Source of the DNA: Pseudanabaena sp. lw0831
Lineage (GTDB): Bacteria > Cyanobacteriota > Cyanobacteriia > Pseudanabaenales > Pseudanabaenaceae
DNA length: 64,000 nucleotides
Direction of reading: 5' to 3'
Assembly (NCBI RefSeq): GCF_016584665.1
Contig: NZ_BBJB01000054.1
Span: forward strand, 1 to 64,000
Shown in pieces: positions 1-64,000 of this stretch (the stretch's first letter is position 1; each line of letters starts with the position of its first letter). The notes under the pieces are model-generated. The model did not search any database, was not told where the DNA came from, and saw only the letters and a list, made by a program, of their open reading frames with translations. A program made the position numbers and the translations under genes.

Positions 1-98
1 GCCCGCCGCAACAATTTTGGTTTTTATTTGGTATCTCTAAAATGAACCTATATTAGATATTGAGAGTCTATGTAGTTAAAGCAAACTAAGCGATCGCC

Positions 99-857
99 AT
101 GAAATTTGTTATTGCCTTTTTGGTGCTTTGGCTTTTATTCGGCATACTTGAATGGTTGTATCCACTGAGAAAAGAGCAAAAGCACTTTCGTCAAGGTTGG
201 CTCACGGATGTTGCCCATTTTTTCTTTAATCACATTCTTGTGAATATTGGCACGTATCTAGTAGCCACCTTACTATATATCTTTTTTAGAGGCGCGATTT
301 CCCCATCCTTGCAAATAGCAGTCAGAAGTCAACCCGATATACTTCAATTTGCTGAAGCTTTTTTTATTGCCCAGCTAACATTTTATGCTGTGCATCGCTT
401 TGCACACTCAGTACCTTGGTTATGGCGATTTCACGTAATTCATCATAGTAGTGCAGAACTAGATTGGCTAGCTTCGGCGCGACTACATCCCTTGGAAATG
501 ATCGTTGTGAATATTGCAGTGGGAGTACCACTATTTTTATTGGGATTCACAAGGGAAACTTTTGGGATTTATCTCGTGTTTAGTGCAATTTTACCGATTT
601 TAAATCATTCCAATACAAAATTCCAGTTCCCGATACTAAATCGCATAATTGCTACACCTGAATTTCATCACTGGCATCACAGCAATGATCTCGCCGCCCG
701 CGACAAAAATTTTTCTGGCTTTCCAATTATCGATTTATTGTTTGGTACATATTATGTCCCCAAAAATCAGATGCCCGCAACCTATGGAGTTGATGAGATT
801 ATTCCTCAAACCTATTGGCAACAGTTGCTCTATCCTTTTCAATCGCAACACAGATAA
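99..857 (+). CDS. Sterol desaturase / fatty acid hydroxylase family protein
   Basis: Predicted 252-aa integral membrane di-iron hydroxylase. The family's histidine clusters are visible in order: HRFAH at 99-103, HVIHH at 112-116, a single His at 130, His170 in an NHSN motif, and HHWHH at 190-194. Hydrophobic segments lie near 3-20, 43-65, 88-98 and 135-165. Members of this superfamily use O2 and two irons to hydroxylate or desaturate lipids, carotenoids or sterols. The substrate cannot be told from sequence. The ATG follows a HIP1 octamer and is the only good start. The stop codon lies inside a strong stem-loop. It converges on the histidine kinase gene downstream, so no operon is suggested. 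Confidence 0.85.
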   Translation: MKFVIAFLVLWLLFGILEWLYPLRKEQKHFRQGWLTDVAHFFFNHILVNIGTYLVATLLYIFFRGAISPSLQIAVRSQPDILQFAEAFFIAQLTFYAVHRFAHSVPWLWRFHVIHHSSAELDWLASARLHPLEMIVVNIAVGVPLFLLGFTRETFGIYLVFSAILPILNHSNTKFQFPILNRIIATPEFHHWHHSNDLAARDKNFSGFPIIDLLFGTYYVPKNQMPATYGVDEIIPQTYWQQLLYPFQSQHR

Positions 858-905
858 AAACAAATCCTCAAAATGGCTACGCCATTTTGAGGATTTGTTT
901 TTATC
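853..905 (+). terminator. Gene-end stem-loop, 25-bp arms
   Basis: Perfect inverted repeat, arms 853-877 and 881-905, loop TAC, tip TGGC/GCCA. The left arm contains the stop codon of the hydroxylase gene and the right arm ends in a T-rich run, so it probably terminates transcription. Confidence 0.75.
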
Positions 906-911
906 TACTTT

Positions 912-1018
912 CCTACAGCGCTTTGCGCTCAAACTCGAACCAATAAATTTTTGAAAGTGTTGCTTCGCAACACTTTCAAAAATTTATTGTGGTTCGTCTG
1001 AGCGCAAAGCGCTGTAGG
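912..1018. repeat. Long imperfect stem-loop (about 52-nt arms)
   Basis: Arms 912-963 and 967-1018 around loop TTC, with a few mismatches near the middle. Each arm also holds the short palindrome AGCGCTTTGCGCT. The right arm contains the final codons and stop of the histidine kinase gene on the minus strand. It separates two convergent genes and may terminate both. Confidence 0.75.
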
Positions 1019-3407
1019 GAATGCTGACAGTAAAGCAACTACCTTCACCGACTTTACTCTCAATGCTTACTTGCCCGCCGTGCAGTTCAGCCAGTTTCTT
1101 AACTAAATTTAAACCTAGTCCTGTACCTGCATACTGACGACTGAGGCTGCTGTCAATCTGCACAAAGGGCTGAAATAGTTTGTTGATATCCTCCACAGAG
1201 ATACCGATACCAGTATCAGACACAGAAAAACGAATCTCAGGTTTAAAATTTTCTTCGGAATGTGCTCCTGATAAACCTATGGCAACATTGGCTAAATTTG
1301 CTTCAAGATTGACTGTCCCATTTTTTTGGGTGAACTTTACAGCATTACTCAATAAGTTAATTAACAACTGTCGCATTCTTCGCTCATCAATCACGATCGC
1401 TGTTGGTACATCATCATGAATTATGAGATTTAATCGAATATTCTTTTGAGTAGCTTGATGTTTAACAAAGCTAAGGCTACTGTCGCATAGATAGCGCACC
1501 GAGACTGATGTTAGATCTAGAGTAAACATTCCTGCTTCAATTTTGGCAACATCAAGAATATCGGTAATTAACTCCAAAAGATGTTGACCACTTTTTTGAA
1601 TTGTTTTTAATGAACCTTGTTGACGCTGATTCAGTTCACCAAAAACCTCCTCTAGTAATCCTTCAGAGAGTCCTAAAATGGCATTGAGAGGAGTCCGCAA
1701 CTCATGACTCATCGTGGCAAGAAACTCATCTTTAAGACGAGTTACTCGCTCTAGTTCTTTATTGATTGCGATCAGCTTTTCATTGCTTAACTGGAGAGCT
1801 TCTTCGGCACGTTTGCGATCGCTGATATTTCTCACTAATACTAAGACTTCATCTTCACCACAAGGACTAATCCGAACTTCCTCATACACCCATTCACCAT
1901 ATTTTTGGAGCTTGTGTTCGTAGATTTGGACTTCGCCAGTGGTAATTGCTTTATTGAATACTGCAAGTTGTTCAGCCAGAACTGTCGGCGATAAAACTTC
2001 AGAAATATTTTGCTTGATTGGCACAAAGGCTTCTTTGTCGGGGACAATTGGCAACATAAAATCAAGGCAAGTCCCATCTTGTTTAAGGCGAAGTAATAAA
2101 TCAGGAATTGCATTGAGTATTTCTTGTTTGCGAGTTTTACTTTCAGCAAGATCAGCAGTTCTTTGTTGAATTCTAATTTCTAATTCTTGATTGAGTTTGG
2201 ATAGTTCTTGTTGAGTAGTTTTCAGCTCATTGATATTTTGAATTAGCGCAATATCATACATAGGCTGATTTTGAGGATCTCGCACTATGGAAACACTCAT
2301 TAATCCCCAAATAAATTGTCCATTTTTATGCAGAAATCGCTTCTCGATATGGAAACTATCAATCTCATTGTCAAGTAGTTTCTGATGGTGATAAAGATCG
2401 ATTTCTAGATCTTCAGGATAGGTGATTTCCTGAAAAGTCAACACTTGCAGCTCCTTCTCTGTATATCCCAACATCTGACATAGAGATTGGTTGACAGCCA
2501 AATGTTTCCCATCAAGTCCAGCTAATGAAATTCCCACCGCAGCATTGTCAAATACGCTTCTAAATCGCATTTCTGATTCTCGTAAAGCTTCTTCAGCCTG
2601 CTTGCGATCGCTAATATTCCGAATAATTGTCAAAACTTCTTGATCGTTGACTTTAACTATCTGCACCTCTTCGTATTGTATTTGACCATTAATATTCCAT
2701 TGCTGTTCAAACGACTGAATTTTATCAGTAGCGATCGCCTCTTTGATTGCATGTAATTTGCGGTTTGCTAAATCGTTGGGCAGTACATCTGAAAGATGTT
2801 TGCTGATCGGATCAAAGTCAGATGGGAGTATATCAGTAACATAGTTGCTTGAAAAGCATTCTAGATAAATTCCATCAACACTGACACGATAAATTAGGTC
2901 TGGAATTGCATTTAAAACTGCGCGTTTTTGAGCTTCCACATTGGCTAGAGTATCTTCAGCCAGCCTGTTTTTTGCAAAGAAAATACTTTCTTGAGTAGCA
3001 ACTCCGATTATTTTGTCAAAGTCATCTAGCACAGGTAAATGGCGACATCGAAATTGGTGCAAGAGGTTGAGCATTGACTCCAAATCTTGAATTTGCGATC
3101 GCCTAATTACCATTGGTCGATCTGAAAGCACATCAACAATCTGCAAACTTTGGAGGTTCACTTGCTTCTGCACTAATGTCAATACATCCCACTTGGAAAA
3201 AAGCCCAATCAACTTATTTTCATCAGCCACCAAAACACAATCTGCTCTGGATTCAAGCAAGCTACGGTCACATGACTGTTCAGGGTCTAATGAATTAAAT
3301 GATTGATTCATCAGCCCAATCGCTTCCAGTACAGAGATCTCTGGTGCAACTACAATCGGGTTGCGATCGATCGCAAGATCAAGATAAATGCTGTTTTGTA
3401 CTAGCAT
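984..3407 (-). CDS. CBS-PAS-PAS-PAS sensor histidine kinase
   Basis: Soluble multi-sensor histidine kinase. Numbered from an upstream ATG at 3494: two CBS motifs (about 40-170), a PAS-like domain (about 190-295), a canonical PAS (about 305-425), a further PAS-like domain (about 455-560), then HisKA with the phosphoacceptor His in MSHELRTPLN (about 597) and an HATPase with N-box LINLLSNAVKF, DTGIGIS and GTGLGLNLVKKL. The two PAS-like domains share the opening NAIPDL and look like internal duplicates. No membrane segment is seen, so the signal is probably cytosolic; CBS pairs usually bind adenine nucleotides. I chose the ATG at 3407 because the 3494 start would overlap the divergent gene at 3444. 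No cognate regulator is adjacent. Confidence 0.85.
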   Translation of the reverse strand: MLVQNSIYLDLAIDRNPIVVAPEISVLEAIGLMNQSFNSLDPEQSCDRSLLESRADCVLVADENKLIGLFSKWDVLTLVQKQVNLQSLQIVDVLSDRPMVIRRSQIQDLESMLNLLHQFRCRHLPVLDDFDKIIGVATQESIFFAKNRLAEDTLANVEAQKRAVLNAIPDLIYRVSVDGIYLECFSSNYVTDILPSDFDPISKHLSDVLPNDLANRKLHAIKEAIATDKIQSFEQQWNINGQIQYEEVQIVKVNDQEVLTIIRNISDRKQAEEALRESEMRFRSVFDNAAVGISLAGLDGKHLAVNQSLCQMLGYTEKELQVLTFQEITYPEDLEIDLYHHQKLLDNEIDSFHIEKRFLHKNGQFIWGLMSVSIVRDPQNQPMYDIALIQNINELKTTQQELSKLNQELEIRIQQRTADLAESKTRKQEILNAIPDLLLRLKQDGTCLDFMLPIVPDKEAFVPIKQNISEVLSPTVLAEQLAVFNKAITTGEVQIYEHKLQKYGEWVYEEVRISPCGEDEVLVLVRNISDRKRAEEALQLSNEKLIAINKELERVTRLKDEFLATMSHELRTPLNAILGLSEGLLEEVFGELNQRQQGSLKTIQKSGQHLLELITDILDVAKIEAGMFTLDLTSVSVRYLCDSSLSFVKHQATQKNIRLNLIIHDDVPTAIVIDERRMRQLLINLLSNAVKFTQKNGTVNLEANLANVAIGLSGAHSEENFKPEIRFSVSDTGIGISVEDINKLFQPFVQIDSSLSRQYAGTGLGLNLVKKLAELHGGQVSIESKVGEGSCFTVSIPYSALRSDEPQ

Positions 3408-3443
3408 TGGTTTAGTCGTTAATTGATTAAGAGATTGTCTAGA

Positions 3444-4727
3444 ATGTCGGTCGATTATGACCTCGTTGTAATTGGCATGAGCGCTCATGCTCATAAATTA
3501 GTTAGCCTTGTGGCGCTACGTGAAGCCAGAGTTGCTTGGGTATGGGATCATCAAGTAAAAGATGCATATCTAAATATTGCCCAGATTGATCATATTTTAC
3601 TGTTATTGAAAAATAAGATCGGCGATCGCCCTAAATCTGAGCGTTTGCAAATTTTTGCTCAGCAGATATCCTTGATTCGCGATAATTATTGTCAGGCGGA
3701 AATGTTGGAAATACTGAAAAAAAATGGGGTTGATGTAATTGCCGGAGAATGTAAATTTCAAGGCAAAGTCCAAAACTCTCATATTTTAGAAGTTCGCGAA
3801 AATTCTCTCCCAGAGAGATCTAGAGCATTTTCTCAGCGTAGTCTCAGTTCGCGAGCCTATGCGATCGCCCATGACATCACACCACTACGGAAAATCTTTG
3901 GGCTTGCTGAACATAATTACTTAACCGCAAATCAGTTCCTAAATTTAGAATATTTGCCTAAATCGATCGCCGTTCTAGGTGATGACTCCAATGCATGTGC
4001 GATCGCGCAAGCAATAAATTTTTTGGGTGTCCATACAAGTCTAATCACCGATCACCCTCATATTTTACCAAATGTGGATGTAGCGATCGCTCGTACTTTG
4101 CAAGCACAATTAGAAGCTGAAGGGATCGAGGTTTATACCAACACCCAAACGACTGCGGTAAGTCAGATTGAGCATAGTCGAACAAGGATTTGGCTAGACA
4201 ACCAGACGATAGATTGCGATCGCCTTTTAGTGACCTTAGCCCCAAGAGAGTTTTACTTTCCTATCGATCGTCATATTTATCAATGCCACGGCGATCAAGA
4301 TATTGCCAAGATTATGCAACAAACCCTACAAACTGGGTTTTGGCGATCGGTATCCATACCTCAAGTTCCGCCGATGATAGATGTTTCAACTACGCCAACC
4401 GTCGCTCAGATTGGCATGACTGAACTATTGGCAAAACAAAAGTATGGGCAAGCTCTGTATATTTTAGAAAGCTCTACTGAGAATAGTTTATGCAAAATCA
4501 TTTGCGACCATAAAGGGCAAATCCTTGGTGCAAGTATGTTTGGAGATCGTGCCAAGTTAGAGATCGAGGCGATCGCGATCGCGATGCAAGGAAAAGTCAA
4601 AATCCAAAATATCGCTGTTTTACAAGAGTTCCAGATCGCAGAGCAATGGGAAAAACTCCATCGAGATCGTCGCCAGCAAGCGAAATTCAAGAACTGGTTT
4701 ACTTTTCGGCGGGATTGGAACATTTAG
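3444..4727 (+). CDS. Degenerate pyridine nucleotide-disulfide oxidoreductase-like flavoprotein
   Basis: About 427 aa with the layout of the glutathione/mercuric reductase family: an N-terminal FAD-type beta strand (YDLVVIGMSAHAHKL), a central NAD-type Rossmann motif (IAVLGDDSNACAIAQAINFLG), and a C-terminal dimerisation-like part. The usual GxGxxG of the first motif is lost (GMSAHA) and no CxxxxC redox pair is visible, so classical disulfide reductase activity is unlikely. It may bind flavin weakly or act as a structural paralogue. The ATG at 3444 is preferred; an in-frame TTG at 3423 adds seven residues without family support. Divergent from the histidine kinase. Its last two codons and stop lie in the stem-loop shared with the next gene. 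Confidence 0.7.
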   Translation: MSVDYDLVVIGMSAHAHKLVSLVALREARVAWVWDHQVKDAYLNIAQIDHILLLLKNKIGDRPKSERLQIFAQQISLIRDNYCQAEMLEILKKNGVDVIAGECKFQGKVQNSHILEVRENSLPERSRAFSQRSLSSRAYAIAHDITPLRKIFGLAEHNYLTANQFLNLEYLPKSIAVLGDDSNACAIAQAINFLGVHTSLITDHPHILPNVDVAIARTLQAQLEAEGIEVYTNTQTTAVSQIEHSRTRIWLDNQTIDCDRLLVTLAPREFYFPIDRHIYQCHGDQDIAKIMQQTLQTGFWRSVSIPQVPPMIDVSTTPTVAQIGMTELLAKQKYGQALYILESSTENSLCKIICDHKGQILGASMFGDRAKLEIEAIAIAMQGKVKIQNIAVLQEFQIAEQWEKLHRDRRQQAKFKNWFTFRRDWNI

Positions 4728-4770
4728 CGATAAAGGCAGCGCTTAGCGCTGCCTTTATCGCTAAATGTTC
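4718..4770. terminator. Bidirectional gene-end stem-loop shared by two convergent genes
   Basis: Perfect 25-bp arms, 4718-4742 and 4746-4770, loop TTA. Both flanking genes end inside it, and both end with the codons AAC ATT TAG on their own strand, so the two proteins share the C-terminal Asn-Ile. It probably terminates both transcripts. Confidence 0.8.
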
Positions 4771-5975
4771 TGAAATCTTTTTAATATTGAGCCTTCGGGT
4801 AGATTCTGAATAATTTTGGTGATTAGTGTTTTTGCCCCAAGCTTGCCAGAGGCTCGACTCTGATCGATATCAGCGATAAGGCTCTTAAATAGCAACAATA
4901 AACTTAAGCCCGACCCAGCAATTTGAATATAGCGAGCAACTTTGTTATTGATGTCTAACCCTCCAGCAAAAACAGCGATCGCCAAAATCACCATTAACCA
5001 TAAATACTTTTTCTGACTCGGATATTTACCGATCGCCCAACTCACGAATAGACCAGTAAAAATACCACTAATCAAGCCATCCACCCATCGCGAAGGCGAT
5101 ATCAACATCCCGATTGCCTCAGCGATAAATACCAAAGCTGCGATCTCCGTTGATGCTTGTAATTTTTGGACATGTCTTTGCGTGACCGCATTTTGGATTT
5201 CTAACAGCGATCGCAATACATTCACGGCTAACAGTTCTTTCCCTTCAGTATTCAACAAATCGAGAATTCGCTCTTTTAAAGATTGGATATCAGGCTTCGG
5301 CTGTTCCCAAACTTCTTGACTATCGCGCCCATCACTATATTGAAGCCTTACCTTAAAAGGCTTCGGCTCTGCTGATGTTAAGACAATCTCTTGCGGTGAG
5401 ATCAGCTTCTGCATTTCTATATTTTGTAACGCCTGATGAATGGCATAGCGATCGCACTCAGGATATAGGTCGATTTTATTAAAAATCAACAAAATCGGCT
5501 TATAGGATTTTTGTAGATTTGCGATCGCCTCCTGCTCTAATCTCGTCATATCTCCTGCGATCGCAAACAAAATTAAGTCAGCTTGCTTGGCTGCTTCCAG
5601 AGCCATTTCACCTCTGATTGCGCCACCAATCTCATCAATCCCCTGTGTATCAATTAATCGCAGTTGAATTTTCTTTCTCCCTTCGCCCTCTGGGAGAGGG
5701 GCTGGGGGTGAGGGCATCTCCCACGCATACACAGCAACATTTTTAGTTGTGCCATGAGTAGCGCCCGTCTCTCCTAGCTTCTGCCCCAGTAAAGCATTAA
5801 TTAATGATGACTTTCCCCGTGATACCATGCCAAAAACTGCGATCGCGATCGCGCTTTTATCTAGCTTCTCTTCAAGACCTAATATTTCTATTAGCTCAGA
5901 TTCTGTTAATTCTTTTTGGAATAAATTGCGATAATTGATTAGGCGATCGCGCACCTGTTGTAGATAATCCTGCAT
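4761..5975 (-). CDS. Dynamin-like / Era-type membrane GTPase
   Basis: 404-aa P-loop GTPase. Visible are G1 GMVSRGKSS (about 49-57), a Thr-rich switch (GATHGTTKN), G3 DTQG (109-112), G4 NKID (166-169) and a G5-like TSAE. A helical linker follows, then a C-terminal hydrophobic region (about 280-370) with several membrane segments. This fits cyanobacterial membrane-associated GTPases that remodel or police membranes; the substrate is unknown. Between switch I and G3 sits a foreign-looking peptide, SPPAPLPEGEGR (about 89-100), encoded by a GC-rich repeat. The domain reads through intact, so the insert is probably tolerated in a surface loop. A Uma2 gene lies 7 bp upstream and may be co-transcribed. 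Confidence 0.8.
   Translation of the reverse strand: MQDYLQQVRDRLINYRNLFQKELTESELIEILGLEEKLDKSAIAIAVFGMVSRGKSSLINALLGQKLGETGATHGTTKNVAVYAWEMPSPPAPLPEGEGRKKIQLRLIDTQGIDEIGGAIRGEMALEAAKQADLILFAIAGDMTRLEQEAIANLQKSYKPILLIFNKIDLYPECDRYAIHQALQNIEMQKLISPQEIVLTSAEPKPFKVRLQYSDGRDSQEVWEQPKPDIQSLKERILDLLNTEGKELLAVNVLRSLLEIQNAVTQRHVQKLQASTEIAALVFIAEAIGMLISPSRWVDGLISGIFTGLFVSWAIGKYPSQKKYLWLMVILAIAVFAGGLDINNKVARYIQIAGSGLSLLLLFKSLIADIDQSRASGKLGAKTLITKIIQNLPEGSILKRFQNI
5673..5717 (-). repeat. REP-like palindromic repeat inside the GTPase gene
   Basis: CTCCCTTCGCCCTCTGGGAG with GAGGGGCTGGGGGTGAGGG resembles the palindromic repeat at 37079-37176 and encodes the proline/glutamate-rich peptide within the GTPase. 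It is in frame and keeps the gene open. Confidence 0.7.
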
Positions 5976-5982
5976 GAAAAAG

Positions 5983-6564
5983 TTAACCCAGAATATCTCT
6001 CAAATCAATCTCAATTTCTGGAATTACGCCACTTTTAATCACTACATCACCTGTATAAACAGCTTCTTCATAAAAGCCTTCAACCCAAGATAGCATCGTA
6101 ATCTGGCTACGTACAGGATCGACTATCCAATACTCAGCAATCCCTCTCGCTGCATATTCAGAGCGCTTAAAGCGATAGTCCCTTGCTTCATTTTCATGTC
6201 CAGCAGATACGACCTCAATTACCACCAATGGCGGCGGCATATCATGGGTAATTGTTCCTCTCTTCGTCATCTCTAAAGCTATCCGACATTCTTCGCCCAA
6301 AATTATCAGATCAGGTATTCTTACTGTAGCTCTACGACCGCTTACCGCAATAGCAATCTCTTTATAAGCTAAAAGATGATGGGGGACAAAGTTTCCCAAA
6401 GCAAATAATAGATGTATTGATACATCTGAGTTAAAAATTGATTCTGGTAGCCTTGCAACTAATTCTCCATCCTCTAGCTCATAGCGGATATCACTGCCGT
6501 CATCATAGGCATAGTATTCTTCGTAGGATAGATACTTGACTTGGGGAATCGCGGCTTGAACCAT
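5983..6564 (-). CDS. Uma2 family (DUF820) putative endonuclease
   Basis: 193-aa protein of the Uma2 family, very abundant in cyanobacteria and built on a PD-(D/E)XK nuclease fold. Family features seen are the opening YLSYEEYYAYDD, the acidic RYELEDGELV, RIPDLIILGEE with the metal-binding Asp, the VVIEVVSAG strand, and EYWIVDP near residue 155. Its biological role is unknown. It starts at a clear ATG and lies 7 bp before the GTPase gene, so the two may share a transcript. Two other members occur at 39279 and 59831 in this window. Confidence 0.85.
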   Translation of the reverse strand: MVQAAIPQVKYLSYEEYYAYDDGSDIRYELEDGELVARLPESIFNSDVSIHLLFALGNFVPHHLLAYKEIAIAVSGRRATVRIPDLIILGEECRIALEMTKRGTITHDMPPPLVVIEVVSAGHENEARDYRFKRSEYAARGIAEYWIVDPVRSQITMLSWVEGFYEEAVYTGDVVIKSGVIPEIEIDLRDILG

Positions 6565-6610
6565 AAATGTTATTCCATTCGCTGATTACATATTATAAAC
6601 CCGAAACGGG

Positions 6611-6635
6611 AGAGGTGGCGCGTAGCGCCACCTCT
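6611..6635. repeat. Short GGCGC-tip stem-loop
   Basis: Arms 6611-6621 and 6625-6635 (11 bp), loop GTA, tip GGCGC/GCGCC. It lies between the stop of the radical-SAM gene and the start of the Uma2 gene and lacks a clear T-run. Confidence 0.6.
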
Positions 6636-6643
6636 TGCTTTAA

Positions 6644-8266
6644 TTAAGCATTTACTAGTTCTTTCATCGGAGCAGCGAGAGCTTCTTCCAATGGTGCGCG
6701 TCCTAGACGTTCTTCGAGAATATCCATTACCGTCCGCCCAAAGTCATCATCATCACGCTTCCATGCTTCTAGACATACTTCCCCAAAGAAAGAACCTAGA
6801 GGCTCAGGATTCCAAAGCAACTTCTTGGCAGTCCAAGGCATCATGCTCATCGGGTTATAGCCTTTCTTGAGAATATTATTTTTGAAAGCATAATCTTCCA
6901 AATGGGTATGCGGTTGCAAGCCAATGAAGAAGATCGCAGGTTCTACTTTGTCAGCACCGAATATAGCTTCCAATTCTCGGTGATAGGCGATCGTTTGACG
7001 AACTGTTTCTAGAGTTTCGTCGATCACATTAAAAGAATAGTTAACGGAAACTAATTGATTAAATCCTGCGGCTCTGAGATCGCGACAGTTTTGCAAAACT
7101 GATTTGAGGTTATAGCCCATGCGCATCTTACGCACAAGTTCTTGAGAGCCACTAGTAATACCGATCTCGAAATAGCTCATGCCTGTCTCCACCATTAACT
7201 GACAGAGGTAAGGAGTGAGATTGTCAGCACGGATATAGGCTGCCCAATGAATATCGGTCATACCCGATGCTTTAACTTTTTCTAATAGCTCGATCGCATC
7301 ATCAATAAACTTCTTGGCAGGAATAAACTGAGCATCGGTGAACCAGAAATTGCGAACGCCGCGATCGTAAAGTTGGCGCATTTCCTTGATCACTTCGTCG
7401 GTGGGATTGATGCGAACTTGCTTACCCTCAATTACCGTATAAATACAATAACAACAGTTATGAGGACATCCCCGCTTAGTTTGCACACCAATATAAAAGT
7501 CGCGATCGCGGAAATAATAATTGAAATCTTCCCAAATCGATTCGATATATTCATAATTACAGGCGCTTTTTTCAATCGGTGCAGGTTGCTCATGGATTAA
7601 TCTGGCGCGAGGCTTGGTTTCACCAGCCACATAGCAGCGATCGCTTTCGATTTCACGCCCCTGTACCAAGCGCTCCAATAGAGATTCACCCTCACCAACT
7701 GAAATAATAGTTCCTTTGGGTAAAACGTTTCCTAACTGTTCATAAAAGACACTTACCGCACCGCCACCAATTACCGCCTTGGCATCAGGGTGATATCGTC
7801 TTGCTCTACTTAACCCTCGCTTAATTAAATTTGAGTTGCGCCAAAGCTCAGTGTAATAGGAGGTAAATAGTCGTAGTCCATTGACAGCGCCACGGAATTT
7901 TTTGAAAGGATTTTTGGCATAGTAAAACTCAAAGGCATTTTGCAGAGGATTACCACCACGTCCACCCACAGGTGCATAAATCTGAATGTCACGCCAAGAA
8001 AATACTAATAAGTTGGGTTGAAACTTGTCGATCGCCCGATCTAGCGCCCCATAAAAATCAAGAGGTGGCACAGTGCCTAAGTCAAAAATATTTTGCTGCA
8101 CATGGGGTGCAACCTTATGAATGTGATCGGATAAATAAACTACGCCTATCGGGAAAATCGGGTTGCATGGCAGGCGAATGTAGAGAATGCGATCGCAGCC
8201 TACGGCTACACCAGATATATCACTAGCTAAATCTTGAGGATCTTTTATGAAATCAGTGGTAGACAT
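6644..8266 (-). CDS. B12-binding-type radical SAM protein (PSII high-light acclimation family)
   Basis: 540 aa. The N-terminal part (about 25-240) resembles a cobalamin-binding domain. The radical SAM core follows, with the 4Fe-4S motif CPHNCCYC, and then about 220 residues of TIM-barrel and C-terminal extension. The opening ILYIRLPCNPIFPIGVVYL and the stretch SWRDIQIYAPVGGRGG are typical of the cyanobacterial group annotated as photosystem II high light acclimation radical SAM protein. I assign it to that group from memory of the family, not from a search. The reaction is not known. It appears monocistronic; a 414-bp spacer precedes it. Confidence 0.8.
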   Translation of the reverse strand: MSTTDFIKDPQDLASDISGVAVGCDRILYIRLPCNPIFPIGVVYLSDHIHKVAPHVQQNIFDLGTVPPLDFYGALDRAIDKFQPNLLVFSWRDIQIYAPVGGRGGNPLQNAFEFYYAKNPFKKFRGAVNGLRLFTSYYTELWRNSNLIKRGLSRARRYHPDAKAVIGGGAVSVFYEQLGNVLPKGTIISVGEGESLLERLVQGREIESDRCYVAGETKPRARLIHEQPAPIEKSACNYEYIESIWEDFNYYFRDRDFYIGVQTKRGCPHNCCYCIYTVIEGKQVRINPTDEVIKEMRQLYDRGVRNFWFTDAQFIPAKKFIDDAIELLEKVKASGMTDIHWAAYIRADNLTPYLCQLMVETGMSYFEIGITSGSQELVRKMRMGYNLKSVLQNCRDLRAAGFNQLVSVNYSFNVIDETLETVRQTIAYHRELEAIFGADKVEPAIFFIGLQPHTHLEDYAFKNNILKKGYNPMSMMPWTAKKLLWNPEPLGSFFGEVCLEAWKRDDDDFGRTVMDILEERLGRAPLEEALAAPMKELVNA

Positions 8267-8680
8267 AGGATTTTATCTTTGATCTAAATTATTTCTTATT
8301 ATTTTTGGGGCTTTTACAGTGATTTTTATTTTTGAGAATCGCTGGATATTCACCGCTAAGTCTTTACATATCTTAATTATATTCACTATTTCGCCAGTTA
8401 GGTAATTATGGGGATCGATAAATCGGGGATCAAACAGGGATCAAATTGGCGATCGCTGAATTGATAGTTGGTAGTAGTGTTTACAATCGCTAGTTGGTCT
8501 TGAGTGTTAGCTTATGTACGGGCAAAATGGCAAGATTAGTATTCTTGTTAATTCCAAACATATCGGCAGGGTTTATTTGGTTTAATTAGGAATATTTTTG
8601 GGTTCATGACTAACTTAGGCTGGTTTAATGTTCAAAAAATCTTGTTAATTTTTGCTTGAATAACTTTATATAAAAACACT
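8267..8680. other. Intergenic region between divergent genes, no gene seen
   Basis: 414 bp between the divergent radical-SAM gene and DUF1830 gene. No ORF with coding character or RNA gene was recognised. A tandem GGGGATCAAA-like motif occurs near 8420-8445 and a TATATAAA box lies about 10 bp before the ATG at 8681. Both promoters probably lie here. Confidence 0.5.
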
Positions 8681-9043
8681 ATGTCCATATTTGATCCGTT
8701 ACCTGCTGGTTTGCACGACAAAAAGATTGTCTGCTCCTATGTAAATGCCACCAGCAAAATCCAAATAGCTCGGATCACCGATGTTCCTCAATGGTATTTC
8801 GAGCGGGTCGTATTCCCTGGGCAAAATCTCATATTTGAGGCGATCGCCTCGGCACATGTTGAGATTCATACAGGTATGATGGCAAGCTCCATACTTTCGG
8901 ATACAATTCCCTGTGTCCAATTACAGGTAGAAGAAGCTAGCTGCGCCTTGCCAGACTGGGTTCCCATCAAACATATTGATGATGCCCCACTTGATGATCC
9001 ATCGACGCTGCTTAATCTACCTGAACCTGAAGTAGTCTCCTAA
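8681..9043 (+). CDS. DUF1830 domain protein
   Basis: 120 aa. The core (about 15-85) carries the cyanobacterial DUF1830 signature: CSYVNATSKIQIARIT, then PQWYFERVVFPGQNLIFEA. The family is small, soluble, nearly restricted to cyanobacteria and has no known function. The C-terminal 40 residues, rich in Pro and Asp, are less conserved in feel. The next gene begins within about 50 bp, so the two probably form an operon. A TATATAAA box lies just upstream of the ATG. Confidence 0.85.
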   Translation: MSIFDPLPAGLHDKKIVCSYVNATSKIQIARITDVPQWYFERVVFPGQNLIFEAIASAHVEIHTGMMASSILSDTIPCVQLQVEEASCALPDWVPIKHIDDAPLDDPSTLLNLPEPEVVS

Positions 9044-9093
9044 CAATGGATTTTCTGCCCCTCCATTTTTCCCAGTTTTTGATTGGCATAAAA

Positions 9094-10539
9094 ATGGACT
9101 TTCTGTCCCTTGATTATGCTCTATTCCTGATCATCACCACAGTTGTATATTGGCTCTTACCGAATGTGCAAGCACGCTTGTTAATTATTTTGACAGCAAG
9201 CTTACTGTTTTACTCATTTATCCAGAGGCAATATGTTTGGCTGTTGTTAGTGATGTTGGCAATTAATTTTTGGTTGGGAGGAGAAATTCGCAAAGGCGAC
9301 AAATTCCTGAAGCAGTGGCTGCTTTTTGTGGGGATATTTTTTGATGTGTTACTGCTATTTGGCTTTAAATATATTCCTTTCGTTGCAACGGCGATCGGCA
9401 ATATTACGGGTTTGCCAGTGGGGAGTTCGCTAGCAATCTGGGCGAAGGCAAACATCGTACCGCCGATCACCCTCAGCTTTTTTGTGTTTGAGTTAATTGC
9501 TTACTTAGTTGATACCTATCGCGGTAATAGTCCCGCCAAGGATTTTCTAAATTTTGCAGCTTATAAGTTATTTTTTGCCAAGCTGCTATCTGGTCCCATT
9601 ACTCGTTATCAAGAATTTGCGCCTCAACTAATCACGCGATCGCGTCCCGTTTTGCCTGATATTGCCGAAGGGGTATGGCTATTTGCCTGTGGAGCCGTCA
9701 AAAAAGGGATCATCGCTGACAATCTGGCAAGACTAGTCGATCTCAGTTTTCGGAATACTGAACGCGCAGGCAGTATCGATCTCTGGTTAGCTCTATTTGC
9801 CTATGGCATTCAAATTTACTGTGACTTTAGTGGCTATATCGATATGGCTAGAGGTAGCGCTTTGTTATTAGGTTTCAAGTTGCCTCAAAATTTCGATTTC
9901 CCTTATTTCTCAGCAAGCATTTCCGACTTTTGGCGGCGTTGGCACATGACCCTCGGCGCATGGATGCGAAATTATCTGTATATTCCTCTGGGTGGTTCTA
10001 GGGGTGGGCTTTGGCGCACCTGCCTAAATTTGATGATCATCATGCTCGTAGTCGGGATTTGGCATGGAGCAAATTGGGGCTTCATTATTTGGGGTGTCTG
10101 GCATGGTGCGGCGCTGGTGGCTCATCGCCTCTGGATGGAAGTTTGCAGCGTATTTGAAGATTTGCATAAAATCTGGAAGCCTTTGCCAATGAGACTCTTG
10201 GCAGTTGTGATCACACAGTTGGTAGTGTTTTTAGGCTGGATTCCGTTCCGCTTACCTAATTTAGCTGATACAAATATGTTTTTGCAAAGACTCTGGGGCT
10301 ACGAGAGCGATCCTCAGTTCGGCGTAAAAATCTATGTGGAATCTCTCGGTATTACGGCAGGACAGATCGCGTTATTACTATTTGGTCTATGTATGTGTTC
10401 TCTCGTAGCGTATCAATGCGATCGCGCCAAGTGGCAGTTAAACTGGCAAGTGAAGTTATTTCTAGTCCCCGTCAGCCTTTTTCTAGTCAGCATCCTCAGC
10501 CCCGATAAGAAACTACCATTTATCTACTTCGATTTTTAG
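9094..10539 (+). CDS. MBOAT family O-acyltransferase (AlgI-like)
   Basis: About 481-aa polytopic membrane O-acyltransferase. Key features are FWRRWHMTLGAWMRNYLY (about 280-300) followed by IPLGG, and the catalytic His in GIWHGANWGF. About ten hydrophobic segments are spread along the chain. AlgI-type MBOATs pass acetyl groups across the membrane to polysaccharides, normally with an AlgJ/AlgX-type partner, which is not visible here. An ATG at 9046 would add 16 residues; it lies 2 bp after the DUF1830 stop. The two start regions, MDFLPLHFSQFL and MDFLSLDYALFL, look like an internal duplication. The second matches family N-termini better. Confidence 0.85.
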   Translation: MDFLSLDYALFLIITTVVYWLLPNVQARLLIILTASLLFYSFIQRQYVWLLLVMLAINFWLGGEIRKGDKFLKQWLLFVGIFFDVLLLFGFKYIPFVATAIGNITGLPVGSSLAIWAKANIVPPITLSFFVFELIAYLVDTYRGNSPAKDFLNFAAYKLFFAKLLSGPITRYQEFAPQLITRSRPVLPDIAEGVWLFACGAVKKGIIADNLARLVDLSFRNTERAGSIDLWLALFAYGIQIYCDFSGYIDMARGSALLLGFKLPQNFDFPYFSASISDFWRRWHMTLGAWMRNYLYIPLGGSRGGLWRTCLNLMIIMLVVGIWHGANWGFIIWGVWHGAALVAHRLWMEVCSVFEDLHKIWKPLPMRLLAVVITQLVVFLGWIPFRLPNLADTNMFLQRLWGYESDPQFGVKIYVESLGITAGQIALLLFGLCMCSLVAYQCDRAKWQLNWQVKLFLVPVSLFLVSILSPDKKLPFIYFDF

Positions 10540-10664
10540 GTTATGGAAGGGAGGAAAAAACTTGAAAACACTTGAACTTAAATAAAAATCGTTTGATGAC
10601 TGATTTAAAATGAGATACTCAAATGTCTGTAACTTAATAAATTTAATGATGTGTTGGTAAAAAT

Positions 10665-11420
10665 ATGGGTGAACTACTAACTAAACAACCACTCGTAGAG
10701 GCTCTTTGCGAGTTAAGGTTTAGTCCCTCAGATCAGTGGGACACCGCTTTACCTAAACGTTTCTATGCCGAAGTAAAAGATGAATTTCCCGAATGTACAG
10801 AACTTAATCCAGTTTTTCAGGTTGCTGTTGGCGGGCAACCTGTTGATATGTCAGAGCCAAATAAAGCATTGTCAAGGTTGCAACTTAGAAATAAAGATAA
10901 CTCTGTAGTAGTACAAATTGGTGCAGACCTATTAGTAGTTCATCATCTGCAACCATATACAAACTGGGAAAATTTCAGAGATTTAATACTTAGGATGGGT
11001 AGCAAGTATGTTGAACTGATTGGAGAAGTCAAACTTGAGAGGGTGGGGTTGCGTTATATCAATCATATTTCTCCTCCTGAAGGTCGATTTGAGATTGAGC
11101 AATTTTTGTCTGTCTTTCCTATATTGCCTAGCCCTTTAAATCTTGATCTAGCAGGATTTAGTCAAGTTTATGAATTTCAGTATGTGCAACCCAAGGCGGT
11201 TTTAAAACACCAAACGGGTATTGTTCAAAGGGGTGATGGTAAGGTAGTGTTACTACTAGACTTAGATTTTATTTCTCAAGGAATTGAGTCTATTGAGTCC
11301 AGTAATAAGATATTTGATCTATCTAGTTGGTTTCAAAACTGGCTCAATCAAGCGCATGACTGTGTTGAGGCAGCATTTATCTCGTCTCTCAATCCAGACT
11401 ACTATGAGTCTCTAAGGTAA
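10665..11420 (+). CDS. TIGR04255 family protein
   Basis: 251 aa. The N-terminus (QPLVEALCELRFSPSDQW), the central GLRYINHI and the LLDLDFIS strand followed by a helical C-terminus with HD..E are the hallmarks of the sporadic TIGR04255 family, whose function is unknown. Members are scattered in bacterial accessory regions, often beside small unrelated genes. It heads a tight cassette: 8 bp to the next gene, which overlaps the third by 4 bp. The Lys-rich, A+T-rich codon use differs somewhat from neighbouring housekeeping genes, and HIP1 octamers are absent across the cassette, which may point to recent acquisition. Confidence 0.75.
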   Translation: MGELLTKQPLVEALCELRFSPSDQWDTALPKRFYAEVKDEFPECTELNPVFQVAVGGQPVDMSEPNKALSRLQLRNKDNSVVVQIGADLLVVHHLQPYTNWENFRDLILRMGSKYVELIGEVKLERVGLRYINHISPPEGRFEIEQFLSVFPILPSPLNLDLAGFSQVYEFQYVQPKAVLKHQTGIVQRGDGKVVLLLDLDFISQGIESIESSNKIFDLSSWFQNWLNQAHDCVEAAFISSLNPDYYESLR

Positions 11421-11428
11421 GAAAAAGT

Positions 11429-12010
11429 ATGTTTGTAGCCAGACAATCTATATTCACGAATAAGCCTTTAACACAGGTTGATGAACATGAAGACGTAGCT
11501 ATTACTGCTCTCTTCAGACCAAGATCTAAGGATTCTAATGATATAGATATAGCTTTGTCAAAACCCAAATCAATTATTAAAAATGTTGAGCTAAAGGTTC
11601 ATCAGTCTGAATTTGATTGGATTAGCAATACTAATGCTTTTCAGAGATTAAAGCATCTTATTACTCTTAAAGATAACTGGGATGGATATGGTGCAGCAGG
11701 CTTTAGTGGACAACACATTCACAAAGCTTTAGATTTATCTGAAGTGACTCGAAGCTATTTTAATGCCAATAACATGAGTTTCTCTCGCTTATCGCCTTTT
11801 ATTGCTCCTTGTTCAGATGGGGCAATTTTGTTTGAGTGGTGTGGAAAGAGATTTCCTGATCGCCAGTTAGAGATATTTGTACCTGCGAACTTAGAACAAC
11901 CTTTTGAATATCTAAAAAGTGATCGTGATAGTGACGAGGAAGGCAACTTTATAGACGTAGGTTTTGCAATTAATCTACTTGAATGGCTTATGGAAACAGA
12001 GGTTGAATGA
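11429..12010 (+). CDS. Hypothetical protein with WDGYGA motif
   Basis: 193 aa, soluble, family not named. The segment LKDNWDGYGAAGFS (about 74-87) matches a short motif common in uncharacterised accessory proteins, where a Trp-Asp-Gly-x-Gly turn follows a leucine-rich helix. The C-terminal half contains a SDGAILFEWCGKR strand-like region and acidic patches. It lies 8 bp after the TIGR04255 gene and its stop overlaps the start of the next gene (ATGA), so translational coupling is likely. The function is unknown; co-location suggests it acts with its two neighbours. Confidence 0.7.
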   Translation: MFVARQSIFTNKPLTQVDEHEDVAITALFRPRSKDSNDIDIALSKPKSIIKNVELKVHQSEFDWISNTNAFQRLKHLITLKDNWDGYGAAGFSGQHIHKALDLSEVTRSYFNANNMSFSRLSPFIAPCSDGAILFEWCGKRFPDRQLEIFVPANLEQPFEYLKSDRDSDEEGNFIDVGFAINLLEWLMETEVE

Positions 12011-12456
12011 GCGACAACTATCAAGTAAAACCTGTGGACAAGCTTTTTAGGTGGGTGCATCCTGGTCAGTTTCATCCTACTGAGATGCGTCCAACTTCAG
12101 CAATCTTTCGTGGTGAATATATGTCTGTGGATATAGCTCAGCTAACCAATTTAGAGGCAAGTTATGAAAGGGCTAAAAAGCTGCAAAAGAATGCTGTGGT
12201 ATCTTTTACGGCAGAGTTGGCTTTTGATCTACAGCAGCGGGTGACTCACTGCCCAACTCAATTATGTGAGTCAACCAATGAAACTGTTTGCTTTGTCGAT
12301 ACTGGTTGCAGTGCGTATCAAATAAATAACAACGCATGTGTCTTGATTTGTACTAATGATGCTCATGGCTGTGTGATTGGAGATAAGACTAAAGCAGTTA
12401 GTAAGGCTTTTGCTAAGAATTGTGGTGTGGAAATATTTCCATCTGAGGCAAGCTAG
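12007..12456 (+). CDS. Hypothetical protein, third gene of TIGR04255 cassette
   Basis: 149 aa, not recognised. The N-terminal 45 residues read like a short regulator-style tail (FRWVHPGQFHPTEMRPTSAIF). The middle is helical, and the C-terminal half holds six cysteines in about 60 residues (CPTQLC, CFVDTGC, CVLICT, HGC and a later Cys), which may bind metal or form disulfides. Its ATG overlaps the preceding stop by 4 bp, which fixes the start and indicates coupling. It could be an immunity, substrate or small effector component, but nothing in the sequence decides this. Confidence 0.65.
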   Translation: MSDNYQVKPVDKLFRWVHPGQFHPTEMRPTSAIFRGEYMSVDIAQLTNLEASYERAKKLQKNAVVSFTAELAFDLQQRVTHCPTQLCESTNETVCFVDTGCSAYQINNNACVLICTNDAHGCVIGDKTKAVSKAFAKNCGVEIFPSEAS

Positions 12457-12536
12457 GTTGCAACAAATACAATAATCTCCAATAGGGTATTTAGTATCTT
12501 AAGGTGCAATTTATTCTTAATATCCATTGCCTATTA

Positions 12537-13739
12537 CTACATTGGTTCAAGGCGAATAAGTTGCCCTGCTTGTTCATCGGTCAGAATATAAATAAATCCA
12601 TCTTTTCCTTGACGTACATCTCTTACTCGCTGACCGACAGGAATAGTTTCTTGAACTATTGTTTTATTACCTTCTATTTTGATGCGCACAACAGATTTGG
12701 ATACTAATCCACCAGCAAACAAATTGCCTTGCCAATCTCGAAAGATATTGCCACGATATAGCAGCAGACCCGATGGAGCGATCGCAGGAGTCCACACCAA
12801 TTTAGGATCGACCATATTGAGACGAGATACTTCCTTAGAAATTTTACCTCCTGTATATTCTTGGCTAAAGGTTACAACCGGCCAGCCATAGTTCTTACCT
12901 GCTTCGATTAGGTTTAATTCATCACCACCTCTTGAACCATGCTCGGTTGACCATACTTGCTTTGATGTGGGATCGGCAAATAATCCTTGAATATTGCGAT
13001 GTCCATAACTCCAAATCGCAGGATTAGCACCAGCAGTTTTTACAAAGGGATTATCAGAGGGAATGGAGCCATCATCTTTGAGTCGTAGGACTTTACCAAG
13101 CTGACTATTCAGCTTTTGAGCCTGTTTGCGCATCAATTCGCCATTCAGTTGTAAAGGAGGATTGCCTCCATCACCGATCGCGATCAGCATTGTGTTATCA
13201 GGTAGCCAAACGATGCGCGAACCAAAGTGTTGATTCCCTGATTTTGATGGTGTTACCTCAAAAATCACTTGCGGCTCCACCAAAGCTTTACCATCAAATT
13301 TCACTCTCAAAATACTGGTGTGATTAGATTGGAAATTCCCAGTGGAGAATGTGAGATAAACCAATCTATTCTGCGCAAAGCGTGGATGTAGTGAGATATC
13401 CATCAAACCTGCCTGTCCAGACACAAACAGCTTCGGAATTTTAGCGATCGCAATTTGCTCTAACGATCCATTTCGGAGGATTTTGACACGACCAATGCGT
13501 TCTGTAATTAGAATCGCGCCATCAGGCAACCATGCCATTCCCCAAGGGTTCTCTAAATCTTTTGCTACAGTAACTTGCTTGAAGCCGATCGGAGGACGTT
13601 CTTTATTAGTCGCGATCGCTGATGCTGATGCTTGAGCAGTTGGCGCATTAGGGTTAGCTTCTGGGATAGTACAACTTCCTATGGTCAGTGCGATCGCACT
13701 AATTACAAGGCTAAACGGACGGTGTAAATTCTTCATCAC
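12537..13739 (-). CDS. PQQ-dependent sugar dehydrogenase-like lipoprotein
   Basis: 400 aa, glucose/sorbosone dehydrogenase family six-bladed propeller. The N-terminus has a lipoprotein signal with lipobox IGSC (Cys at about 23). Typical strands follow: LENPWGMAWLPDGAILITER, GQAGLMDISLHPRF, SRIVWLPDNTMLIAIGDGG, SYGHRNIQGL and STEHGSRGGDELN. Members oxidise aldoses in the periplasm using PQQ; PQQ binding here is inferred. It lies 14 bp downstream of a NarL-type regulator and its sensor kinase, suggesting one transcript and possibly sugar- or redox-linked control. Confidence 0.85.
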   Translation of the reverse strand: MMKNLHRPFSLVISAIALTIGSCTIPEANPNAPTAQASASAIATNKERPPIGFKQVTVAKDLENPWGMAWLPDGAILITERIGRVKILRNGSLEQIAIAKIPKLFVSGQAGLMDISLHPRFAQNRLVYLTFSTGNFQSNHTSILRVKFDGKALVEPQVIFEVTPSKSGNQHFGSRIVWLPDNTMLIAIGDGGNPPLQLNGELMRKQAQKLNSQLGKVLRLKDDGSIPSDNPFVKTAGANPAIWSYGHRNIQGLFADPTSKQVWSTEHGSRGGDELNLIEAGKNYGWPVVTFSQEYTGGKISKEVSRLNMVDPKLVWTPAIAPSGLLLYRGNIFRDWQGNLFAGGLVSKSVVRIKIEGNKTIVQETIPVGQRVRDVRQGKDGFIYILTDEQAGQLIRLEPM

Positions 13740-13753
13740 TTCTGGTTGGTAAT

Positions 13754-14413
13754 TTATAAATGATTATTTTGCATGGCGATTGCTTGTTTGCGATCGTTCA
13801 CTCCCAATTTGTGCAAAATTGCATGAATATGAACGCGTACTGTTCCCGAAGAAATATAGAGAATCTCAGCGATTTCTTGATTTGTTTTCTGATCGGCTAT
13901 TAAACTGAGAATTTCTTTTTCTCGTCTAGTCAAAGTATTGACTTTTGAACTAGATAAGTTGTCGGGAGCAAGCTCGGAAGATTGAGTTTGAAAAGCATGA
14001 TGGATTTCGGCGGTAGCGTTGGCATCCCACCAAGATGCGCCAGCTATGACCGATCGCATGGCAAGAATTAAGGTTTCGGCGGTGACACCTTTGAGGCAAT
14101 AACCCTGTGCGCCTGCTGATACTAAACGTGAAATTAACGATTGCTCATTGCGGGAAGTAAGCACCAAAATCGGCAAGTTCGGATGATTGCGCTTGAGTTG
14201 GCGGCAGGTTTCTAGTCCGCCCAGCCCTGGTAGACCAATATCAAGAAGGACAAGATCGAAAGTTTGCACTTTGGCAAGGTCGATCGCCATTTCTCCATCG
14301 CTAGCCTCGGCTAAAACTGCAATTTTAGTCTCTTGCTGCAAACGCACCTGTAAGCCAAGGCGAAATAGTTCATCATCTTCAACTAATAATATTTTTAGAT
14401 TATCTAGGGTCAT
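13754..14413 (-). CDS. NarL/FixJ-type response regulator
   Basis: 219 aa. Receiver domain (about 5-120) with acidic pocket VEDDE, phospho-acceptor Asp in LLDIGLPG (about 57), conserved Thr in VLTSR and Lys in YCLKG. LuxR-type helix-turn-helix (about 150-212) with LTRREKEILSLIA and SSGTVRVHIHAILHKLGV. It should bind DNA when phosphorylated. Its start overlaps the kinase stop by 14 bp, indicating a coupled pair. The dehydrogenase gene follows after 14 bp and is a plausible target or co-transcribed partner. Confidence 0.9.
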   Translation of the reverse strand: MTLDNLKILLVEDDELFRLGLQVRLQQETKIAVLAEASDGEMAIDLAKVQTFDLVLLDIGLPGLGGLETCRQLKRNHPNLPILVLTSRNEQSLISRLVSAGAQGYCLKGVTAETLILAMRSVIAGASWWDANATAEIHHAFQTQSSELAPDNLSSSKVNTLTRREKEILSLIADQKTNQEIAEILYISSGTVRVHIHAILHKLGVNDRKQAIAMQNNHL

Positions 14414-15494
14414 TCGATGAATAGGGCAAAGTGGTTAACCGAAAGCCGAATATTGCGCCATGGGGAAGACGATTCTCTGCCCAAATTGTACCGCCATGCG
14501 CCTCAATAATTTGGCGTGTTAGATATAAGCCTAGCCCAGAACCGCTAGCAAGGCGATCGCTCTGACCTTGATAAAACCTCTCAAATAAATACTGTTTTTC
14601 ATCTTGTTTAATCCCTGCGCCGAAATCAATCACTTGGACTAACTGATACGATGACTCTGTTTCTAGTACTACCTCGACTTTTGCCCATCTTGGGGAATGA
14701 TTGATGGCATTAGTGAGCAGATTGGAAAAGACACGACGCAACTGGAAAGCATCACCATTCACCCACAGAAATTTACGGAATTCGGAATCACCGTAATGTA
14801 CAGTCAAATAAACGCTGCGACTATTCGATAGGGGAAGCAGTGATGTGGCAACCTCTTCCGCTAAAGTTGCCAAATTAATTGGAGCTAATCTCAACTGCAA
14901 GCCTTCTGTTTCATTGCGATAGACATCAAGAAGAGTCTCAACTAAGCGCAAACTGTTTTGATGACTGCGAATCATCGTTGCCAAAACTGTTTTTTGTTTA
15001 AACTGAATACTTCCAAATTGTTCGCGATCGAAAGCTTGCAGAGTTTCGATCGCTCCTAGTAATGGCGTTTTCAAATCATGGGCAAGGGTAGAAGCAAAAT
15101 CTTCACGCACATTCATGATTTTCTCTTGAGCCTGTAATTTTGCCTGTTGCTTTACCAAGGTTTGCAGTGTTAGGCGATGGCGATCGCTTAAAATCCCAGT
15201 CATGATCAAAGCAAATACTGTCACTAAACGATTCACCACCATTGAAGCGTGAATTTCGCTATTGGCGGGAATCCAGATATTTGATAAAGTTAGAATTACT
15301 GCCGCTAAGACGATTTGAAATATGGCAGCACGGCTCAATCGAGAATTAGCAATCAAGATCGGGCTGACGTAGAGATAACTCATTACATAGTCTGGCGGGG
15401 TGGAAAATTCTAAAATAAACACCATTCCAAATAGCCCCGCAATTATCCAAAAGAAGGGCGATCGCCAAGATGGTTCGGATAATTGTTTGGACAT
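14400..15494 (-). CDS. Membrane sensor histidine kinase
   Basis: 364 aa. The N-terminal 115 residues contain about four hydrophobic segments and no large periplasmic loop, so sensing is probably within the membrane. A short coiled segment leads to HisKA with the phospho-His in TLAHDLKTPLLGA (about 140). The ATPase follows, with FSNLLTNAINHS, DFGAGI and SGSGLGLYLTRQIIEAHGG. The divergent gene begins 80 bp away. It forms a two-component system with the overlapping NarL-type regulator downstream. The signal is unknown. Confidence 0.88.
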   Translation of the reverse strand: MSKQLSEPSWRSPFFWIIAGLFGMVFILEFSTPPDYVMSYLYVSPILIANSRLSRAAIFQIVLAAVILTLSNIWIPANSEIHASMVVNRLVTVFALIMTGILSDRHRLTLQTLVKQQAKLQAQEKIMNVREDFASTLAHDLKTPLLGAIETLQAFDREQFGSIQFKQKTVLATMIRSHQNSLRLVETLLDVYRNETEGLQLRLAPINLATLAEEVATSLLPLSNSRSVYLTVHYGDSEFRKFLWVNGDAFQLRRVFSNLLTNAINHSPRWAKVEVVLETESSYQLVQVIDFGAGIKQDEKQYLFERFYQGQSDRLASGSGLGLYLTRQIIEAHGGTIWAENRLPHGAIFGFRLTTLPYSSNDPR

Positions 15495-15574
15495 TTGTTC
15501 TTATAAATTGAGGATAGCTATCAATTAAGCCATAATATAAAGGATAGTTTGGCTTCGCACCCTGCAAATTAGTT

Positions 15575-16012
15575 ATGAGTCCTTTTGAAATATATATTCG
15601 TGAATTACGCGATATTCGAGCAACAGGCGCTGGTGTTAAAGAAACATCCTATTACAATGCTTTAGCCAATTTGCTCAATACTATTGGGTCAACTTTACAG
15701 CCAAAAGTACGTTGTGTGATGCAGCTAAAAAATCAAGGTGCAGGAATGCCCGATGGCGGACTCTTTACAGCGCGGCAATTTCAGAAGCGATCGGGGAATG
15801 ACCTTATTGATCCACAGAATCCTGAACGAGGCGTAATCGAAATTAAGGGGACAGGGGATGATGCTTGGGTAATCGCCAATACGCCACAGGTTTCTAAATA
15901 CTGGGATAAATATCGTCAGGTATTAGTAACCAATTATCGAGATTTTGTATTGATTGGGCAAAATGTGAATGGTCAGTCAATCAAGTTAGAAACGGGTGAG
16001 ACCTCCATCTGA
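15575..16012 (+). pseudogene. Truncated restriction-modification N-terminus (PD-(D/E)XK-like domain only)
   Basis: 145 aa. The opening (IYIRELRDIRATGAGVKETSYYNALANLL) and the PDGG ... VIEIKG pair separated by about 35 residues fit the N-terminal nuclease domain of single-chain restriction-methyltransferase enzymes of the type IIG/ISP kind. In those the domain is followed by helical, methyltransferase and target-recognition parts, for a total near 1000 aa. Here the frame stops just after the VNGQSIKLET segment and no methyltransferase motif follows. It is either a 3'-deleted remnant or a stand-alone nuclease; the kdpA remnant next door favours a deletion scar. The ATG is well placed. Confidence 0.6.
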
Positions 16013-16350
16013 TAAACCGTTACTGCGTAAGCATTCTGACCTTCGTTAATTCAGATCATAATCCTTGAGTGGATTCGATGAAAGATATACTAGACAAGAA
16101 TTTTGCTGATTTTAGAAGGTATCACATAAAGGTCGCACCCTTAGAAAGTTAAACAGCGATCGCCAACTAAACACCAACTAAACGCAGTCTAAACGGTTAA
16201 ATCTTTACCAAGCTCACAACCTAGATACTAGTGGGCAAAAGCGTTCTAAACGTAAAGATATACCTTGTCAAGCAGGGAAAATGGATCGATGATTTGACGG
16301 TTAGGAATGGGTTCCTGATAGTTTATCGACTCAAAAGGAAAATCTCCACC
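16013..16350. other. Spacer between gene remnants
   Basis: About 340 bp between the truncated nuclease and the kdpA fragment. It has no recognisable coding sequence. It contains repeated CTAAAC motifs near 16167-16192 and a purine-rich AAGGAAAA ribosome-binding-like site before 16351. It probably carries the original kdp upstream region; no riboswitch could be assigned. Confidence 0.4.
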
Positions 16351-16453
16351 ATGCTACAGGGATGGATTCAAATTGGACTGACACTGGTGCTGATTGTAGC
16401 GATCGCTCCAATCTTTGGTAGCTATATCGCTCGAGTGTTTCTAGGAAAAAAGA
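16351..16453 (+). pseudogene. kdpA: 5' fragment of kdpA (K+-transporting ATPase subunit A)
   Basis: The ATG at 16351 opens MLQGWIQIGLTLVLIVAIAP, then IFGSYIARVFLGKKT. This is the conserved N-terminus of KdpA, the roughly 560-aa potassium channel subunit of the KdpFABC ATPase. The homology stops at about residue 34, exactly where a 23-bp-arm palindrome begins (16448-16496). The open frame runs on to 16584 with unrelated residues, and no kdpB or kdpC is nearby. A ribosome-binding-like AAGGAAAA lies upstream, so a truncated 78-aa peptide could still be made. Most likely a deletion remnant. Confidence 0.75.
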
Positions 16454-16496
16454 CAATAAGTAAGGTGGGCATTGCCCACCTTACTTATTGTCTTTT
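16448..16496. repeat. GGTGGGC-ATT-GCCCACC stem-loop at kdpA break
   Basis: Perfect 23-bp arms, 16448-16470 and 16474-16496, loop ATT. The inner core GGTGGGCATTGCCCACC also occurs at 28535-28553 and 57984-58002. It coincides with the point where kdpA similarity ends. Confidence 0.75.
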
Positions 16497-16574
16497 CTAC
16501 ACAAATCGCAGAAAATGGTTGACCGCACAATTCCCAATTTCATTAAGGGATTTTAGGATTGAAAAACAAATTGA

Positions 16575-16588
16575 TCGCCGATAGGCGA
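16575..16588 (-). other. Small hairpin downstream of the variable-region-like 3' end
   Basis: 5-bp stem TCGCC/GGCGA with a 4-nt loop, about 80 nt after the stop of the caspase-STAND-FGE gene. Some diversity-generating retroelements need a hairpin just past the variable region; whether this is such an element is speculative. Confidence 0.3.
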
Positions 16589-16663
16589 AGGGCTGATCAA
16601 AGAAGGGCAGATAAATACGAAAAAGTGCAAAGGGTTGAGGCAAAAGAACAGAGAAGGGAGTCC

Positions 16664-16790
16664 TCACCGCACAACACACACAACCCGAAAACCGAGGTAG
16701 CCGTACTGAAAACGCGCGTTGCGACCGTCGTTGCGAAACGCAGAACGACAATGCTCAGCATTGTCGATCCACGAACCACCACGCAGCATT
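16664..16790 (-). other. Candidate DGR variable region (3' end of the FGE domain)
   Basis: The last about 42 codons encode RGGSW, then scattered substitutions, CRSAFRN, and end with GYLGFRVV just before the stop. DGR targets with an FGE/CLec fold end this way, and the sequence GGTTTTCGGGTTGTGTG resembles their initiation-of-homing end. A 10-bp-arm palindrome (16746-16766) lies inside. No template repeat or reverse transcriptase is visible in the window, so any DGR would act from elsewhere. Confidence 0.45.
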
Positions 16791-19477
16791 TTTCTCGTTT
16801 TGCTGCCTTCTTCATAATTCGTAACATTTTCTGTCCAAATTTGTGAATCTGTTGGCGCTCCTTCGTAACTGTCATGACAATCATCGGCACACCATTCCCA
16901 AACATTGCCATGTAGATCGTAAAGTCCCCAAGCGTTAGGTCGTTTTTGCCCAACAAGTCCCGTTTTGCTGTCGCTATTTTCTTTATACCAAGCATATTCC
17001 CCAAGCTGACCTTCATCGTCACCAAAGCAATATTCTGTATGTGATCCCGCACGACAGGCATATTCCCATTCTACTTCGCTAGGCAGTCGATAGGTCTCTC
17101 CTGTCAGTTGAGATAGCCGCGCACAAAACTCTTGAGCTTCGTACCAATCTACCTTTTCGACAGGGCAATCTTCACCACGAAATTGCGAAGGGTTTAGACT
17201 CAGATCGATCTCGACCTTGGGCGACATCGCCACCGTCCGCCATTGCGCCTGCGTGACGGGATACTTACCCATCTGAAACGCTTTTACCGTAACTTGATGA
17301 TATGGCTTCTCATCCTCACGTCCTTTTCCTTCAGTCGAACCCATCCAGAATGTGCCGCTAGGAATATCCACCAGTTCGGGCAGATTCGCGCGATCAAGCC
17401 ACGGCTTGTATTTATAAAGACTTTGCCGCACGAATTCCTGTTGTTCGGGCGTGAGGTAATCGTTAATCGCAACTTCCACTTCCTCGATTTGGGCAACCAC
17501 ACCTTCAGACAATAAAAACTTGTCGTTGCATTGCTGGTTCTGCCACTGCTTGAAGTCATCATTGATGCGATCGCAAAGTCTTCTCAAATCCCGATCTTGC
17601 GATCGCCATTCAACAAACATTTCCCAACCATCCATCAACGCCTCATGCGCCAAATCCACAAAAGCAATATTATTCTCATCACTTGCCACCAATAGCCGCC
17701 CATCAGCCCCCGCGAAAATTTCTAACAAATTAGCGATCTCCTCTCGATCAGCTTCCGATCTCGCCATCCCTAACAAAAACTGTTTCGACTGTCGCTGCCG
17801 CGTGTCCCTAACATCCTGCCCCGTCCGCACCAACTTCAAAAACAAACGTTTCGCCCACTTGCGCTCCTCATCCGATCGCAATACATCCTCATACAACCGC
17901 TTAGCATGACGATCCAACGCGCCGCGTAACTTGCCCATCTCTAAATAGGCAACCAAAGTCAATCGATGATTTTGGCGATCGCGGCGTTCCCATAACTCCG
18001 TCAGCGCAAACTCCAATAACGGCAAACTATTTTTCTCAGCTTCCACATCCTCACAAATTGCCTCTAGCAAACCCTCTGCGAGTTCGTAGCCTTGCATTTG
18101 CGCGGGCTTCGCGATCGCCTCTTTCATCTCAGACAGTTCTAACGGCACTAACCAAAATACGCGATCGCGTTGGATCAACCTTGCTAAAGCAGGATATTGC
18201 AACGCCTGTTCCACAAAATCAGCTCTCATCGTTGTGGCGATCGTTAAGCGTCCCTCTTGCTCGGCTCCTTCCACCAACAGCCGTATAAAATCTTGTCGTT
18301 CCTGCTCACTCGGACAAACCGTAAACAACTCCTCAAACTGATCCACCACCAGCAAAACTCGCTGCGATCCTTCAGGCAAAATCGCATTCAAACCTTCCGA
18401 TTCTAGCCGCGCATAAGCCCTCTGAATTTCCGCAGGTAACTTATAAAACTGCTGTACCAGCGATTGCTTTAACATCATCAATGGATTTGCCCAAGGCTTC
18501 ATCGGCGGCAGTACACACCAGCCCTGCTTTGCTAAATTCGTCATCAAACCCGCTTTCACTAGCGATGATTTACCGCTACCCGAAGCGCCAATCACAGGCA
18601 CAAATCGCGATTTTTCAATCTTTCTCAACAACAAATCAAGCTGCTCTTCTCTACCATAAAAATACTGAGCAGTCTTTTGATCGAAGGCTTCCAATCCCAC
18701 ATAAGGACAAGTTTCATTCACCACAGGCGCAAGATTCCCCCTAGCCTTCTCAATCAAAGTAATCGCACCACCCATCGCCGATCGCACCACCTCCTGACCG
18801 CTTTGCTTCAGCCTTTGCGATACCTCACTAAACAAACTGTCAAGATCCACCGCTTCCCCAGTCGCAACCCTTGCGCGTAGCACCTCCAATACCGCCGCCG
18901 TAAAAATGCCATGCTCCACACCCTCACGCGATCGCTCAAACCCACGACAAGCCGCCATTAAGTAATAATTCTTCTTATCATTAAAAACCTTTTGCATCGC
19001 CTGATATTGAACGCTCTCAATCAAATTCCCCGCATGACAACAATCCAGCAACACCACCAGATTAGTTAACTCCGACTTCGCCACTAGCTTGGTAAAAACA
19101 TCAAAGCTCAGCGCATTTTGACCATCCTTACCCGCATCCGTCGCCGCCAAATACCCAATCTCATCGCCAACCACATCAGGGACAACAAACCCATGCCCCG
19201 CAAAATAAATCAGCGCATCTTTGCCCTTAGCTTGCTCTAACAAAAAAGTTTTCAGCTTAGCCGTGAGATCGCTCCCCTTCACCTCTTTCTTAGGATCTCG
19301 ATCTAACTCATAGCGATTTTCATCGCCTGCAACGAGCTTGCGTGGTAAAGGCTCGATCGCATAATGCCCATGTTGCTCCAATATTTCCGCGATCGCCCCT
19401 GCATCATTTACCGTTTTTTCGAGATTACGAAAATTGCTATAACGCGCAATACCAATAACAAGGGCAGATCGAGCCAT
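16664..19477 (-). CDS. Caspase-like / STAND NTPase / FGE-sulfatase fusion protein
   Basis: 937 aa in three parts. Residues 1-240: peptidase C14 caspase-like domain with catalytic His95 in YFAGHGF and Cys in LLDCCHAG (146/147). Residues about 256-690: STAND-type NTPase with GREEQ, Walker A GASGSGKSS (297-305) and Walker B LLVVDQFEEL. Residues about 700-937: formylglycine-generating-enzyme/C-type-lectin-like fold with IPSGTFWMGS, TYRLPSEVEWEYA, GLYDLHGNVWEW and LRGGSW near the end. The layout fits bacterial conflict systems in which the C-terminal fold senses a ligand and the NTPase releases the protease. The last 40 residues resemble variable regions of diversity-generating retroelements. A Trypco1-like gene starts divergently 95 bp away. 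Catalytic residues look intact. Confidence 0.85.
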   Translation of the reverse strand: MARSALVIGIARYSNFRNLEKTVNDAGAIAEILEQHGHYAIEPLPRKLVAGDENRYELDRDPKKEVKGSDLTAKLKTFLLEQAKGKDALIYFAGHGFVVPDVVGDEIGYLAATDAGKDGQNALSFDVFTKLVAKSELTNLVVLLDCCHAGNLIESVQYQAMQKVFNDKKNYYLMAACRGFERSREGVEHGIFTAAVLEVLRARVATGEAVDLDSLFSEVSQRLKQSGQEVVRSAMGGAITLIEKARGNLAPVVNETCPYVGLEAFDQKTAQYFYGREEQLDLLLRKIEKSRFVPVIGASGSGKSSLVKAGLMTNLAKQGWCVLPPMKPWANPLMMLKQSLVQQFYKLPAEIQRAYARLESEGLNAILPEGSQRVLLVVDQFEELFTVCPSEQERQDFIRLLVEGAEQEGRLTIATTMRADFVEQALQYPALARLIQRDRVFWLVPLELSEMKEAIAKPAQMQGYELAEGLLEAICEDVEAEKNSLPLLEFALTELWERRDRQNHRLTLVAYLEMGKLRGALDRHAKRLYEDVLRSDEERKWAKRLFLKLVRTGQDVRDTRQRQSKQFLLGMARSEADREEIANLLEIFAGADGRLLVASDENNIAFVDLAHEALMDGWEMFVEWRSQDRDLRRLCDRINDDFKQWQNQQCNDKFLLSEGVVAQIEEVEVAINDYLTPEQQEFVRQSLYKYKPWLDRANLPELVDIPSGTFWMGSTEGKGREDEKPYHQVTVKAFQMGKYPVTQAQWRTVAMSPKVEIDLSLNPSQFRGEDCPVEKVDWYEAQEFCARLSQLTGETYRLPSEVEWEYACRAGSHTEYCFGDDEGQLGEYAWYKENSDSKTGLVGQKRPNAWGLYDLHGNVWEWCADDCHDSYEGAPTDSQIWTENVTNYEEGSKTRKMLRGGSWIDNAEHCRSAFRNDGRNARFQYGYLGFRVVCVVR

Positions 19478-19572
19478 AATTCTGTGGATTTTTTATTTAG
19501 AAATCTTTAAAAGTGAAATGCAAGCGATCGGTTATCCTTGCAGAATAGTCCTATCACTAAGGAAAGGTCAAG

Positions 19573-19944
19573 ATGTCAGAAGTGCAAGAGCTAGTCGTCA
19601 AAGACGAAAACGGCGAAGAATTCTCAATTTACATCGCACCTAAAGAACCCTACAACGAACCCGACTCAGAGGAAGGATATCGCGACAACTTACCCACCGT
19701 TGACCTCAAAAAAGTCCATGACACCATTCGCGGCTACACCACCTATGCGATCGGCGCATTTCGGAACCTTAGCACAGTCGAAGTCGATAAAATCACCCTC
19801 AAGTTCAGCCTCAAAATTGGCGGCAAAGCGGGTATTCCCATGTTGACAGAAGGCTCTGCCGAAAGCAACTTTGAGATTCAAGTTGAATGCAAATTTCCAC
19901 CAAAACCAACTCCCACTCCAACCGCTAAGCAATCATCTCCATAA
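19573..19944 (+). CDS. Trypco1-like (CU044_2847 family) protein
   Basis: 123 aa. The start EVQELVVKDENGEEFSIYI, a central helix, and then KITLKFSLKIGGKAG followed by EGSAESNFEIQVEC match the pattern of the trypsin-co-occurring domain 1 / CU044_2847 family: a beta strand, a helical middle, and a strand pair with F-x-L-K and A-x-x-N-F. A Pro/Thr-rich tail ends the protein. The family is reported near NTP-dependent conflict systems. It is divergent from the caspase-STAND-FGE gene with a shared 95-bp promoter region, so the pair probably works together. An AAGGAAAGG ribosome-binding site precedes the ATG. Confidence 0.65.
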   Translation: MSEVQELVVKDENGEEFSIYIAPKEPYNEPDSEEGYRDNLPTVDLKKVHDTIRGYTTYAIGAFRNLSTVEVDKITLKFSLKIGGKAGIPMLTEGSAESNFEIQVECKFPPKPTPTPTAKQSSP

Positions 19945-19962
19945 TTTGAAATCAGGCGATCT

Positions 19963-20178
19963 CTAAACCGCAGTATTCGACGATTGGAAATCTAGCACCT
20001 TGGCATATAAACTTGCCACGGATTCTTCTGCAAAGAGCTTGTCCTTTAATTTTAGATAATCATCACCACCCAAATTACACGCTGCCTAAAAGCGAGCTAC
20101 CTTAGATGGCTCCAGATGGGTCAAGAGTACTTGAAAACCTTCCTGCAATATTTGTTGCTCAGCGATCGCTTTAATCAT
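19963..20178 (-). pseudogene. Frameshifted small gene (about 70 aa)
   Basis: On the minus strand an ATG at 20178, preceded by GAGGAAGC, opens MIKAIAEQQILQEGFQVLL, then THLEPSKVARFL, and meets a stop. Removing one G near 20094-20096 restores AACNLGGDDYLKLKDKLFAE and then ESVASLYAKVLDFQSSNTAV to the stop at 19963. Similar short cyanobacterial proteins with a GGDDY..KDKLF core exist, often next to toxin-like or mobile genes. The function is unknown. Single-base frameshift versus sequencing error cannot be separated here. Confidence 0.6.
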
Positions 20179-20309
20179 TACTAGCTTCCTCTAATACAAA
20201 ATCAACTGGGTTAGCGATCGCGTAACCTAACCCATCATTACGTTCGCAATAGATGCGTTACGTTGCACTAACGCATCCTACAAATAATATAACGATAGAC
20301 AATCATGTT

Positions 20310-20360
20310 AAACCCAAAACAGAGCTGCGGCGCTTCGCGCCGCAGCTCTGTTTTGGGTTT
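20310..20360. repeat. GGCGC-tip stem-loop with AAACCCAAA arms
   Basis: Perfect 24-bp arms, 20310-20333 and 20337-20360, loop TTC. The outer arm AAACCCAAAA..AGAG is shared with the stem-loops at 38545 and 56016, so this is a dispersed element. It lies upstream of clpR. Confidence 0.75.
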
Positions 20361-20467
20361 TTGTAGCCTTAGACGGCTAACCCTACCTCAATCTTGGCTA
20401 ACATCGCCCATAGCAGGGGGATCGCTGTGATAAGCTAGCAGAGTTAGTGTCATTAACACGAATAAAC

Positions 20468-21169
20468 ATGGATCGACCTTCTCGCTCTGTTCCCCAAGCC
20501 GCACAAGCCGCCTATTCAGGGGATTCGTCATACGGACGCACACCGCCGCCTGACTTACCTTCGCTACTGCTAAAAGAGCGAATTATTTACTTTGGGTTGC
20601 CTCTTGTATCTCCCGACGAATACAAACAGCAGCTTGGTGTCGATGTTACAGAATTGCTCATCGCCCAACTTTTATATTTGCAATACGAAGATCCTGAAAA
20701 ACCGATCTTTCTGTATATCAACTCCACGGGGACATCTTGGTATACAGGCGATGCGATCGGTTTTGAAACCGAAGCCTTTGCTATTTGCGACACACTCAAC
20801 TATATCAAGCCTCCCGTCCATACAATCTGCCTCGGACAAGCCATGGGAACCGCCGCGATGATTCTCGCTAGTGGAACCAAAGGCTTCCGAGCTAGCTTGC
20901 CAAACGCCACGATTGTCCTGCACCAAGCCCGCCGCCAGACCAGAGGACAAGCCTCTGATTTGCAGATTCAGGCTAAGGAAGTATTGACTAACCGAGCCGC
21001 AATGCTAGAAATCTTGTCGCGCACCACAGGCAAGTCAACCGAAGCCATCACCAAAGATATGGATCGGATGTTGTATATGACTCCTGTGCAAGCCAAAGAA
21101 TATGGGCTGATCGATCGCGTTCTTGAAAGCACAAAAGACTTGCCTAAAGCAGTTCCCGCTCTTATTTAA
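20468..21169 (+). CDS. clpR: ClpR, inactive Clp protease subunit
   Basis: About 233 aa, ClpP fold. Compared with the ClpP gene downstream, the nucleophile motif GLAASMGSF is replaced by GQAMGTAAM, putting Gly at the catalytic Ser position; the His of VLHQA is kept. This is the hallmark of cyanobacterial ClpR, which forms mixed rings with ClpP3 and works with ClpC. The N-terminal RTPPPDLPSLLLKERI is typical of ClpR. I prefer ATG 20468; an in-frame GTG at 20447 would add seven residues. The clpP3 gene follows after about 106 bp of repeat-rich DNA. The stop codon begins a 26-bp-arm palindrome. Confidence 0.9.
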   Translation: MDRPSRSVPQAAQAAYSGDSSYGRTPPPDLPSLLLKERIIYFGLPLVSPDEYKQQLGVDVTELLIAQLLYLQYEDPEKPIFLYINSTGTSWYTGDAIGFETEAFAICDTLNYIKPPVHTICLGQAMGTAAMILASGTKGFRASLPNATIVLHQARRQTRGQASDLQIQAKEVLTNRAAMLEILSRTTGKSTEAITKDMDRMLYMTPVQAKEYGLIDRVLESTKDLPKAVPALI

Positions 21170-21268
21170 TTACGAATTAGGAATTACGAATTACGGGTTG
21201 ATAATTCGTAATTCCTAATTCGTAATTCGTAACTCACAATTCGTAATTCCCAATTCGTAATTCTTAAT
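21168..21268. repeat. AATTCGTAATT repeats with 26-bp inverted repeat
   Basis: A perfect inverted repeat (21168-21193 and 21202-21227, 8-nt spacer CGGGTTGA) built from AATTACGAATT units. It is followed by two more AATTCGTAATTC copies up to about 21268. The left arm starts in the clpR stop codon. It may attenuate clpR to clpP3 read-through. Confidence 0.8.
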
Positions 21269-21275
21269 TAAACCT

Positions 21276-21869
21276 ATGCCTATCGGTATTCCTAGAGTTC
21301 CCTATCGCTATCCTGGTGATTCCTACACGCAGTGGATTAACATTTACGAGCGTCTGTCGATGGAGCGCATCATCTTTTTGAGTGGTGATGTGACAGATGG
21401 GATGGCAAATGCAATTATTGCCCGACTGCTTTACTTTGACTCTGAGGATCAAACCAAAGATATTTACATTTATATCAACTCTCCTGGCGGATCGGTTTCG
21501 GCAGGGTTGGCGATCTTTGACACGATGCAACATATCAAGGCAGATGTGACTACAATTTGCGTAGGGTTAGCAGCATCGATGGGTTCATTCCTATTGATGG
21601 CTGGCGCTAAAGGCAAGCGTTATGCTTTACCCAATGCAAGGATCATGATTCACCAGCCTTCAGGTGGAACAAGAGGTCAAGCTTCAGATATTGAGATTGA
21701 GGCGCGGGAAATTATTCGCATTCGTCAAAAGCTGAATGAAGAATATGCCAAGCGGACAGGGCAGCCACTAGAGAAGATCGAGCGCGATATGAATCGTGAC
21801 TACTACATGTCTTCGCAAGAGTCTCTCACCTATGGCTTAATCGATCGCGTTCTTGATTCACCACAATAA
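21276..21869 (+). CDS. clpP3: ATP-dependent Clp protease proteolytic subunit (ClpP3)
   Basis: 197 aa, complete serine protease of the ClpP family. Catalytic Ser lies in [11 protein letters not shown] (about 101), His in [20 protein letters not shown] (about 126), and the Asp about 50 residues later. The oligomerisation strand [12 protein letters not shown] is intact. It follows clpR in the order typical of cyanobacteria and should form the ClpP3/R core. The start ATG ([14 protein letters not shown]) is the family-typical N-terminus. A strong terminator follows within 5 bp of the stop. Confidence 0.93.
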
Positions 21870-21873
21870 TTCC

Positions 21874-21924
21874 AAAAACAAAAAGGAGTTGCGGCGCAAA
21901 GCGCTGCAACTCCTTTTTGTTTTT
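21874..21924 (+). terminator. Terminator stem-loop after clpP3
   Basis: Arms 21874-21897 and 21901-21924, loop AAA, one wobble pair, tip GGCGC/GCGCT, with T-rich 3' end. Probable rho-independent terminator. Confidence 0.8.
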
Positions 21925-21998
21925 ATGTGGCAATATACCAATTCTTGAAATTGTGATTATCCTTATCAAGAATTAAAAACCAAACTAAGGAAGGTTTT

Positions 21999-22033
21999 CA
22001 ACTCTCAAAATGGCATTGCCATTTTGAGAGTTG
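21999..22033. repeat. TGGC-ATT-GCCA stem-loop
   Basis: Perfect 16-bp arms, 21999-22014 and 22018-22033, loop ATT. It is intergenic and not adjacent to a gene end. Confidence 0.65.
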
Positions 22034-22036
22034 GCA

Positions 22037-22143
22037 TTACGTGGAACTCAAATGATGAATCTAATGCATACTGCTAGCGACGCAGAGCAATCTCCCCGTG
22101 GTTATCCTAGATTCTTACCATCACAAGAATTCCTTCCACGTAA
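22037..22143. repeat. 107-bp element with TTACGTGGAA inverted ends
   Basis: Ends 22037-22046 and 22134-22143 are perfect 10-bp inverted repeats. Inner TGATG..AATCTA and TAGATT..CATCA stretches extend the pairing. It could be a MITE remnant or a structured RNA. Confidence 0.5.
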
Positions 22144-22153
22144 CATCTGTGGA

Positions 22154-22495
22154 TTAGTTGAAGACAATAGGATCGTCTAGATTTTTGCAGAAGTCCATAT
22201 ATGCTGGCTCGCTTTCGCTACCATCTGCAAACTGAGCTTTAATCCATTGCTTACACGATTGGTTGTCAGTGGAACTGTCCCAAACCATCTTGGCACCTGC
22301 TCCAGAAGCAATACCTGAACCAATATCAAACTGACCCCAAGTTTTCTGAGGTTCCCCTACCATTAACTTTTTGATTGTAGAAGCACTGCTATTTTTAACG
22401 TAGAAGTACCACTGATCAGCAGAAGCAGAAGCAACATTTGCCACTAGACTGAAAGCAAGTAGGCTAGCTGAAACCAAAAAACTTTTCTTAATCAT
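22154..22495 (-). CDS. Small secreted hypothetical protein
   Basis: 113 aa with a clear signal peptide (MIKKSFLVSASLLAFSLVAN, cleavage probably after ASA near 27). The mature part is about 85 residues, Trp- and Ser-rich, with QWYFYVKNSSASTIKKL and a single pair of cysteines (CKQW and FCKN) that may form a disulfide. Similar exported cyanobacterial proteins are uncharacterised. It is monocistronic, with a 114-bp spacer to the divergent menC gene. I do not recognise a named family with confidence. Confidence 0.75.
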   Translation of the reverse strand: MIKKSFLVSASLLAFSLVANVASASADQWYFYVKNSSASTIKKLMVGEPQKTWGQFDIGSGIASGAGAKMVWDSSTDNQSCKQWIKAQFADGSESEPAYMDFCKNLDDPIVFN

Positions 22496-22608
22496 TATCT
22501 TGATCTGCCTAAAATCAGTTCGTGATCTGACTATAAACTATAAAATCTTATTTGCAACATAGATCGATATTCATATAACTTTTGTATAACTTTTGCTATG
22601 GTTTAGCT

Positions 22609-23628
22609 GTGACTTTTATTGTGCAATCTATTCAATACCAGCCCTATCGGCTTGCTTTTCACGAACCATTTCAAACAGCATTAGGCTCGATTTCCCATCG
22701 CGAAGGATTTGTGGTTGAGATTCGCGATCGCAAATCTCATGATCGAGTCCAGTATATTGGCTTAGGTGAAGCCGCTCCGCTTGATGGGTTTGGGATGGAA
22801 TCTCTTGCTGAAACTGAAAGGGTTTTAAGAGAAGCTCAGCGATCGCTGATTAATGCAGAAATTCACGATCTGAATGATATTGAGAACATACTTACAAAAT
22901 ACGATCACACCCCTGCCGCAAAACATGGAATTGAATTAGGATTGCTTAATTTACTATCACAAGTACAAGGTATATCCATTTCTCAATTGCTAGCAAATTC
23001 CTTCTCTGGAATAGTTCGTGATCAGGTAGCCGTTAATGCTGTGATTGGGGCGACCACACCTGAAAGAGCCGTATCCAAAGCAAAACAGTATATAGAGCAA
23101 GGTTATCACTGTCTCAAAATCAAAGTGGGAACCAAGGATTTTGAAATGGATTTGCGCAGAGTGGAAGCAGTGCGATCGCAGGTTGGCGCTCATATCCAAA
23201 TTCGGATTGATGCTAATCAAGGATGGTCAGTGACCGAAGCGATCGCAAATTTAAAAAAGCTTGAATTTTCGCAAATCGAATATGTCGAGCAACCTGTCGC
23301 TGCTTCCGATTTATTAGGCATGGCAGAAGTCAGGCAATCGCAATCAATTCTAGTTGCTGCGGATGAGTCCGTAAATAATCTCTCACAATTGCAGCAAGTG
23401 GTTAATACTCAAGCCGCCGATATTATTATTCTCAAGCCAATGGCTCTAGGCGGACTCATCACGGCAAATCATGCCGCTGCGATCGCTTTCAAAGCTGGTT
23501 TAGATGTGGTGGTAACAACAACAATCGACGGTGCGATCGCCAGACAAGCAGCTTTTGACCTAGCTGCTGCTTTACCAATTAAGCGAGCATGTGGCTTAGC
23601 AACTGGGCATTTCCTCATTGAAAATTAA
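22609..23628 (+). CDS. menC: o-Succinylbenzoate synthase (enolase superfamily)
   Basis: About 339 aa, MLE subgroup of the enolase superfamily. Catalytic Lys pair in LKIKVG, metal ligands in RIDANQGW, VEQPV and AADES, and the second Lys in ILKPMALGG are all present. The N-terminal REGFVVEI and GLGEAAPLDGFG and the C-terminal RACGLATGHFL are more like MenC than dipeptide epimerase. MenC makes o-succinylbenzoate for phylloquinone, the photosystem I quinone. GTG at 22609 is the likely start; TTG 22582 and GTG 22621 are alternatives. The stop lies in a gene-end stem-loop. Confidence 0.8.
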   Translation: MTFIVQSIQYQPYRLAFHEPFQTALGSISHREGFVVEIRDRKSHDRVQYIGLGEAAPLDGFGMESLAETERVLREAQRSLINAEIHDLNDIENILTKYDHTPAAKHGIELGLLNLLSQVQGISISQLLANSFSGIVRDQVAVNAVIGATTPERAVSKAKQYIEQGYHCLKIKVGTKDFEMDLRRVEAVRSQVGAHIQIRIDANQGWSVTEAIANLKKLEFSQIEYVEQPVAASDLLGMAEVRQSQSILVAADESVNNLSQLQQVVNTQAADIIILKPMALGGLITANHAAAIAFKAGLDVVVTTTIDGAIARQAAFDLAAALPIKRACGLATGHFLIEN

Positions 23629-23655
23629 AGACGGCGCATCGCGCCGTCTTTAATT
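23623..23655. terminator. Gene-end stem-loop after menC
   Basis: Perfect 15-bp arms, 23623-23637 and 23641-23655, loop ATC, tip GGCGC/GCGCC. The menC stop codon is in the left arm, and the stop of the convergent gene overlaps the right edge. Confidence 0.75.
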
Positions 23656-24025
23656 ATTTTTCACGCCGAGCTGTGCCAGACTCTTGGAAGATCTGGATCG
23701 CGTTAAGTGGATCGCTGATAAAAGTACCAGATCGATTCACTTTCTGAGGAGAGGCATTGTAATTACCAGGGATGACTGGCTGAATCGCCTCAACGTCGAG
23801 ATTGATACTTTGAATCTTGAGATCGGAACGTGGAAAATCTCTTTCTAACGAAAATTGATCGGTATTGGTAGGTGAGATGGGCTGACCTTGTGCAGGTCGC
23901 AGGCTATCAGCATCACCTCGTTGTGGTTGGGCTGATTGCGCAAATACTGGACTAATCGTAGCGCTAGCGATCGCTAGTCCTGCAATCGCCAAAAATTGAG
24001 AAATGCGTTGATAATGTCTGTTCAT
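23654..24025 (-). CDS. Secreted hypothetical protein
   Basis: 123 aa. A signal peptide is evident (hydrophobic FLAIAGLAIASATISPVFA, cleavage near residue 30). The mature part is Gln- and Pro-rich, without cysteine, and looks largely disordered. No domain is recognised. It converges on menC and its stop touches the menC stem-loop. A cyanobacterium-specific periplasmic protein is the best description. Confidence 0.65.
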   Translation of the reverse strand: MNRHYQRISQFLAIAGLAIASATISPVFAQSAQPQRGDADSLRPAQGQPISPTNTDQFSLERDFPRSDLKIQSINLDVEAIQPVIPGNYNASPQKVNRSGTFISDPLNAIQIFQESGTARREK

Positions 24026-24112
24026 AAATTCCTCGCATTGGCAGTCAGCGATATTAACTACAATAATCGCTCATTATATTCACAAAGATTAGATACGCTC
24101 AAATTGCGATCT

Positions 24113-24406
24113 TTAATCTTTAGGTTTAATCGCATTTTTAATCGCATTTTTAAACCCTAGTACCAACAAAATATTGGTGATGGTCAAAAATGACTCAGCA
24201 CTGCCATGCAACCAATCAACATTCGCTAAAGCTTTGCCGTAATGGACTTGTGCATAAATTCCTGCGGGAATCGTAATCGCCACAAATACTAATGTCCCAT
24301 AAAATCCCCAAAGTCCCAGTTTGGGAAATTGGCGTGATTTGGTGGCAAACCAGAGAAAGGCAAGATATGGAAATAGCGATAAACCGAATAAGGCTTCTTT
24401 GGGCAT
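24113..24406 (-). CDS. DUF3593 membrane protein
   Basis: 97 aa with three hydrophobic segments. The start KEALFGLSLFPYLAFLWF and the central GTLVFVAITIPAGIYAQVHYG with LANVDWLHGSAESFLTITN are the DUF3593 signature, conserved in cyanobacteria and in plant plastids, where the family is thylakoid-related but uncharacterised. The DUF2499 gene lies 30 bp upstream on the same strand; the two families are usually neighbours, suggesting a shared complex. Confidence 0.85.
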   Translation of the reverse strand: MPKEALFGLSLFPYLAFLWFATKSRQFPKLGLWGFYGTLVFVAITIPAGIYAQVHYGKALANVDWLHGSAESFLTITNILLVLGFKNAIKNAIKPKD

Positions 24407-24419
24407 AGTTTTATCCCAC

Positions 24420-24432
24420 AGCGCTTTGCGCT
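24420..24432. repeat. Short AGCGC-TTT-GCGCT hairpin
   Basis: 5-bp stem, 3-nt loop, between the DUF2499 and DUF3593 genes. The same 13-mer lies in both arms of the element at 912-1018. Confidence 0.5.
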
Positions 24433-24436
24433 CAAG

Positions 24437-24745
24437 TTAAATTTGTGGTTTTGCGTTGGCGATTTTCCAGATAAAGTAGGCTGCGATCGCCAGAGTCGTA
24501 TTGCCAATTAAAGTTAACGCAGCCTGCACAGTAACTAGCCATTCCAACGAGTCAGCATTGTCAAAAAAGTGCCAAGTCACCGCACACATCGCACTGACTA
24601 AGGCAGGAAACATTGCCCATGCTAAGTTCCGCCAACCGCGATCGGGATTTTTTTTGTCGTATTGCCAAATGAGCCAAATTGCTAAAGTCCACTCAATGAC
24701 GCTAGAAATATGAATTACCCATGTGGGCAAAGATAAAGAGTGCAT
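24437..24745 (-). CDS. DUF2499 membrane protein
   Basis: 102 aa with three membrane segments. MHSLSLPTWVIHISSVIEW and WRNLAWAMFPALVSAMCAVT with WHFFDN and LEWLVTVQAALTLIGN identify DUF2499, a cyanobacterial and plastid family of unknown function. It precedes the DUF3593 gene by 30 bp in an apparent two-gene operon. Both are probably thylakoid proteins (inference). Confidence 0.85.
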   Translation of the reverse strand: MHSLSLPTWVIHISSVIEWTLAIWLIWQYDKKNPDRGWRNLAWAMFPALVSAMCAVTWHFFDNADSLEWLVTVQAALTLIGNTTLAIAAYFIWKIANAKPQI

Positions 24746-24753
24746 GGCAAATA

Positions 24754-24777
24754 TTTGTGGCGCTTTGCGCCACCAAA
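24754..24777. repeat. GGCGC-tip stem-loop
   Basis: TGGCGC/GCGCCA around loop TTT with a one-base bulge in the outer stem. It lies between the DUF2499 start and the end of the pfkB-type kinase gene. Confidence 0.55.
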
Positions 24778-24785
24778 GTACGGTT

Positions 24786-25763
24786 TTAATGCTTTGTCTC
24801 GCGCATGGCTAAAAATTCGCGAATTTGTCGATCGCTTGGTTGAGCAGCGATCGCACCCATACTTAGTGTAGTTAACGCACCTGCGGCGCAGGCATAAGCG
24901 ATCGCTTCATCGGCAAACTTAGGATCGAGCAGATGGGTAAGCGGACGGTGATAAATCTTATGAATAAAGGCAGCTAGAAAAGCATCCCCCGCCCCAGTTG
25001 TATCAATCGAATGCACAGGAAAAACGGCATGTTTGTCCTGACGTTCGCCCAAATAGTAGCGACAATCTTTGTCGCCATTGGTGAGTAAAATTCCTTCGAG
25101 ATGGCTATAGGCTTGAGAGATCGCGGCGGGACTAGTGAGACGAAATAGTAACTTTGCCTCATCCTCGGTCATCTTCAAGAAATCGGTGTACTTCAGCAAG
25201 ACAGGCAATAGTTTGGCAACCTGCTCAGGATTTTTCCAGAACATCGCCCGCCAATTGACATCAACTACCACCTTTACAAAGTTCTCTTCCGCTAGCTTCA
25301 AAGCGCGACCGATCGCTCTAGAGGTATGTGGATTGGATAAGCCTAATGTACCTAACACCAAAAAATTCGCATCAGCAAATAAATGCTCAGGCAAATGCTC
25401 GGCAGACATCAAGGTGTCTGCATATACAGTTTGGGAATCACCATTAAAGCGAGCAAAACTGCGATCTCCTTGAGCATCGCGGGTGACATATACCTCGCGA
25501 GTAGTTGCTTCAGGATGCACTTGCACGCCTGAAGTTTCCACACCTGATGCTCCCAACTGTTTGAGCAAATCAGTCCCTGCAGCATCTTGACCAACGCAGC
25601 TAATTAAGCTGACTGGTGTTCCCAGTTTGGCTAACCCACAGGCAACATTGGCAGGTGCTCCGCCAAAATATGGCTTCCAAGAGCTAACTTGCTCATAGGG
25701 AGCACCAATATCTTCAGCTATTTGATCGATTAAAACTTCGCCAAGACAAATTACACGCGGCAT
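24786..25763 (-). CDS. PfkB family sugar kinase (fructokinase-like)
   Basis: 325 aa ribokinase fold. GEVLIDQI at the start, FGGAPANVACGLAKLG (about 29-44) and the C-terminal anion-hole motif DTTGAGDAFLAAF (catalytic Asp) are intact. The sequence is closest in feel to bacterial fructokinases, which phosphorylate fructose to fructose-6-phosphate; substrate assignment is inference. It starts 8 bp after the cyanophycin synthetase stop, so the two are probably co-transcribed, an unusual partner for cphA. Confidence 0.85.
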   Translation of the reverse strand: MPRVICLGEVLIDQIAEDIGAPYEQVSSWKPYFGGAPANVACGLAKLGTPVSLISCVGQDAAGTDLLKQLGASGVETSGVQVHPEATTREVYVTRDAQGDRSFARFNGDSQTVYADTLMSAEHLPEHLFADANFLVLGTLGLSNPHTSRAIGRALKLAEENFVKVVVDVNWRAMFWKNPEQVAKLLPVLLKYTDFLKMTEDEAKLLFRLTSPAAISQAYSHLEGILLTNGDKDCRYYLGERQDKHAVFPVHSIDTTGAGDAFLAAFIHKIYHRPLTHLLDPKFADEAIAYACAAGALTTLSMGAIAAQPSDRQIREFLAMRETKH

Positions 25764-25771
25764 AGCTGACT

Positions 25772-28369
25772 TTACGACGACATTTTGGACTTTCGCGATT
25801 CAATAATAGCAATAGCTGAATCCACTTTGTCTGGGAATATCACAACTAAACTACTTTGAGGGGCGCTATCCAAGGCAGCCGTGATGGCTTCCGATTCGTC
25901 AAGAATTGTAATACAGGGGATGCTGGCATTCACTTCTTCGATACCCTGACGCAGCAGATCCGCAACCACACGCGGGGCACGTCCTCGCAAATCTTTATCT
26001 TCTTTAATAAAAATGCGACTGAACATTTGGGCGGCTAATTGCCCTAGCTCAATGATGTCCTCATCACGCCGATCGCCAGGTGCGCCAATTACGCCGATCG
26101 CTTCACCTTCCCATTTCTGGATAAAGTCAGCGATCGCTTTAAATCCCGCAGGATTGTGAGCATAATCGACCAAGGCATGATACTTACCCAAATCAAATAA
26201 ATTCATCCGTCCAGGGGTTTGCTCGCTCGAAGCCACAAATGTGGCAAGCCCTTGACGAATCTCTTCAATCTGCACGTCTTGGCAGAAGGCGACTAAACTT
26301 GCGGCAAGAGAATTTTGGATGTTGAAGGCCGCGCGACCGCCAAGGGTCAGGGGTACATTGACAGCTTCTTCGATTCGTAGTTTCCAATCACCTTTTAAGA
26401 TAGTTAGATAGCCTTCTTCATATACTGCGGCAAGTCCACCTTGTTCGATATGAGATTTGATTAAAAGACTCTCAGGATCCATGCTGAAGTAAGCAACCGT
26501 TGCATCCACTTCTTTTGCCATGGCAACAACCAATGGATCATCCGCATTCAGTACAGCATAGCCACTTGGCAACGTTGTTTTGACAACTACGCTCTTGAGC
26601 CTTGCCAGATCTTCAATTGTGTCAATATCCCCAATACCAAGATGATCGGCGGCTACGTTCATCACCACACCCACATCGCTGCCATCAAAGCCTAATCCCG
26701 ATCTCAAAAGCCCGCCTCTAGCTGTTTCTAGGATCGCCACTTCAACGGTAGGATCGCGCAGGATTACTTGGGCGCTATAGGGGCCAGTAGTATCGCCTTT
26801 TTCAACCAAACATTCGCCAATGTAAATCCCATCGGTAGTGGTATAACCTACTCGTTTGCCAGTTTGCTTGAAGATATGAGCAATTAGTCGAGTAGTAGTA
26901 GTTTTACCATTTGTCCCTGTGATCGCCACGATTGGTATTCTTGTAGGCGCTCCAGCAGGGAATAGCATATCGATTACTGGAGCCGCTACATTGCGAGGTG
27001 TGCCAATACTCGGAGCCGTATGCATTCTGAACCCAGGAGCCGCATTTACCTCCACGATCGCCCCATCGACTTGACGTACAGGCAAAGAGATATCTTCAGT
27101 GACCATATCGATCCCCGCAATATCTAGACCGATAATTCTTGCCACGCGCTCTGCTAGCCAGATATTTTCAGGGTGAATCTCGTCTGTACGATCAACCGAT
27201 ACGCCACCTGTACTTAAGTTTGCAGTAGCTTTGAGATAACAAATTTGCCCATTAGGCGGTACGGATTCCAGCGTAAATCCTTGTCTAGTAAGGATATCTA
27301 TGCTGGTGCGATCGATCTCGATGCGGGTCAAGACATTGTCATGACCATCGCCACGACGAGGATCTTGGTTAGTAATTTCAATCAGTTGCGAAATTGTGGA
27401 AACGCCATCCCCTGTGACATTGGCAGGAACGCGCTCGGCAACAGCTACAAATTTGCCATTGATCACCAATATGCGATGGTCTCGCCCTGTATGAAATCGT
27501 TCGATAATTACTTCTTCGGATACTTCTTGCGCCATGTCAAAGGCATCCATCGACTCTTTGATGCTGCGGATATCAATCGTGATCCCACGCCCATGATTGC
27601 CATTTAAGGGCTTGATTACAATCGGAAAGCCGCCGACTTCGGCGATCGCATCTTCTAGATATTTAGGCGATCGGATCGTTGTACCCCTCGGCACTGGCAC
27701 ACCCGAAGCCCGTAAAATGCTCTTTGTCCCTTCCTTGTCGCAGGCTAGCTCAACCGCTAAGATCCCCGTTTTATTCGACAAAGTTGCCTGAATACGACTC
27801 TGATGCACCCCATACCCAAGCTGGATCATTGCGCGGCTACCCAACTCTAACCAAGGAATATTTTGGGCTTTAGCTTCGGCAACAATCGACTCGGTACTTG
27901 GACCTAATTGACCATCAAGACGAATATCTCTTAAATCCTTGAGGTCCTCTTGTAACTCAGTAGTTGCATAGGTTCCTGTTTCCAGAATACTAGTACATAT
28001 TCTTACTGCTGCACGTGCTGCATAGCGCCCTGCACCTTCGGTTTGATACTCAAACACGACTTGATAGACATTTTTTTCAACGGTTTGTCTAATTGCCCCG
28101 AAGTCAACCTTCATGCCGACATAGCCTTGCAGAGCGATCGCAATATCTTTAACAATTCCTGCCAAAAAGTCAGAATCACTAATATCTGGTCGCTGCGCGA
28201 TGTCTTTCCCCGCTAGACTTGGCAAAACTTTACATAAATTTTGATGAAAGCTAGTTCGTTGTACTTGAAAATCCTCTAAATCTAATCGCACAACTACAAG
28301 CTGATGTCGTTGGATACTCCAATAATTTGAACCACGTAATGTCTGGATTTTGAGAATTTTCATAGTCAA
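25772..28369 (-). CDS. cphA: Cyanophycin synthetase
   Basis: 865 aa, the usual length. An N-terminal domain (1-160), an ATP-grasp domain (about 210-470, with VIKPLNGNHGRGITI) and a Mur-ligase-like domain (P-loop GTNGKT at 485-490, then DYAHNPAGF) follow in order. CphA extends an Asp backbone and adds Arg side chains to make the nitrogen store cyanophycin. Motifs look complete. The usual neighbour cphB (cyanophycinase) is not in the window; instead a PfkB kinase follows after 8 bp. The ATG at 28369 (MTMKILKIQTL) is the standard N-terminus. Confidence 0.95.
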   Translation of the reverse strand: MTMKILKIQTLRGSNYWSIQRHQLVVVRLDLEDFQVQRTSFHQNLCKVLPSLAGKDIAQRPDISDSDFLAGIVKDIAIALQGYVGMKVDFGAIRQTVEKNVYQVVFEYQTEGAGRYAARAAVRICTSILETGTYATTELQEDLKDLRDIRLDGQLGPSTESIVAEAKAQNIPWLELGSRAMIQLGYGVHQSRIQATLSNKTGILAVELACDKEGTKSILRASGVPVPRGTTIRSPKYLEDAIAEVGGFPIVIKPLNGNHGRGITIDIRSIKESMDAFDMAQEVSEEVIIERFHTGRDHRILVINGKFVAVAERVPANVTGDGVSTISQLIEITNQDPRRGDGHDNVLTRIEIDRTSIDILTRQGFTLESVPPNGQICYLKATANLSTGGVSVDRTDEIHPENIWLAERVARIIGLDIAGIDMVTEDISLPVRQVDGAIVEVNAAPGFRMHTAPSIGTPRNVAAPVIDMLFPAGAPTRIPIVAITGTNGKTTTTRLIAHIFKQTGKRVGYTTTDGIYIGECLVEKGDTTGPYSAQVILRDPTVEVAILETARGGLLRSGLGFDGSDVGVVMNVAADHLGIGDIDTIEDLARLKSVVVKTTLPSGYAVLNADDPLVVAMAKEVDATVAYFSMDPESLLIKSHIEQGGLAAVYEEGYLTILKGDWKLRIEEAVNVPLTLGGRAAFNIQNSLAASLVAFCQDVQIEEIRQGLATFVASSEQTPGRMNLFDLGKYHALVDYAHNPAGFKAIADFIQKWEGEAIGVIGAPGDRRDEDIIELGQLAAQMFSRIFIKEDKDLRGRAPRVVADLLRQGIEEVNASIPCITILDESEAITAALDSAPQSSLVVIFPDKVDSAIAIIESRKSKMSS

Positions 28370-28531
28370 GCTTTTTTAAAGGTGCATCCAATGCCTAAAT
28401 GTCCAGTATCTAATCGTAGCGATCTTGTGGATCTTTATTTTGTATAAATTGAACCAAAATCAGATTGATTAATCACAATTCATCAGCGTGTTAGGTGATT
28501 TCCACACAATTAAGTTGCCAAGCAGAATGTA

Positions 28532-28556
28532 GTAGGGTGGGCATTGCCCACCTTAC
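28532..28556. repeat. GGTGGGC-ATT-GCCCACC stem-loop
   Basis: Arms 28532-28542 and 28546-28556, one mismatch, loop ATT. It shares its core with 16448-16496 and 57978-58008. It lies 6 bp past the GNAT gene end. Confidence 0.7.
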
Positions 28557-28561
28557 ATTAT

Positions 28562-29737
28562 TTAAAGTGACTCATCGGTATGCTGATGTTGTTGAGGTAA
28601 AGTCTCAATTCTGCCAGGAATTGGCTTTTGGGTGGGTTGTAATCCTGACAACATGCGTGAAAGTTGCAATCCATCGAGCACAGTTTTAGTCTCACGAATT
28701 TTGTGCCAAACCGATCGCGCCATCAACAAGGAATGCCCTTGGCGCTGGGCATGAATTCCTTCTAAATAATCTTCACGTTCTGGTTGATAATCTGCTGATG
28801 ACAGTTGCAAGCTGACATTTTCGGTTAATTTCTCAGAAGATTGCTTAACGACAATTTGGGCAATTTGCGAAGTTAGTTCAGGATACAGCCATGTATAAGC
28901 AGGATGAACTGTAAGCTGGCAATGGTGAACCAGTTTTTCATCGGGCTGATTTACAGTCGGGCGCTGCAACAGCAAATAGAAGTAGCCGATCGCCGCTTTG
29001 CGTTGTGGCTCATAGACGTAGCCCGATACATCTTGCAAATGATTGATCAGCAATGAACTGTGATTGACCAGTTTGTCGATAGTCTTTGCCCGAAAATCAT
29101 CGACGTTGAGATCGTAAACTTGACGAATATGTGGGGGCATCGCAGCTGTATCAAGTTGATAAAGCAAGCTGGCATCAGCATTACTGACAGGCATCAAATT
29201 TGGCAGGTCAGGAGAGTGCTGAGCAAGTTCGAGCAGACTTGCCGTATCAATCTCCCAATCTGTGAACTGAGCCAGTGGTTGGAATCCATTTTGACGATAG
29301 AGAGCGATCGTATCTTTTTGGTTAATATCAACCTGTAATACCCAAGTTCGCGCTTCTAGACAAGATTCTAGGCAATAGCGAATCAGTTGTGTGCCGACGT
29401 TGTGTTGACCATTCTGTGCTTCTGGCAAAACCACAACTCGATCGATCTGCCAAGTACTACTGTTGTTATTAAAAGGTGAAACCCGAATAAAGCCTTGGAT
29501 GATGCCATTAGATTCAGATACATAGGCTCGTACATAGGGCTTGAGGAGGGTTTGCACAGGCGCAGGCAACCAACTGGCTAGCTGGTGCAAGCTGATTTTT
29601 TGGCGGCTGCGACAACCACTGAGATCGCTAACCGCAATCTGTTCGAGATCATTGGGGGATGCGAATCGCTGAATGATCTCTAAGTCGCGGTGTTGGAGCG
29701 GACGGATTGTGTTACCAAGCACTGGAAAAGGTTGCAT
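28562..29737 (-). CDS. GNAT family N-acetyltransferase
   Basis: 391 aa, about twice the length of a simple GNAT domain. The N-terminal half contains the acetyl-CoA fold: RVVVLPEAQNGQHNVGTQLI and VLQVDINQKDTIALYRQNGFQ. The C-terminal half looks like a degenerate second GNAT repeat without a clear acetyl-CoA motif. The substrate is unknown. The gene is divergent from nothing close and ends just before a stem-loop. Confidence 0.75.
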   Translation of the reverse strand: MQPFPVLGNTIRPLQHRDLEIIQRFASPNDLEQIAVSDLSGCRSRQKISLHQLASWLPAPVQTLLKPYVRAYVSESNGIIQGFIRVSPFNNNSSTWQIDRVVVLPEAQNGQHNVGTQLIRYCLESCLEARTWVLQVDINQKDTIALYRQNGFQPLAQFTDWEIDTASLLELAQHSPDLPNLMPVSNADASLLYQLDTAAMPPHIRQVYDLNVDDFRAKTIDKLVNHSSLLINHLQDVSGYVYEPQRKAAIGYFYLLLQRPTVNQPDEKLVHHCQLTVHPAYTWLYPELTSQIAQIVVKQSSEKLTENVSLQLSSADYQPEREDYLEGIHAQRQGHSLLMARSVWHKIRETKTVLDGLQLSRMLSGLQPTQKPIPGRIETLPQQHQHTDESL

Positions 29738-29795
29738 AGCTGCTCATGCCAGAAAGGGAGTTGTAAGAACTCAGAAAAAACTGCTGAATAATTCG

Positions 29796-29878
29796 GCACA
29801 ATTAAAAAACCAGAGTCAGAATCTGTACCGCCCGCTGCGCGGGCGGTACAGATTTTTGAGTTTTATATTTAATTGTGC
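29796..29878 (-). mobile_element. 83-bp MITE-like repeat, copy A
   Basis: Terminal inverted repeats GCACAATTAAA / TTTAATTGTGC surround a central hairpin (29820-29835 and 29839-29854). A second 83-bp copy in the opposite orientation lies at 54769-54851, clearly similar over its whole length. Confidence 0.75.
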
Positions 29879-29942
29879 TTAGCTACTTGCTTATGATTTT
29901 AATACATATTCTATTAATGTCGTCTTGATGTGCTGCCTTTTC

Positions 29943-30779
29943 TTAAGAACAGGAAAAAGTCCGATGTTGCAGAGATGGCATCTGACGGCGAATTTGGTCA
30001 ATGCGCGAAGGCTGAATCTCGGCGATCGCTACACCAATGCGATCGCCCGCATCGGCTAGGACAATTCCCCAAGGATCGACGATCATCGCGTGACCATGAG
30101 ACTGACGGCGCGGCGTATGCATACCCACTTGAGCAGGGGCGATCACATAGCATGTATTCTCAATTGCTCTGGCTTGCAATAAAACTTGCCAATGATCTTT
30201 GCCAGTAAAAGCCGTAAAAGCCGCAGGCACAAACAAGATATTTGCACCATTTTGAGATAAATGGCGATAAAGCTCTGGGAATCTCACGTCATAGCAAACT
30301 GATAGCCCCAAGTTGCCATATTTCTCAGACATATATACAGGTGGAGATTCAGTTCCTGCCAGTACCGTAGCCGACTCCTGATAAGTATTGCCATCGGGGA
30401 GATTTACATCAAAAAGATGCATCTTGCGATAACGCGCTAGTTCTTCACCTTCACGCCCAATCAGCAGCGCCGTGTTGTACATCTTGATCGGCGATGAATT
30501 GCTGCGCGTAGCTACTGGTACGGGAAAACCACCACCAAGTAACAAGATTTGATAGCGTTGAGCGATCGTAATTAAAAACTTTTCGCTCTTTTCTGCAATT
30601 TCTGTAGCAATGCTTGTCTTTTCGCTCTCATCACCTAAAAACGAAAAGTTTTCGGGTAGACAAACTAGTTCTGCACCTCGATTAACTGCCAGTTGGATCA
30701 AATCTTCTGCTTGCGCAAGATTTTTATCTACATCAGAGACACTGGTCATTTGTACGGCAGCCGCCAAATATGACTTCAT
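29943..30779 (-). CDS. Carbon-nitrogen hydrolase (nitrilase / deaminated glutathione amidase-like)
   Basis: 278 aa. The catalytic triad is visible: Glu43 in CLPENFSFLG, Lys118 in YRKMHLFDVN and Cys161 in SVCYDVRFPELYR. The latter two motifs are typical of the Nit1/NitC branch, which removes deaminated glutathione; activity on that substrate is inferred. It has the standard length. No operon partner is obvious. Confidence 0.88.
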   Translation of the reverse strand: MKSYLAAAVQMTSVSDVDKNLAQAEDLIQLAVNRGAELVCLPENFSFLGDESEKTSIATEIAEKSEKFLITIAQRYQILLLGGGFPVPVATRSNSSPIKMYNTALLIGREGEELARYRKMHLFDVNLPDGNTYQESATVLAGTESPPVYMSEKYGNLGLSVCYDVRFPELYRHLSQNGANILFVPAAFTAFTGKDHWQVLLQARAIENTCYVIAPAQVGMHTPRRQSHGHAMIVDPWGIVLADAGDRIGVAIAEIQPSRIDQIRRQMPSLQHRTFSCS

Positions 30780-30877
30780 TTCAATCCTTAAAACTTTCCC
30801 GCATAAATTCTGATGTGCTGTAAAGCACTAACTTAGATTACCGTGCTATAGCGCTAGTGTTGCTATTTTTTATTTTT

Positions 30878-30910
30878 AAAGAAAGGCGGCGCTTTGCGCC
30901 GCCTCTCTTT
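30878..30910. repeat. GGCGC-tip stem-loop upstream of phoU end
   Basis: Arms 30878-30892 and 30896-30910, one mismatch, loop TTT. The right side continues as TTTTGGGTT, echoing the AAACCCAAA arms of other copies. It lies 5 bp after the PhoU gene. Confidence 0.7.
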
Positions 30911-30914
30911 TGGG

Positions 30915-31589
30915 TTAGCAAAGCTTGCCAGTGACAATATAAGCAACTCGCTGCCCCACATTAGCTGCATGATCTGCCATGCGCTCTAAATGATGAATTG
31001 CCAATACCATCAGCATTACAGGTTCCATTGGCTCTCCACCAAATAGTTTTTGGGAAGCTAGTAAGTTATAGATTTGCTTGTAGTCGTCGTCAACAGCATC
31101 ATCCTTGATCTTAATTTGCAGACCAATATTTTCATCAAGGTTAGCTAGTGCTTCTAAACTCATGGCAAGCATGGCTCGACAGCGATTGGACATTACTTGC
31201 AATTCGCCGAGATAGGGAGATGGAGGATAAGTAAAAAGCTTAATGGCAATATCCCCAAGATTCTCAGCGTAGTCGCCAATCCGTTCAATATCGCGGATCA
31301 GTTGCATCAAGGCACTGAGTAATCTAATATCGCGAGCAACTGGCGACTGTAAGGTGATCAATTCAATGCAATCGATTTCAATTTGGCGATAGATTTGATC
31401 GATTTGTTTGTCTTGAGGATCAATACGAGTTGCGGCTTCCAGATCGCGCTCAAATAAAGCTGCATGAGCTAAGAGGAATGAATTTTCGACAAGCGCTCCC
31501 ATTCGTAAAGAATCTTGTTCTAGGCGATGCAGTTGGCGTTCAAATTCGCTCCTTGTTCGTTTCTGACTTAGATATGAAGTTTCGTTCAT
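30915..31589 (-). CDS. phoU: Phosphate uptake regulator PhoU
   Basis: 224 aa made of two three-helix bundles. The repeated metal-binding signature is visible: RDIRLLSALMQLIRDIERIGDYAEN and a second MVLAIHHLERMADHAANVGQ (E/DxxxD). PhoU lowers PstSCAB phosphate uptake and signals to the Pho histidine kinase. No pst or pho genes are next to it. Its promoter region holds an AT-rich palindrome at 31624-31639. Confidence 0.92.
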   Translation of the reverse strand: MNETSYLSQKRTRSEFERQLHRLEQDSLRMGALVENSFLLAHAALFERDLEAATRIDPQDKQIDQIYRQIEIDCIELITLQSPVARDIRLLSALMQLIRDIERIGDYAENLGDIAIKLFTYPPSPYLGELQVMSNRCRAMLAMSLEALANLDENIGLQIKIKDDAVDDDYKQIYNLLASQKLFGGEPMEPVMLMVLAIHHLERMADHAANVGQRVAYIVTGKLC

Positions 31590-31623
31590 TGGCTCCCACC
31601 AAATTGAATGGGATGTAAAGAAA

Positions 31624-31639
31624 ACGATATATATATCGT
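31624..31639. promoter_or_regulatory. AT-rich palindrome upstream of phoU
   Basis: Perfect palindrome ACGATATATATATCGT, 35 bp before the phoU start, with a further ATATATCGTTA at 31651-31662. It could be an operator. Confidence 0.4.
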
Positions 31640-31744
31640 GCGCTTGTCATAATATATCGTTACACAGATTGTAAATCTAGGCAGTATTTACAAATACTAT
31701 AAGAAAAAATAAGTGGGAACACAAAGTGCTGCCTCTTATTTTTC

Positions 31745-32206
31745 TTATTTAAAAACAGTTGTTTGAGCTAATTCAGAGGTTATAAGATCGCCATCTCCAT
31801 TAAATAAAACCAACGTGGTTGAAGAATTTTGCTCAAAGCCAATCTGCTCGTAAAATTTTTGCTGATGGGTGGTCATCAAATAAACACGCTCAACATCACA
31901 AACATTAGGATGCGCCAACACTGTTTGGACTAACTTCCGACCTAAGCCTGCACCCCGATATGCAGGATCGATCACCACATCCCAAATTGTCGCTCGATAA
32001 ATACCATCACTGGTGGCGCGAGCATGTCCAATTAATTTTTGTTCATCCCACACAGTCACGACTGGCTTGGAGTTAGAGATCGCGATCGCCAATCCCGCCA
32101 AGGTACGTTCCTTTGCCCAAAATGCTCCTAGTCGAAATAATCCTTGTAACTGTTCTAAATCGACTTCTTCGTGGCGATCGCTAAAGCGAATGTGGCGATG
32201 ATCCAT
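31745..32206 (-). CDS. GNAT family N-acetyltransferase
   Basis: About 153-aa single-domain GNAT. The acetyl-CoA loop is seen in YRGAGLGRKLVQTVL (Gxx-type loop about 100-114), preceded by IWDVVIDP and followed by VYLMTTHQQKFYEQIGF. The substrate is unknown; similar cyanobacterial and plastid proteins exist. ATG 32206 (MDHRHIRFSD) has a GGAAAAG ribosome-binding-like site; ATG 32224 would add six residues. Confidence 0.82.
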   Translation of the reverse strand: MDHRHIRFSDRHEEVDLEQLQGLFRLGAFWAKERTLAGLAIAISNSKPVVTVWDEQKLIGHARATSDGIYRATIWDVVIDPAYRGAGLGRKLVQTVLAHPNVCDVERVYLMTTHQQKFYEQIGFEQNSSTTLVLFNGDGDLITSELAQTTVFK

Positions 32207-32301
32207 ATGCTTGCTTTTCCGCATTGATTAACCCATTTTGAATAAGGTTTACACACTACCGATTCCATCAATGTATCTATTTTTGCTAGAACCTATTTTG
32301 T

Positions 32302-32352
32302 GCTTACAAATTAAAAAGAGGGCGCAGCGCGCCCTCTTTTTAATTTGTAAGC
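32302..32352. terminator. GGCGC-tip stem-loop after desC
   Basis: Perfect 24-bp arms, 32302-32325 and 32329-32352, loop AGC. It starts 10 bp past the desaturase stop on the minus strand and ends in a T/A-rich tail. Confidence 0.75.
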
Positions 32353-32361
32353 GATAATTGA

Positions 32362-33225
32362 TTATTTACTAGGTTGCCAAGGCTCAGGTAAATAAACTTT
32401 TTTCGCCAAGCCAACTGCTTGCAGCAGATTGATTACGCCCCAAGTTGGATCGATTTCCCACCATTTCAAACCAGAACGTGCTGACTTAGGAAAAGCGTGA
32501 TGATTGTTGTGCCAGCCTTCGCCGTAGGTCAAAATTGCTGCCCACCAGAGGTTTGTGGAATGGTCGGGGGTTTCTGCAAAGTTTTTGTAACCCCATTTGT
32601 GGCAAGCCGAGTTGATTAACCAAGTGCTATGCCATAGAAATACTGAACGTACTGCCACACCGTAAACCAAGAATGATGCACCTAGCCCAGAGAAAACTTT
32701 TTCGCCAATTACATAAAGTAATGCTGCGAGTGGCACTTGTAACAATAGGAAGTAAACATCTAAAAACTTGTAGTAAGGATCGTTGGCAAGATCGGGTGCA
32801 AATTTACAGTAGTTAGAACGCTGAAAATGCTCAGGCTTGGAGTACATGATCCACATCATGTGGCTCCACCAAAAACCTTTGTTTGCCGAGTAGGGATCTT
32901 TTTGATTGTCTTCTGTAAAGCCGTGATGCTGACGATGTCCGCCCACCCAAAATACGGGACCACCTTGCAGCGCTAATGCACCGATTGTGGTGATGATGTA
33001 TTCCAACCACTGAGGCACTTGAAAGCTCCGATGGCTAAGTAAGCGATGATATCCTAAAGTAATACCGATGCTGCCAAATAACCAATGCAAGAAAACTGTA
33101 AGAATTACAGCTTGCCAAGAGAAGTAAAAAGGAGCAGCTAAGGCAGCGAGATGAAAAGCACTGAAGAAGGCGACATTTGTCCAGTTCAGTTTTTCAGTTG
33201 AGATGGCTTCAGTAGTGGCGGTCAT
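32362..33225 (-). CDS. desC: Acyl-lipid / acyl-CoA delta-9 desaturase
   Basis: About 287 aa integral membrane di-iron desaturase. Three His boxes: GYHRLLSH, HRQHH and EGWHNNHHAF, with four membrane segments between. This arrangement and the LGYHRLLSHRSFQVPQWL stretch mark the delta-9 (DesC) type that places the first double bond in membrane fatty acids. The ATG at 33225 (MTATTEAIS) is preferred over ATG 33267, because the longer form covers a probable operator. It is divergent from a TetR-integrase fusion gene that may control it. Confidence 0.88.
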   Translation of the reverse strand: MTATTEAISTEKLNWTNVAFFSAFHLAALAAPFYFSWQAVILTVFLHWLFGSIGITLGYHRLLSHRSFQVPQWLEYIITTIGALALQGGPVFWVGGHRQHHGFTEDNQKDPYSANKGFWWSHMMWIMYSKPEHFQRSNYCKFAPDLANDPYYKFLDVYFLLLQVPLAALLYVIGEKVFSGLGASFLVYGVAVRSVFLWHSTWLINSACHKWGYKNFAETPDHSTNLWWAAILTYGEGWHNNHHAFPKSARSGLKWWEIDPTWGVINLLQAVGLAKKVYLPEPWQPSK

Positions 33226-33256
33226 GAAATAACAACTTAGAGGGTGGTGAGGAGAT

Positions 33257-33271
33257 GCAAGTATCACTTAC
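33257..33271. promoter_or_regulatory. Operator-like palindrome, half-site 1
   Basis: GCAAGTATCACTTAC, imperfect copy of the perfect palindrome at 33309-33323, in the shared promoter of desC and the TetR-type gene. Centres are 52 bp apart. Confidence 0.55.
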
Positions 33272-33308
33272 AGTTAAGTATAAGTCTAACTGTTTTTTAA
33301 GCAATAAT

Positions 33309-33323
33309 GCAAGTAGCACTTGC
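33309..33323. promoter_or_regulatory. Operator-like palindrome, site 2
   Basis: GCAAGTAGCACTTGC, perfect 6-bp arms with a 3-bp centre. TetR-family proteins bind such palindromes, and the divergent TetR-type gene suggests auto- and cross-regulation. Confidence 0.6.
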
Positions 33324-33349
33324 AAATCATCTCAATGGTACATGCTCTC

Positions 33350-34579
33350 ATGTCTGTATCTCGAATTCCTACTCGTCAACGTATAGTGAACACAGCGCTA
33401 GAGTTGTTTGCTAGCAAAGGAATTACCGAGACAACTACACGCCAAATCGCTGACTTCGCGCAGGTCAATGAAGTAACTTTATTTCGTCATTTTGGGAATA
33501 AACATGGTTTATTACTAGCCGTATTGCAAGAATGTCTGCAAAAATATTTGGTGTTGGCGCAAGTGGGAGAGTCGCTCATGGTGTCGGATATCTCTAGTCA
33601 GAGTGATTTGCGGAGATTTCTCAAATATTACATTCAAAGTTCATTGCGGGCGCTTGAAAGTGTGCCTGAGTTGGTGCGATCGCTAGTTGGCGAGGCGGGA
33701 CAATATCCCCTTGAAAGCCGACAAGCCTTGGCGCAAGGAATTAATCAAGTTAATCAAACGATCGCAACGGCAATTAATGATGTACTGGTCAATTCGCGAT
33801 TGCAATATTCTTTGCCCCCGATCAAGCTGGCTAACTTATTAAATACTTGTATTTTGGGTTACGCGGTGATCACTTTAACCAGTGATGTGCAGGCAATTTG
33901 GCGCGATCGCGACGAGTTTGTCAGTACGCTTGTCGATATGTTTGTTCAAGAAGTTAACCCGATCGCCCAAGCGCAACCAATTAACGATATCTCTGCGGAG
34001 ACTGTGCGCGAAATCCTTTTGCAAGCAAAAAAATGTGGGGCAAAGGACTATGCGATCGCCTATTTGCTATTTGGGGCAGGGCTGACGGCGCTTGATATTA
34101 CGAGATTGCGCTTAAAAGACTATCAGCACCAAGCTAACCACGGAATTTTACTAACTAGGGATGCTACGGGTAATGAGAGATCCGTACCACTTAATCAAAA
34201 AATTCTTGGTCATCGCTACGGTTCAGCAACGAATAATCCCCTTAGTGCTTACCTCAAGACTCGTAAGCATGAATTAAAGGATCTGAAAAATATTGAGGAT
34301 ATGAAATCTTTGTTTCTCAGTAGCGACGGGAAACCACTGTCCTTAGAAGAGATCGAACAACTTTGGGAGCGTTGGACACAACCCTATCGAAACCTGAGTG
34401 GCTTACCTCTAACAATTGATCAGCCCCGACATACTTGGTGTATCGAAATGTTATCTCGTGGGATTGATGTTGATAGTTTTTGCATCATTAGCGGTATCAG
34501 ACCTAAGGAATTGCAAGCTTATCAAACCCGTCTTAATCAAAAGTTAGCGATTGATAAAGCGATCGCTCTTGACTCTTAA
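33350..34579 (+). CDS. TetR-type HTH fused to tyrosine-recombinase-like domain
   Basis: About 409 aa. The N-terminal 50 residues are a TetR helix-turn-helix (RQRIVNTALELFASKGI, TTTRQIADFAQVNEVTLFRHF), then an all-helical ligand-binding-like region to about 215. The rest resembles a phage integrase catalytic domain: LTALDITRLRL, a beta region, and DQPRHTWCIEMLSRGIDVD with a late Tyr in QAYQTRL. Compared with active recombinases the second Arg/His and Tyr context is degenerate, so DNA binding rather than cleavage is likely. ATGs at 33335 and 33350 are both possible. It is divergent from desC with two palindromes between them. Confidence 0.75.
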   Translation: MSVSRIPTRQRIVNTALELFASKGITETTTRQIADFAQVNEVTLFRHFGNKHGLLLAVLQECLQKYLVLAQVGESLMVSDISSQSDLRRFLKYYIQSSLRALESVPELVRSLVGEAGQYPLESRQALAQGINQVNQTIATAINDVLVNSRLQYSLPPIKLANLLNTCILGYAVITLTSDVQAIWRDRDEFVSTLVDMFVQEVNPIAQAQPINDISAETVREILLQAKKCGAKDYAIAYLLFGAGLTALDITRLRLKDYQHQANHGILLTRDATGNERSVPLNQKILGHRYGSATNNPLSAYLKTRKHELKDLKNIEDMKSLFLSSDGKPLSLEEIEQLWERWTQPYRNLSGLPLTIDQPRHTWCIEMLSRGIDVDSFCIISGIRPKELQAYQTRLNQKLAIDKAIALDS

Positions 34580-34583
34580 TGAT

Positions 34584-34638
34584 AAAAGCAATTTGGGGTT
34601 TGCAGCGCCTACGGCGCTGCAAACCCCAAATTGCTTTT
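34584..34638 (+). terminator. GGCGC-tip stem-loop after TetR-integrase gene
   Basis: Perfect 26-bp arms, 34584-34609 and 34613-34638, loop TAC, starting 4 bp after the stop. Confidence 0.75.
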
Positions 34639-34697
34639 GATGACTTTTTTTGCTATTTCCACCAAGTTGATTAACTTAGTGTATAATTCGGGCGTTT

Positions 34698-34723
34698 AAT
34701 GTACTTAAAAGATTGAGTACATT
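34698..34723. promoter_or_regulatory. Inverted repeat in zipN upstream region
   Basis: AATGTACT at 34698 and AGTACATT ending 34723, spaced 10 bp, close to a TATAAT box at 34682-34687. It may be an operator for the ZipN gene. Confidence 0.4.
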
Positions 34724-34838
34724 ACATCTGTTCTTAGTGCATTAGATACGGAGCATCTTTGAGTTGAGAGGCAAACAGGTTGGCATTATCGGAGTTCAGA
34801 TCGGCATTTCCAATTGAAGTTTTGGGTAGAGAAGCAAA

Positions 34839-37013
34839 GTGAGAGTTCCTCTAGACTGTTACCGTATCCTAGGTTTAACACACCTGTCAGGGCTAGATAA
34901 AGTTCATCAAGCCCATCGCGATCGCCTGCTCTCTATGCCAAGGCGGGAATATTCTGATGCGGCAATCGCCTCTCGGAAGCGCATCATTGATAAAGCTTAT
35001 GAAACTCTGACCGAACGCGATCGCCATAGTGCTGCAACTGAAAGCGACGCATTGGAGACAGATAGCGATCGCCCAGTTTTGACATTGCCGCCTCAAATTG
35101 AAGCTGATGAAAAAGACTTTGCAGGGCTATTACTGATTTTGTATGAACTCGGCGAATCAGAGAAAGTTTTATCCCTTGCTAAACCCTATTACGATCCTGA
35201 AGAAGCCGAGTATCAGTCGGCAAGAATTTCGCCTCACGATCCTGATTTGCTTCTCTCTGTATCGCTTTCCTATCTAGACATTGGTCGTGAATATTGGAAA
35301 CAAGGACAATATGAGTCTGCGGCTTCATCCTTAGAATCGGCTCAAGAAATTTTATTGCGAGAAGGATTATTTCTCAGTATTCGCAGTGAAATCCAAGCCG
35401 ATCTATTTCGCCTCCGTCCCTATCGGATCCTCGAATTGTTGGCATCCCCTGACAACCACACAGAAGCGCATCGCAAAGGTATGTCGCTTTTGCAAGAGAT
35501 GCTGGATGCGCGGCGCGGCATTGACGGCTCTGGTAATGACTATTCCAGCCTCGGTATTGACGACTTCTTGCGATTTATTCAGCAATTACGTAGCTACATG
35601 ACTGCGATCGAGCAGCAAACCTTGTTTGAAGAAGAAGCACGTCGTCCATCTTCAGTAGCAACCTATCTGGCTGTATATGCGTTGATTGCGCGAGGATTTT
35701 CACAACGTCAGCCTGCACTGATCCGTCGCGCAAAAGGGTTACTAGTTAAACTAAGTGCTAAGCAAGATATTTATTTAGAAAAAGCTGTATGTGCTTTGTT
35801 GCTAGGGCAAACAGAAGAAGCAAGTGCTGCGATCGATCAGAGTGGTGAAGACGATCAAATCGCTTTCATTCGTCAAAATTCTGAAGGTGCTCCCGATCTT
35901 TTACCAGGGCTATGTCTCTACAGCGAACGCTGGATGCAAGAAGAGGTGTATCCACATTTCCGCGATCTGATGAGTCAAATCGTATCGCTTAAAGATTATT
36001 TTGCTGATGAGCAGGTGCAAGCATATCTAGAAGAATTACCTAATACTGGTGCAATGTCATCGGAATGGACTTCGCCTGTGGGAGGCGATCGCTTAACGGC
36101 GATATCTTCTCTAGATGAGTCGCCAAATGTAAATCGCGATTTTGATCTGAATCCTGCGAAGAGCGCCGTTGCTGAACCGAAACTATCCACTTACGCCCCT
36201 GAGATACCTAATCGTTTTCAACGTTCCGCAGCGACTCCTGTAATTGAGCGACATGCTGCCCATGTCAATACCAATGTTAGCGGCAATGTAACACGAGATC
36301 TGCCTAGCTCTCGTCGCACCAGTAATGTGCCACCTGCGAGAAATTCGACAAGAGCTGCTAATGAATTTGTCAGGGAGATCAAGCGTCCATCTCAAGTTCA
36401 TACTTCAAGTCACGCATCATTACCCAAACGTAAGTTTAATGTTGGTCGTTTAGCAACTGTGATTGTTTTAGCGATCGCTGTGCTTGCTGGCTCTATTTGG
36501 TTAGTTGTTTGGGCTGTTCGGGCTTTAACTGGTACTCCCCAACCACAGCCTATAACCTTAGAGAAACCAATCACAAATCTAGTCCAAGCACTTAAGGAAA
36601 ATAATGTCGCCCCAGTTGCGCAACCAGGTCCTTTAGATAAAGAAACTGCTACCAAAGTAATCGAGTCATGGCAAGCTACTAAATCAAAAGCTCTTGGCAA
36701 AGGATATGAAGATAATCTTCTAGAAGAAATTTTGATTGATCCAGCTCTGAGTGATTGGAAAGGACGCGCTAAAGAACTCAAGGCGAGTAACTCCTATTTG
36801 CAGTACCAAACAAAATCAAGCGTAGTTGATAGCGTTACGCCTGATGGCGATAGTAAGGCTAAAGTGGTTGCCAAGATTTCTGAGTCGCGCAATTACTTTA
36901 ATAATGGCGAACTTGATCGAGGAGCATCAAAAGATGATGCTAGCTACACGGTTGAGTATGATTTGGTAAAAAAAGACAATCGATGGCTAATTAGGGAAAT
37001 GTTGGTTTTCTAA
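34839..37013 (+). CDS. ftn2: Cell division protein ZipN/Ftn2 (ARC6-like)
   Basis: 724 aa. The N-terminal degenerate J-domain (PLDCYRILGLTHLSGLDKVH), the long helical cytoplasmic part, one membrane segment (about 540-565, IVLAIAVLAGSIWLVVWAV) and a C-terminal ARC6/IMS-like domain ending DNRWLIREMLVF match ZipN/Ftn2. It tethers FtsZ to the membrane and organises the cyanobacterial divisome. The start is GTG. A low-complexity Ser/Asn linker (about 410-530) precedes the membrane helix. The last codons and stop form part of a stem-loop. Confidence 0.9.
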   Translation: MRVPLDCYRILGLTHLSGLDKVHQAHRDRLLSMPRREYSDAAIASRKRIIDKAYETLTERDRHSAATESDALETDSDRPVLTLPPQIEADEKDFAGLLLILYELGESEKVLSLAKPYYDPEEAEYQSARISPHDPDLLLSVSLSYLDIGREYWKQGQYESAASSLESAQEILLREGLFLSIRSEIQADLFRLRPYRILELLASPDNHTEAHRKGMSLLQEMLDARRGIDGSGNDYSSLGIDDFLRFIQQLRSYMTAIEQQTLFEEEARRPSSVATYLAVYALIARGFSQRQPALIRRAKGLLVKLSAKQDIYLEKAVCALLLGQTEEASAAIDQSGEDDQIAFIRQNSEGAPDLLPGLCLYSERWMQEEVYPHFRDLMSQIVSLKDYFADEQVQAYLEELPNTGAMSSEWTSPVGGDRLTAISSLDESPNVNRDFDLNPAKSAVAEPKLSTYAPEIPNRFQRSAATPVIERHAAHVNTNVSGNVTRDLPSSRRTSNVPPARNSTRAANEFVREIKRPSQVHTSSHASLPKRKFNVGRLATVIVLAIAVLAGSIWLVVWAVRALTGTPQPQPITLEKPITNLVQALKENNVAPVAQPGPLDKETATKVIESWQATKSKALGKGYEDNLLEEILIDPALSDWKGRAKELKASNSYLQYQTKSSVVDSVTPDGDSKAKVVAKISESRNYFNNGELDRGASKDDASYTVEYDLVKKDNRWLIREMLVF

Positions 37014-37055
37014 ATTAAAAAGTGGCGCTTTGCGCCACTTTTTAATTTAGAAAAC
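37005..37055 (+). terminator. Gene-end stem-loop after zipN
   Basis: Perfect 24-bp arms, 37005-37028 and 37032-37055, loop TTT, tip GGCGC/GCGCC. The left arm contains the last two codons and the stop of zipN (GTT TTC TAA). Confidence 0.8.
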
Positions 37056-37057
37056 AA

Positions 37058-37198
37058 CTTACGCAGAGCGAAGATCTGCCCTCATCCCCCAGCCCCTTCT
37101 CCCGCAGGAGAAGGGGAGCAACACCATATTATTTTCTTGTTTCCCTCTCCTGCGGGAGAAGGGGCTAGAGGTGAGGGTTTTACAAATTTCTGCGTAAG
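37058..37198. mobile_element. REP/MITE-like nested inverted repeat, 141 bp
   Basis: Outer ends CTTACGCAGA / TCTGCGTAAG (37058-37067 and 37189-37198). Within them a second, GC-rich inverted repeat of the CCCCTTCTCCCGCAGGAG type (about 37079-37176) is found. Similar CCCTCTGGGAG sequence lies inside the GTPase gene at 5673-5717. Confidence 0.75.
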
Positions 37199-37212
37199 GT
37201 GAGTTTATAAAG

Positions 37213-37251
37213 AAAGAAGAGTAGCGGCGCTTTGCGCCGCTACTCTTCTTT
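37213..37251. repeat. GGCGC-tip stem-loop near recA end
   Basis: Perfect 18-bp arms, 37213-37230 and 37234-37251, loop TTT, 6 bp from the recA stop; probable terminator of recA. Confidence 0.75.
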
Positions 37252-37257
37252 TTGGAT

Positions 37258-38397
37258 TTAGAAATCTTCTACTGGTACTTCATCATCTTCAGATTCAATT
37301 TCTTCGGAGACTACCTTTGTTGCTGAAACCTCAACACCTGCGGATAATTTTTCGCGTATTTGCTTTTCGATGTCTTGAGCAAATTCTGGCTTGTCTTCCA
37401 TGTATTTGATCGTGTTATCTCTACCCTGTCCGATGTTGTCGCCTTGGTAGCTATACCAAGCACCCTTGCGGACGATGATGCTCATTTCTTCGGCTAGATC
37501 GACTAAGCAGCCAACTGTAGAGATCCCTTTGCCAAAAATAATGTCAAATTCAGCAATCCGAAAGGGTGGCGCTACTTTATTTTTGGCGACTTTGACCTTA
37601 GCGCGGATGCCATATTCTTCAGTGCCCTTTTTGAGGGTTTGAATGCGGCGAATATCGAGACGTACTGAAGCATAGAATTTCAGGGCGGTTCCGCCTGTGG
37701 TTACTTCAGGGCTGCCATAGGATACGCCGATTTTTTGACGCAACTGATTTAGGAAAATGACGATGCAGTTAGATCTGCCGACATTGGCAGTGATTTTGCG
37801 GAGGGCTTGACTCATTAGTCTTGCTTGCAAGCCAACATGGGATGCGCCCATTTCACCTTCGATTTCAGCGCGGGGGACGAGGGCTGCCACGGAGTCGATC
37901 GCAATGATATCTACTGCCATCGATCGCACGAGGTTATCAACAATTTCCAGTGCCATTTCGCCAGAGTCTGGCTGAGAAATCAGCAAGTTGTTAATATCAA
38001 CGCCAACATTGGCGGCATAGGTCGGGTCGAGGGCATGTTCCGCATCAACGAAAGCGGCAATGCCACCACGCTTCTGGACTTCGGCGATCGCATGAAGTAC
38101 TAGAGTGGTTTTGCCTGAGCTTTCTGGCCCGTACACTTCGATGACTCGACCTTTGGGTAGTCCACCACCTAGGGCAAGATCGAGGGGTAATGCACCGCTA
38201 GGGATGGTCTCAACACGCATATTAGTGGCATCGCCAAGACGCATGATTGCGCCTTTCCCATGATCCTTCTCGATTTTTTGCATGATTGCATCGAGCGCTT
38301 TCTTTTTCTCAGGGCTGATGCTTGTCTTTGCAGCTTGAGCGCTCGGAGCAGTCTTATCAACTTGGCTATTTGCCGTCGCAGAGGAATTTTTCGCCAT
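37258..38397 (-). CDS. recA: Recombinase RecA
   Basis: 379 aa. Walker [10 protein letters not shown] (about 91-99), Walker B-like [12 protein letters not shown], loop 1 and loop 2 with [17 protein letters not shown], and a conserved [20 protein letters not shown]. The acidic C-terminal tail ([10 protein letters not shown]) is typical. The N-terminal 30 residues are a low-complexity Ser/Ala/Lys extension seen in cyanobacterial RecA. A stem-loop follows the stop. Confidence 0.96.
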
Positions 38398-38544
38398 TAC
38401 CGTTTGAGGTTTAGTTCGTCTAATAAGTCTGCCTCATTATGACACTAAGCTTCTTAATTTGAGGGATTAAATTTGTGCCGAAATTTAAGTGATTATGTTG
38501 CTGCTACTTGAATTTAGATATTTGTACTAAAAAAAACGCAACAT

Positions 38545-38597
38545 AAAACCCAAAAAAGAGATGTGGCGCTTTGCGCCGCATCTCTTTTTTGGGTTTT
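38545..38597. repeat. GGCGC-tip stem-loop with AAACCCAAA arms
   Basis: Arms 38545-38569 and 38573-38597, one wobble, loop TTT. It is flanked on both sides by AAACGCAACAT direct repeats (38535 and about 38612). It lies in the spacer between recA and the NYN gene. Confidence 0.7.
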
Positions 38598-38681
38598 GAT
38601 TTTATGCTAAAAGAAACGCAACATTTGTTAAAGTCTAGTGTCAGAATTGAAGTAAGTAATTCTATCTAGCGGTCTACCATT

Positions 38682-39227
38682 ATGTCTTCGGAACATCCAC
38701 CAGTTATGTTGGTGGACGGCTATAACGTGATTGGCTTTTGGAAGCACTTGCAGGAGATTCGAGATCTGCAAGGGTTTGACATTGCGCGATCGCATTTAAC
38801 CGAAACGATGGTGAATTTTAGTGCTTATCACGGCTATAAGACGACTTTAGTATTCGATGCCTATGTACAGGCAACTCCCGCCAAAGCCGAAAAAATAACC
38901 AAAAATCTAAGATTATATTTTACCGATCACAACGAAACGGCGGATACTTACATCGAGCGTCAATGTGGCAAGTACCGACGCGATCCGCTACGGCATTTAA
39001 AAAGAATTATTGTGGTAACTTCCGATCGCGCTCAGCAGTTAACCGCAGTTGGCTTTGGAGCGGAGTGGCTATCAGCACCAGCATTAGAACAAGAAGTGGA
39101 AGCAACTATGCGATCGGTTCAAAGTCGTCAAAAGAATCAAAAAGCGAATACGAACAATCTATTGGGAAATCGTATTGATAGTCAGACTAAGGCTCAACTA
39201 GCTAAGTGGCGCAATAGCTTGAATTAA
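38682..39227 (+). CDS. NYN domain protein (YacP/Rae1-like RNase)
   Basis: 181 aa. LVDGYNVIGFWK opens the PIN-like NYN fold, followed by TTLVFDAY, TETADTYIE-type acidic ADTYIER and IIVVTSDRAQQLTAVGFGAEWLSA; these place four acidic residues in the usual metal site. Related Rae1/YacP proteins cut mRNA on ribosomes in Firmicutes; the cyanobacterial role is not known. The C-terminal 40 residues are basic and Asn-rich. Stand-alone gene. Confidence 0.85.
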   Translation: MSSEHPPVMLVDGYNVIGFWKHLQEIRDLQGFDIARSHLTETMVNFSAYHGYKTTLVFDAYVQATPAKAEKITKNLRLYFTDHNETADTYIERQCGKYRRDPLRHLKRIIVVTSDRAQQLTAVGFGAEWLSAPALEQEVEATMRSVQSRQKNQKANTNNLLGNRIDSQTKAQLAKWRNSLN

Positions 39228-39278
39228 GTTTCGCTAAGATAATACCAATCACGCTCTGGTTTCTGTGAGGGCAAATTT

Positions 39279-39989
39279 ATGACTCCGCAATCTTTAACTC
39301 CTGAAGCGATCGCGCCAGAAATTCCTGAAATCGACTATCCCGATAGTGACGGTAATCCCATGTCTGACAATACTGAACAGTATCGCTGGATTGTGATGAT
39401 CAAGGAAAATCTAGAGATTATCTTTGCTAACGATCCCAATGTATTTATTGCAGGAGATTTGCTCTGGTATCCTGTGCGCTATATACCAAAACGCATGGCT
39501 CCTGATGTGATGGTCGTATTTGGAAGACCAAAGGGACGACGAGGGTCATATAAGCAATGGGAAGAAGAGAATATTGCGCCACAGGTTGCCTTTGAGATTT
39601 TGTCACCAAGCAACAAAGATCGGCGCGGATTAGAGTCTTTAGAAGACAAGTTTAATTTCTATGAAGCCTATGGGATTGAGGAATATTATGTTTACGATCC
39701 TGACGATCTAGTGCTGTCGGGATGGCAACGGATTAGGGATAGGTTTGTTTCTATTGAAATAAAACCTGAATGGGTGAGTCCTTTACTTCAGGTGCGTTTT
39801 GAGTGGCGGGATGGACAAGAATTGGTGTTATATCGTCCGAGTGGTCAGCGCTTTTTGAGTTCATTAGAGCTAGAGCAACGAGCTAACTCAGCCGAGCAAC
39901 GAGCTGATTCGGCTGAGCGACGATCTAATCGTCTTGCGGAGAGGTTACGAGTCTTGGGTATCGATCCTGAAAGTGAGGATAAATGCTAA
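39279..39989 (+). CDS. Uma2 family (DUF820) protein with coiled-coil tail
   Basis: 236 aa. Uma2 core (about 15-185): YRWIVMIKENLE, MAPDVMVVFGRPKGRRGSYK with metal-binding Asp, QVAFEILSPSN and EEYYVYDPD. The last about 50 residues are a coiled coil with the repeated unit ANSAEQRADSAERRS, and end in LRVLGIDPES, a common tail of this subgroup. PD-(D/E)XK-like fold; biological function unknown. It shares no operon. Confidence 0.87.
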   Translation: MTPQSLTPEAIAPEIPEIDYPDSDGNPMSDNTEQYRWIVMIKENLEIIFANDPNVFIAGDLLWYPVRYIPKRMAPDVMVVFGRPKGRRGSYKQWEEENIAPQVAFEILSPSNKDRRGLESLEDKFNFYEAYGIEEYYVYDPDDLVLSGWQRIRDRFVSIEIKPEWVSPLLQVRFEWRDGQELVLYRPSGQRFLSSLELEQRANSAEQRADSAERRSNRLAERLRVLGIDPESEDKC

Positions 39990-40006
39990 ACCCTTTTCGC
40001 TCCCAT

Positions 40007-40099
40007 AGATAAATTGTCTTTGCGTTGTGAGGTTTAGGCGATCGCTTTACCATTTGATGATTGGGGGGATTTGCGTAAATGATGGCAGTCATCCTGTGT
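40007..40099 (+). repeat. Direct repeat flanking the Rpn gene, left copy
   Basis: About 93 bp, similar to 41087-41180: both begin AGATAAATTGT, continue with TTGTGAGG and GGCGATCGC, and end in ATGATGGC. The gene at 40123-40986 sits between the copies. Confidence 0.7.
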
Positions 40100-40122
40100 A
40101 TAAAATTCGCTAATATAGGCTG

Positions 40123-40986
40123 ATGCGTACTGACACGATCTTCTTTCAGCTATTTCAGACTTTTGATAGCTTGTTGTTTGAATTGGTGGGATTACCGCCC
40201 GAAACAGCAGCAGGATATCGCGTTACTTCTGTGGAAATCAAGGAAAAAGCCTTTCGCTTTGATGGCATTTTTATTCCAGAATCGTTGGATAAAAATATTT
40301 GGTTTGTGGAAGTACAGTTTCAAAAACGTGCCGAATTTTATTGGGAATTTATCGGTGAGATATTTCTCTATTTGAGTCAGTACAAGCCAGAGCATGATTG
40401 GCAAGCGGTCGCAATTTTTGCGAAACGTAGTATTGAGCCTGAAATACCAAAGCAATTTAGGGTGCTATTTGCTAGTACGCATATTGTGCGAATCTATCTT
40501 GATGAGTTACCAGATCATCAGTCGCTTAATCTAGGGCTTGTGAGGCTAATCGTTGCGCCAAAGAGGGAAACCATAGCTTTAGCGCAAAGGTTAGCCGAGC
40601 GAGTGGGGCAAGCGGATAGAGAAAGGATGATAGAATTTATTGAGACAGTTTTACTGTACAAGTTTCCCCAGATGAGTCGAGAGGAGGTTGAGGCGATGTT
40701 TACGTTAAGTGATCTCAAGAAAACAAGAGTATATCGGGAGGCCCTCCAAGAGGGCAAACTTGAGGGCAAGCTTGAGGGTGAAAAGATTGGGACACAGCTT
40801 GGTCAGGTTTTGGGGATTAGGAAGGTTGCGGTACGACTATTGACGCGAAAGTTTGGTAAGGTGACGCTGAAGACTGTGAAACGGTTGGAGAAGTTGTCGG
40901 CGGAGCAGTTGGAGGAGTTGGCGGAGGCGGTGTTGGATTTTGAGAAGGTGGCGGATTTGGAAGCATGGCTGAAAAGTAAAAAGTAA
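40123..40986 (+). CDS. Rpn family (DUF2887) PD-(D/E)XK nuclease
   Basis: 287 aa. The N-terminal nuclease domain carries Asp47 in FRFDGIF and Glu63-x-Gln65 in WFVEVQFQK, the usual ExQ form of the Rpn/DUF2887 branch. Then comes a helical stretch, and the C-terminal LTRKFGKVTLKTVKRLEKLS region typical of cyanobacterial homologues. Members are linked to recombination-promoting DNA cleavage in E. coli (Rpn) and to transposase-like families; here the role is unknown. The gene is flanked by about 93-bp direct repeats. A short GKLEGKLEG repeat lies near residue 210. Confidence 0.85.
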   Translation: MRTDTIFFQLFQTFDSLLFELVGLPPETAAGYRVTSVEIKEKAFRFDGIFIPESLDKNIWFVEVQFQKRAEFYWEFIGEIFLYLSQYKPEHDWQAVAIFAKRSIEPEIPKQFRVLFASTHIVRIYLDELPDHQSLNLGLVRLIVAPKRETIALAQRLAERVGQADRERMIEFIETVLLYKFPQMSREEVEAMFTLSDLKKTRVYREALQEGKLEGKLEGEKIGTQLGQVLGIRKVAVRLLTRKFGKVTLKTVKRLEKLSAEQLEELAEAVLDFEKVADLEAWLKSKK

Positions 40987-41004
40987 AAAGCCGTCATTGT
41001 GAAG

Positions 41005-41072
41005 GGGTAAAGCATTTGCGCGACAATTTTTAAACTCCTCTCAGAAAGTCTCTGTACGTAAATGCTTTACCC
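41005..41072. repeat. Inverted repeat downstream of Rpn gene
   Basis: GGGTAAAGCATTT at 41005-41017 and AAATGCTTTACCC at 41060-41072, with a 42-bp loop containing GCGCGACAATTT. A similar GCGCGACAAT lies at about 56881. Confidence 0.55.
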
Positions 41073-41086
41073 TCTTGGCTTTGCAC

Positions 41087-41180
41087 AGATAAATTGTCCC
41101 TGTGTTGTGAGGTTTGGGCGATCGCATTACAGTTTAGAGATCGCTTTGATATGGTGTGAATGATGGCGGTAATGCTGCGT
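41087..41180 (+). repeat. Direct repeat flanking the Rpn gene, right copy
   Basis: Second copy of the 40007-40099 sequence. It matches at the ends and in the GGGCGATCGC core and is more diverged in the middle. Confidence 0.7.
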
Positions 41181-41223
41181 CCCTACGGTTTGAATTGATG
41201 GGTTTGTGTAATTGATGTTTTTC

Positions 41224-43473
41224 TTAATTATCTGGTGGTAACAAGAGTTCTGCTTCAATCGCGTCCCACGTTGCAGGGGAGAGTCTAGCTGCTTCTTGCT
41301 TGCATTTGAGTAGTAGATCGACGCTATAGAGATATTTGTATAGGGCTAGGGATTCTTCTCTGTTGTAAGTAATCAATCCTTGATTTAGATAAAAGGCTTC
41401 AAGATAAGCATTTATCAATTGTTCGGACGTTTTTTTTATTAAGGTGATGTTCGATTCGTTTAGAGCAGATTGAAAGTTTCGTAATTGATTTGTAAAGTTG
41501 AACAAATCTAATTCAACAAAAATACCTGATTTTTCTAATTCGCCAAAGTCATTGCTGACGCTGTTCATGAAAGTAGTGCTGGCGCTGTTTACGTCGATGG
41601 TTCTGGATCTGACTTTGGTGATGCTTCTCTCCAAGTCGATGCCTCTGGCTCTGGCGATGTCGCTGAGGTTGTCGACTTCTCTGTCGATGTCGCTGACACT
41701 GATGCTGATGATAGCGCTGACGATGACGCTGGTGATGTTGATGGCGCTGTCGCCGTCGATATTGCTGTCGATGTCGTCGGCGATGATGATGGCGCTGACG
41801 ATGCCGATGGAACTGACGATATCAATATCGCTAGCGATGTCGATGATGGTACTGGCAATGGCACTGGCGATCGCTATTGCCCGTTTAGCCGCAGGTTTAA
41901 AATTACCTGATGACCCTGCTGTAACTTGATCTGCCCATTGCAGCAAAGCCTTTACTTTGGGATGACGTGCATACTGTTTTGCTGCTTTGTGAATCTCTAA
42001 AAGAAGCTCATCTGAACCTCTATCCACCATCAACCCAGAAGCCAATAGAAATACTTCTCTCCATCGTTTATCGGTCAGATATTTCTCTACCATCTGCGAA
42101 ATTTGACCATGAGCATAGATATGTCTTGCCGTCAGATATTCCTGTAAAGTCAAGTGCGAGAAAGAATACACATCCTCTACCCTTTCCACCAAGATACCTT
42201 GCTGGATGGCGATCGCCTCTAAAACTTGTTCCCCACTCAGTTGTTTAGGCGCATTCAGATTACTTGACAGGAATTTCTTAATTCGCTCAACCAATTGAGA
42301 CTGAGGAATAAATAAGCGATCTTCCGCGAAACCCTCACAAGCAATTTCTGAAAGCAGTACTTCTTCTAGCTCTACACTCAAACCCTCATAGATCTCCTGT
42401 CCCATAATTCGCTTTTCGGCAGCCCATTCCTCTAATAAAATCCGCAAAGCACTTTTATATAGAGTGCTACGATTCATAGCAAAGGTTTGTGACTTGTTGT
42501 ATTTTAGGCAGAGGAAAGTTAGCAAGAGTGGAGTATGTGCAAGTTCCTTTGCGGGCTTGTTTTCGGGGCGTTCTAGCAATTCCCAACAACGCGCCGCCGT
42601 TCCCGCCTGTTTATCTTCTTCGGAGCGAAACCAATTATTGATAAACTGCTGAATCTGTCCATCATCAAACTCCGACAAAATCACATCACTAAAACGCTTG
42701 AAATTGTAGCGATAGAGAGCAGTACGACAGGAGGCAATGTAGCGATTTTTGTCGTAGCGATCCACAAAGTCTTGAATTGCATCAATAACAGAGTTGACAT
42801 TTGCTGAAGGTACTTCATCCAGACCATCTAGCAAAATCAGCAATTTCCCCTTTTCTAAAGCACTTTCCGTAAATTCTTTAGGCTTAGGAAATCCACAGGT
42901 TGTAAATTCAGCCTCAATTAACGCCTTGAGATCGATTTTGCTCTCGGTGAATTTTTTAAGCTCTAGCAAAACTGGAATGGCTTGATGCTTAAAATTGCCC
43001 TTTTTTCCCTTAAAAGATTCCAAACCAATTTTGCGAAGAAATGTAGACTTCCCTGCCCCTGGAGCGCCTAATACCATCAGAAATTGCTTTTGACTAGCCA
43101 CAGCGATTCCATCCTGCCTTTCCTTGGATCGATGCCTCAGTAATCTCTGACCTGCTTCACGATAAAGCTTCTCCAAATCATCAATAGTCGCAAACTGCTG
43201 AATCTCATCCTCTCCCAATAATTGAACTGTTGTAAATATCTCATCTAACTCAACAGGGTCTTTCATTCCCAATACTTTGAGTTTGCCATGTCGTTTAGTG
43301 TAACTCTCGATATACTTACCCGCCGCCTTAAAGACAACATCTTGCAAATTCTTACCCACATCTCGCTTCATCAAGCTTGCAAAAAAACTTTCGCCTTCCT
43401 CCTTGCCACTGTCTTTGAGTACTTCGAGCGCGATCGCAACTAGAGGTGTAATAAGTGGTTCAAATCCAGTCAT
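41224..43473 (-). CDS. NACHT domain NTPase
   Basis: 749 aa. N-terminal helical region (1-125). NACHT domain with Walker A GAPGAGKS (136-143), Walker B LLILLDGLDEVP (211-222) and ASCRTALY. A winged-helix and helical part leads to about 510. Residues about 528-615 are a low-complexity Ile/Ser/Asp run (IASDIDIVSSIGIVS style). A helical tail ends KCKQEAARLSPATW. Bacterial NACHT proteins are STAND NTPases, and several give phage defence. No separate effector gene is adjacent; the Rpn nuclease is on the other strand. Cyanobacterial homologues often have Ala/Asp-rich repeats here; this one is Ile/Ser-shifted. Confidence 0.85.
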   Translation of the reverse strand: MTGFEPLITPLVAIALEVLKDSGKEEGESFFASLMKRDVGKNLQDVVFKAAGKYIESYTKRHGKLKVLGMKDPVELDEIFTTVQLLGEDEIQQFATIDDLEKLYREAGQRLLRHRSKERQDGIAVASQKQFLMVLGAPGAGKSTFLRKIGLESFKGKKGNFKHQAIPVLLELKKFTESKIDLKALIEAEFTTCGFPKPKEFTESALEKGKLLILLDGLDEVPSANVNSVIDAIQDFVDRYDKNRYIASCRTALYRYNFKRFSDVILSEFDDGQIQQFINNWFRSEEDKQAGTAARCWELLERPENKPAKELAHTPLLLTFLCLKYNKSQTFAMNRSTLYKSALRILLEEWAAEKRIMGQEIYEGLSVELEEVLLSEIACEGFAEDRLFIPQSQLVERIKKFLSSNLNAPKQLSGEQVLEAIAIQQGILVERVEDVYSFSHLTLQEYLTARHIYAHGQISQMVEKYLTDKRWREVFLLASGLMVDRGSDELLLEIHKAAKQYARHPKVKALLQWADQVTAGSSGNFKPAAKRAIAIASAIASTIIDIASDIDIVSSIGIVSAIIIADDIDSNIDGDSAINITSVIVSAIISISVSDIDREVDNLSDIARARGIDLERSITKVRSRTIDVNSASTTFMNSVSNDFGELEKSGIFVELDLFNFTNQLRNFQSALNESNITLIKKTSEQLINAYLEAFYLNQGLITYNREESLALYKYLYSVDLLLKCKQEAARLSPATWDAIEAELLLPPDN

Positions 43474-43622
43474 AAGATTTAGAGTAATTGCAGTAGCCAG
43501 ATCTTAGAGGATTTATAGTTGCTTGTGCATTAAAATTCGCTTTCCTCCAAATTATTGGTCAGCATTTTTTGCGATCGGCAATGGGCTGTAGAATGGACTA
43601 TGACAAACGCTCTAACCATTCC

Positions 43623-44255
43623 ATGTTCACCTTCGCACTGCCCAAAGGCTCATTGTTAAAAGACTCGATCCGCTTACTCCAAGGAGTCGGGCTTGACTTT
43701 AGCGCATTCCTCGATGCCTCAAACCGTCAACTACAAATCACCGATCCCACAGGAGCCGCTAGAGCACTGCTAGTAAGAGCGCAAGATGTGCCTGTATATG
43801 TGGAATATGGACAGGCTCAAGCTGGCATCGTAGGTGAAGATGTATTGCGTGAAAAAACTCCAAAAGTGGCGAAACTGCTTGATTTGGGTTTTGGGGGTTG
43901 TCGGATGTCGATCGCAGTTTCGGGAGAGAGCCGCTATCGATCGCCATTAGACTTACCGCCTCATAGCCGTGTTGCTTCAAAATATGTCGGTTGCGCCCAA
44001 GCCTACTTTGACAGCATCGATTTGCCCGTCGAAATTATTCCTCTGTACGGTTCAGTGGAGTTGGGGCCAATTACAGGCATGGCAGAAGCGATCGTGGATT
44101 TGGTCTCGACAGGCAAGACACTCAAGGATAATGGGCTGATTGAAATTGAAGTTTTATATCAAAGCACAGCCCGATTAATCGGACATCCGCTTAGTTATCG
44201 CTTACATAGCGATCGCTTTGGTAAGTTGATGAGCCAGATGCAAGCTACTGTTTAA
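43623..44255 (+). CDS. hisG: ATP phosphoribosyltransferase HisG, short form
   Basis: About 210 aa, the usual length of the short form that needs HisZ for activity and feedback control. [19 protein letters not shown] starts the enzyme, [10 protein letters not shown] and the PRPP-binding [23 protein letters not shown] are present. It catalyses the first step of histidine synthesis. ATG 43623 is preferred; an in-frame TTG at 43569 would add 18 unrelated residues. No other his gene is nearby. Its stop lies in a perfect palindrome. Confidence 0.92.
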
Positions 44256-44300
44256 TCGTTTGTAGGGGCAATTCATGAATTGCCCCTACAAACGATTAAA
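44251..44300. repeat. Perfect 50-bp palindrome at the hisG stop
   Basis: Exact palindrome with no loop (centre ATTCATGAAT), starting in the last hisG codon and containing its stop. The sequence GTAGGGGCAATTCATGAATT resembles dispersed repeats in cyanobacterial genomes. Confidence 0.8.
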
Positions 44301-44335
44301 CAAAAAAAGAAGCGCTTCGCGCTTCTTTTTTTGTT
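44299..44335. terminator. Stem-loop at the end of the coiled-coil gene
   Basis: Arms 44299-44315 and 44319-44335, loop TTC, tip AAGCGC/GCGCTT, with A and T runs on both sides, so it can work in both directions. The first stop base of the minus-strand gene lies in it. Confidence 0.75.
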
Positions 44336-44621
44336 AATCAGTTAATTTTCCCCAAGCCGATCGCGCTGCTTTTTGGACGCGATTTAAGGTTTTGGAGACT
44401 TTTTTCTCTAGTTTTTTCTCGACATTTTCTAAAGCCTCGTTAACCGACTCAACCGCCCAGCTATCAAATTCTTCAAGGCGATCGCGTACTGAGCCAACCT
44501 GCTTATCAACATTTTTATGGGCTTTTTTTAAATTTTTTTCGTACTGCTGTTGAGCTACGTCAGCGACTGTATGCAGCGTTTTTTCGATCTGATGCTTGAT
44601 ATCTTTGGACTTTTTGGACAT
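44334..44621 (-). CDS. Small Lys-rich helical protein
   Basis: 95 aa, almost entirely alpha-helical and amphipathic, rich in Lys, Glu and Ala, with heptad-like QQYEKNLKKAHKN and ALENVEKKLEKKVSK. No domain is recognised; it resembles apolipoprotein-like or nucleoid/membrane-surface helical proteins. It is stand-alone, convergent on hisG, and its stop is in a stem-loop. Coding status rests on a good ATG, clean length and neighbour spacing. Confidence 0.6.
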   Translation of the reverse strand: MSKKSKDIKHQIEKTLHTVADVAQQQYEKNLKKAHKNVDKQVGSVRDRLEEFDSWAVESVNEALENVEKKLEKKVSKTLNRVQKAARSAWGKLTD

Positions 44622-44703
44622 CGCGATAACTCCTTAGTAATGCACTGCAAAAGTATGAGTTTCATTTATCATAATCGCTATAGCTTGGATAGCAAGTAGA
44701 GCC

Positions 44704-46002
44704 ATGATACAAGATTTTAAAGAAGATTTCTATCAGCAGGGTTTAGTAAAGGCGAAGGCTGGCGATCGCTATGGTGCTGTGCAAGCCTTTAGCTGTGCGA
44801 TCGCTGCTAATGCTCAACTGGCTGAAGCATATTATCAGCGAGGTTTAGTCCTATTTGATTTAGGAGATCGCCAAGGTGCGATCGCTGACTATGACCAAGC
44901 TCTTAGTCTGAAACCTAATGCGATCGATGTGTATATTGCTCGAAGCATCACTCGCATTGCGATCTCCAATATCGTAGGCGCTCAAGCTGACATTGCTCAA
45001 GCGCTAGTAATTAATCCCAAATCCGCGATCGCCCATCAATTATTGGGCTTGACCTATAAACAACAAAATCAAATCGAAAAGGCGATCGCCACCTACAAAC
45101 AAGCCGCAAGCCTATTTTTAGAACTACGAGACGAAGATAATTGTCGCCGTTGTATCGAGAGCTATAAACCGCTTGAGGCAATGTTGCCACCATCGACTGC
45201 CGATATTTTTGTCAATGTGCAGCAAAGGATCGATAAGGGCGACTATACCAATGCTTTGATCGATCTCAATTGGATGCTGCAAATAGATCCTAAAAATGTT
45301 AAAGCTTTCTGTCTGCGAGGCTTGACCCTCAGTAAACTGGGCGATCCTCAAGAAGCAATCAAAGACCTCAATCAAGCAACCTTTCTGGAACCACAAAATC
45401 TTGAAGTGCGAATCAACCGTGGCAGAATCCGTCTCGAAATTGGTGATGCTCAGGGGGCGATCGCTGATTTCAATGAATTACTGCGCGAATATCCCAGCAT
45501 GGCGGAAATTTATAGAGATCGTGCTAAAGCTCATCTAAAGCTCAAGGACTATCGCACGGCGATCGAAGATTTTTCGCGATCTCTTTCTCTGACTAACAGT
45601 AGTCCCCAACTATATTGCGATCGCGCTGAGGCGAGGTATGACTTTGGCGACCTCAAAGGTGCGATTGATGATTATCAACAGGCCGCGAATATTTGGTTTA
45701 ACCAGTCGAACATGGATCGTTATCGCTATGCCCTAGATCGGGTTAATCTCTGGCGATCTGAACTCGAAAAACAGACTAAACAGGGTAAGCGTCAGCAAGC
45801 AAATGCAGCGGCTACTGTGGATTTGATGCAAATGCCGAGTCTGGAATTACAACAGCGTTTACTCGGTTTGGTCGGTGGCAATATGGCGATCTCTCAGCGC
45901 CTCATCGATATTGCGAAACAAGATCACCCGAATATGCCCGAAGTTTGGTATTGGCAAAAAGTAATTTTTGATCTAGAAAGCGATCAAAGACCTAGAAACT
46001 AA
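44704..46002 (+). CDS. Tetratricopeptide repeat protein
   Basis: 432 aa with about nine TPR units, such as AEAYYQRGLVLFDLGDRQGA followed by IADYDQALSLKPN, and later VRINRGRIRLEIGDAQGAIA. No other domain or signal peptide is visible. It should be a cytoplasmic protein-protein interaction scaffold; the partner is unknown. Its stop overlaps by 4 bp the stop of the convergent coiled-coil gene. Confidence 0.85.
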   Translation: MIQDFKEDFYQQGLVKAKAGDRYGAVQAFSCAIAANAQLAEAYYQRGLVLFDLGDRQGAIADYDQALSLKPNAIDVYIARSITRIAISNIVGAQADIAQALVINPKSAIAHQLLGLTYKQQNQIEKAIATYKQAASLFLELRDEDNCRRCIESYKPLEAMLPPSTADIFVNVQQRIDKGDYTNALIDLNWMLQIDPKNVKAFCLRGLTLSKLGDPQEAIKDLNQATFLEPQNLEVRINRGRIRLEIGDAQGAIADFNELLREYPSMAEIYRDRAKAHLKLKDYRTAIEDFSRSLSLTNSSPQLYCDRAEARYDFGDLKGAIDDYQQAANIWFNQSNMDRYRYALDRVNLWRSELEKQTKQGKRQQANAAATVDLMQMPSLELQQRLLGLVGGNMAISQRLIDIAKQDHPNMPEVWYWQKVIFDLESDQRPRN

Positions 46003-46490
46003 GCTTGTCTACGATTGACCATCTCAATCATTAAGCGAATACTTTCGGCTTGAGTTTGGGCAATTGCAGCTTGTTCTTGGATTGCGATCGCTTGACGTTC
46101 GGCGATTGCAGCTTGTTCTTGAATTGCGATGACCTGTTCTTGGATCGCGATCGCTTGGCGTTCGGCGGCGACTGCTTGACGTTCGGCAGTGATAGCGAGG
46201 CGTTCGGCAGCAACTGCTTGACGTTCGGCGGTCACAGCTTGTTGCTTCGATACTTCTTTAAGTTCGACCAGTTCGGCATGAAGTACTTCTCTGGTTTCCC
46301 TTGCTTCTTCAACAGCGCCATTAATTTCAGCTTTTAGGTTAGGTATCTCAAGATAAAAACCCTGTACAAGGATGCCAATATTTTCTATAAGAGCATTTAT
46401 GCGTATACCTTGCTGATTAATAGTTTCTGCAAATCCATCAACCTTTTCAGCAAATCGATCTAGGCGTTCGTCTGTCCACCTTTCGGTCAT
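45999..46490 (-). CDS. Coiled-coil protein with AERQAVA repeats
   Basis: About 163 aa. It starts TERWTDERLDRFAEKVDGFA and has a long coiled coil made of seven-residue units: AERQAVA, AERLAIT, AERQAIA, IQEQVIA, IQEQAAI. The short direct repeats at DNA level (about 46060-46240) show recent unit amplification. Related cyanobacterial proteins with the MTERWTDERLD start are of unknown function. ATG 46490 is preferred; ATG 46523 adds 11 residues. It converges on the TPR gene with a 4-bp overlap. Confidence 0.7.
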   Translation of the reverse strand: MTERWTDERLDRFAEKVDGFAETINQQGIRINALIENIGILVQGFYLEIPNLKAEINGAVEEARETREVLHAELVELKEVSKQQAVTAERQAVAAERLAITAERQAVAAERQAIAIQEQVIAIQEQAAIAERQAIAIQEQAAIAQTQAESIRLMIEMVNRRQA

Positions 46491-46566
46491 TTGTTGATCT
46501 CCTTTGATGCTATTAAAATTCACACGTTTATGACTATTTTAATCACTATGTGATCCTTCTTAAGTA

Positions 46567-46638
46567 AGCCCTCAACGGGATTTGAACCCGTGACCTTTCC
46601 CTTACCAAGGGAATGCTCTACCCCTGAGCCATGAGGGC
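46567..46638 (-). tRNA. tRNA-Thr (anticodon GGU)
   Basis: 72 nt on the minus strand. Acceptor stem GCCCTCA / TGAGGGC, D arm GGCTCAGGGGTAGAGC, anticodon stem TTCCC/GGGAA with loop TTGGTAA (anticodon GGT), T arm ACGGGTTCAAATCCCGT. No encoded CCA follows. Confidence 0.93.
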
Positions 46639-46726
46639 GTTTTTTAACGCTTTGCAATTATGACATAGTGAGGCACATTTGTTGCAAGTCAAAAAACAAT
46701 ATTTTTTTCTGGGCTAACATAGCTAA

Positions 46727-47416
46727 TTGTCTAATCAAGTATATACTGACTTTTTTGTGAACACAACAAAGGCTTTATACGAAACTGACTTTAATCTTTG
46801 GCTGACAGAAACTGTAAATCTACTACGCAAAGGAGATGTCGAGAAATTGGATTTGGAGAATCTTGCTGAAGAAGTTGAAGATATGGGGAATAATCGCAAA
46901 GATGCTTTGGAAAGTAATTTGATTAGGGTTTTGCAGCATCTACTCAAATGGAAATATCAACCTCAAAAGCGAACTAATAGCTGGAAAGCATCTATTACTG
47001 AGCATTCTCTACGTTTAACTAGGGCGTTCAAAAAAAGTCCTAGTCTTAAGTCTTATTTTGAAGATGTGTTTGCAGAATGCTATCAAGATGCGAGATTGAT
47101 CTCGGCTCAGGAGACAGGGCTAGATATTTTGGTGTTTCCAGAAATTTGTCTATTTGAGCGATTGGATGTTTTGAATCCTCAATACTTGCCCGAAGATTGG
47201 AACCATCTGAATGTGGTCTGTAGTGGCGGGTTTTGCAGATATATCCTGCTTCTGCACAGAATTGCCAACCAAACCCGCCCCTACACTAAAAAACAGACTT
47301 GGAAATATTTCCAAGTCTGTGAGAAAGGGAGTGTAAATGAACAAGGAAAACGCAAAGTTTACTGGGTCTTGCGTTGGTTGCTATCGAGAACTTTCTGGAC
47401 TTCTGGACCTGGCTGA
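46727..47416 (+). CDS. DUF29 protein with repeat-extended C-terminus
   Basis: ORF of 230 codons including the stop. The first about 158 residues are DUF29: TKALYETDFNLWLTETVNLL, EEVEDMGNNRKDALESNL, LKWKYQPQKRTNSWKASI, VLNPQYLPEDW. DUF29 proteins normally end about here. From residue 165 the reading frame runs through a MITE-like repeat (47219-47285) and then a palindrome, giving about 65 residues with no family likeness and running 58 bp into the end of pilQ. The start is uncertain: TTG 46727 or GTG 46757. Likely still expressed, with an aberrant tail. Confidence 0.7.
   Translation: MSNQVYTDFFVNTTKALYETDFNLWLTETVNLLRKGDVEKLDLENLAEEVEDMGNNRKDALESNLIRVLQHLLKWKYQPQKRTNSWKASITEHSLRLTRAFKKSPSLKSYFEDVFAECYQDARLISAQETGLDILVFPEICLFERLDVLNPQYLPEDWNHLNVVCSGGFCRYILLLHRIANQTRPYTKKQTWKYFQVCEKGSVNEQGKRKVYWVLRWLLSRTFWTSGPG
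47219..47285. mobile_element. 67-bp MITE-like repeat
   Basis: Terminal inverted repeats TGTAGTGGCGGGTTT and AAACCCGCCCCTACA (one mismatch) enclose about 37 bp. Such GTAGGGGCGGGTTT elements are common in cyanobacterial genomes. It removed the natural stop of the DUF29 gene. Confidence 0.75.
47293..47320. terminator. 28-bp palindrome before pilQ end
   Basis: ACAGACTTGGAAAT and its perfect mirror. A short A run precedes it, so on the minus strand it could end the pilQ transcript. Confidence 0.6.
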
Positions 47417-49719
47417 TAGGTGTAGCCCCAATTTGCATTCTGACTGTCATCAATAATGCGCGGAGTGACAACAATCACGATCTCACTGCGGGTATTATTA
47501 GTAACCTGCGAACGGAACAAAGCACCGATAATTGGTAGATCTCCCAGCAATGGAACTTTTCTTATAGATTCAACATCTTGATCTCGAATGATTCCTGACA
47601 AAACGAGTGTTTGGTTATCTCGTAAACGAATCCTACCAGAATTAAGAATACGCCTGTTGATAGATCTTACAAAAATAGGAATACCATCAGGAGAAATTAG
47701 GTTCACGACGAGTTCTCCAGGCGCACTAATTGTAGGAGAAATAGATAGATTAATGAAGCCATTATCATCAATTCTATCAACTTGAACATTGAGAGCTAGA
47801 CCTACATCTTCTACCGTAATCGTTTGAATGGCAGGAGTTGTGATATTTCCTGTCGCTTCACTCCGAACAGCTGGTGACACAGTACTCCTAGTTGCAACAC
47901 CTTCAGTTAGACTAACAGTTCCCGTTTCACCTTCTTGTACTGTAAGCGATGGATCGGTTAGAACCTTAGCATTACTGTTATTAATACTAAGATTTAGCGA
48001 CGCAATAAGCTGTTGAGGACTAAACGTTGAAAAGAAATTAGCTATACCATTGTTTAGATCTACTGTTAAAGTGCCAGCGGTAGAATCAAGGTTTGTTTGA
48101 GTGCTGCTGCCAGGTGTGCTGGGTGCAAAATTTAGAGATGAAATAAAGGTTTGACCTTGCAACAAGCGCACTTCTACAACCTTCACATTAACAGTCACTT
48201 GTCTCTTGCGTGTATCCAGTCGAGCCAGTTGGGCTTCGGCAAACTCAATCTGTCTTGGACTGCCAATCAAGGTTAGCGAATTACCCCGCTCTTCGGCAAT
48301 TACCTGTAAGCCTTTTAGGAGTGGAGTAGCACCAGATTCAGGAGTAATCGAAACTGTTTCTAGGGTTGGAACAGCCTCAGTCGGTATGTTAACAACTGTG
48401 GTAGCCGCACTTCCAATAGTTGCACTTTGAGCACCTGGAATAGGGCGTTGGCGGTTGACAACACGAGAAGCTCCTAACCCAATCAGATAAGCTGAGGCTT
48501 CACCAACCGTGATTTGATTGAGGCGATAGCTCTTAGTCGATAGATTTTTCAAAGTTACTGGAAGCTTTGTGGCGACAAAGATTGTCTGACCGATACGATT
48601 TGCTTCTAGTCCAGTAATTCTCAATACATTATTGAAGACATCTTGAGCAGTCTCATTCTCAATCGAGAGACTGACTGGTTGCTTTAGACCTGCTGTACCA
48701 CCAGTTGTTGCAGGAGCAGCAGCACCAGTAGTAGAAGGGGCTTCTGCGGAGACAACACTCAAACCTGCCACACGTCCGATCAGAGTCAAAACCTCGATCG
48801 CTGGTGCATCGCGCAAAGTGATTCTCGGTACACGTTCAGCAGTACCAAGCTCGACAATGTCCGCACGAAGCTTAGCAGTTGTTGTCGCAATGTCCCCAAC
48901 TGGAGGAGTCCTGAGTTGTCGGAACGGCGGGACGACACCAGGAACACGACCTGGCAACTGTGGAGTCACTGGATTTGCAACAGGTGGCGGTACACTATTT
49001 ACCCCAGTATTTAGAGGAGTATTTTGTGCTATTCGAGTCTTCCCATTAGGATCAGTGATCGTCACCTTTGGCTCAAATAATGGCTTGCCAACAGAAGAGC
49101 TAGTAGTATTTTGAGCAATTAAAACTTGATTAGGATCAGCAGCCGTTTGGCTATTAACAACTCCAGTTTCAGGTGCATTAGATGCAGAGAGAGAACTAGC
49201 TTGAGTTGCGGAAGGCTGCATCTCTAAGCTAAATACTAGGCTATCACCAGTATCCTGACGCTTGATCAAATCCTTAAGCATCTCTGGATCGGTAGCAGTC
49301 ACTCGAATACGAACTTTATTCGCCGCGTATTGAGTCGCCTCGATCGCAGTAATACCTGGTGCAGGATTAGCCTTGGTATAGCTAGCATTACCATTGACTA
49401 GTTGCAACTGTGCGCCATTTAGTACCGCCACCCATGCCTTGCCTTGCTTGGTATAGGTAACTTGAGGGCGATCGCTACTGGCAAAATTCAACGTCAAATT
49501 CAAGCGATCGCCTGCCACATTTGTATTGATGTCAGTAATCCGACTCGCCACCGCAACTACATCAGTTGGATTTGCAGAGACTGGACTTTGGACAGCATTT
49601 TGAGCTTGTAGCGGTGCGATCGCTAAAACCTGTGGGCAACTCGCAGCAATCAGAAACCAGCAAGCCAGAGACTTACCATTCCAATTCCCATTCAACCTAT
49701 CATTCAATTTAGCATTCAT
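47359..49719 (-). CDS. pilQ: Type IV pilus secretin PilQ
   Basis: About 786 aa outer-membrane secretin. A signal-type N-terminus (LACWFLIAASCPQVLAIAP), an AMIN domain (about 40-150), a Pro/Thr-rich linker, STN and secretin short domains, and the C-terminal secretin beta region with VQEGETGTVSLTEG, LSGIIRDQ and KVPLLGDLPIIGALFR. It forms the outer-membrane pore for pilus and DNA traffic. It is the last gene of the pilM-N-O-Q cluster. ATG 49719 is preferred over ATG 49752. A 260-bp spacer separates it from pilO, so it may have its own promoter. Confidence 0.92.
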   Translation of the reverse strand: MNAKLNDRLNGNWNGKSLACWFLIAASCPQVLAIAPLQAQNAVQSPVSANPTDVVAVASRITDINTNVAGDRLNLTLNFASSDRPQVTYTKQGKAWVAVLNGAQLQLVNGNASYTKANPAPGITAIEATQYAANKVRIRVTATDPEMLKDLIKRQDTGDSLVFSLEMQPSATQASSLSASNAPETGVVNSQTAADPNQVLIAQNTTSSSVGKPLFEPKVTITDPNGKTRIAQNTPLNTGVNSVPPPVANPVTPQLPGRVPGVVPPFRQLRTPPVGDIATTTAKLRADIVELGTAERVPRITLRDAPAIEVLTLIGRVAGLSVVSAEAPSTTGAAAPATTGGTAGLKQPVSLSIENETAQDVFNNVLRITGLEANRIGQTIFVATKLPVTLKNLSTKSYRLNQITVGEASAYLIGLGASRVVNRQRPIPGAQSATIGSAATTVVNIPTEAVPTLETVSITPESGATPLLKGLQVIAEERGNSLTLIGSPRQIEFAEAQLARLDTRKRQVTVNVKVVEVRLLQGQTFISSLNFAPSTPGSSTQTNLDSTAGTLTVDLNNGIANFFSTFSPQQLIASLNLSINNSNAKVLTDPSLTVQEGETGTVSLTEGVATRSTVSPAVRSEATGNITTPAIQTITVEDVGLALNVQVDRIDDNGFINLSISPTISAPGELVVNLISPDGIPIFVRSINRRILNSGRIRLRDNQTLVLSGIIRDQDVESIRKVPLLGDLPIIGALFRSQVTNNTRSEIVIVVTPRIIDDSQNANWGYTYQPGPEVQKVLDSNQRKTQ

Positions 49720-49979
49720 AATTACACTCCTCTTGTTCCTCACGGAACTCAATACACTTAATCTTTAGTAGTAAATCTGTAGAAACTGGAACATGTCCTA
49801 ACTAAAAGAACGACATAACCAAGACAGAATTGACGCGATTATGGTGCGAGATTATACCACACTTTGTCAATTTCAAATCAAAAAAATAAATAGGCTTGTT
49901 TAGTCAACCCAAATTGTTAGGATTCGAGTCTTTTTCGCCTCCTCCACAGCAGAATCTCTCTGCGGCAGAGGACTGTATT

Positions 49980-50726
49980 TTATTTTTTCGCAGGTGCAGC
50001 GGCGGCAGCCTTAAGCTCAGCGTCAGTTTTAGGGACAAAAGCTTCCAGAGTAAAATCTGCTCCAATTAATGGAGGCAAAATATCCAGAATTTCTTTCTCT
50101 TTACCAGCCGCGATCGGTCGAGAGAACTTAAAAGTAGCAGTTGGCAGAGCCTTTTTCGTTAGCTTTAAATCCTTGACAACTAGTAGAGGCTTTAAACGCT
50201 CAATTTTTTGAATTGTATTCAATACATCCTCAAACTTGCCATCAAAACCAATCGTGAAGGAATAAGTATCATATTGTGCACCTACAACTGGTACAGAAGG
50301 CTGGAAATTGCGCAAGGTTCCTGCTAATTCATAGGAGAAATCTGGCGGCAAAGCAATCACAATAGTCTTAGGGATCTGCTCTTGAATATCGCGGATTAGC
50401 GTATCAATATTATCTACATTTGGCAAAAGTGATAGAACAAATTTATTCTGTTGATTCGCTTCCTCAATTTTTTGAGCAATATTACTCTTGCTAGCCACTT
50501 GACCTCTAAGCGTTGTGACATTTGTCGTCTTGGTCTCAATATTTTTTTGTCCAGCTTGGACTGAATCCCAGATCGGCATGACATAGGTTGTGGCTACATA
50601 AGCAGCTAGAGCAACCCCGCCTACTCCGAGCAAGATCCCTAAAATCTTCGATGTTAAGGTGAGTCCAAATAGAGTTACACCACCTCCACCATCTTCAATT
50701 CCTGAAGCAGCTCCAACGTTTGTCAT
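49980..50726 (-). CDS. pilO: Type IV pilus assembly protein PilO
   Basis: 248 aa. One membrane segment (about 27-50, ILGILLGVGGVALAAYVATT) near the N-terminus, a short coiled coil (NIETKTTNVTTLRGQ), and a ferredoxin-like C-terminal domain. Similarity is weak, as usual for PilO; the call rests mainly on topology and on the position after pilM and pilN (1-bp gap). With PilN it forms the inner-membrane platform that links PilM to PilQ. The Ala-rich tail ends AAAAAPAKK. Confidence 0.82.
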   Translation of the reverse strand: MTNVGAASGIEDGGGGVTLFGLTLTSKILGILLGVGGVALAAYVATTYVMPIWDSVQAGQKNIETKTTNVTTLRGQVASKSNIAQKIEEANQQNKFVLSLLPNVDNIDTLIRDIQEQIPKTIVIALPPDFSYELAGTLRNFQPSVPVVGAQYDTYSFTIGFDGKFEDVLNTIQKIERLKPLLVVKDLKLTKKALPTATFKFSRPIAAGKEKEILDILPPLIGADFTLEAFVPKTDAELKAAAAAPAKK

Positions 50727-50727
50727 T

Positions 50728-51435
50728 TTATTTGATAACTCCCTGTTGCTTTAATAGATTGACTCTCGTGACTAACCCATCGGCTCCTGTCTTTTGGAGT
50801 GCGGGTAATATATCAGCAGGACTTTTTGTAGTAACAGCCGTGCGAATTTGAAAGTTGACCAATGTAAAGTTTTTATCGGTAGTGGCTGGCTGCAAAGATG
50901 ACGAGACTAATATTGTCTCCTTTCCTTCTAGTAGAGGCGAGGCTTTGAGCAACAAGAGAAAGTCATTCAACTCATTGTAGCTAGTTGCCTTTCCAGTAAG
51001 AGATATCGTCGAACCAGCAGGAGCTTGAGCCGTTGCCGCAACCGATGCTTGGGTAATTGCCTCCACCTGAACGGTAATGGGAGTACGTTTTCTGATGTCA
51101 TCAGCGATCGCGCTAACAGGCAAGTTACCAACAAACAGATTTACCAACTCTCCAGTTCTAGCTTGAATCGCTTGTAGTTCAGTTTCTTGACTTTTCAGAG
51201 CTGTAAGCTTGCTATTTAGCTGTGACTCCTCAGCAGTTAAAACAGAAAGCTTTTGTTTAATACCCTCATTTTGCGAGTTTAAGACTAAAAAAGCACCGCC
51301 AACTATGGCAAGAGCAACTACAGCAACTGCACCTCCATAGACTAAAAACTGCGAATCAGCTATCGGTTGACGTTCCGAAGCTTGAGCTTCGTCAGCAGCG
51401 CGATCGCTTAAAAAATTAATATCAAGTGTATACAT
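50728..51435 (-). CDS. pilN: Type IV pilus assembly protein PilN
   Basis: 235 aa. The N-terminus MYTLDINFLSDR carries the INFL-type PilM-binding motif. A membrane segment (about 31-52, GGAVAVVALAIVGGAFLVL), a coiled coil (LSVLTAEESQLNSKLTAL) and a C-terminal domain with the RTPITVQVEAI pattern follow. It is 9 bp after pilM and 1 bp before pilO, so the three are clearly one transcript. Confidence 0.87.
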   Translation of the reverse strand: MYTLDINFLSDRAADEAQASERQPIADSQFLVYGGAVAVVALAIVGGAFLVLNSQNEGIKQKLSVLTAEESQLNSKLTALKSQETELQAIQARTGELVNLFVGNLPVSAIADDIRKRTPITVQVEAITQASVAATAQAPAGSTISLTGKATSYNELNDFLLLLKASPLLEGKETILVSSSLQPATTDKNFTLVNFQIRTAVTTKSPADILPALQKTGADGLVTRVNLLKQQGVIK

Positions 51436-51444
51436 AACGCCTTT

Positions 51445-52554
51445 TTAAACCTCCCTCAAACCTAGACCTAGAGCAACAGACATAGCCATGCGTTCCTGAA
51501 TAGGAATGTCACCATCAACAGTTACGCCAACGGCAGTAAGTGGGTCAACGGCAATAGCCGCAATACCGAGACGTTGACTGAAGAACTCGTTTAATTGTCC
51601 AATACATGCACCAGGACCTGCAATCAATAACTGCACAACATCCGAGCCAGGAGATTGACTAGTGTAAAAGTCAATTGAGCGCCTTAGTTCATCGGAAAGG
51701 TCTCCAACAACCCGCATAATTGCTGCATCGCCCGGAGTTCCACCACCACCAGCAAGACTCGCCGTGTCCATAGACTGAACAGGCACAACAGTTGAACTCA
51801 ACATTTCCATATCCGTTGTTCTGCGTGGAGGCAAATTGATGGCACGCAATTGAGCATTCTGAATCTGAGCAGTACCGATAGGGAAAGTCCGAGAAAATTG
51901 CGGAACTCCATCAACTGTTACCGTAATTTCGGTAGCTTCGTACTCAATATCCACGATCGCAACGGCTTCCGCTAAGGTGCTAAATCGGGCTAACTCATTA
52001 TGCATAGCACGAATGAGAGCAAAGCTACTAACCTCAACAACGTCAACCTGTAGCTGCGCTATTTCTAGAGCCTGCATATAGCTGTCTGTGACCTCCTTAG
52101 GTGTTGCTACCATCAGGATTTCAATACGTTCAATGCCATCGTCATCAAGAGCTGTACCCAGCTTTTGATAATCAACATCAGCATCTTCACGAGGAAAAGG
52201 TAAGTACAGACTAGCCTCTTGATTAAGAACCATCTCTCGTAATTCTAAGTCAGGAATTTCCGCTGGCAGGCGAATTAGACGACTCACAGTCTCGCGACCT
52301 GGTAGAGCCGTGGCAACCTTCTTAACTTTTATTTTTTTGTCTGCTAGCAAACTGCGAATAACTTCTCCCAGCGCTACAGGGTCGAGAATACGGCCTTCTT
52401 CAACAGTGCCTTCAGGAAGCTCGACGCTACCATACGTCACTAGCTTGTAAGAAGATTGCCCCTTGCGGCGCAATTGAACTAGGTTAACTTTCTCGGAAGT
52501 GATTTCGATTCCGATGCCTTTCTTAGACTTTCCGCCAAATTTTAAGCCGAACAT
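51445..52554 (-). CDS. pilM: Type IV pilus assembly protein PilM
   Basis: 369 aa, actin-like ATPase. The start GKSKKGIGIEITSEKVNLVQ, ALPGRETVSRLIRLP, LIAGPGACIGQLNEFFSQRLG and the last MAMSVALGLGLREV are typical of PilM. It assembles at the cytoplasmic face and binds PilN. First gene of the cluster, expressed toward pilN. A 205-bp spacer separates it from the hairpins at 52768. Confidence 0.92.
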   Translation of the reverse strand: MFGLKFGGKSKKGIGIEITSEKVNLVQLRRKGQSSYKLVTYGSVELPEGTVEEGRILDPVALGEVIRSLLADKKIKVKKVATALPGRETVSRLIRLPAEIPDLELREMVLNQEASLYLPFPREDADVDYQKLGTALDDDGIERIEILMVATPKEVTDSYMQALEIAQLQVDVVEVSSFALIRAMHNELARFSTLAEAVAIVDIEYEATEITVTVDGVPQFSRTFPIGTAQIQNAQLRAINLPPRRTTDMEMLSSTVVPVQSMDTASLAGGGGTPGDAAIMRVVGDLSDELRRSIDFYTSQSPGSDVVQLLIAGPGACIGQLNEFFSQRLGIAAIAVDPLTAVGVTVDGDIPIQERMAMSVALGLGLREV

Positions 52555-52767
52555 AAGCGTGTCTTTATGAGTTTTGTAGCTTGTGTAGCACTGGGCATAC
52601 TAAACAATGGAGGGATTATAGACTGTAAGTGACCGTTGTCAATAGCAGAAGAAAAAATAATCATCACGAATGTCGTAGATGTCTGATTTTGCCTTGTCTC
52701 TTATAGACGATTTTGGTCGTTTTAGCAAACAAAACAAAAAATAGTTGAATTTTGGCACGATCATTAC

Positions 52768-52810
52768 AAAAAACAAAAACGAGAAGCTATGCTTCTCGTT
52801 TTTGTTTTTT
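52768..52810. terminator. Stem-loop with AACAAAAAC arms
   Basis: Perfect 20-bp arms, 52768-52787 and 52791-52810, loop TAT. It has A and T runs on both sides. Confidence 0.7.
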
Positions 52811-52814
52811 ATGA

Positions 52815-52855
52815 TAAATAAGAGAGAATGCGCTTTGCGCATTCTCTCTTATTTA
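52815..52855. terminator. Gene-end stem-loop of the exported gene
   Basis: Perfect 19-bp arms, 52815-52833 and 52837-52855, loop TTT, tip TGCGC/GCGCA. The right arm contains the stop codon of the minus-strand gene at 52853. Confidence 0.75.
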
Positions 52856-53461
52856 TTTGTTACCACGTAGTTGTATTTGCTTACCTTGAATTATGCTTCT
52901 CAGACGCGGATTTTGCTTTTGCTCTAGCGTAATTTGATTAAATTCTTTTGTGGTAAATCCATTGCGGCAAATTTCTTCTTCGCTATAGGTGCGTAACTGG
53001 TTGCAGAGCGATCGCAAAAATTCTGGCGGATTGGTAAGATCGCATACTTTAGTTTGTTTTGATTCTGCGAGATTAGCGACATTACTCCAATCAGGGTTAC
53101 TTTTAGCTTCTCTAAAAAGCTCTAGGCGTTTGTTTTCGATCGCATTAGCAGCAGATGCATAACGAGTAAGATTGTCTTCGCCAAGAGACACTTTGTTGAG
53201 AAAGTTTTGTAGATTTGAAGGTTTTACGCAAGTTTCAGCAGACGCAGATAAGCGACTACCACTTATCATCGGCTCAACAATGGCGACTATAGCCACACAT
53301 AGACCAAATAAGCTAATTGCGCCTAATCCCTGACCCAAGTATTTTTTGAAATGATTCTTAACATCGCGTTGATCTGATGCTAAACCTATATTTTGGGTTT
53401 GCTTGTTTGCAAATTGCTTTAGATAAACCGAATGTCTCTGATGCCAACTATTCATAATCAA
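52853..53461 (-). CDS. Membrane-anchored hypothetical protein
   Basis: 202 aa. One strong hydrophobic segment (about 43-65, GQGLGAISLFGLCVAIVAIVEPM) follows a 40-residue basic head. The rest is helical, with conserved-looking Cys residues (TCVKPS, VCDL, LCNQL, ICRNG), probably periplasmic and possibly disulfide-linked. No family is recognised. It is stand-alone, with the stop inside a stem-loop. Confidence 0.65.
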   Translation of the reverse strand: MIMNSWHQRHSVYLKQFANKQTQNIGLASDQRDVKNHFKKYLGQGLGAISLFGLCVAIVAIVEPMISGSRLSASAETCVKPSNLQNFLNKVSLGEDNLTRYASAANAIENKRLELFREAKSNPDWSNVANLAESKQTKVCDLTNPPEFLRSLCNQLRTYSEEEICRNGFTTKEFNQITLEQKQNPRLRSIIQGKQIQLRGNK

Positions 53462-53523
53462 TTGCCATTAATCGCAAAAAACACTAAGGACGTAATCTGT
53501 TAAGTAAGTAGGCGAAAACCCTG

Positions 53524-53560
53524 AAACCTGCACTAACCAAGACGCGGGCGGTGCAGGTTT
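53524..53560. repeat. Stem-loop after prfB
   Basis: AAACCTGCAC / GTGCAGGTTT, 10 bp, loop 17 nt with GCGGGCGG, resembling a decayed copy of the 83-bp repeat core. Confidence 0.5.
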
Positions 53561-53611
53561 TAAATCTGGGGTTTAATATACGCCAGATGTTACTCATCTA
53601 AAAGTATTGAC

Positions 53612-54719
53612 TCAAACAGGCTGATTTTGTTGCCGCAAATATGACTGAATGAAAGGATCAAGGTCTCCATCCATTACATTTTGAATATTCGTGGTTTCTT
53701 CACCTGTGCGTAAATCTTTGACTAATTGGTAAGGATGAAACACATAGTTACGAATTTGGTTACCCCAAGCTGCTTCCACCATATCGCCACGAATATCGGC
53801 GATTTTTTGAGCGCGTTGCTCTTGGGCGATAATTAATAACTTTGCTTTCAACAATCGCATAGCATTTTCTTTGTTTTGTAATTGCGATCGCTCTTGCGTA
53901 CAGCGTACCGAAATCCCTGTGGGTAAATGAGTGATTCGCACAGCCGTTTCTACTTTGTTGACGTTTTGACCGCCCTTACCACCTGCTCTAGTTGTCGTAA
54001 TTTCTAATTCTTTCGGATCAATTTCGAGATCGACATCCTCTTCGAGTAATGGCATGACTTCTACACCAGCAAAACTGGTTTGACGCTTATCATTGGCATT
54101 AAACGGCGAAATTCGCACAAGGCGATGCGTCCCTTTTTCAGGAGCAAGGTAGCCATAGGCATAACGTCCATGGACGAGCAAAGTCACTGATTTGATGCCT
54201 GCTTCTTCTCCTTCGGAAATTTCAGAAATCTCCACTTTGTAGCCTTGGGATTCACAAAAGCGGGTATACATCCGTAACAGCATCTCTGTCCAGTCTTGGG
54301 AGTCAGTGCCACCTGCGCCAGCATTGATTGTTAAAACTGCATCATATTTGTCATAGGTTCCTGACAGTAGTTGCTCTAAATCCCAACGATCCATCTCTTG
54401 CAGCATTTGAGTCAAGCTTTGTTTGGCTTCATTTGCTAGAGCAGGATCGTCTTCAAGGGTAAGTAACTCGGCGATCGCTTCTAGATTTTCGATGCTTTTC
54501 TGCCAGCGTTCAAACTTTTCGAGGTAAGATTTCAGCGCATCTAGTTCGCGCATTGTTGTTTGGGCTTGGTCGCTATTCTCCCAAAATTCTGGTTGGGCGG
54601 CTGTTTGTTCTAGGTCACTAATTTTTGCTGCGATCGCAGGTGCGTCAAAGATAGTCCTGAGCAATGCTCAGGCGCTGAGATAAAATCTGGGTTTGGCGTG
54701 CGATCTCCGTAACGTCCAC
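53612..54719 (-). CDS. prfB: Peptide chain release factor 2 (with programmed +1 frameshift)
   Basis: RF2. The downstream frame (ending 53612, about 350 aa) has the SPF tripeptide in [10 protein letters not shown] for UGA reading and the GGQ motif in [12 protein letters not shown] for peptidyl hydrolysis. The first about 24 codons are in another frame: GTG at 54719 (GTG GAC GTT) preceded by GGAG, reading to CAGGACTATCTTTGAC, where an in-frame TGA is bypassed by a +1 shift. This is the classical RF2 autoregulation: low RF2 favours the shift. It is stand-alone. Confidence 0.92.
54645..54656 (-). promoter_or_regulatory. prfB: prfB +1 frameshift site
   Basis: TATCTTTGAC on the minus strand, with a CAGGA Shine-Dalgarno-like block just upstream and the in-frame stop at 54645-54647. 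It matches the conserved bacterial RF2 slippery site. Confidence 0.9.
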
Positions 54720-54768
54720 TAAAGTATTTCTCCGAAATATAGCGAGTTTCAATTGAATAAGTAGATAA

Positions 54769-54851
54769 GCAAAATTAAATATAAAACCCCAAAATCTGTA
54801 CCGCCCACTTAGCGGGCGGTACAGATTTTGGCTCTGGTTTTTTAATTATGC
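54769..54851 (+). mobile_element. 83-bp MITE-like repeat, copy B
   Basis: Ends GCAAAATTAAA / TTTAATTATGC with a central hairpin containing CTGTACCGCCC and GGGCGGTACAG. Same length as copy A at 29796-29878 and highly similar throughout. Confidence 0.75.
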
Positions 54852-54976
54852 TGAGTTGCTTAATTGTATAGCAAGGCAATCAAGGTGAGCATTTTACCCT
54901 CATACAAAAGGAGCTTGCTTTCATCGCTAGCTCCAGATATAAGTTAAACGAAGAAAATAAGAGTAATAATAAAAAC

Positions 54977-55402
54977 ATGTCAAGCTCAATTCACGAAGAT
55001 TCCGATCGCGAACAGCCTGATCGCGATCAGGCTGATCACGAAGAGTCTGAAATCAGCATTAATTTTTCCCCTGAACATACTTTAGTAGTAACCGACAACA
55101 GTGGGACACGCAAAATGCCGCTAGTTGAAAATCAATATACAATCGGTCGCGAATCCGATAATACCGTTCATCTCAACTCTGATTTTGTTTCGCGATATCA
55201 CGCGACCCTTCGGAAAGTCCGTTATCGCGATCGCCTTGATACTTATCGGATTATCGATGGTAGCGCATCAGGTAAACCCAGTAAAAATGGGATTGTTTTA
55301 AATGCGATCCAAAAAGTTTCTTCTCACGATCTGCAGGATGGTGATATTGTCACATTCGCGCCTGAGGTTCATATTCTGTATCTTGCGCCGAAGTTAATTT
55401 AA
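54977..55402 (+). CDS. FHA domain protein 1
   Basis: 141 aa. An acidic, Asp/Glu-rich N-terminal 30 residues lead to an FHA fold (about 45-135) with YTIGRESDN, NSDFVSRYHATLR and SASGKPSKNGIVLNA; the Gly-Arg, Ser and Asn residues that read phosphothreonine are present. No effector domain is fused. The gene lies 200 bp before a paralogue with the same organisation, pointing to tandem duplication. The stop lies in a short 10-bp stem (55391-55412). A Ser/Thr kinase partner is not in the window. Confidence 0.85.
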   Translation: MSSSIHEDSDREQPDRDQADHEESEISINFSPEHTLVVTDNSGTRKMPLVENQYTIGRESDNTVHLNSDFVSRYHATLRKVRYRDRLDTYRIIDGSASGKPSKNGIVLNAIQKVSSHDLQDGDIVTFAPEVHILYLAPKLI

Positions 55403-55605
55403 AAATTAACTTGAAGATTTAAGTTTGAATATGCTCTCTATATGTACAAAGAATAAACAAGCTATAGAGATTCTCTAACTCTTGATAAAAACTCTATAAT
55501 TCAACCCATTTGTAGAGTAAAGTAGAGCGAGATTAAACTAAATGTCTACCAGTAGCATATACTTTTCGCTGGTAAGCCACATCTACTTCTTTCTTTGGTG
55601 AGCTA

Positions 55606-55953
55606 ATGAGCGAAACAAACGTTAGTCACACACTATTAATTACTGATGCGAGAGGTAGTAGAAAACTCGCACTTGATGGCTTAAAGTATACGATTGGGCG
55701 GGATGTGAATAATAATATTCAACTTTATTCGCGATTTGTCTCTCGACAACACGCAGTATTGCTGCGTGTGCCTGGGGAGGGTGGGCGTTATTTGTACCGA
55801 ATTATTGATGGGGATCTGTCTGGTAAGCCAAGCGTCAATGGGGTAATAATTAATCATCATATGAAGATTGCCTCTTCCCACGATCTATGTAACGGTGATG
55901 TGATCACGCTTGCCCCAAATGTGGAATTAACATATCTAAGTAGTCAACCCTAA
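55606..55953 (+). CDS. FHA domain protein 2
   Basis: 115 aa. It is nearly all FHA domain: YTIGRDVNNNIQLY, RFVSRQHAVLLRV, RIIDGDLSGKPSVNGVIIN. It shares RIIDG..SGKPS.NG.. with the upstream paralogue but lacks the acidic head. Phosphothreonine binding seems preserved. Co-expression with the first gene is uncertain, because about 200 bp separate them. Confidence 0.85.
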   Translation: MSETNVSHTLLITDARGSRKLALDGLKYTIGRDVNNNIQLYSRFVSRQHAVLLRVPGEGGRYLYRIIDGDLSGKPSVNGVIINHHMKIASSHDLCNGDVITLAPNVELTYLSSQP

Positions 55954-56015
55954 CAAAAGGCGTAAAGCGCTCTTTGCTTGAGTTTTAAAGCATCTTGATC
56001 TGGAGTAATACTATA

Positions 56016-56068
56016 AAACCCAAATAAAGAGAGGCGGCGCGAAGCGCCGCCTCTCTTTATTTGGGTTT
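56016..56068. repeat. GGCGC-tip stem-loop with AAACCCAAA arms
   Basis: Perfect 25-bp arms, 56016-56040 and 56044-56068, loop GAA. Outer arms AAACCCAAATAAAGAG resemble those at 20310 and 38545. Confidence 0.75.
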
Positions 56069-56118
56069 AAATTTGTCCAATCTATCTCTTGAATTGCTAT
56101 ATAGCCATAGTTTTTATC

Positions 56119-56179
56119 AGCAAAGCCCAATAAGTGAATAGCGGCGCATCGCGCCGCTATTCACTTATTGGGCTTTGCT
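56119..56179. repeat. GGCGC-tip stem-loop, 29-bp arms
   Basis: Perfect 29-bp arms, 56119-56147 and 56151-56179, loop ATC. It lies only 50 bp from the previous stem-loop. Confidence 0.75.
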
Positions 56180-56238
56180 TTTCATGTTTTTACTGGCACT
56201 TTTGCTGATGATTTCTAGTTCGTGGATTTTTAGATGAG

Positions 56239-56820
56239 GTGAAACAATATAGTTTAATAAATCCGCAATTTGACTTGATTGCAGCATATATGGCAATTGT
56301 CTTATCCCTTCAAGAAAACATAGACTTGCTGCTACTTTTAGTCAAGTTAGCGATCGCTCTAGGTTCAATTGCGATCGCGCTGTCACTAATGTTTTGGTTG
56401 CGCCTGAAGAAAATCGAGAACCGCCTTTATCAGAGACGAAGACAGCTAAAGCCGAGATTTAATCAAAATATCACCCAGAAAACCTCACAAAAAATATTTC
56501 CAAAACCTCACAAATCCTTTTGCTCGACCAAAGTTATCAATCGTTCAATGGGTAATTTGGCAGCCATCAACAAGCGATCTCCAAAGACTCAGGTTTATAT
56601 AACAACTTCATCCCCAAAGCTTTTACAAAAATCAAAGAGACGCTCTAGTCGAGTTCGTTTGCACTGGTTATGGGCAATTATGATTGCTAGCATGACAGGC
56701 ATGGCGATCGCCCTGATGCAGCTCGGTAATAGCTTTATTAGTCCTGAATATATGCCAATTGTTTGGTTGTTAATTGGTGTAACCCTAGTCATGAGCGCCA
56801 CATTTATCGAAATTGCATAA
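56239..56820 (+). CDS. Hypothetical membrane protein
   Basis: 193 aa. Hydrophobic segments near 25-55 (LLLLLVKLAIALGSIAIALS) and two near the C-terminus (WAIMIASMTGMAIALMQL, IVWLLIGVTLVMSAT) enclose a very basic, Lys/Arg-rich loop of about 75 residues. No family is recognised. GTG 56239 gives the full form; ATG 56290 (MAIVLSLQEN) is equally plausible. The basic loop may face the cytoplasm or bind nucleic acid; this is only a guess. Confidence 0.6.
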   Translation: MKQYSLINPQFDLIAAYMAIVLSLQENIDLLLLLVKLAIALGSIAIALSLMFWLRLKKIENRLYQRRRQLKPRFNQNITQKTSQKIFPKPHKSFCSTKVINRSMGNLAAINKRSPKTQVYITTSSPKLLQKSKRRSSRVRLHWLWAIMIASMTGMAIALMQLGNSFISPEYMPIVWLLIGVTLVMSATFIEIA

Positions 56821-56830
56821 ACCAAAAGCA

Positions 56831-56857
56831 GAGAGGCGGCACGAAGTGCCGCCTCTC
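56831..56857. terminator. GGCAC-tip stem-loop
   Basis: Perfect 12-bp arms, 56831-56842 and 56846-56857, loop GAA. The tip is GGCAC/GTGCC, a compensated variant of the GGCGC/GCGCC tips. Confidence 0.7.
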
Positions 56858-56940
56858 AGTGATAATTGCTGGTGCAAATGCGCGACAATGAAATGCCGTG
56901 AGAATTGCGGCATTTCTAAAAAATATTTGGGACAATAAAT

Positions 56941-57981
56941 ATGCGACGTGCGGTTTTATGTGGATATTACGGAATGGGGAATGGTGGTGATGAGGCTTTG
57001 CTTGCCACGCTGCTGCAAATGCTCCCTAATGATGTCCAACCGCTTGTATTGTCTGCCACACCGAGGGCTACCGAAAATTTACATCAGGTCGAAGCTAGCG
57101 ATCGCTACTCAGTATTTGCATTGATTAATGAACTAAGGAGATCTGATTTATTTATTTGGGGCGGGGGCAGCTTGATGCAAGATGCCACTAGTGCGAGAAA
57201 TCCGATTTATTACGGTGGCATCATGGGCTTAGCGCAGGGGATGGGCTTGCAAACGATCGCTTGGGCGCAAGGGGTCGGACCACTCAAGCGCAAGTTGAGT
57301 AAATGGATCGCCAGACGCACTTTTCAGCGATGTACATCGGTGTCCGTGCGCGATCGCCAATCGGCACAATTATTAGCAGATTGGCAAATTGAGAGTGTGA
57401 TTGCCCCTGATCCTGTATGGGCTTTGGATGCAACTCCAATTAACATGTATCGTGATTTATCAAAACCCCGTGTTGCTGTGGTTTTGCGATCGCATCCTGC
57501 ACTAACGACCTGTCGCCTTGCGACAATTACTGAGGCTTTGCAAAAGTTGCAGAATCAAACTAATGCTGAAATTTTGTTGATCCCATTTCAGCCATCCCAA
57601 GATAAGGCGATCGCCCAAGCAATTTGTGATTCGCTTAATGAAAAGCTTCCAAATCGCAGCCAAATCATCATGCAAAAAGATCCCCGCCGACTCAAGGGGA
57701 TTTTTAGCGGTGTCGATTTGACGATCGCTATGCGTTTGCATGGACTGATTATGGCAGCGGCTGAGGGCTGCCATTGTTCGGCAATTAGCTACGATCCAAA
57801 AGTTTCTTATTTAATGCAAGATCTAGGAATCTCTGGTTGGGAATTAGAAGATTTACCAGAAGATTCTCAGTTGATTGCTGATGCTTGGATTCATAATCTC
57901 GAAAATCAAGATCCCACCTTAAGCGATCGGGTACAGCAACTCAAACAACAAGCTTTGATTCACCAAAAAATATTCGGTTAG
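56941..57981 (+). CDS. csaB: Polysaccharide pyruvyl transferase CsaB
   Basis: 346 aa, GT-B fold. GYYGMGNGGDEALLA near the start, FIWGGGSLMQDATSARNPIYY, AWAQGVGPL, a second-half RSHPAL and IAMRLHGLIMAAAEG with the catalytic-region His are the CsaB pattern. It transfers pyruvate from phosphoenolpyruvate to cell-wall polysaccharide, which in bacteria anchors SLH-domain proteins. The stop lies in a stem-loop. Confidence 0.88.
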   Translation: MRRAVLCGYYGMGNGGDEALLATLLQMLPNDVQPLVLSATPRATENLHQVEASDRYSVFALINELRRSDLFIWGGGSLMQDATSARNPIYYGGIMGLAQGMGLQTIAWAQGVGPLKRKLSKWIARRTFQRCTSVSVRDRQSAQLLADWQIESVIAPDPVWALDATPINMYRDLSKPRVAVVLRSHPALTTCRLATITEALQKLQNQTNAEILLIPFQPSQDKAIAQAICDSLNEKLPNRSQIIMQKDPRRLKGIFSGVDLTIAMRLHGLIMAAAEGCHCSAISYDPKVSYLMQDLGISGWELEDLPEDSQLIADAWIHNLENQDPTLSDRVQQLKQQALIHQKIFG

Positions 57982-58008
57982 TAGGGTGGGCATTGCCCAC
58001 CTTACTAA
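57978..58008 (+). terminator. GGTGGGC-ATT-GCCCACC gene-end stem-loop
   Basis: Arms 57978-57991 and 57995-58008, one mismatch, loop ATT. The csaB stop (TAG at 57979-57981) is in the left arm. The core is shared with 16448 and 28532. Confidence 0.75.
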
Positions 58009-58149
58009 TTTCTTGTGTACATCGAATTGTGATAACTTAGAGTACTGTAAACATTTTAGAAATATTTTCGAGAGATATTTTCGGCAACGAGCAAAAACTC
58101 CTCGCTCCTCGAAATGTTGCCCTAGAAATCCAAAACAAGCTTACTTAAT

Positions 58150-58749
58150 ATGGCAGACATTACAACCCAACAAATTCAAGAGCTACGTGCGAGAACTGGC
58201 GCAGGTATCAAAGACTGTAAAGCAGCGCTCGTTGACTCCAGTGGTGATTTTACCAAGGCAACCGAATACCTAAGACAAAAGGGGCTAGCCTCTGCTGTTA
58301 AAAAAGCAAGCCGTGAAGCATCTGAAGGAATCGTCCATAGTTATATTCACTTTGGCAGCCGCATTGGTGTGCTAGTCGAAGTTAACTGCGAAACTGATTT
58401 TGTGGCGCGTCGTGAAGAACTTAAAGAACTAGCTGATAGCGTAGCCAAGCAAATTGCTGCTTGCCCTAACGTGGAATATGTCAGTGTTGCAGATATTCCT
58501 GCTGCTTTTGTGGAAAATGAAAAGCAAATCGAAGCGGGTAAAGATGACTTGGCTAGTAAGCCTGCTGCTATTCGCGAGAAGATTGTACTTGGTCGCATCG
58601 AAAAGCGCCTGAAAGAATTGTGCTTACTCGATCAGCCTTTCATCAAAGATCAAAGCATCACCGTTGATGAATTGGTTAAACTAACCGGTACTAAGCTTAA
58701 CGAAAATGTTAAAATTCGTCGCTTTGTGCGCTTTGTTGTTGGTGAATAA
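58150..58749 (+). CDS. tsf: Elongation factor Ts
   Basis: 199 aa. The N-terminal UBA-like module (LRARTGAGIKDCKAALVD) and the TDFVARREELKELAD and VKKASREASEGIVHSYIH motifs identify EF-Ts, which recycles EF-Tu-GDP. It is shorter than the E. coli protein, as in other cyanobacteria and plastids. rpsB, its common neighbour, is not upstream; csaB is. A 168-bp leader separates them. Confidence 0.95.
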   Translation: MADITTQQIQELRARTGAGIKDCKAALVDSSGDFTKATEYLRQKGLASAVKKASREASEGIVHSYIHFGSRIGVLVEVNCETDFVARREELKELADSVAKQIAACPNVEYVSVADIPAAFVENEKQIEAGKDDLASKPAAIREKIVLGRIEKRLKELCLLDQPFIKDQSITVDELVKLTGTKLNENVKIRRFVRFVVGE

Positions 58750-58770
58750 TCAAAAAAATTCGTTTTTTGC

Positions 58771-58785
58771 AGCGCCTACGGCGCT
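58771..58785 (+). terminator. Small AGCGCC-TAC-GGCGCT hairpin
   Basis: 6-bp stem after tsf, loop TAC, directly abutting the next stem-loop. Confidence 0.6.
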
Positions 58786-58830
58786 ATATGTAAGGATATG
58801 CGGCGCGAAGCGCCGCATATCCTTACATAT
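58786..58830. repeat. GGCGC-tip stem-loop
   Basis: Perfect 21-bp arms, 58786-58806 and 58810-58830, loop GAA. Confidence 0.75.
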
Positions 58831-58874
58831 TTAGCAACGCCCAAAAATGAAAAAGAAAAATAGTGTGAACTGCG

Positions 58875-59474
58875 ATGCTGGTGCGTATTGATAAAGATAT
58901 TCAAAATATCCAACAGGCGATCGCAGATGCGATCAGTCGTATCGATGTTATTCATATTGAGTATTCACAGGCGATCGCTCAGGCTGTCCAGCAACAAATT
59001 TTGCTCACAGTTTTTAAGTTTTGCACCCAAAAATGTCCTGATGCATTTCTAGCTCTATCATTGTCAGCGCGGCAAAATTTGCAAGACGCACTGCGGCAGA
59101 GGATCAAATTGCTCTGTGAGCAGATGCAAAAAACTCTCGAAGAATGCGATCGCGACAGTCGCACCAATCAAGAAAATCTCGATACCCTGCTTAGTAATCT
59201 CCTCAACAAAAGCATGGAGACACTGAACCAGCTTTTGGTCGAGCATAAAGTTTTAAATCCTGAAGACAACAAGACTAAAGATGATAAAAATGCACAGATG
59301 AGTATTCGTCTTGCTGAAATTGAGTTTACCGATCGCAAGGTCATGTCGCATCGAGGCGAGTTGCGTGTTTTATCGGCAAGGCTAGCGCATTTGCACAATG
59401 AGCTAGAGAAAAAATATCAACAAAAGACGATCGCCGAAGCCGAATTAGCATGGCGATCGGCATGGGTGGAATAA
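58875..59474 (+). CDS. Helical hypothetical protein, paired with SUI1
   Basis: 199 aa, mostly helical coiled coil (about 55-195; for example AIAQAVQQQILLTVFKFC at the start and RLAHLHNELEKKYQQK at the end), no domain known. The stop overlaps the ATG of the SUI1 gene (TAATG), so the two are co-translated. Cyanobacterial homologues without function are likely. The pairing hints at a translation-related role, but this is inference. Confidence 0.65.
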   Translation: MLVRIDKDIQNIQQAIADAISRIDVIHIEYSQAIAQAVQQQILLTVFKFCTQKCPDAFLALSLSARQNLQDALRQRIKLLCEQMQKTLEECDRDSRTNQENLDTLLSNLLNKSMETLNQLLVEHKVLNPEDNKTKDDKNAQMSIRLAEIEFTDRKVMSHRGELRVLSARLAHLHNELEKKYQQKTIAEAELAWRSAWVE

Positions 59475-59800
59475 TGACAAAAAATCGTGTAGTTTATCGT
59501 GAGTTTGGTGCACCTGAGGAAGATGATTCAGAAAATAATGTGGTTGATTTACCGCCGCAGCAACAAAATCCTCGGATTCAAGTAACACGCAGAGGCAAGG
59601 GTGGCAAGACCGTAACTGAGGTGACAGAATTTCAGACTACAACTGAGAATTTGGCAAAGCTGACTAAGCAGTTAAAAAATCAATGCGGTACTGGCGGCAC
59701 ATCGAAGGATCAAGCGATCGAGATTCAGGGCGATTGCAGTCAGAAAATTTTGCAGATTTTACTAGGCTTAGGTTACAAAGCCAAAATAAGCGGTAAATAA
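59474..59800 (+). CDS. SUI1/eIF1-like translation factor (YciH family)
   Basis: 108 aa. A variable acidic head (about 1-30) and the SUI1 fold with TRRGKGGKTVTEVTEF, LTKQLKNQCGTGGTSKD, and DCSQKILQILLGLGYKAKISG. Bacterial YciH proteins bind the small ribosomal subunit and can tune start selection. ATG 59474 shares its A with the upstream stop; an in-frame GTG-type extension from 59450 is unlikely. Ends in a shared hairpin with the convergent Uma2 gene. Confidence 0.88.
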   Translation: MTKNRVVYREFGAPEEDDSENNVVDLPPQQQNPRIQVTRRGKGGKTVTEVTEFQTTTENLAKLTKQLKNQCGTGGTSKDQAIEIQGDCSQKILQILLGLGYKAKISGK

Positions 59801-59837
59801 TAAAGATGGCGCTTTGCACACTCTTTTTATTTACCGC
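59793..59837. terminator. Shared gene-end hairpin of SUI1 and Uma2 genes
   Basis: Imperfect stem: AAGCGGTAAATA...TATTTACCGCTT. The outer arms contain the stops of both convergent genes (59798-59800 and 59831-59833). The tip TGGCGCTTTGCA is a mutated GGCGC tip. Confidence 0.7.
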
Positions 59838-60370
59838 TTTAAACAACTGAATATCTCATTTGGAGTTAGTTGCAATGATATCCCATCTAAAAAAATTAGA
59901 GGATCGTCACCGCTAACAAGTTGGAGTGGCTGATCTGGGAGAAAAAGCATGATTACTTCTTCTTGGCTGTCAATTAACCAACCGAGTTTTGAACCTTCAG
60001 CCAGACAAGCTTGAATTTTTGTGACTAGTTTTGTTGTGCTTTGATCAGTCGAGAGAATCTCAATTAGCCAATCTGGAGCGCCCTGAATTGCAGAATTATC
60101 CAAAGGTATGCGGCTCTTGTGAATGATAGTTATGTCTGGAACAACAGAGTTTTTGCTCAAGATACAGCGCAGTTCTGGAAAAGCTTCGTAGGTGCTATTA
60201 GTATTGTCGATCGCTCTAACTAAATACTTTTGCAAAAGGCTGTGGTAAAAAGTAGGCATTGGCTTTTGCAATACTTGACCGTTAAGAAATTCCCAAGCTG
60301 GAGATTCTTCAATATTGGGAAGTTGAGAAAACTCACCTAAGGTGACTGGATGAAGGGCTGCTAAAACCAT
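59831..60370 (-). CDS. Uma2 family (DUF820) protein
   Basis: 179 aa, a third member of the family in the window. VTLGEFSQLPNIEESPAWEFLNG contains the N-terminal Glu region; VVPDITIIHKSRIP and DWLIEILSTDQ carry the metal-binding Asp and Glu, and LGWLIDSQEEVIMLFLP ends the fold. It looks intact. The stop falls in the hairpin shared with the SUI1 gene. Confidence 0.85.
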   Translation of the reverse strand: MVLAALHPVTLGEFSQLPNIEESPAWEFLNGQVLQKPMPTFYHSLLQKYLVRAIDNTNSTYEAFPELRCILSKNSVVPDITIIHKSRIPLDNSAIQGAPDWLIEILSTDQSTTKLVTKIQACLAEGSKLGWLIDSQEEVIMLFLPDQPLQLVSGDDPLIFLDGISLQLTPNEIFSCLKR

Positions 60371-60425
60371 AAGCCACTTATCTCAAGACTAACAATCTAA
60401 ACTTTATCACATCCAAAGTAAAAGC

Positions 60426-60460
60426 AAAGTAAAGGTGTTGCTTTGCAACACCTTTACTTT
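60426..60460. terminator. Gene-end stem-loop of ackA
   Basis: Perfect 16-bp arms, 60426-60441 and 60445-60460, loop TTT. The right arm holds the ackA stop codon and penultimate codons. Confidence 0.75.
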
Positions 60461-61662
60461 AAATTCCAACATTCACGGGCAATTTCCCAATCTTCTTGGG
60501 TGTGAATCACTAAAACTCTGACTGCCGAATCAGGTGCAGCAATATCTACATCAAGTAATCTTTGCTTGTTTTTATCTAAATCTAGTTTCAGTCCCAAAAA
60601 CTCAAATCCTGCACAAGCAGCGGCTCTGACTGCGGGAGCATTTTCACCAACGCCTGCGGTGAATACTAAGGCATCTAATCCGCCGAGACTTGCTAGCATT
60701 GAGCCAATATGCGATCGCAGGCTATGCACATATACATCAAAGGCTAATTGCGCTTGTGTGCTACCTTCAGCGATCGCCTTAAGAATTGGACGTAGATCCG
60801 CCGAAATCCCTGAAACTCCTAACAAACCTGATTCGCGATTAAGTATGCGATCGAGTTTCTCCACATCCATATCAGGTTGACGCAACAAATGAATGAGAAT
60901 TCCTGCATCAATGGAACCAGAACGACTTCCCATTACTAAACCTTCGAGGGGAGTAAATCCCATTGTCGTGTCAATACTTTGACCATTACGAATTGCGGCG
61001 AGCGAACATCCATTTCCCAAATGACAGGTAATCAGGCGTAAGTCTTCGATATTGCGATTGAGGATTTGGGCGGTGCGATCGCGACAATATTGATGACTAA
61101 TGCCATGAAATCCATAGCGACGAATCCCTTGTTCTGTATATTTTGTAGGGATCGCATAGGTATAGGCCGCAGGTGATAAATGTGCATGAAAAGCGGTATC
61201 GAATACAGCAACTTGTGGAATATTTCCAAATAGTTTTTCGGTAGCATTAATTCCTTCTAAATTGGCAGGATTATGTACGGGTGCAAATAAAGCTAATTTG
61301 GCGATCGCATCTTTCACCTCATCATTAATAAGCGTACTTTGGCGATATTCTGCACCACCATGCACGACACGATGACCGATGATATCTACTTCTGATGGGC
61401 TTTTGAGAACTGGAGTTTCTCCGCTCCACAAAGTTTCGAGCATATGCGCGATAATCTCAGGGCGAGAAGTGGCGGAGATTTCTTCTTCGAGAACTTCCCC
61501 ATGTTGTGGTTTAACCTTAATTTCCGCAAATCCTTCATGGTGTGTCCAGTCGATGCTTGCTTCCCAAATTGGTTCAGGCGGCGTGTCAGGCAGCACATCT
61601 TCTAAATCATACAGACAACTTTTTTGGCTGCTCGATCCTGCATTCAGAACTAGTATCTTCAT
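60454..61662 (-). CDS. ackA: Acetate kinase
   Basis: 402 aa, ASKHA fold. VLNAGSSSQKSCLYDL at the N-terminus, VFDTAFH, GFHGISHQY, THLGNGCSLAAI-type (CHLGNGCSLAAI), TPLEGLVMGSRSGSID and FTAGVGENA are all intact. It interconverts acetate plus ATP and acetyl phosphate. No pta gene is adjacent. It lies 10 bp after the TPR gene in the same direction and could be read from the same transcript. Confidence 0.96.
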   Translation of the reverse strand: MKILVLNAGSSSQKSCLYDLEDVLPDTPPEPIWEASIDWTHHEGFAEIKVKPQHGEVLEEEISATSRPEIIAHMLETLWSGETPVLKSPSEVDIIGHRVVHGGAEYRQSTLINDEVKDAIAKLALFAPVHNPANLEGINATEKLFGNIPQVAVFDTAFHAHLSPAAYTYAIPTKYTEQGIRRYGFHGISHQYCRDRTAQILNRNIEDLRLITCHLGNGCSLAAIRNGQSIDTTMGFTPLEGLVMGSRSGSIDAGILIHLLRQPDMDVEKLDRILNRESGLLGVSGISADLRPILKAIAEGSTQAQLAFDVYVHSLRSHIGSMLASLGGLDALVFTAGVGENAPAVRAAACAGFEFLGLKLDLDKNKQRLLDVDIAAPDSAVRVLVIHTQEDWEIARECWNLK

Positions 61663-61672
61663 TTGTACCTTG

Positions 61673-63523
61673 TTATGGCGATTTTTTACTTAAACTTAAC
61701 TGCTCACTTAATTTGTTTATATTCTCTCTAAACTTCTGTGTGATGGGATGATCATCACCTAATGTCGTAATTGCGATCGCAAGTGCATCTTCGTATAAAG
61801 GCTCAGCTTCAGCAAAACGTCCTTGGGCTTTGTAAAGTCCCGCTAGATTATTTAAGCTGCCAGCAACATCAGGATGATTATCGCCTAGTAGTTTCTGACG
61901 GATTTTCAAAGCGTCTACTAAATATGCTTCTGCTTCGGTTAGGCGATCTTGAGAATAATAGAGTAAGGCTAGGTTGTTTACACTAGTCGCAATATCAGGA
62001 TTTGTATCGCTCAATAATTTTAATTGAATACCTAGAGCTTGCTGGTAATAAGATTCTGCTTCAATGAATTTGCCTTGTTCAGAATAAAGTAAGCCTAAAT
62101 TATTTAGGCTTACTGCAACATCAGCATGAGAACCTCCAAATGCCTTAATACGAATTTTTAGAGCTTTTTTATATGTTTGTTCTGCTTCTACATATTTTCC
62201 TTGCGCATGATATGTGCCTGCGAGAAAATTCATTGTTGAAGCATAGGTTGTAATATCAGTATCTTTGCCATCTTCATAAATTGCTAAGGATTGATTGTAG
62301 AGCTTAACTGCTGCTTCATAATGTCCTTGTGAGTGCTCAATTCCTGCTAGATTGTTTAAACGAATAATCGCATCAGAGTAGTTTCCTTGTGCTTGCAAAA
62401 TATCTAAAGCTTCAGAGTAAAGCTGCTTGGCTTGTTCAAATTCCCCTTGAGATTCATATAGACTTCCTAGCTTAGCTAGTGAGTTGTCTAGTCCATTTCT
62501 TAAATCTAACTCTCTTCTGAGAGTAATCGCGTTCTGAAGATATTGAATCGCTATATCTTGTTCTGTTTTATAAATTTGGGGTTTGCCACTAGCCAGTCTC
62601 TTCACGTAAATTTCTGCAAGACCCTCATATAAGCCAACGAGGCGCGAACTTTTATTATCTAATTCTTCATCTATAAGTCCTTTAAATATTTTTATCCTAA
62701 AAGCCTCACCTTCATCATCAGGCATTTTGAAAGTACTGATTTGCAAATCTAGGTACTGAGAAATCTCTTTTAATGAAGCCTTTTTAAAAATATTGACAAA
62801 AGTATTTATTTCAGACACTTTTGTGGTGTTAGTTTGAATAGAATTGGATGTTGAATGTCTTGCATTATCTATTATGTCATTAGCGAAGTTTGCGATGTTT
62901 GCACCTTGCAAGTTGTTCGTAATTTGTATTTCGATTTTATTGCCCATTAACTTGTCGCCCATTATTACGTTATCTCCTGATCCATGTTGATAAAGCTTAG
63001 AGAAATTTTTTATGGAGTAATAAAATACACCTTTGCGCCAACTCCAAAAATCAGGTGCTTGTTTAATGAGACTGTTTAGGATTTGATTATTTACCCACAG
63101 AACAATTGGATAATGGAATTCGCGTAATGCTTCTCTTGTCCATTGCAAATAGCCGAAGAAAATCTCTTGCTCTGATCGCTCTTCACCTAGTCTTAGGAAA
63201 TAAAGCTCTTCTGTACCAGTTACAGTGATAATCGCCTTGCTGTTTTTCTGAAGATAATCATCGGATTGGATAAGCTGTGCGATCGCTGCTCTTAAACTCG
63301 GTTCTTTTCGATCGAGAGTTACACGATAGGGTCGTGTTTCTGGCTGCAATTCAGTTTCGTAGCGGTCGATAATTTGGTTGCGAAAGTTGACATCATCACA
63401 TACTGCGATTAGTAAACTGAGCTTGCCAACGCTTGCTTCAATGGAGACTATCAGATCGTCATAGTTATCTTCATTGAGATCGGTCGAATTTTCTGAATTT
63501 GGTAAATCTACTAGATCGGTCAT
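61673..63523 (-). CDS. TPR protein with N-terminal ATPase-coupled effector-like domain
   Basis: 616 aa. Residues 1-180 form an alpha/beta domain with LLIAVCDDVNFRNQIID, AIITVTGTEELYFL and the Trp-rich FFGYLQWTREALREFHYPI, found in cyanobacterial TPR proteins next to ATPases. A short linker has repeated GD-N-x-MGDK motifs (GSGDNVIMGDKLMGNKIE). Residues about 290-600 are kinesin-light-chain-type TPRs in 42-aa units (YESQGEFEQAKQLYSEAL, LNNLAGLYKAQGRFAEAEP). The DNA here is tandemly similar. It lies 9 bp after an ATPase-like gene, so the pair is likely a two-protein signalling or conflict module. Confidence 0.78.
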   Translation of the reverse strand: MTDLVDLPNSENSTDLNEDNYDDLIVSIEASVGKLSLLIAVCDDVNFRNQIIDRYETELQPETRPYRVTLDRKEPSLRAAIAQLIQSDDYLQKNSKAIITVTGTEELYFLRLGEERSEQEIFFGYLQWTREALREFHYPIVLWVNNQILNSLIKQAPDFWSWRKGVFYYSIKNFSKLYQHGSGDNVIMGDKLMGNKIEIQITNNLQGANIANFANDIIDNARHSTSNSIQTNTTKVSEINTFVNIFKKASLKEISQYLDLQISTFKMPDDEGEAFRIKIFKGLIDEELDNKSSRLVGLYEGLAEIYVKRLASGKPQIYKTEQDIAIQYLQNAITLRRELDLRNGLDNSLAKLGSLYESQGEFEQAKQLYSEALDILQAQGNYSDAIIRLNNLAGIEHSQGHYEAAVKLYNQSLAIYEDGKDTDITTYASTMNFLAGTYHAQGKYVEAEQTYKKALKIRIKAFGGSHADVAVSLNNLGLLYSEQGKFIEAESYYQQALGIQLKLLSDTNPDIATSVNNLALLYYSQDRLTEAEAYLVDALKIRQKLLGDNHPDVAGSLNNLAGLYKAQGRFAEAEPLYEDALAIAITTLGDDHPITQKFRENINKLSEQLSLSKKSP

Positions 63524-63532
63524 GATATTTCC

Positions 63533-64000
63533 TCATCTCTCTTTGAGAAGATCGGCAACAATCGGATGGACATCGTACCAAAGTTTGCCGTTGAGATATT
63601 CTAGAATGTATAAGCCATGCAACAAATCGCGGAACCTCTGATCGCCAGGATCGTTAGGCTTAAACTCAATGTAGGTGTTTTCCAAGATCTCATAATCAGC
63701 ATTGCCAATCCTCGTATCGAAATCAATCCGAAACTTGTTTAAGGCTTCCGCTAAAACCTTATTATTAATTTTAATATTGGTGTCTTCAGAATTGCGGCGG
63801 ACTAAGCGTAGGCAAATACGACAACATTCATTGGCGATCCGAATCACTTCCCGCAAGACTCCGCCACTGTAAATAATAATTCTTTCAGCAGTCTCAGGTT
63901 CCACAAGTTCAGAATTAATCCGTTTGGCTAAGACTTCCTGAAGTGTTGCAAGTGGTCTAGGCTGAGGTTTTGCCCCCGTTTCTCGGCGTTCGCCTTTCTT
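63533..64000 (-). CDS. Partial ATPase-like protein (C-terminal end)
   Basis: The reading frame is open to the window edge, so the gene continues outside; at least 155 codons are here. The visible part has ATLQEVLAKRIN, IIYSGGVLREVIRIANECC and LAEALNKFR, features of the C-terminal lid of P-loop ATPases of the STAND/KAP-like kind. It ends KLWYDVHPIVADLLKER. An internal GTG (MEPETAE) is not the start. It is 9 bp upstream of the TPR gene in the same direction. Confidence 0.7.
   Translation of the reverse strand, partial: KKGERRETGAKPQPRPLATLQEVLAKRINSELVEPETAERIIIYSGGVLREVIRIANECCRICLRLVRRNSEDTNIKINNKVLAEALNKFRIDFDTRIGNADYEILENTYIEFKPNDPGDQRFRDLLHGLYILEYLNGKLWYDVHPIVADLLKER

What the first reader, a model, noticed from the sequence alone, without database searches (positions are those of the whole stretch)
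16664..16790. Possible orphan target of a diversity-generating retroelement
The 3' end of the caspase-STAND-FGE gene looks like a DGR variable region: RGGSW, CRSAFRN, and GYLGFRVV just before the stop, with GGTTTTCGGGTTGTGTG at the end. Known cyanobacterial DGR targets pair such folds with caspase or STAND domains. No template repeat or reverse transcriptase is in the window, so the element would be remote or lost. A palindrome lies inside (16746-16766) and a small hairpin lies downstream (16575-16588).
Basis: partly seen in the sequence, partly recalled or inferred. Interest (0 to 1): 0.68.

Follow-up and report, generated by a model that had tools for sequence, protein, structure and literature searches.

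The report
Orphan target of a lost hypermutator
The end of this cyanobacterial self-destruct-type gene was once rewritten at random by a reverse-transcriptase mutation machine that can no longer be found in the genome; a relative still holds its template, so the case is real but belongs to a known kind.

Summary
The finding holds. The gene at 16664-19477 (-) encodes caspase–nSTAND1–FGE in a Pseudanabaena genome. Its 75 bases at 16694-16768, followed by GGTTTTCGGGTTGTGTG, are a variable region (VR) of a diversity-generating retroelement (DGR). A matching template lies in congener G022 beside a truncated DGR reverse transcriptase. The window VR differs from it at 14/28 adenines but 3/44 other bases (p=4e-5); 17 VRs of this class give 264/476 against 59/748. 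Five ordinary FGE genes of the same genome show no such bias. The genome (99.97% complete) holds at least four VRs of two template classes, but no template, template-spacer RNA or DGR reverse transcriptase was found, while 11 congeners have full-length ones. So it is an orphan target, presumably frozen now. Congeners show cores decaying in other ways. FGE–VR–flank modules have also been exchanged between genes. The palindrome is incidental; the downstream hairpin is a conserved, terminator-like end of VR genes. Orphan targets are known in Treponema denticola and caspase DGR targets in cyanobacteria: a new member of a known kind.

The parts
16664..19477 (-). Target gene, 937 aa: caspase (aa 3-226) - nSTAND1 (aa 258-651) - FGE/C-type-lectin fold (aa 699-933)
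16679..17383 (-). FGE-sulfatase domain that carries the variable region
16694..16768 (-). VR core, 75 nt; differs from the G022 template at 14/28 A and 3/44 non-A positions, plus one extra codon
16677..16693 (-). IMH-like block GGTTTTCGGGTTGTGTG, shared exactly with the second VR at C93
16570..16663 (-). Conserved 3' flank (GAGGACTCCCTTCTCTG... pyrimidine-rich), alike in sister VRs although non-coding; similarity ends just behind the hairpin
16575..16588 (-). Hairpin TCGCC-TATC-GGCGA before a T-rich run; conserved position and changed stems in sister VRs; probably an intrinsic terminator
16746..16766 (.). Palindrome inside the VR; incidental product of the present VR letters
19573..19944 (+). 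Divergent neighbour with a Trypco1 domain (effector-associated component), likely partner
   Evidence: partnership inferred

Best explanation
The 3' end of the caspase-nSTAND1-FGE gene is a genuine VR of a cyanobacterial DGR whose core (template, spacer RNA, reverse transcriptase) has been lost from this Pseudanabaena genome. In the past, RNA of a template much like the one still present in congener G022 was copied by a DGR reverse transcriptase that misreads adenines, and the cDNA replaced 16694-16768, anchored at the IMH. This randomised residues on the presumed ligand-binding face of the FGE (C-type lectin) fold. The protein is probably a sensor (FGE) coupled to a STAND switch and a caspase effector, with Trypco1 as partner: an abortive-infection type conflict system whose recognition surface is now frozen and changes only by ordinary mutation and by recombination of FGE-VR-flank modules. 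Shown: the A-biased VR/TR relation, the sister VRs, no detectable core in the assembly, decayed cores in congeners, module exchange. Inferred: retrohoming as the past mechanism, the sensor function, and that absence means loss rather than an assembly gap.
For: A-bias of the window VR against the G022 template: 14/28 against 3/44, p=4e-5, permutation p=2e-5; pooled 17 VRs 264/476 against 59/748. Negative control: five non-VR FGE tails of the same genome, 38-47% of mismatches at A, p 0.11-0.63. Second class-A VR in the own genome, 20/28 against 3/44. The template stands next to a DGR-type RT remnant. No DGR RT in the own genome by profile, with full-length matches in 11 congeners; the only RT is retron-like. 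No template by DNA or pattern. No spacer RNA by covariance model, with E of 1e-22 or better in 10 of the 11 RT-bearing congeners. FGE domain aligned in register with T. denticola variable protein 1.
Against: The genome is a draft of 118 contigs, so a missing core is not fully excluded. The template is from another species, so 3 non-A differences and one extra codon need a slightly different lost template. No population data show when the VR last changed.
Confidence: 0.9

Rival explanations
1. Active remote target: the DGR core (template, RNA, reverse transcriptase) is in the cell but missing from the assembly, for instance on a plasmid or in a collapsed repeat, and still acts in trans.
For: Trans action on remote targets is described for cyanobacteria and Thiohalocapsa (PMC7517822, PMC10907252). 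The two class-B VR genes of this genome have 3' flanks 99% identical but VRs only 67% identical, suggesting fairly recent rewriting; upstream of the VR they are also only 72% alike.
Against: 99.97% completeness; RT profile, template DNA, template pattern and spacer RNA are all empty while congeners ring. Several congeners with VRs also lack a full-length DGR RT.
Confidence: 0.08
2. Not a VR: the C-terminus is an ordinary FGE domain and the motifs are general features of the fold.
For: The RGGSW/CRSA/GFRV motif occurs in ordinary FGE genes of the same genome.
Against: Those genes show no template-A bias, the window VR does; a matching template next to an RT remnant exists in G022.
Confidence: 0.01
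3. The VR was imported ready-made: the FGE-VR-flank module came by recombination or horizontal transfer from another species, and no DGR ever acted in this lineage.
For: FGE-VR-flank modules do move between N-terminal halves: caspase/STAND 92% but FGE 80% identical to P. frigida, the reverse for G005, and a different VR class in the UWO311 gene.
Against: At least four VR genes of two classes at separate places in this genome and cores widespread in the genus make a resident core in the past more likely. Both can be true.
Confidence: 0.2

Closest known systems
Treponema denticola isolates that keep DGR target genes without RT and TR (PMC4891356)
   Same: Targets with A-biased VRs persist as remnants in genomes without the core; repeated gain and loss of DGR types; FGE/C-type-lectin fold
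   Different: There the contrast is between isolates of one species; here between species of Pseudanabaena, and the target is a cytosolic caspase-STAND protein
Cyanobacterial DGR remote variable proteins with orthocaspase and C-type-lectin domains (PMC7517822)
   Same: C-terminal VR in a C-type-lectin domain, N-terminal orthocaspase, dispersed targets near transposases
   Different: Those remote targets were tied to a DGR of the same genome; this genome has no DGR core. A search of the held library found no paper with both DGR and Pseudanabaena
DGR-diversified STAND antigen sensors of multicellular bacteria, Thiohalocapsa PB-PSB1 (PMC10907252)
   Same: nSTAND1 targets with C-terminal FGE VR, effector-associated adapters, protease effectors; mobile elements degrade DGR parts
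   Different: There most targets vary in nature and cores are mostly present; here effector and sensor are fused in one chain and the core is absent

Membership tests
DGR variable region (target side) | Near-repeat of a template with mismatches concentrated at template adenines | tested here: met
   14/28 against 3/44, p=4e-5; the template is in congener G022; negative controls flat
DGR variable region (target side) | Lies at the 3' end of a C-type-lectin/FGE gene and is followed by an IMH shared with the template | tested here: met
   FGE-sulfatase domain; GGTTTTCGGGTTGTGTG shared with the G022 template
Complete DGR in this genome | Template repeat in the genome | tested here: not met
   only VRs found
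Complete DGR in this genome | DGR-clade reverse transcriptase in the genome | tested here: not met
   profile of DGR RTs empty, positive controls in 11 congeners; only RT is retron-like
Active DGR target | Variation at template-A positions between cells or strains | not testable with these tools
   one genome per species held, no reads
Bordetella-type hairpin/cruciform behind the VR | Short inverted repeat close behind the IMH with GRNA loop | tested here: not met
   hairpin lies 74-103 nt behind the IMH, loops GTCA/TATC/TTT/TGT, T-rich run follows
Caspase-STAND conflict sensor | Caspase and nSTAND1 domains with an effector-associated partner gene nearby | tested here: met
   biological activity itself not tested

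The most novel reading that the evidence does not exclude
In Pseudanabaena the DGR core is a transient module, repeatedly lost and regained, while a set of caspase/STAND sensor genes keeps conserved docking ends (IMH block plus 3' flank) across species; genomes without a core keep targets ready to be rewritten when a core returns.
Probability: 0.15. Interest if true: 0.7.

Novelty: new member of a known kind. Interest (0 to 1): 0.45.

Why it matters
It is a statistically tested orphan DGR target in a caspase-STAND sensor, and it exposes a genus-wide decay series of DGR cores: intact, RT truncated, VR fused to the spacer RNA, targets only. Two questions become testable: whether a frozen, formerly hypermutable immune-type sensor keeps a useful specificity, and whether such targets can be addressed again when a core is regained. 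It also warns that VR genes are missed, or read as active, when only genomes with a DGR are surveyed.

Tried and rejected
1) The retron-like RT at C3:52048 as the missing DGR RT: rejected; it fits retron RT models, reads TGSPSSP where the DGR RTs read LPIGNLTSQ, and is not matched by the DGR-RT profile. 2) C93:33760 as the template: rejected; it is a second VR in another caspase-FGE gene. 3) The palindrome 16746-16766 as a DGR element: rejected, not conserved. 4) The hairpin as a Bordetella-type cruciform: less likely than a terminator. 5) A class-A core on viral contigs, phages or plasmids: no exact IMH match among viral contigs, no phage match, only weak FGE-gene matches on three cyanobacterial plasmids. 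6) Dating the last diversification from the P. frigida ortholog: inconclusive, because its FGE domain is more divergent (80%) than caspase/STAND (92%), suggesting module exchange, and that gene has an insertion with a stop. 7) C48:62990 looks like a VR but fits neither tested template; left open. 8) Rfam had no match for the spacer RNA.

Full report
OBSERVATION. The gene at 16664-19477 (-) encodes 937 aa with caspase, nSTAND1 and FGE-sulfatase domains. Its end reads RGGSW-IDNAEH-CRSAFRNDGRNARFQYGYL-GFRVVCVVR. The string GGTTTTCGGGTTGTGTG (16677-16693) occurs exactly twice in the 5.26-Mb genome, here and at C93:33852. The protein motif alone proves nothing: five other FGE genes of this genome end in a similar way.

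THE TEMPLATE IS IN A RELATIVE. The genus is Pseudanabaena (P. frigida ULC066bin1 has the closest gene, 85% identity). In congener G022 a non-coding repeat TGGAACAACAATGCTCAGAATTGTCGGTCTGCGTATCGCAACAACAACAATGCGCGTAATCAGAACAACAACATCGGTTTTCGGGTTGTGTGCG lies between an FGE target gene and a DGR reverse transcriptase remnant of 144 aa that begins shortly before the YVDD motif. Rich in AAY codons, it is a classical template. The window VR differs from it at 14 of 28 adenines and at 3 of 44 other bases (Fisher p=4e-5, permutation p=2e-5). Seventeen VRs of this class from ten genomes give 264/476 against 59/748; three VRs of G022 and the one of G020 match at all 44 non-A bases. Mismatch rates by template base are A 0.56, C 0.10, G 0.06, T 0.07. 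Five non-VR FGE tails of the same genome show no bias. The few non-A differences of the window VR (for example CAG to GAG, where C93 has GGG) are what a slightly different lost template would give; this is inference.

THE OWN GENOME HAS TARGETS BUT NO CORE. Class-A VRs: the window and C93:33760, which differ at 20/28 template-A sites and 3/44 others. Class-B VRs: C38:1726 and C101:1889, A-biased against the template of congener G009; their 3' flanks are 99% identical while their VRs are 67% identical. The C101 gene lacks its front part, with a transposase gene directly upstream. The only RVT_1 match is a retron-like RT. A DGR-RT profile finds nothing here but finds full-length RTs in 11 congeners. 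The template as DNA query and a generic template pattern find only VRs. A covariance model of the conserved spacer RNA behind templates finds nothing here but matches 10 of the 11 RT-bearing congeners with E of 1e-22 or better; G019 is missed at that level. The genome is 99.97% complete, so joint absence of all parts is best explained by loss; a draft of 118 contigs leaves a small chance of a gap.

A DECAY SERIES. In the genus I see intact RTs (11 congeners), a template with a truncated RT whose front part is gone (G022), a VR fused directly to the spacer RNA without template or RT beside it (G020), a bare spacer relic (G022:747402), and targets only (this genome, P. frigida = G014, G005 and others). 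The class-A template itself was found in G022 alone, although class-A VRs occur in ten genomes.

MODULE EXCHANGE. Compared with P. frigida, caspase/STAND is 92% identical, FGE 80%, VR 67%, IMH block 97%, 3' flank 84%, beyond it 56%. Compared with G005 the FGE is 84% but caspase/STAND only 58%. The UWO311 gene has a VR and flank of another class. So the unit FGE-VR-IMH-flank has moved between N-terminal effectors, as proposed for other DGR targets (PMC10907252, PMC7517822). For this reason the VR difference from P. frigida cannot date the last rewriting.

THE HAIRPIN. Most sister VRs carry, 74-103 nt behind the IMH, a 5-7 bp stem, a 3-4 nt loop and a T-rich run. Stems differ between classes with both arms changed (TCGCC/GGCGA, AGCGCC/GGCGCT, AAGTGCC/GGCACTT). 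No template has it. Hairpins of this style occur elsewhere in the window. An intrinsic terminator is the simplest reading; a role in homing is not excluded.

FUNCTION. The FGE domain aligns with T. denticola variable protein 1, a DGR target, with the VR in register. The divergent neighbour encodes a Trypco1 domain. By analogy with DGR-diversified STAND sensors (PMC10907252), the protein is probably a sensor-switch-caspase of an abortive-infection type; this is inference. With the core lost, its recognition face is frozen.

NOVELTY. Orphan targets in genomes without RT and TR are described for T. denticola (PMC4891356), and caspase/STAND/C-type-lectin targets for cyanobacteria and other multicellular bacteria (PMC7517822, PMC10907252). 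The case is a new member of a known kind, with the genus-wide decay series as its more interesting side.

Noticed in passing
L196:4990-5270 (G020:C1, about 1410 kb): A VR-bearing caspase-FGE gene runs directly into the template-type 3' end (GTGAGTACT) and spacer RNA, with no template and no RT beside it: apparently a VR/TR recombination that deleted the template.
   Followed up: partly
L089:9773-10720 (G022): Class-A template followed by a DGR RT reduced to its C-terminal 144 aa; in the same genome several distant VRs match the template at all non-A bases, so the loss looks recent.
   Followed up: partly
L016:1707-4115 and L017:1508-2011 (G000 C38 and C101): Two class-B VR genes with nearly identical 3' flanks (99%) but different VRs (67%); the C101 copy lacks its front part behind a transposase gene.
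   Followed up: partly
G000:C48:62990-63093: A further FGE gene with IMH-like GGTTTTCGAGTTGT and a later GTGAGGACT, possibly a VR of a third template class; no matching template found.
   Followed up: no
alignment A2 / model R1 (spacer behind DGR templates in Pseudanabaena): A conserved, structured RNA of about 150 nt lies behind DGR templates, is found with strong scores in most RT-bearing congeners and has no match in Rfam; it could serve as a marker for DGR cores.
   Followed up: partly
L001:1297-2232 (G000:C3): Retron St85-like reverse transcriptase next to a small helix-turn-helix-like gene, the only RT found in this genome.
   Followed up: no
L118:8519-8610: The P. frigida copy of the window gene has an insertion of about 100 bases with an in-frame stop in its FGE domain.
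   Followed up: no
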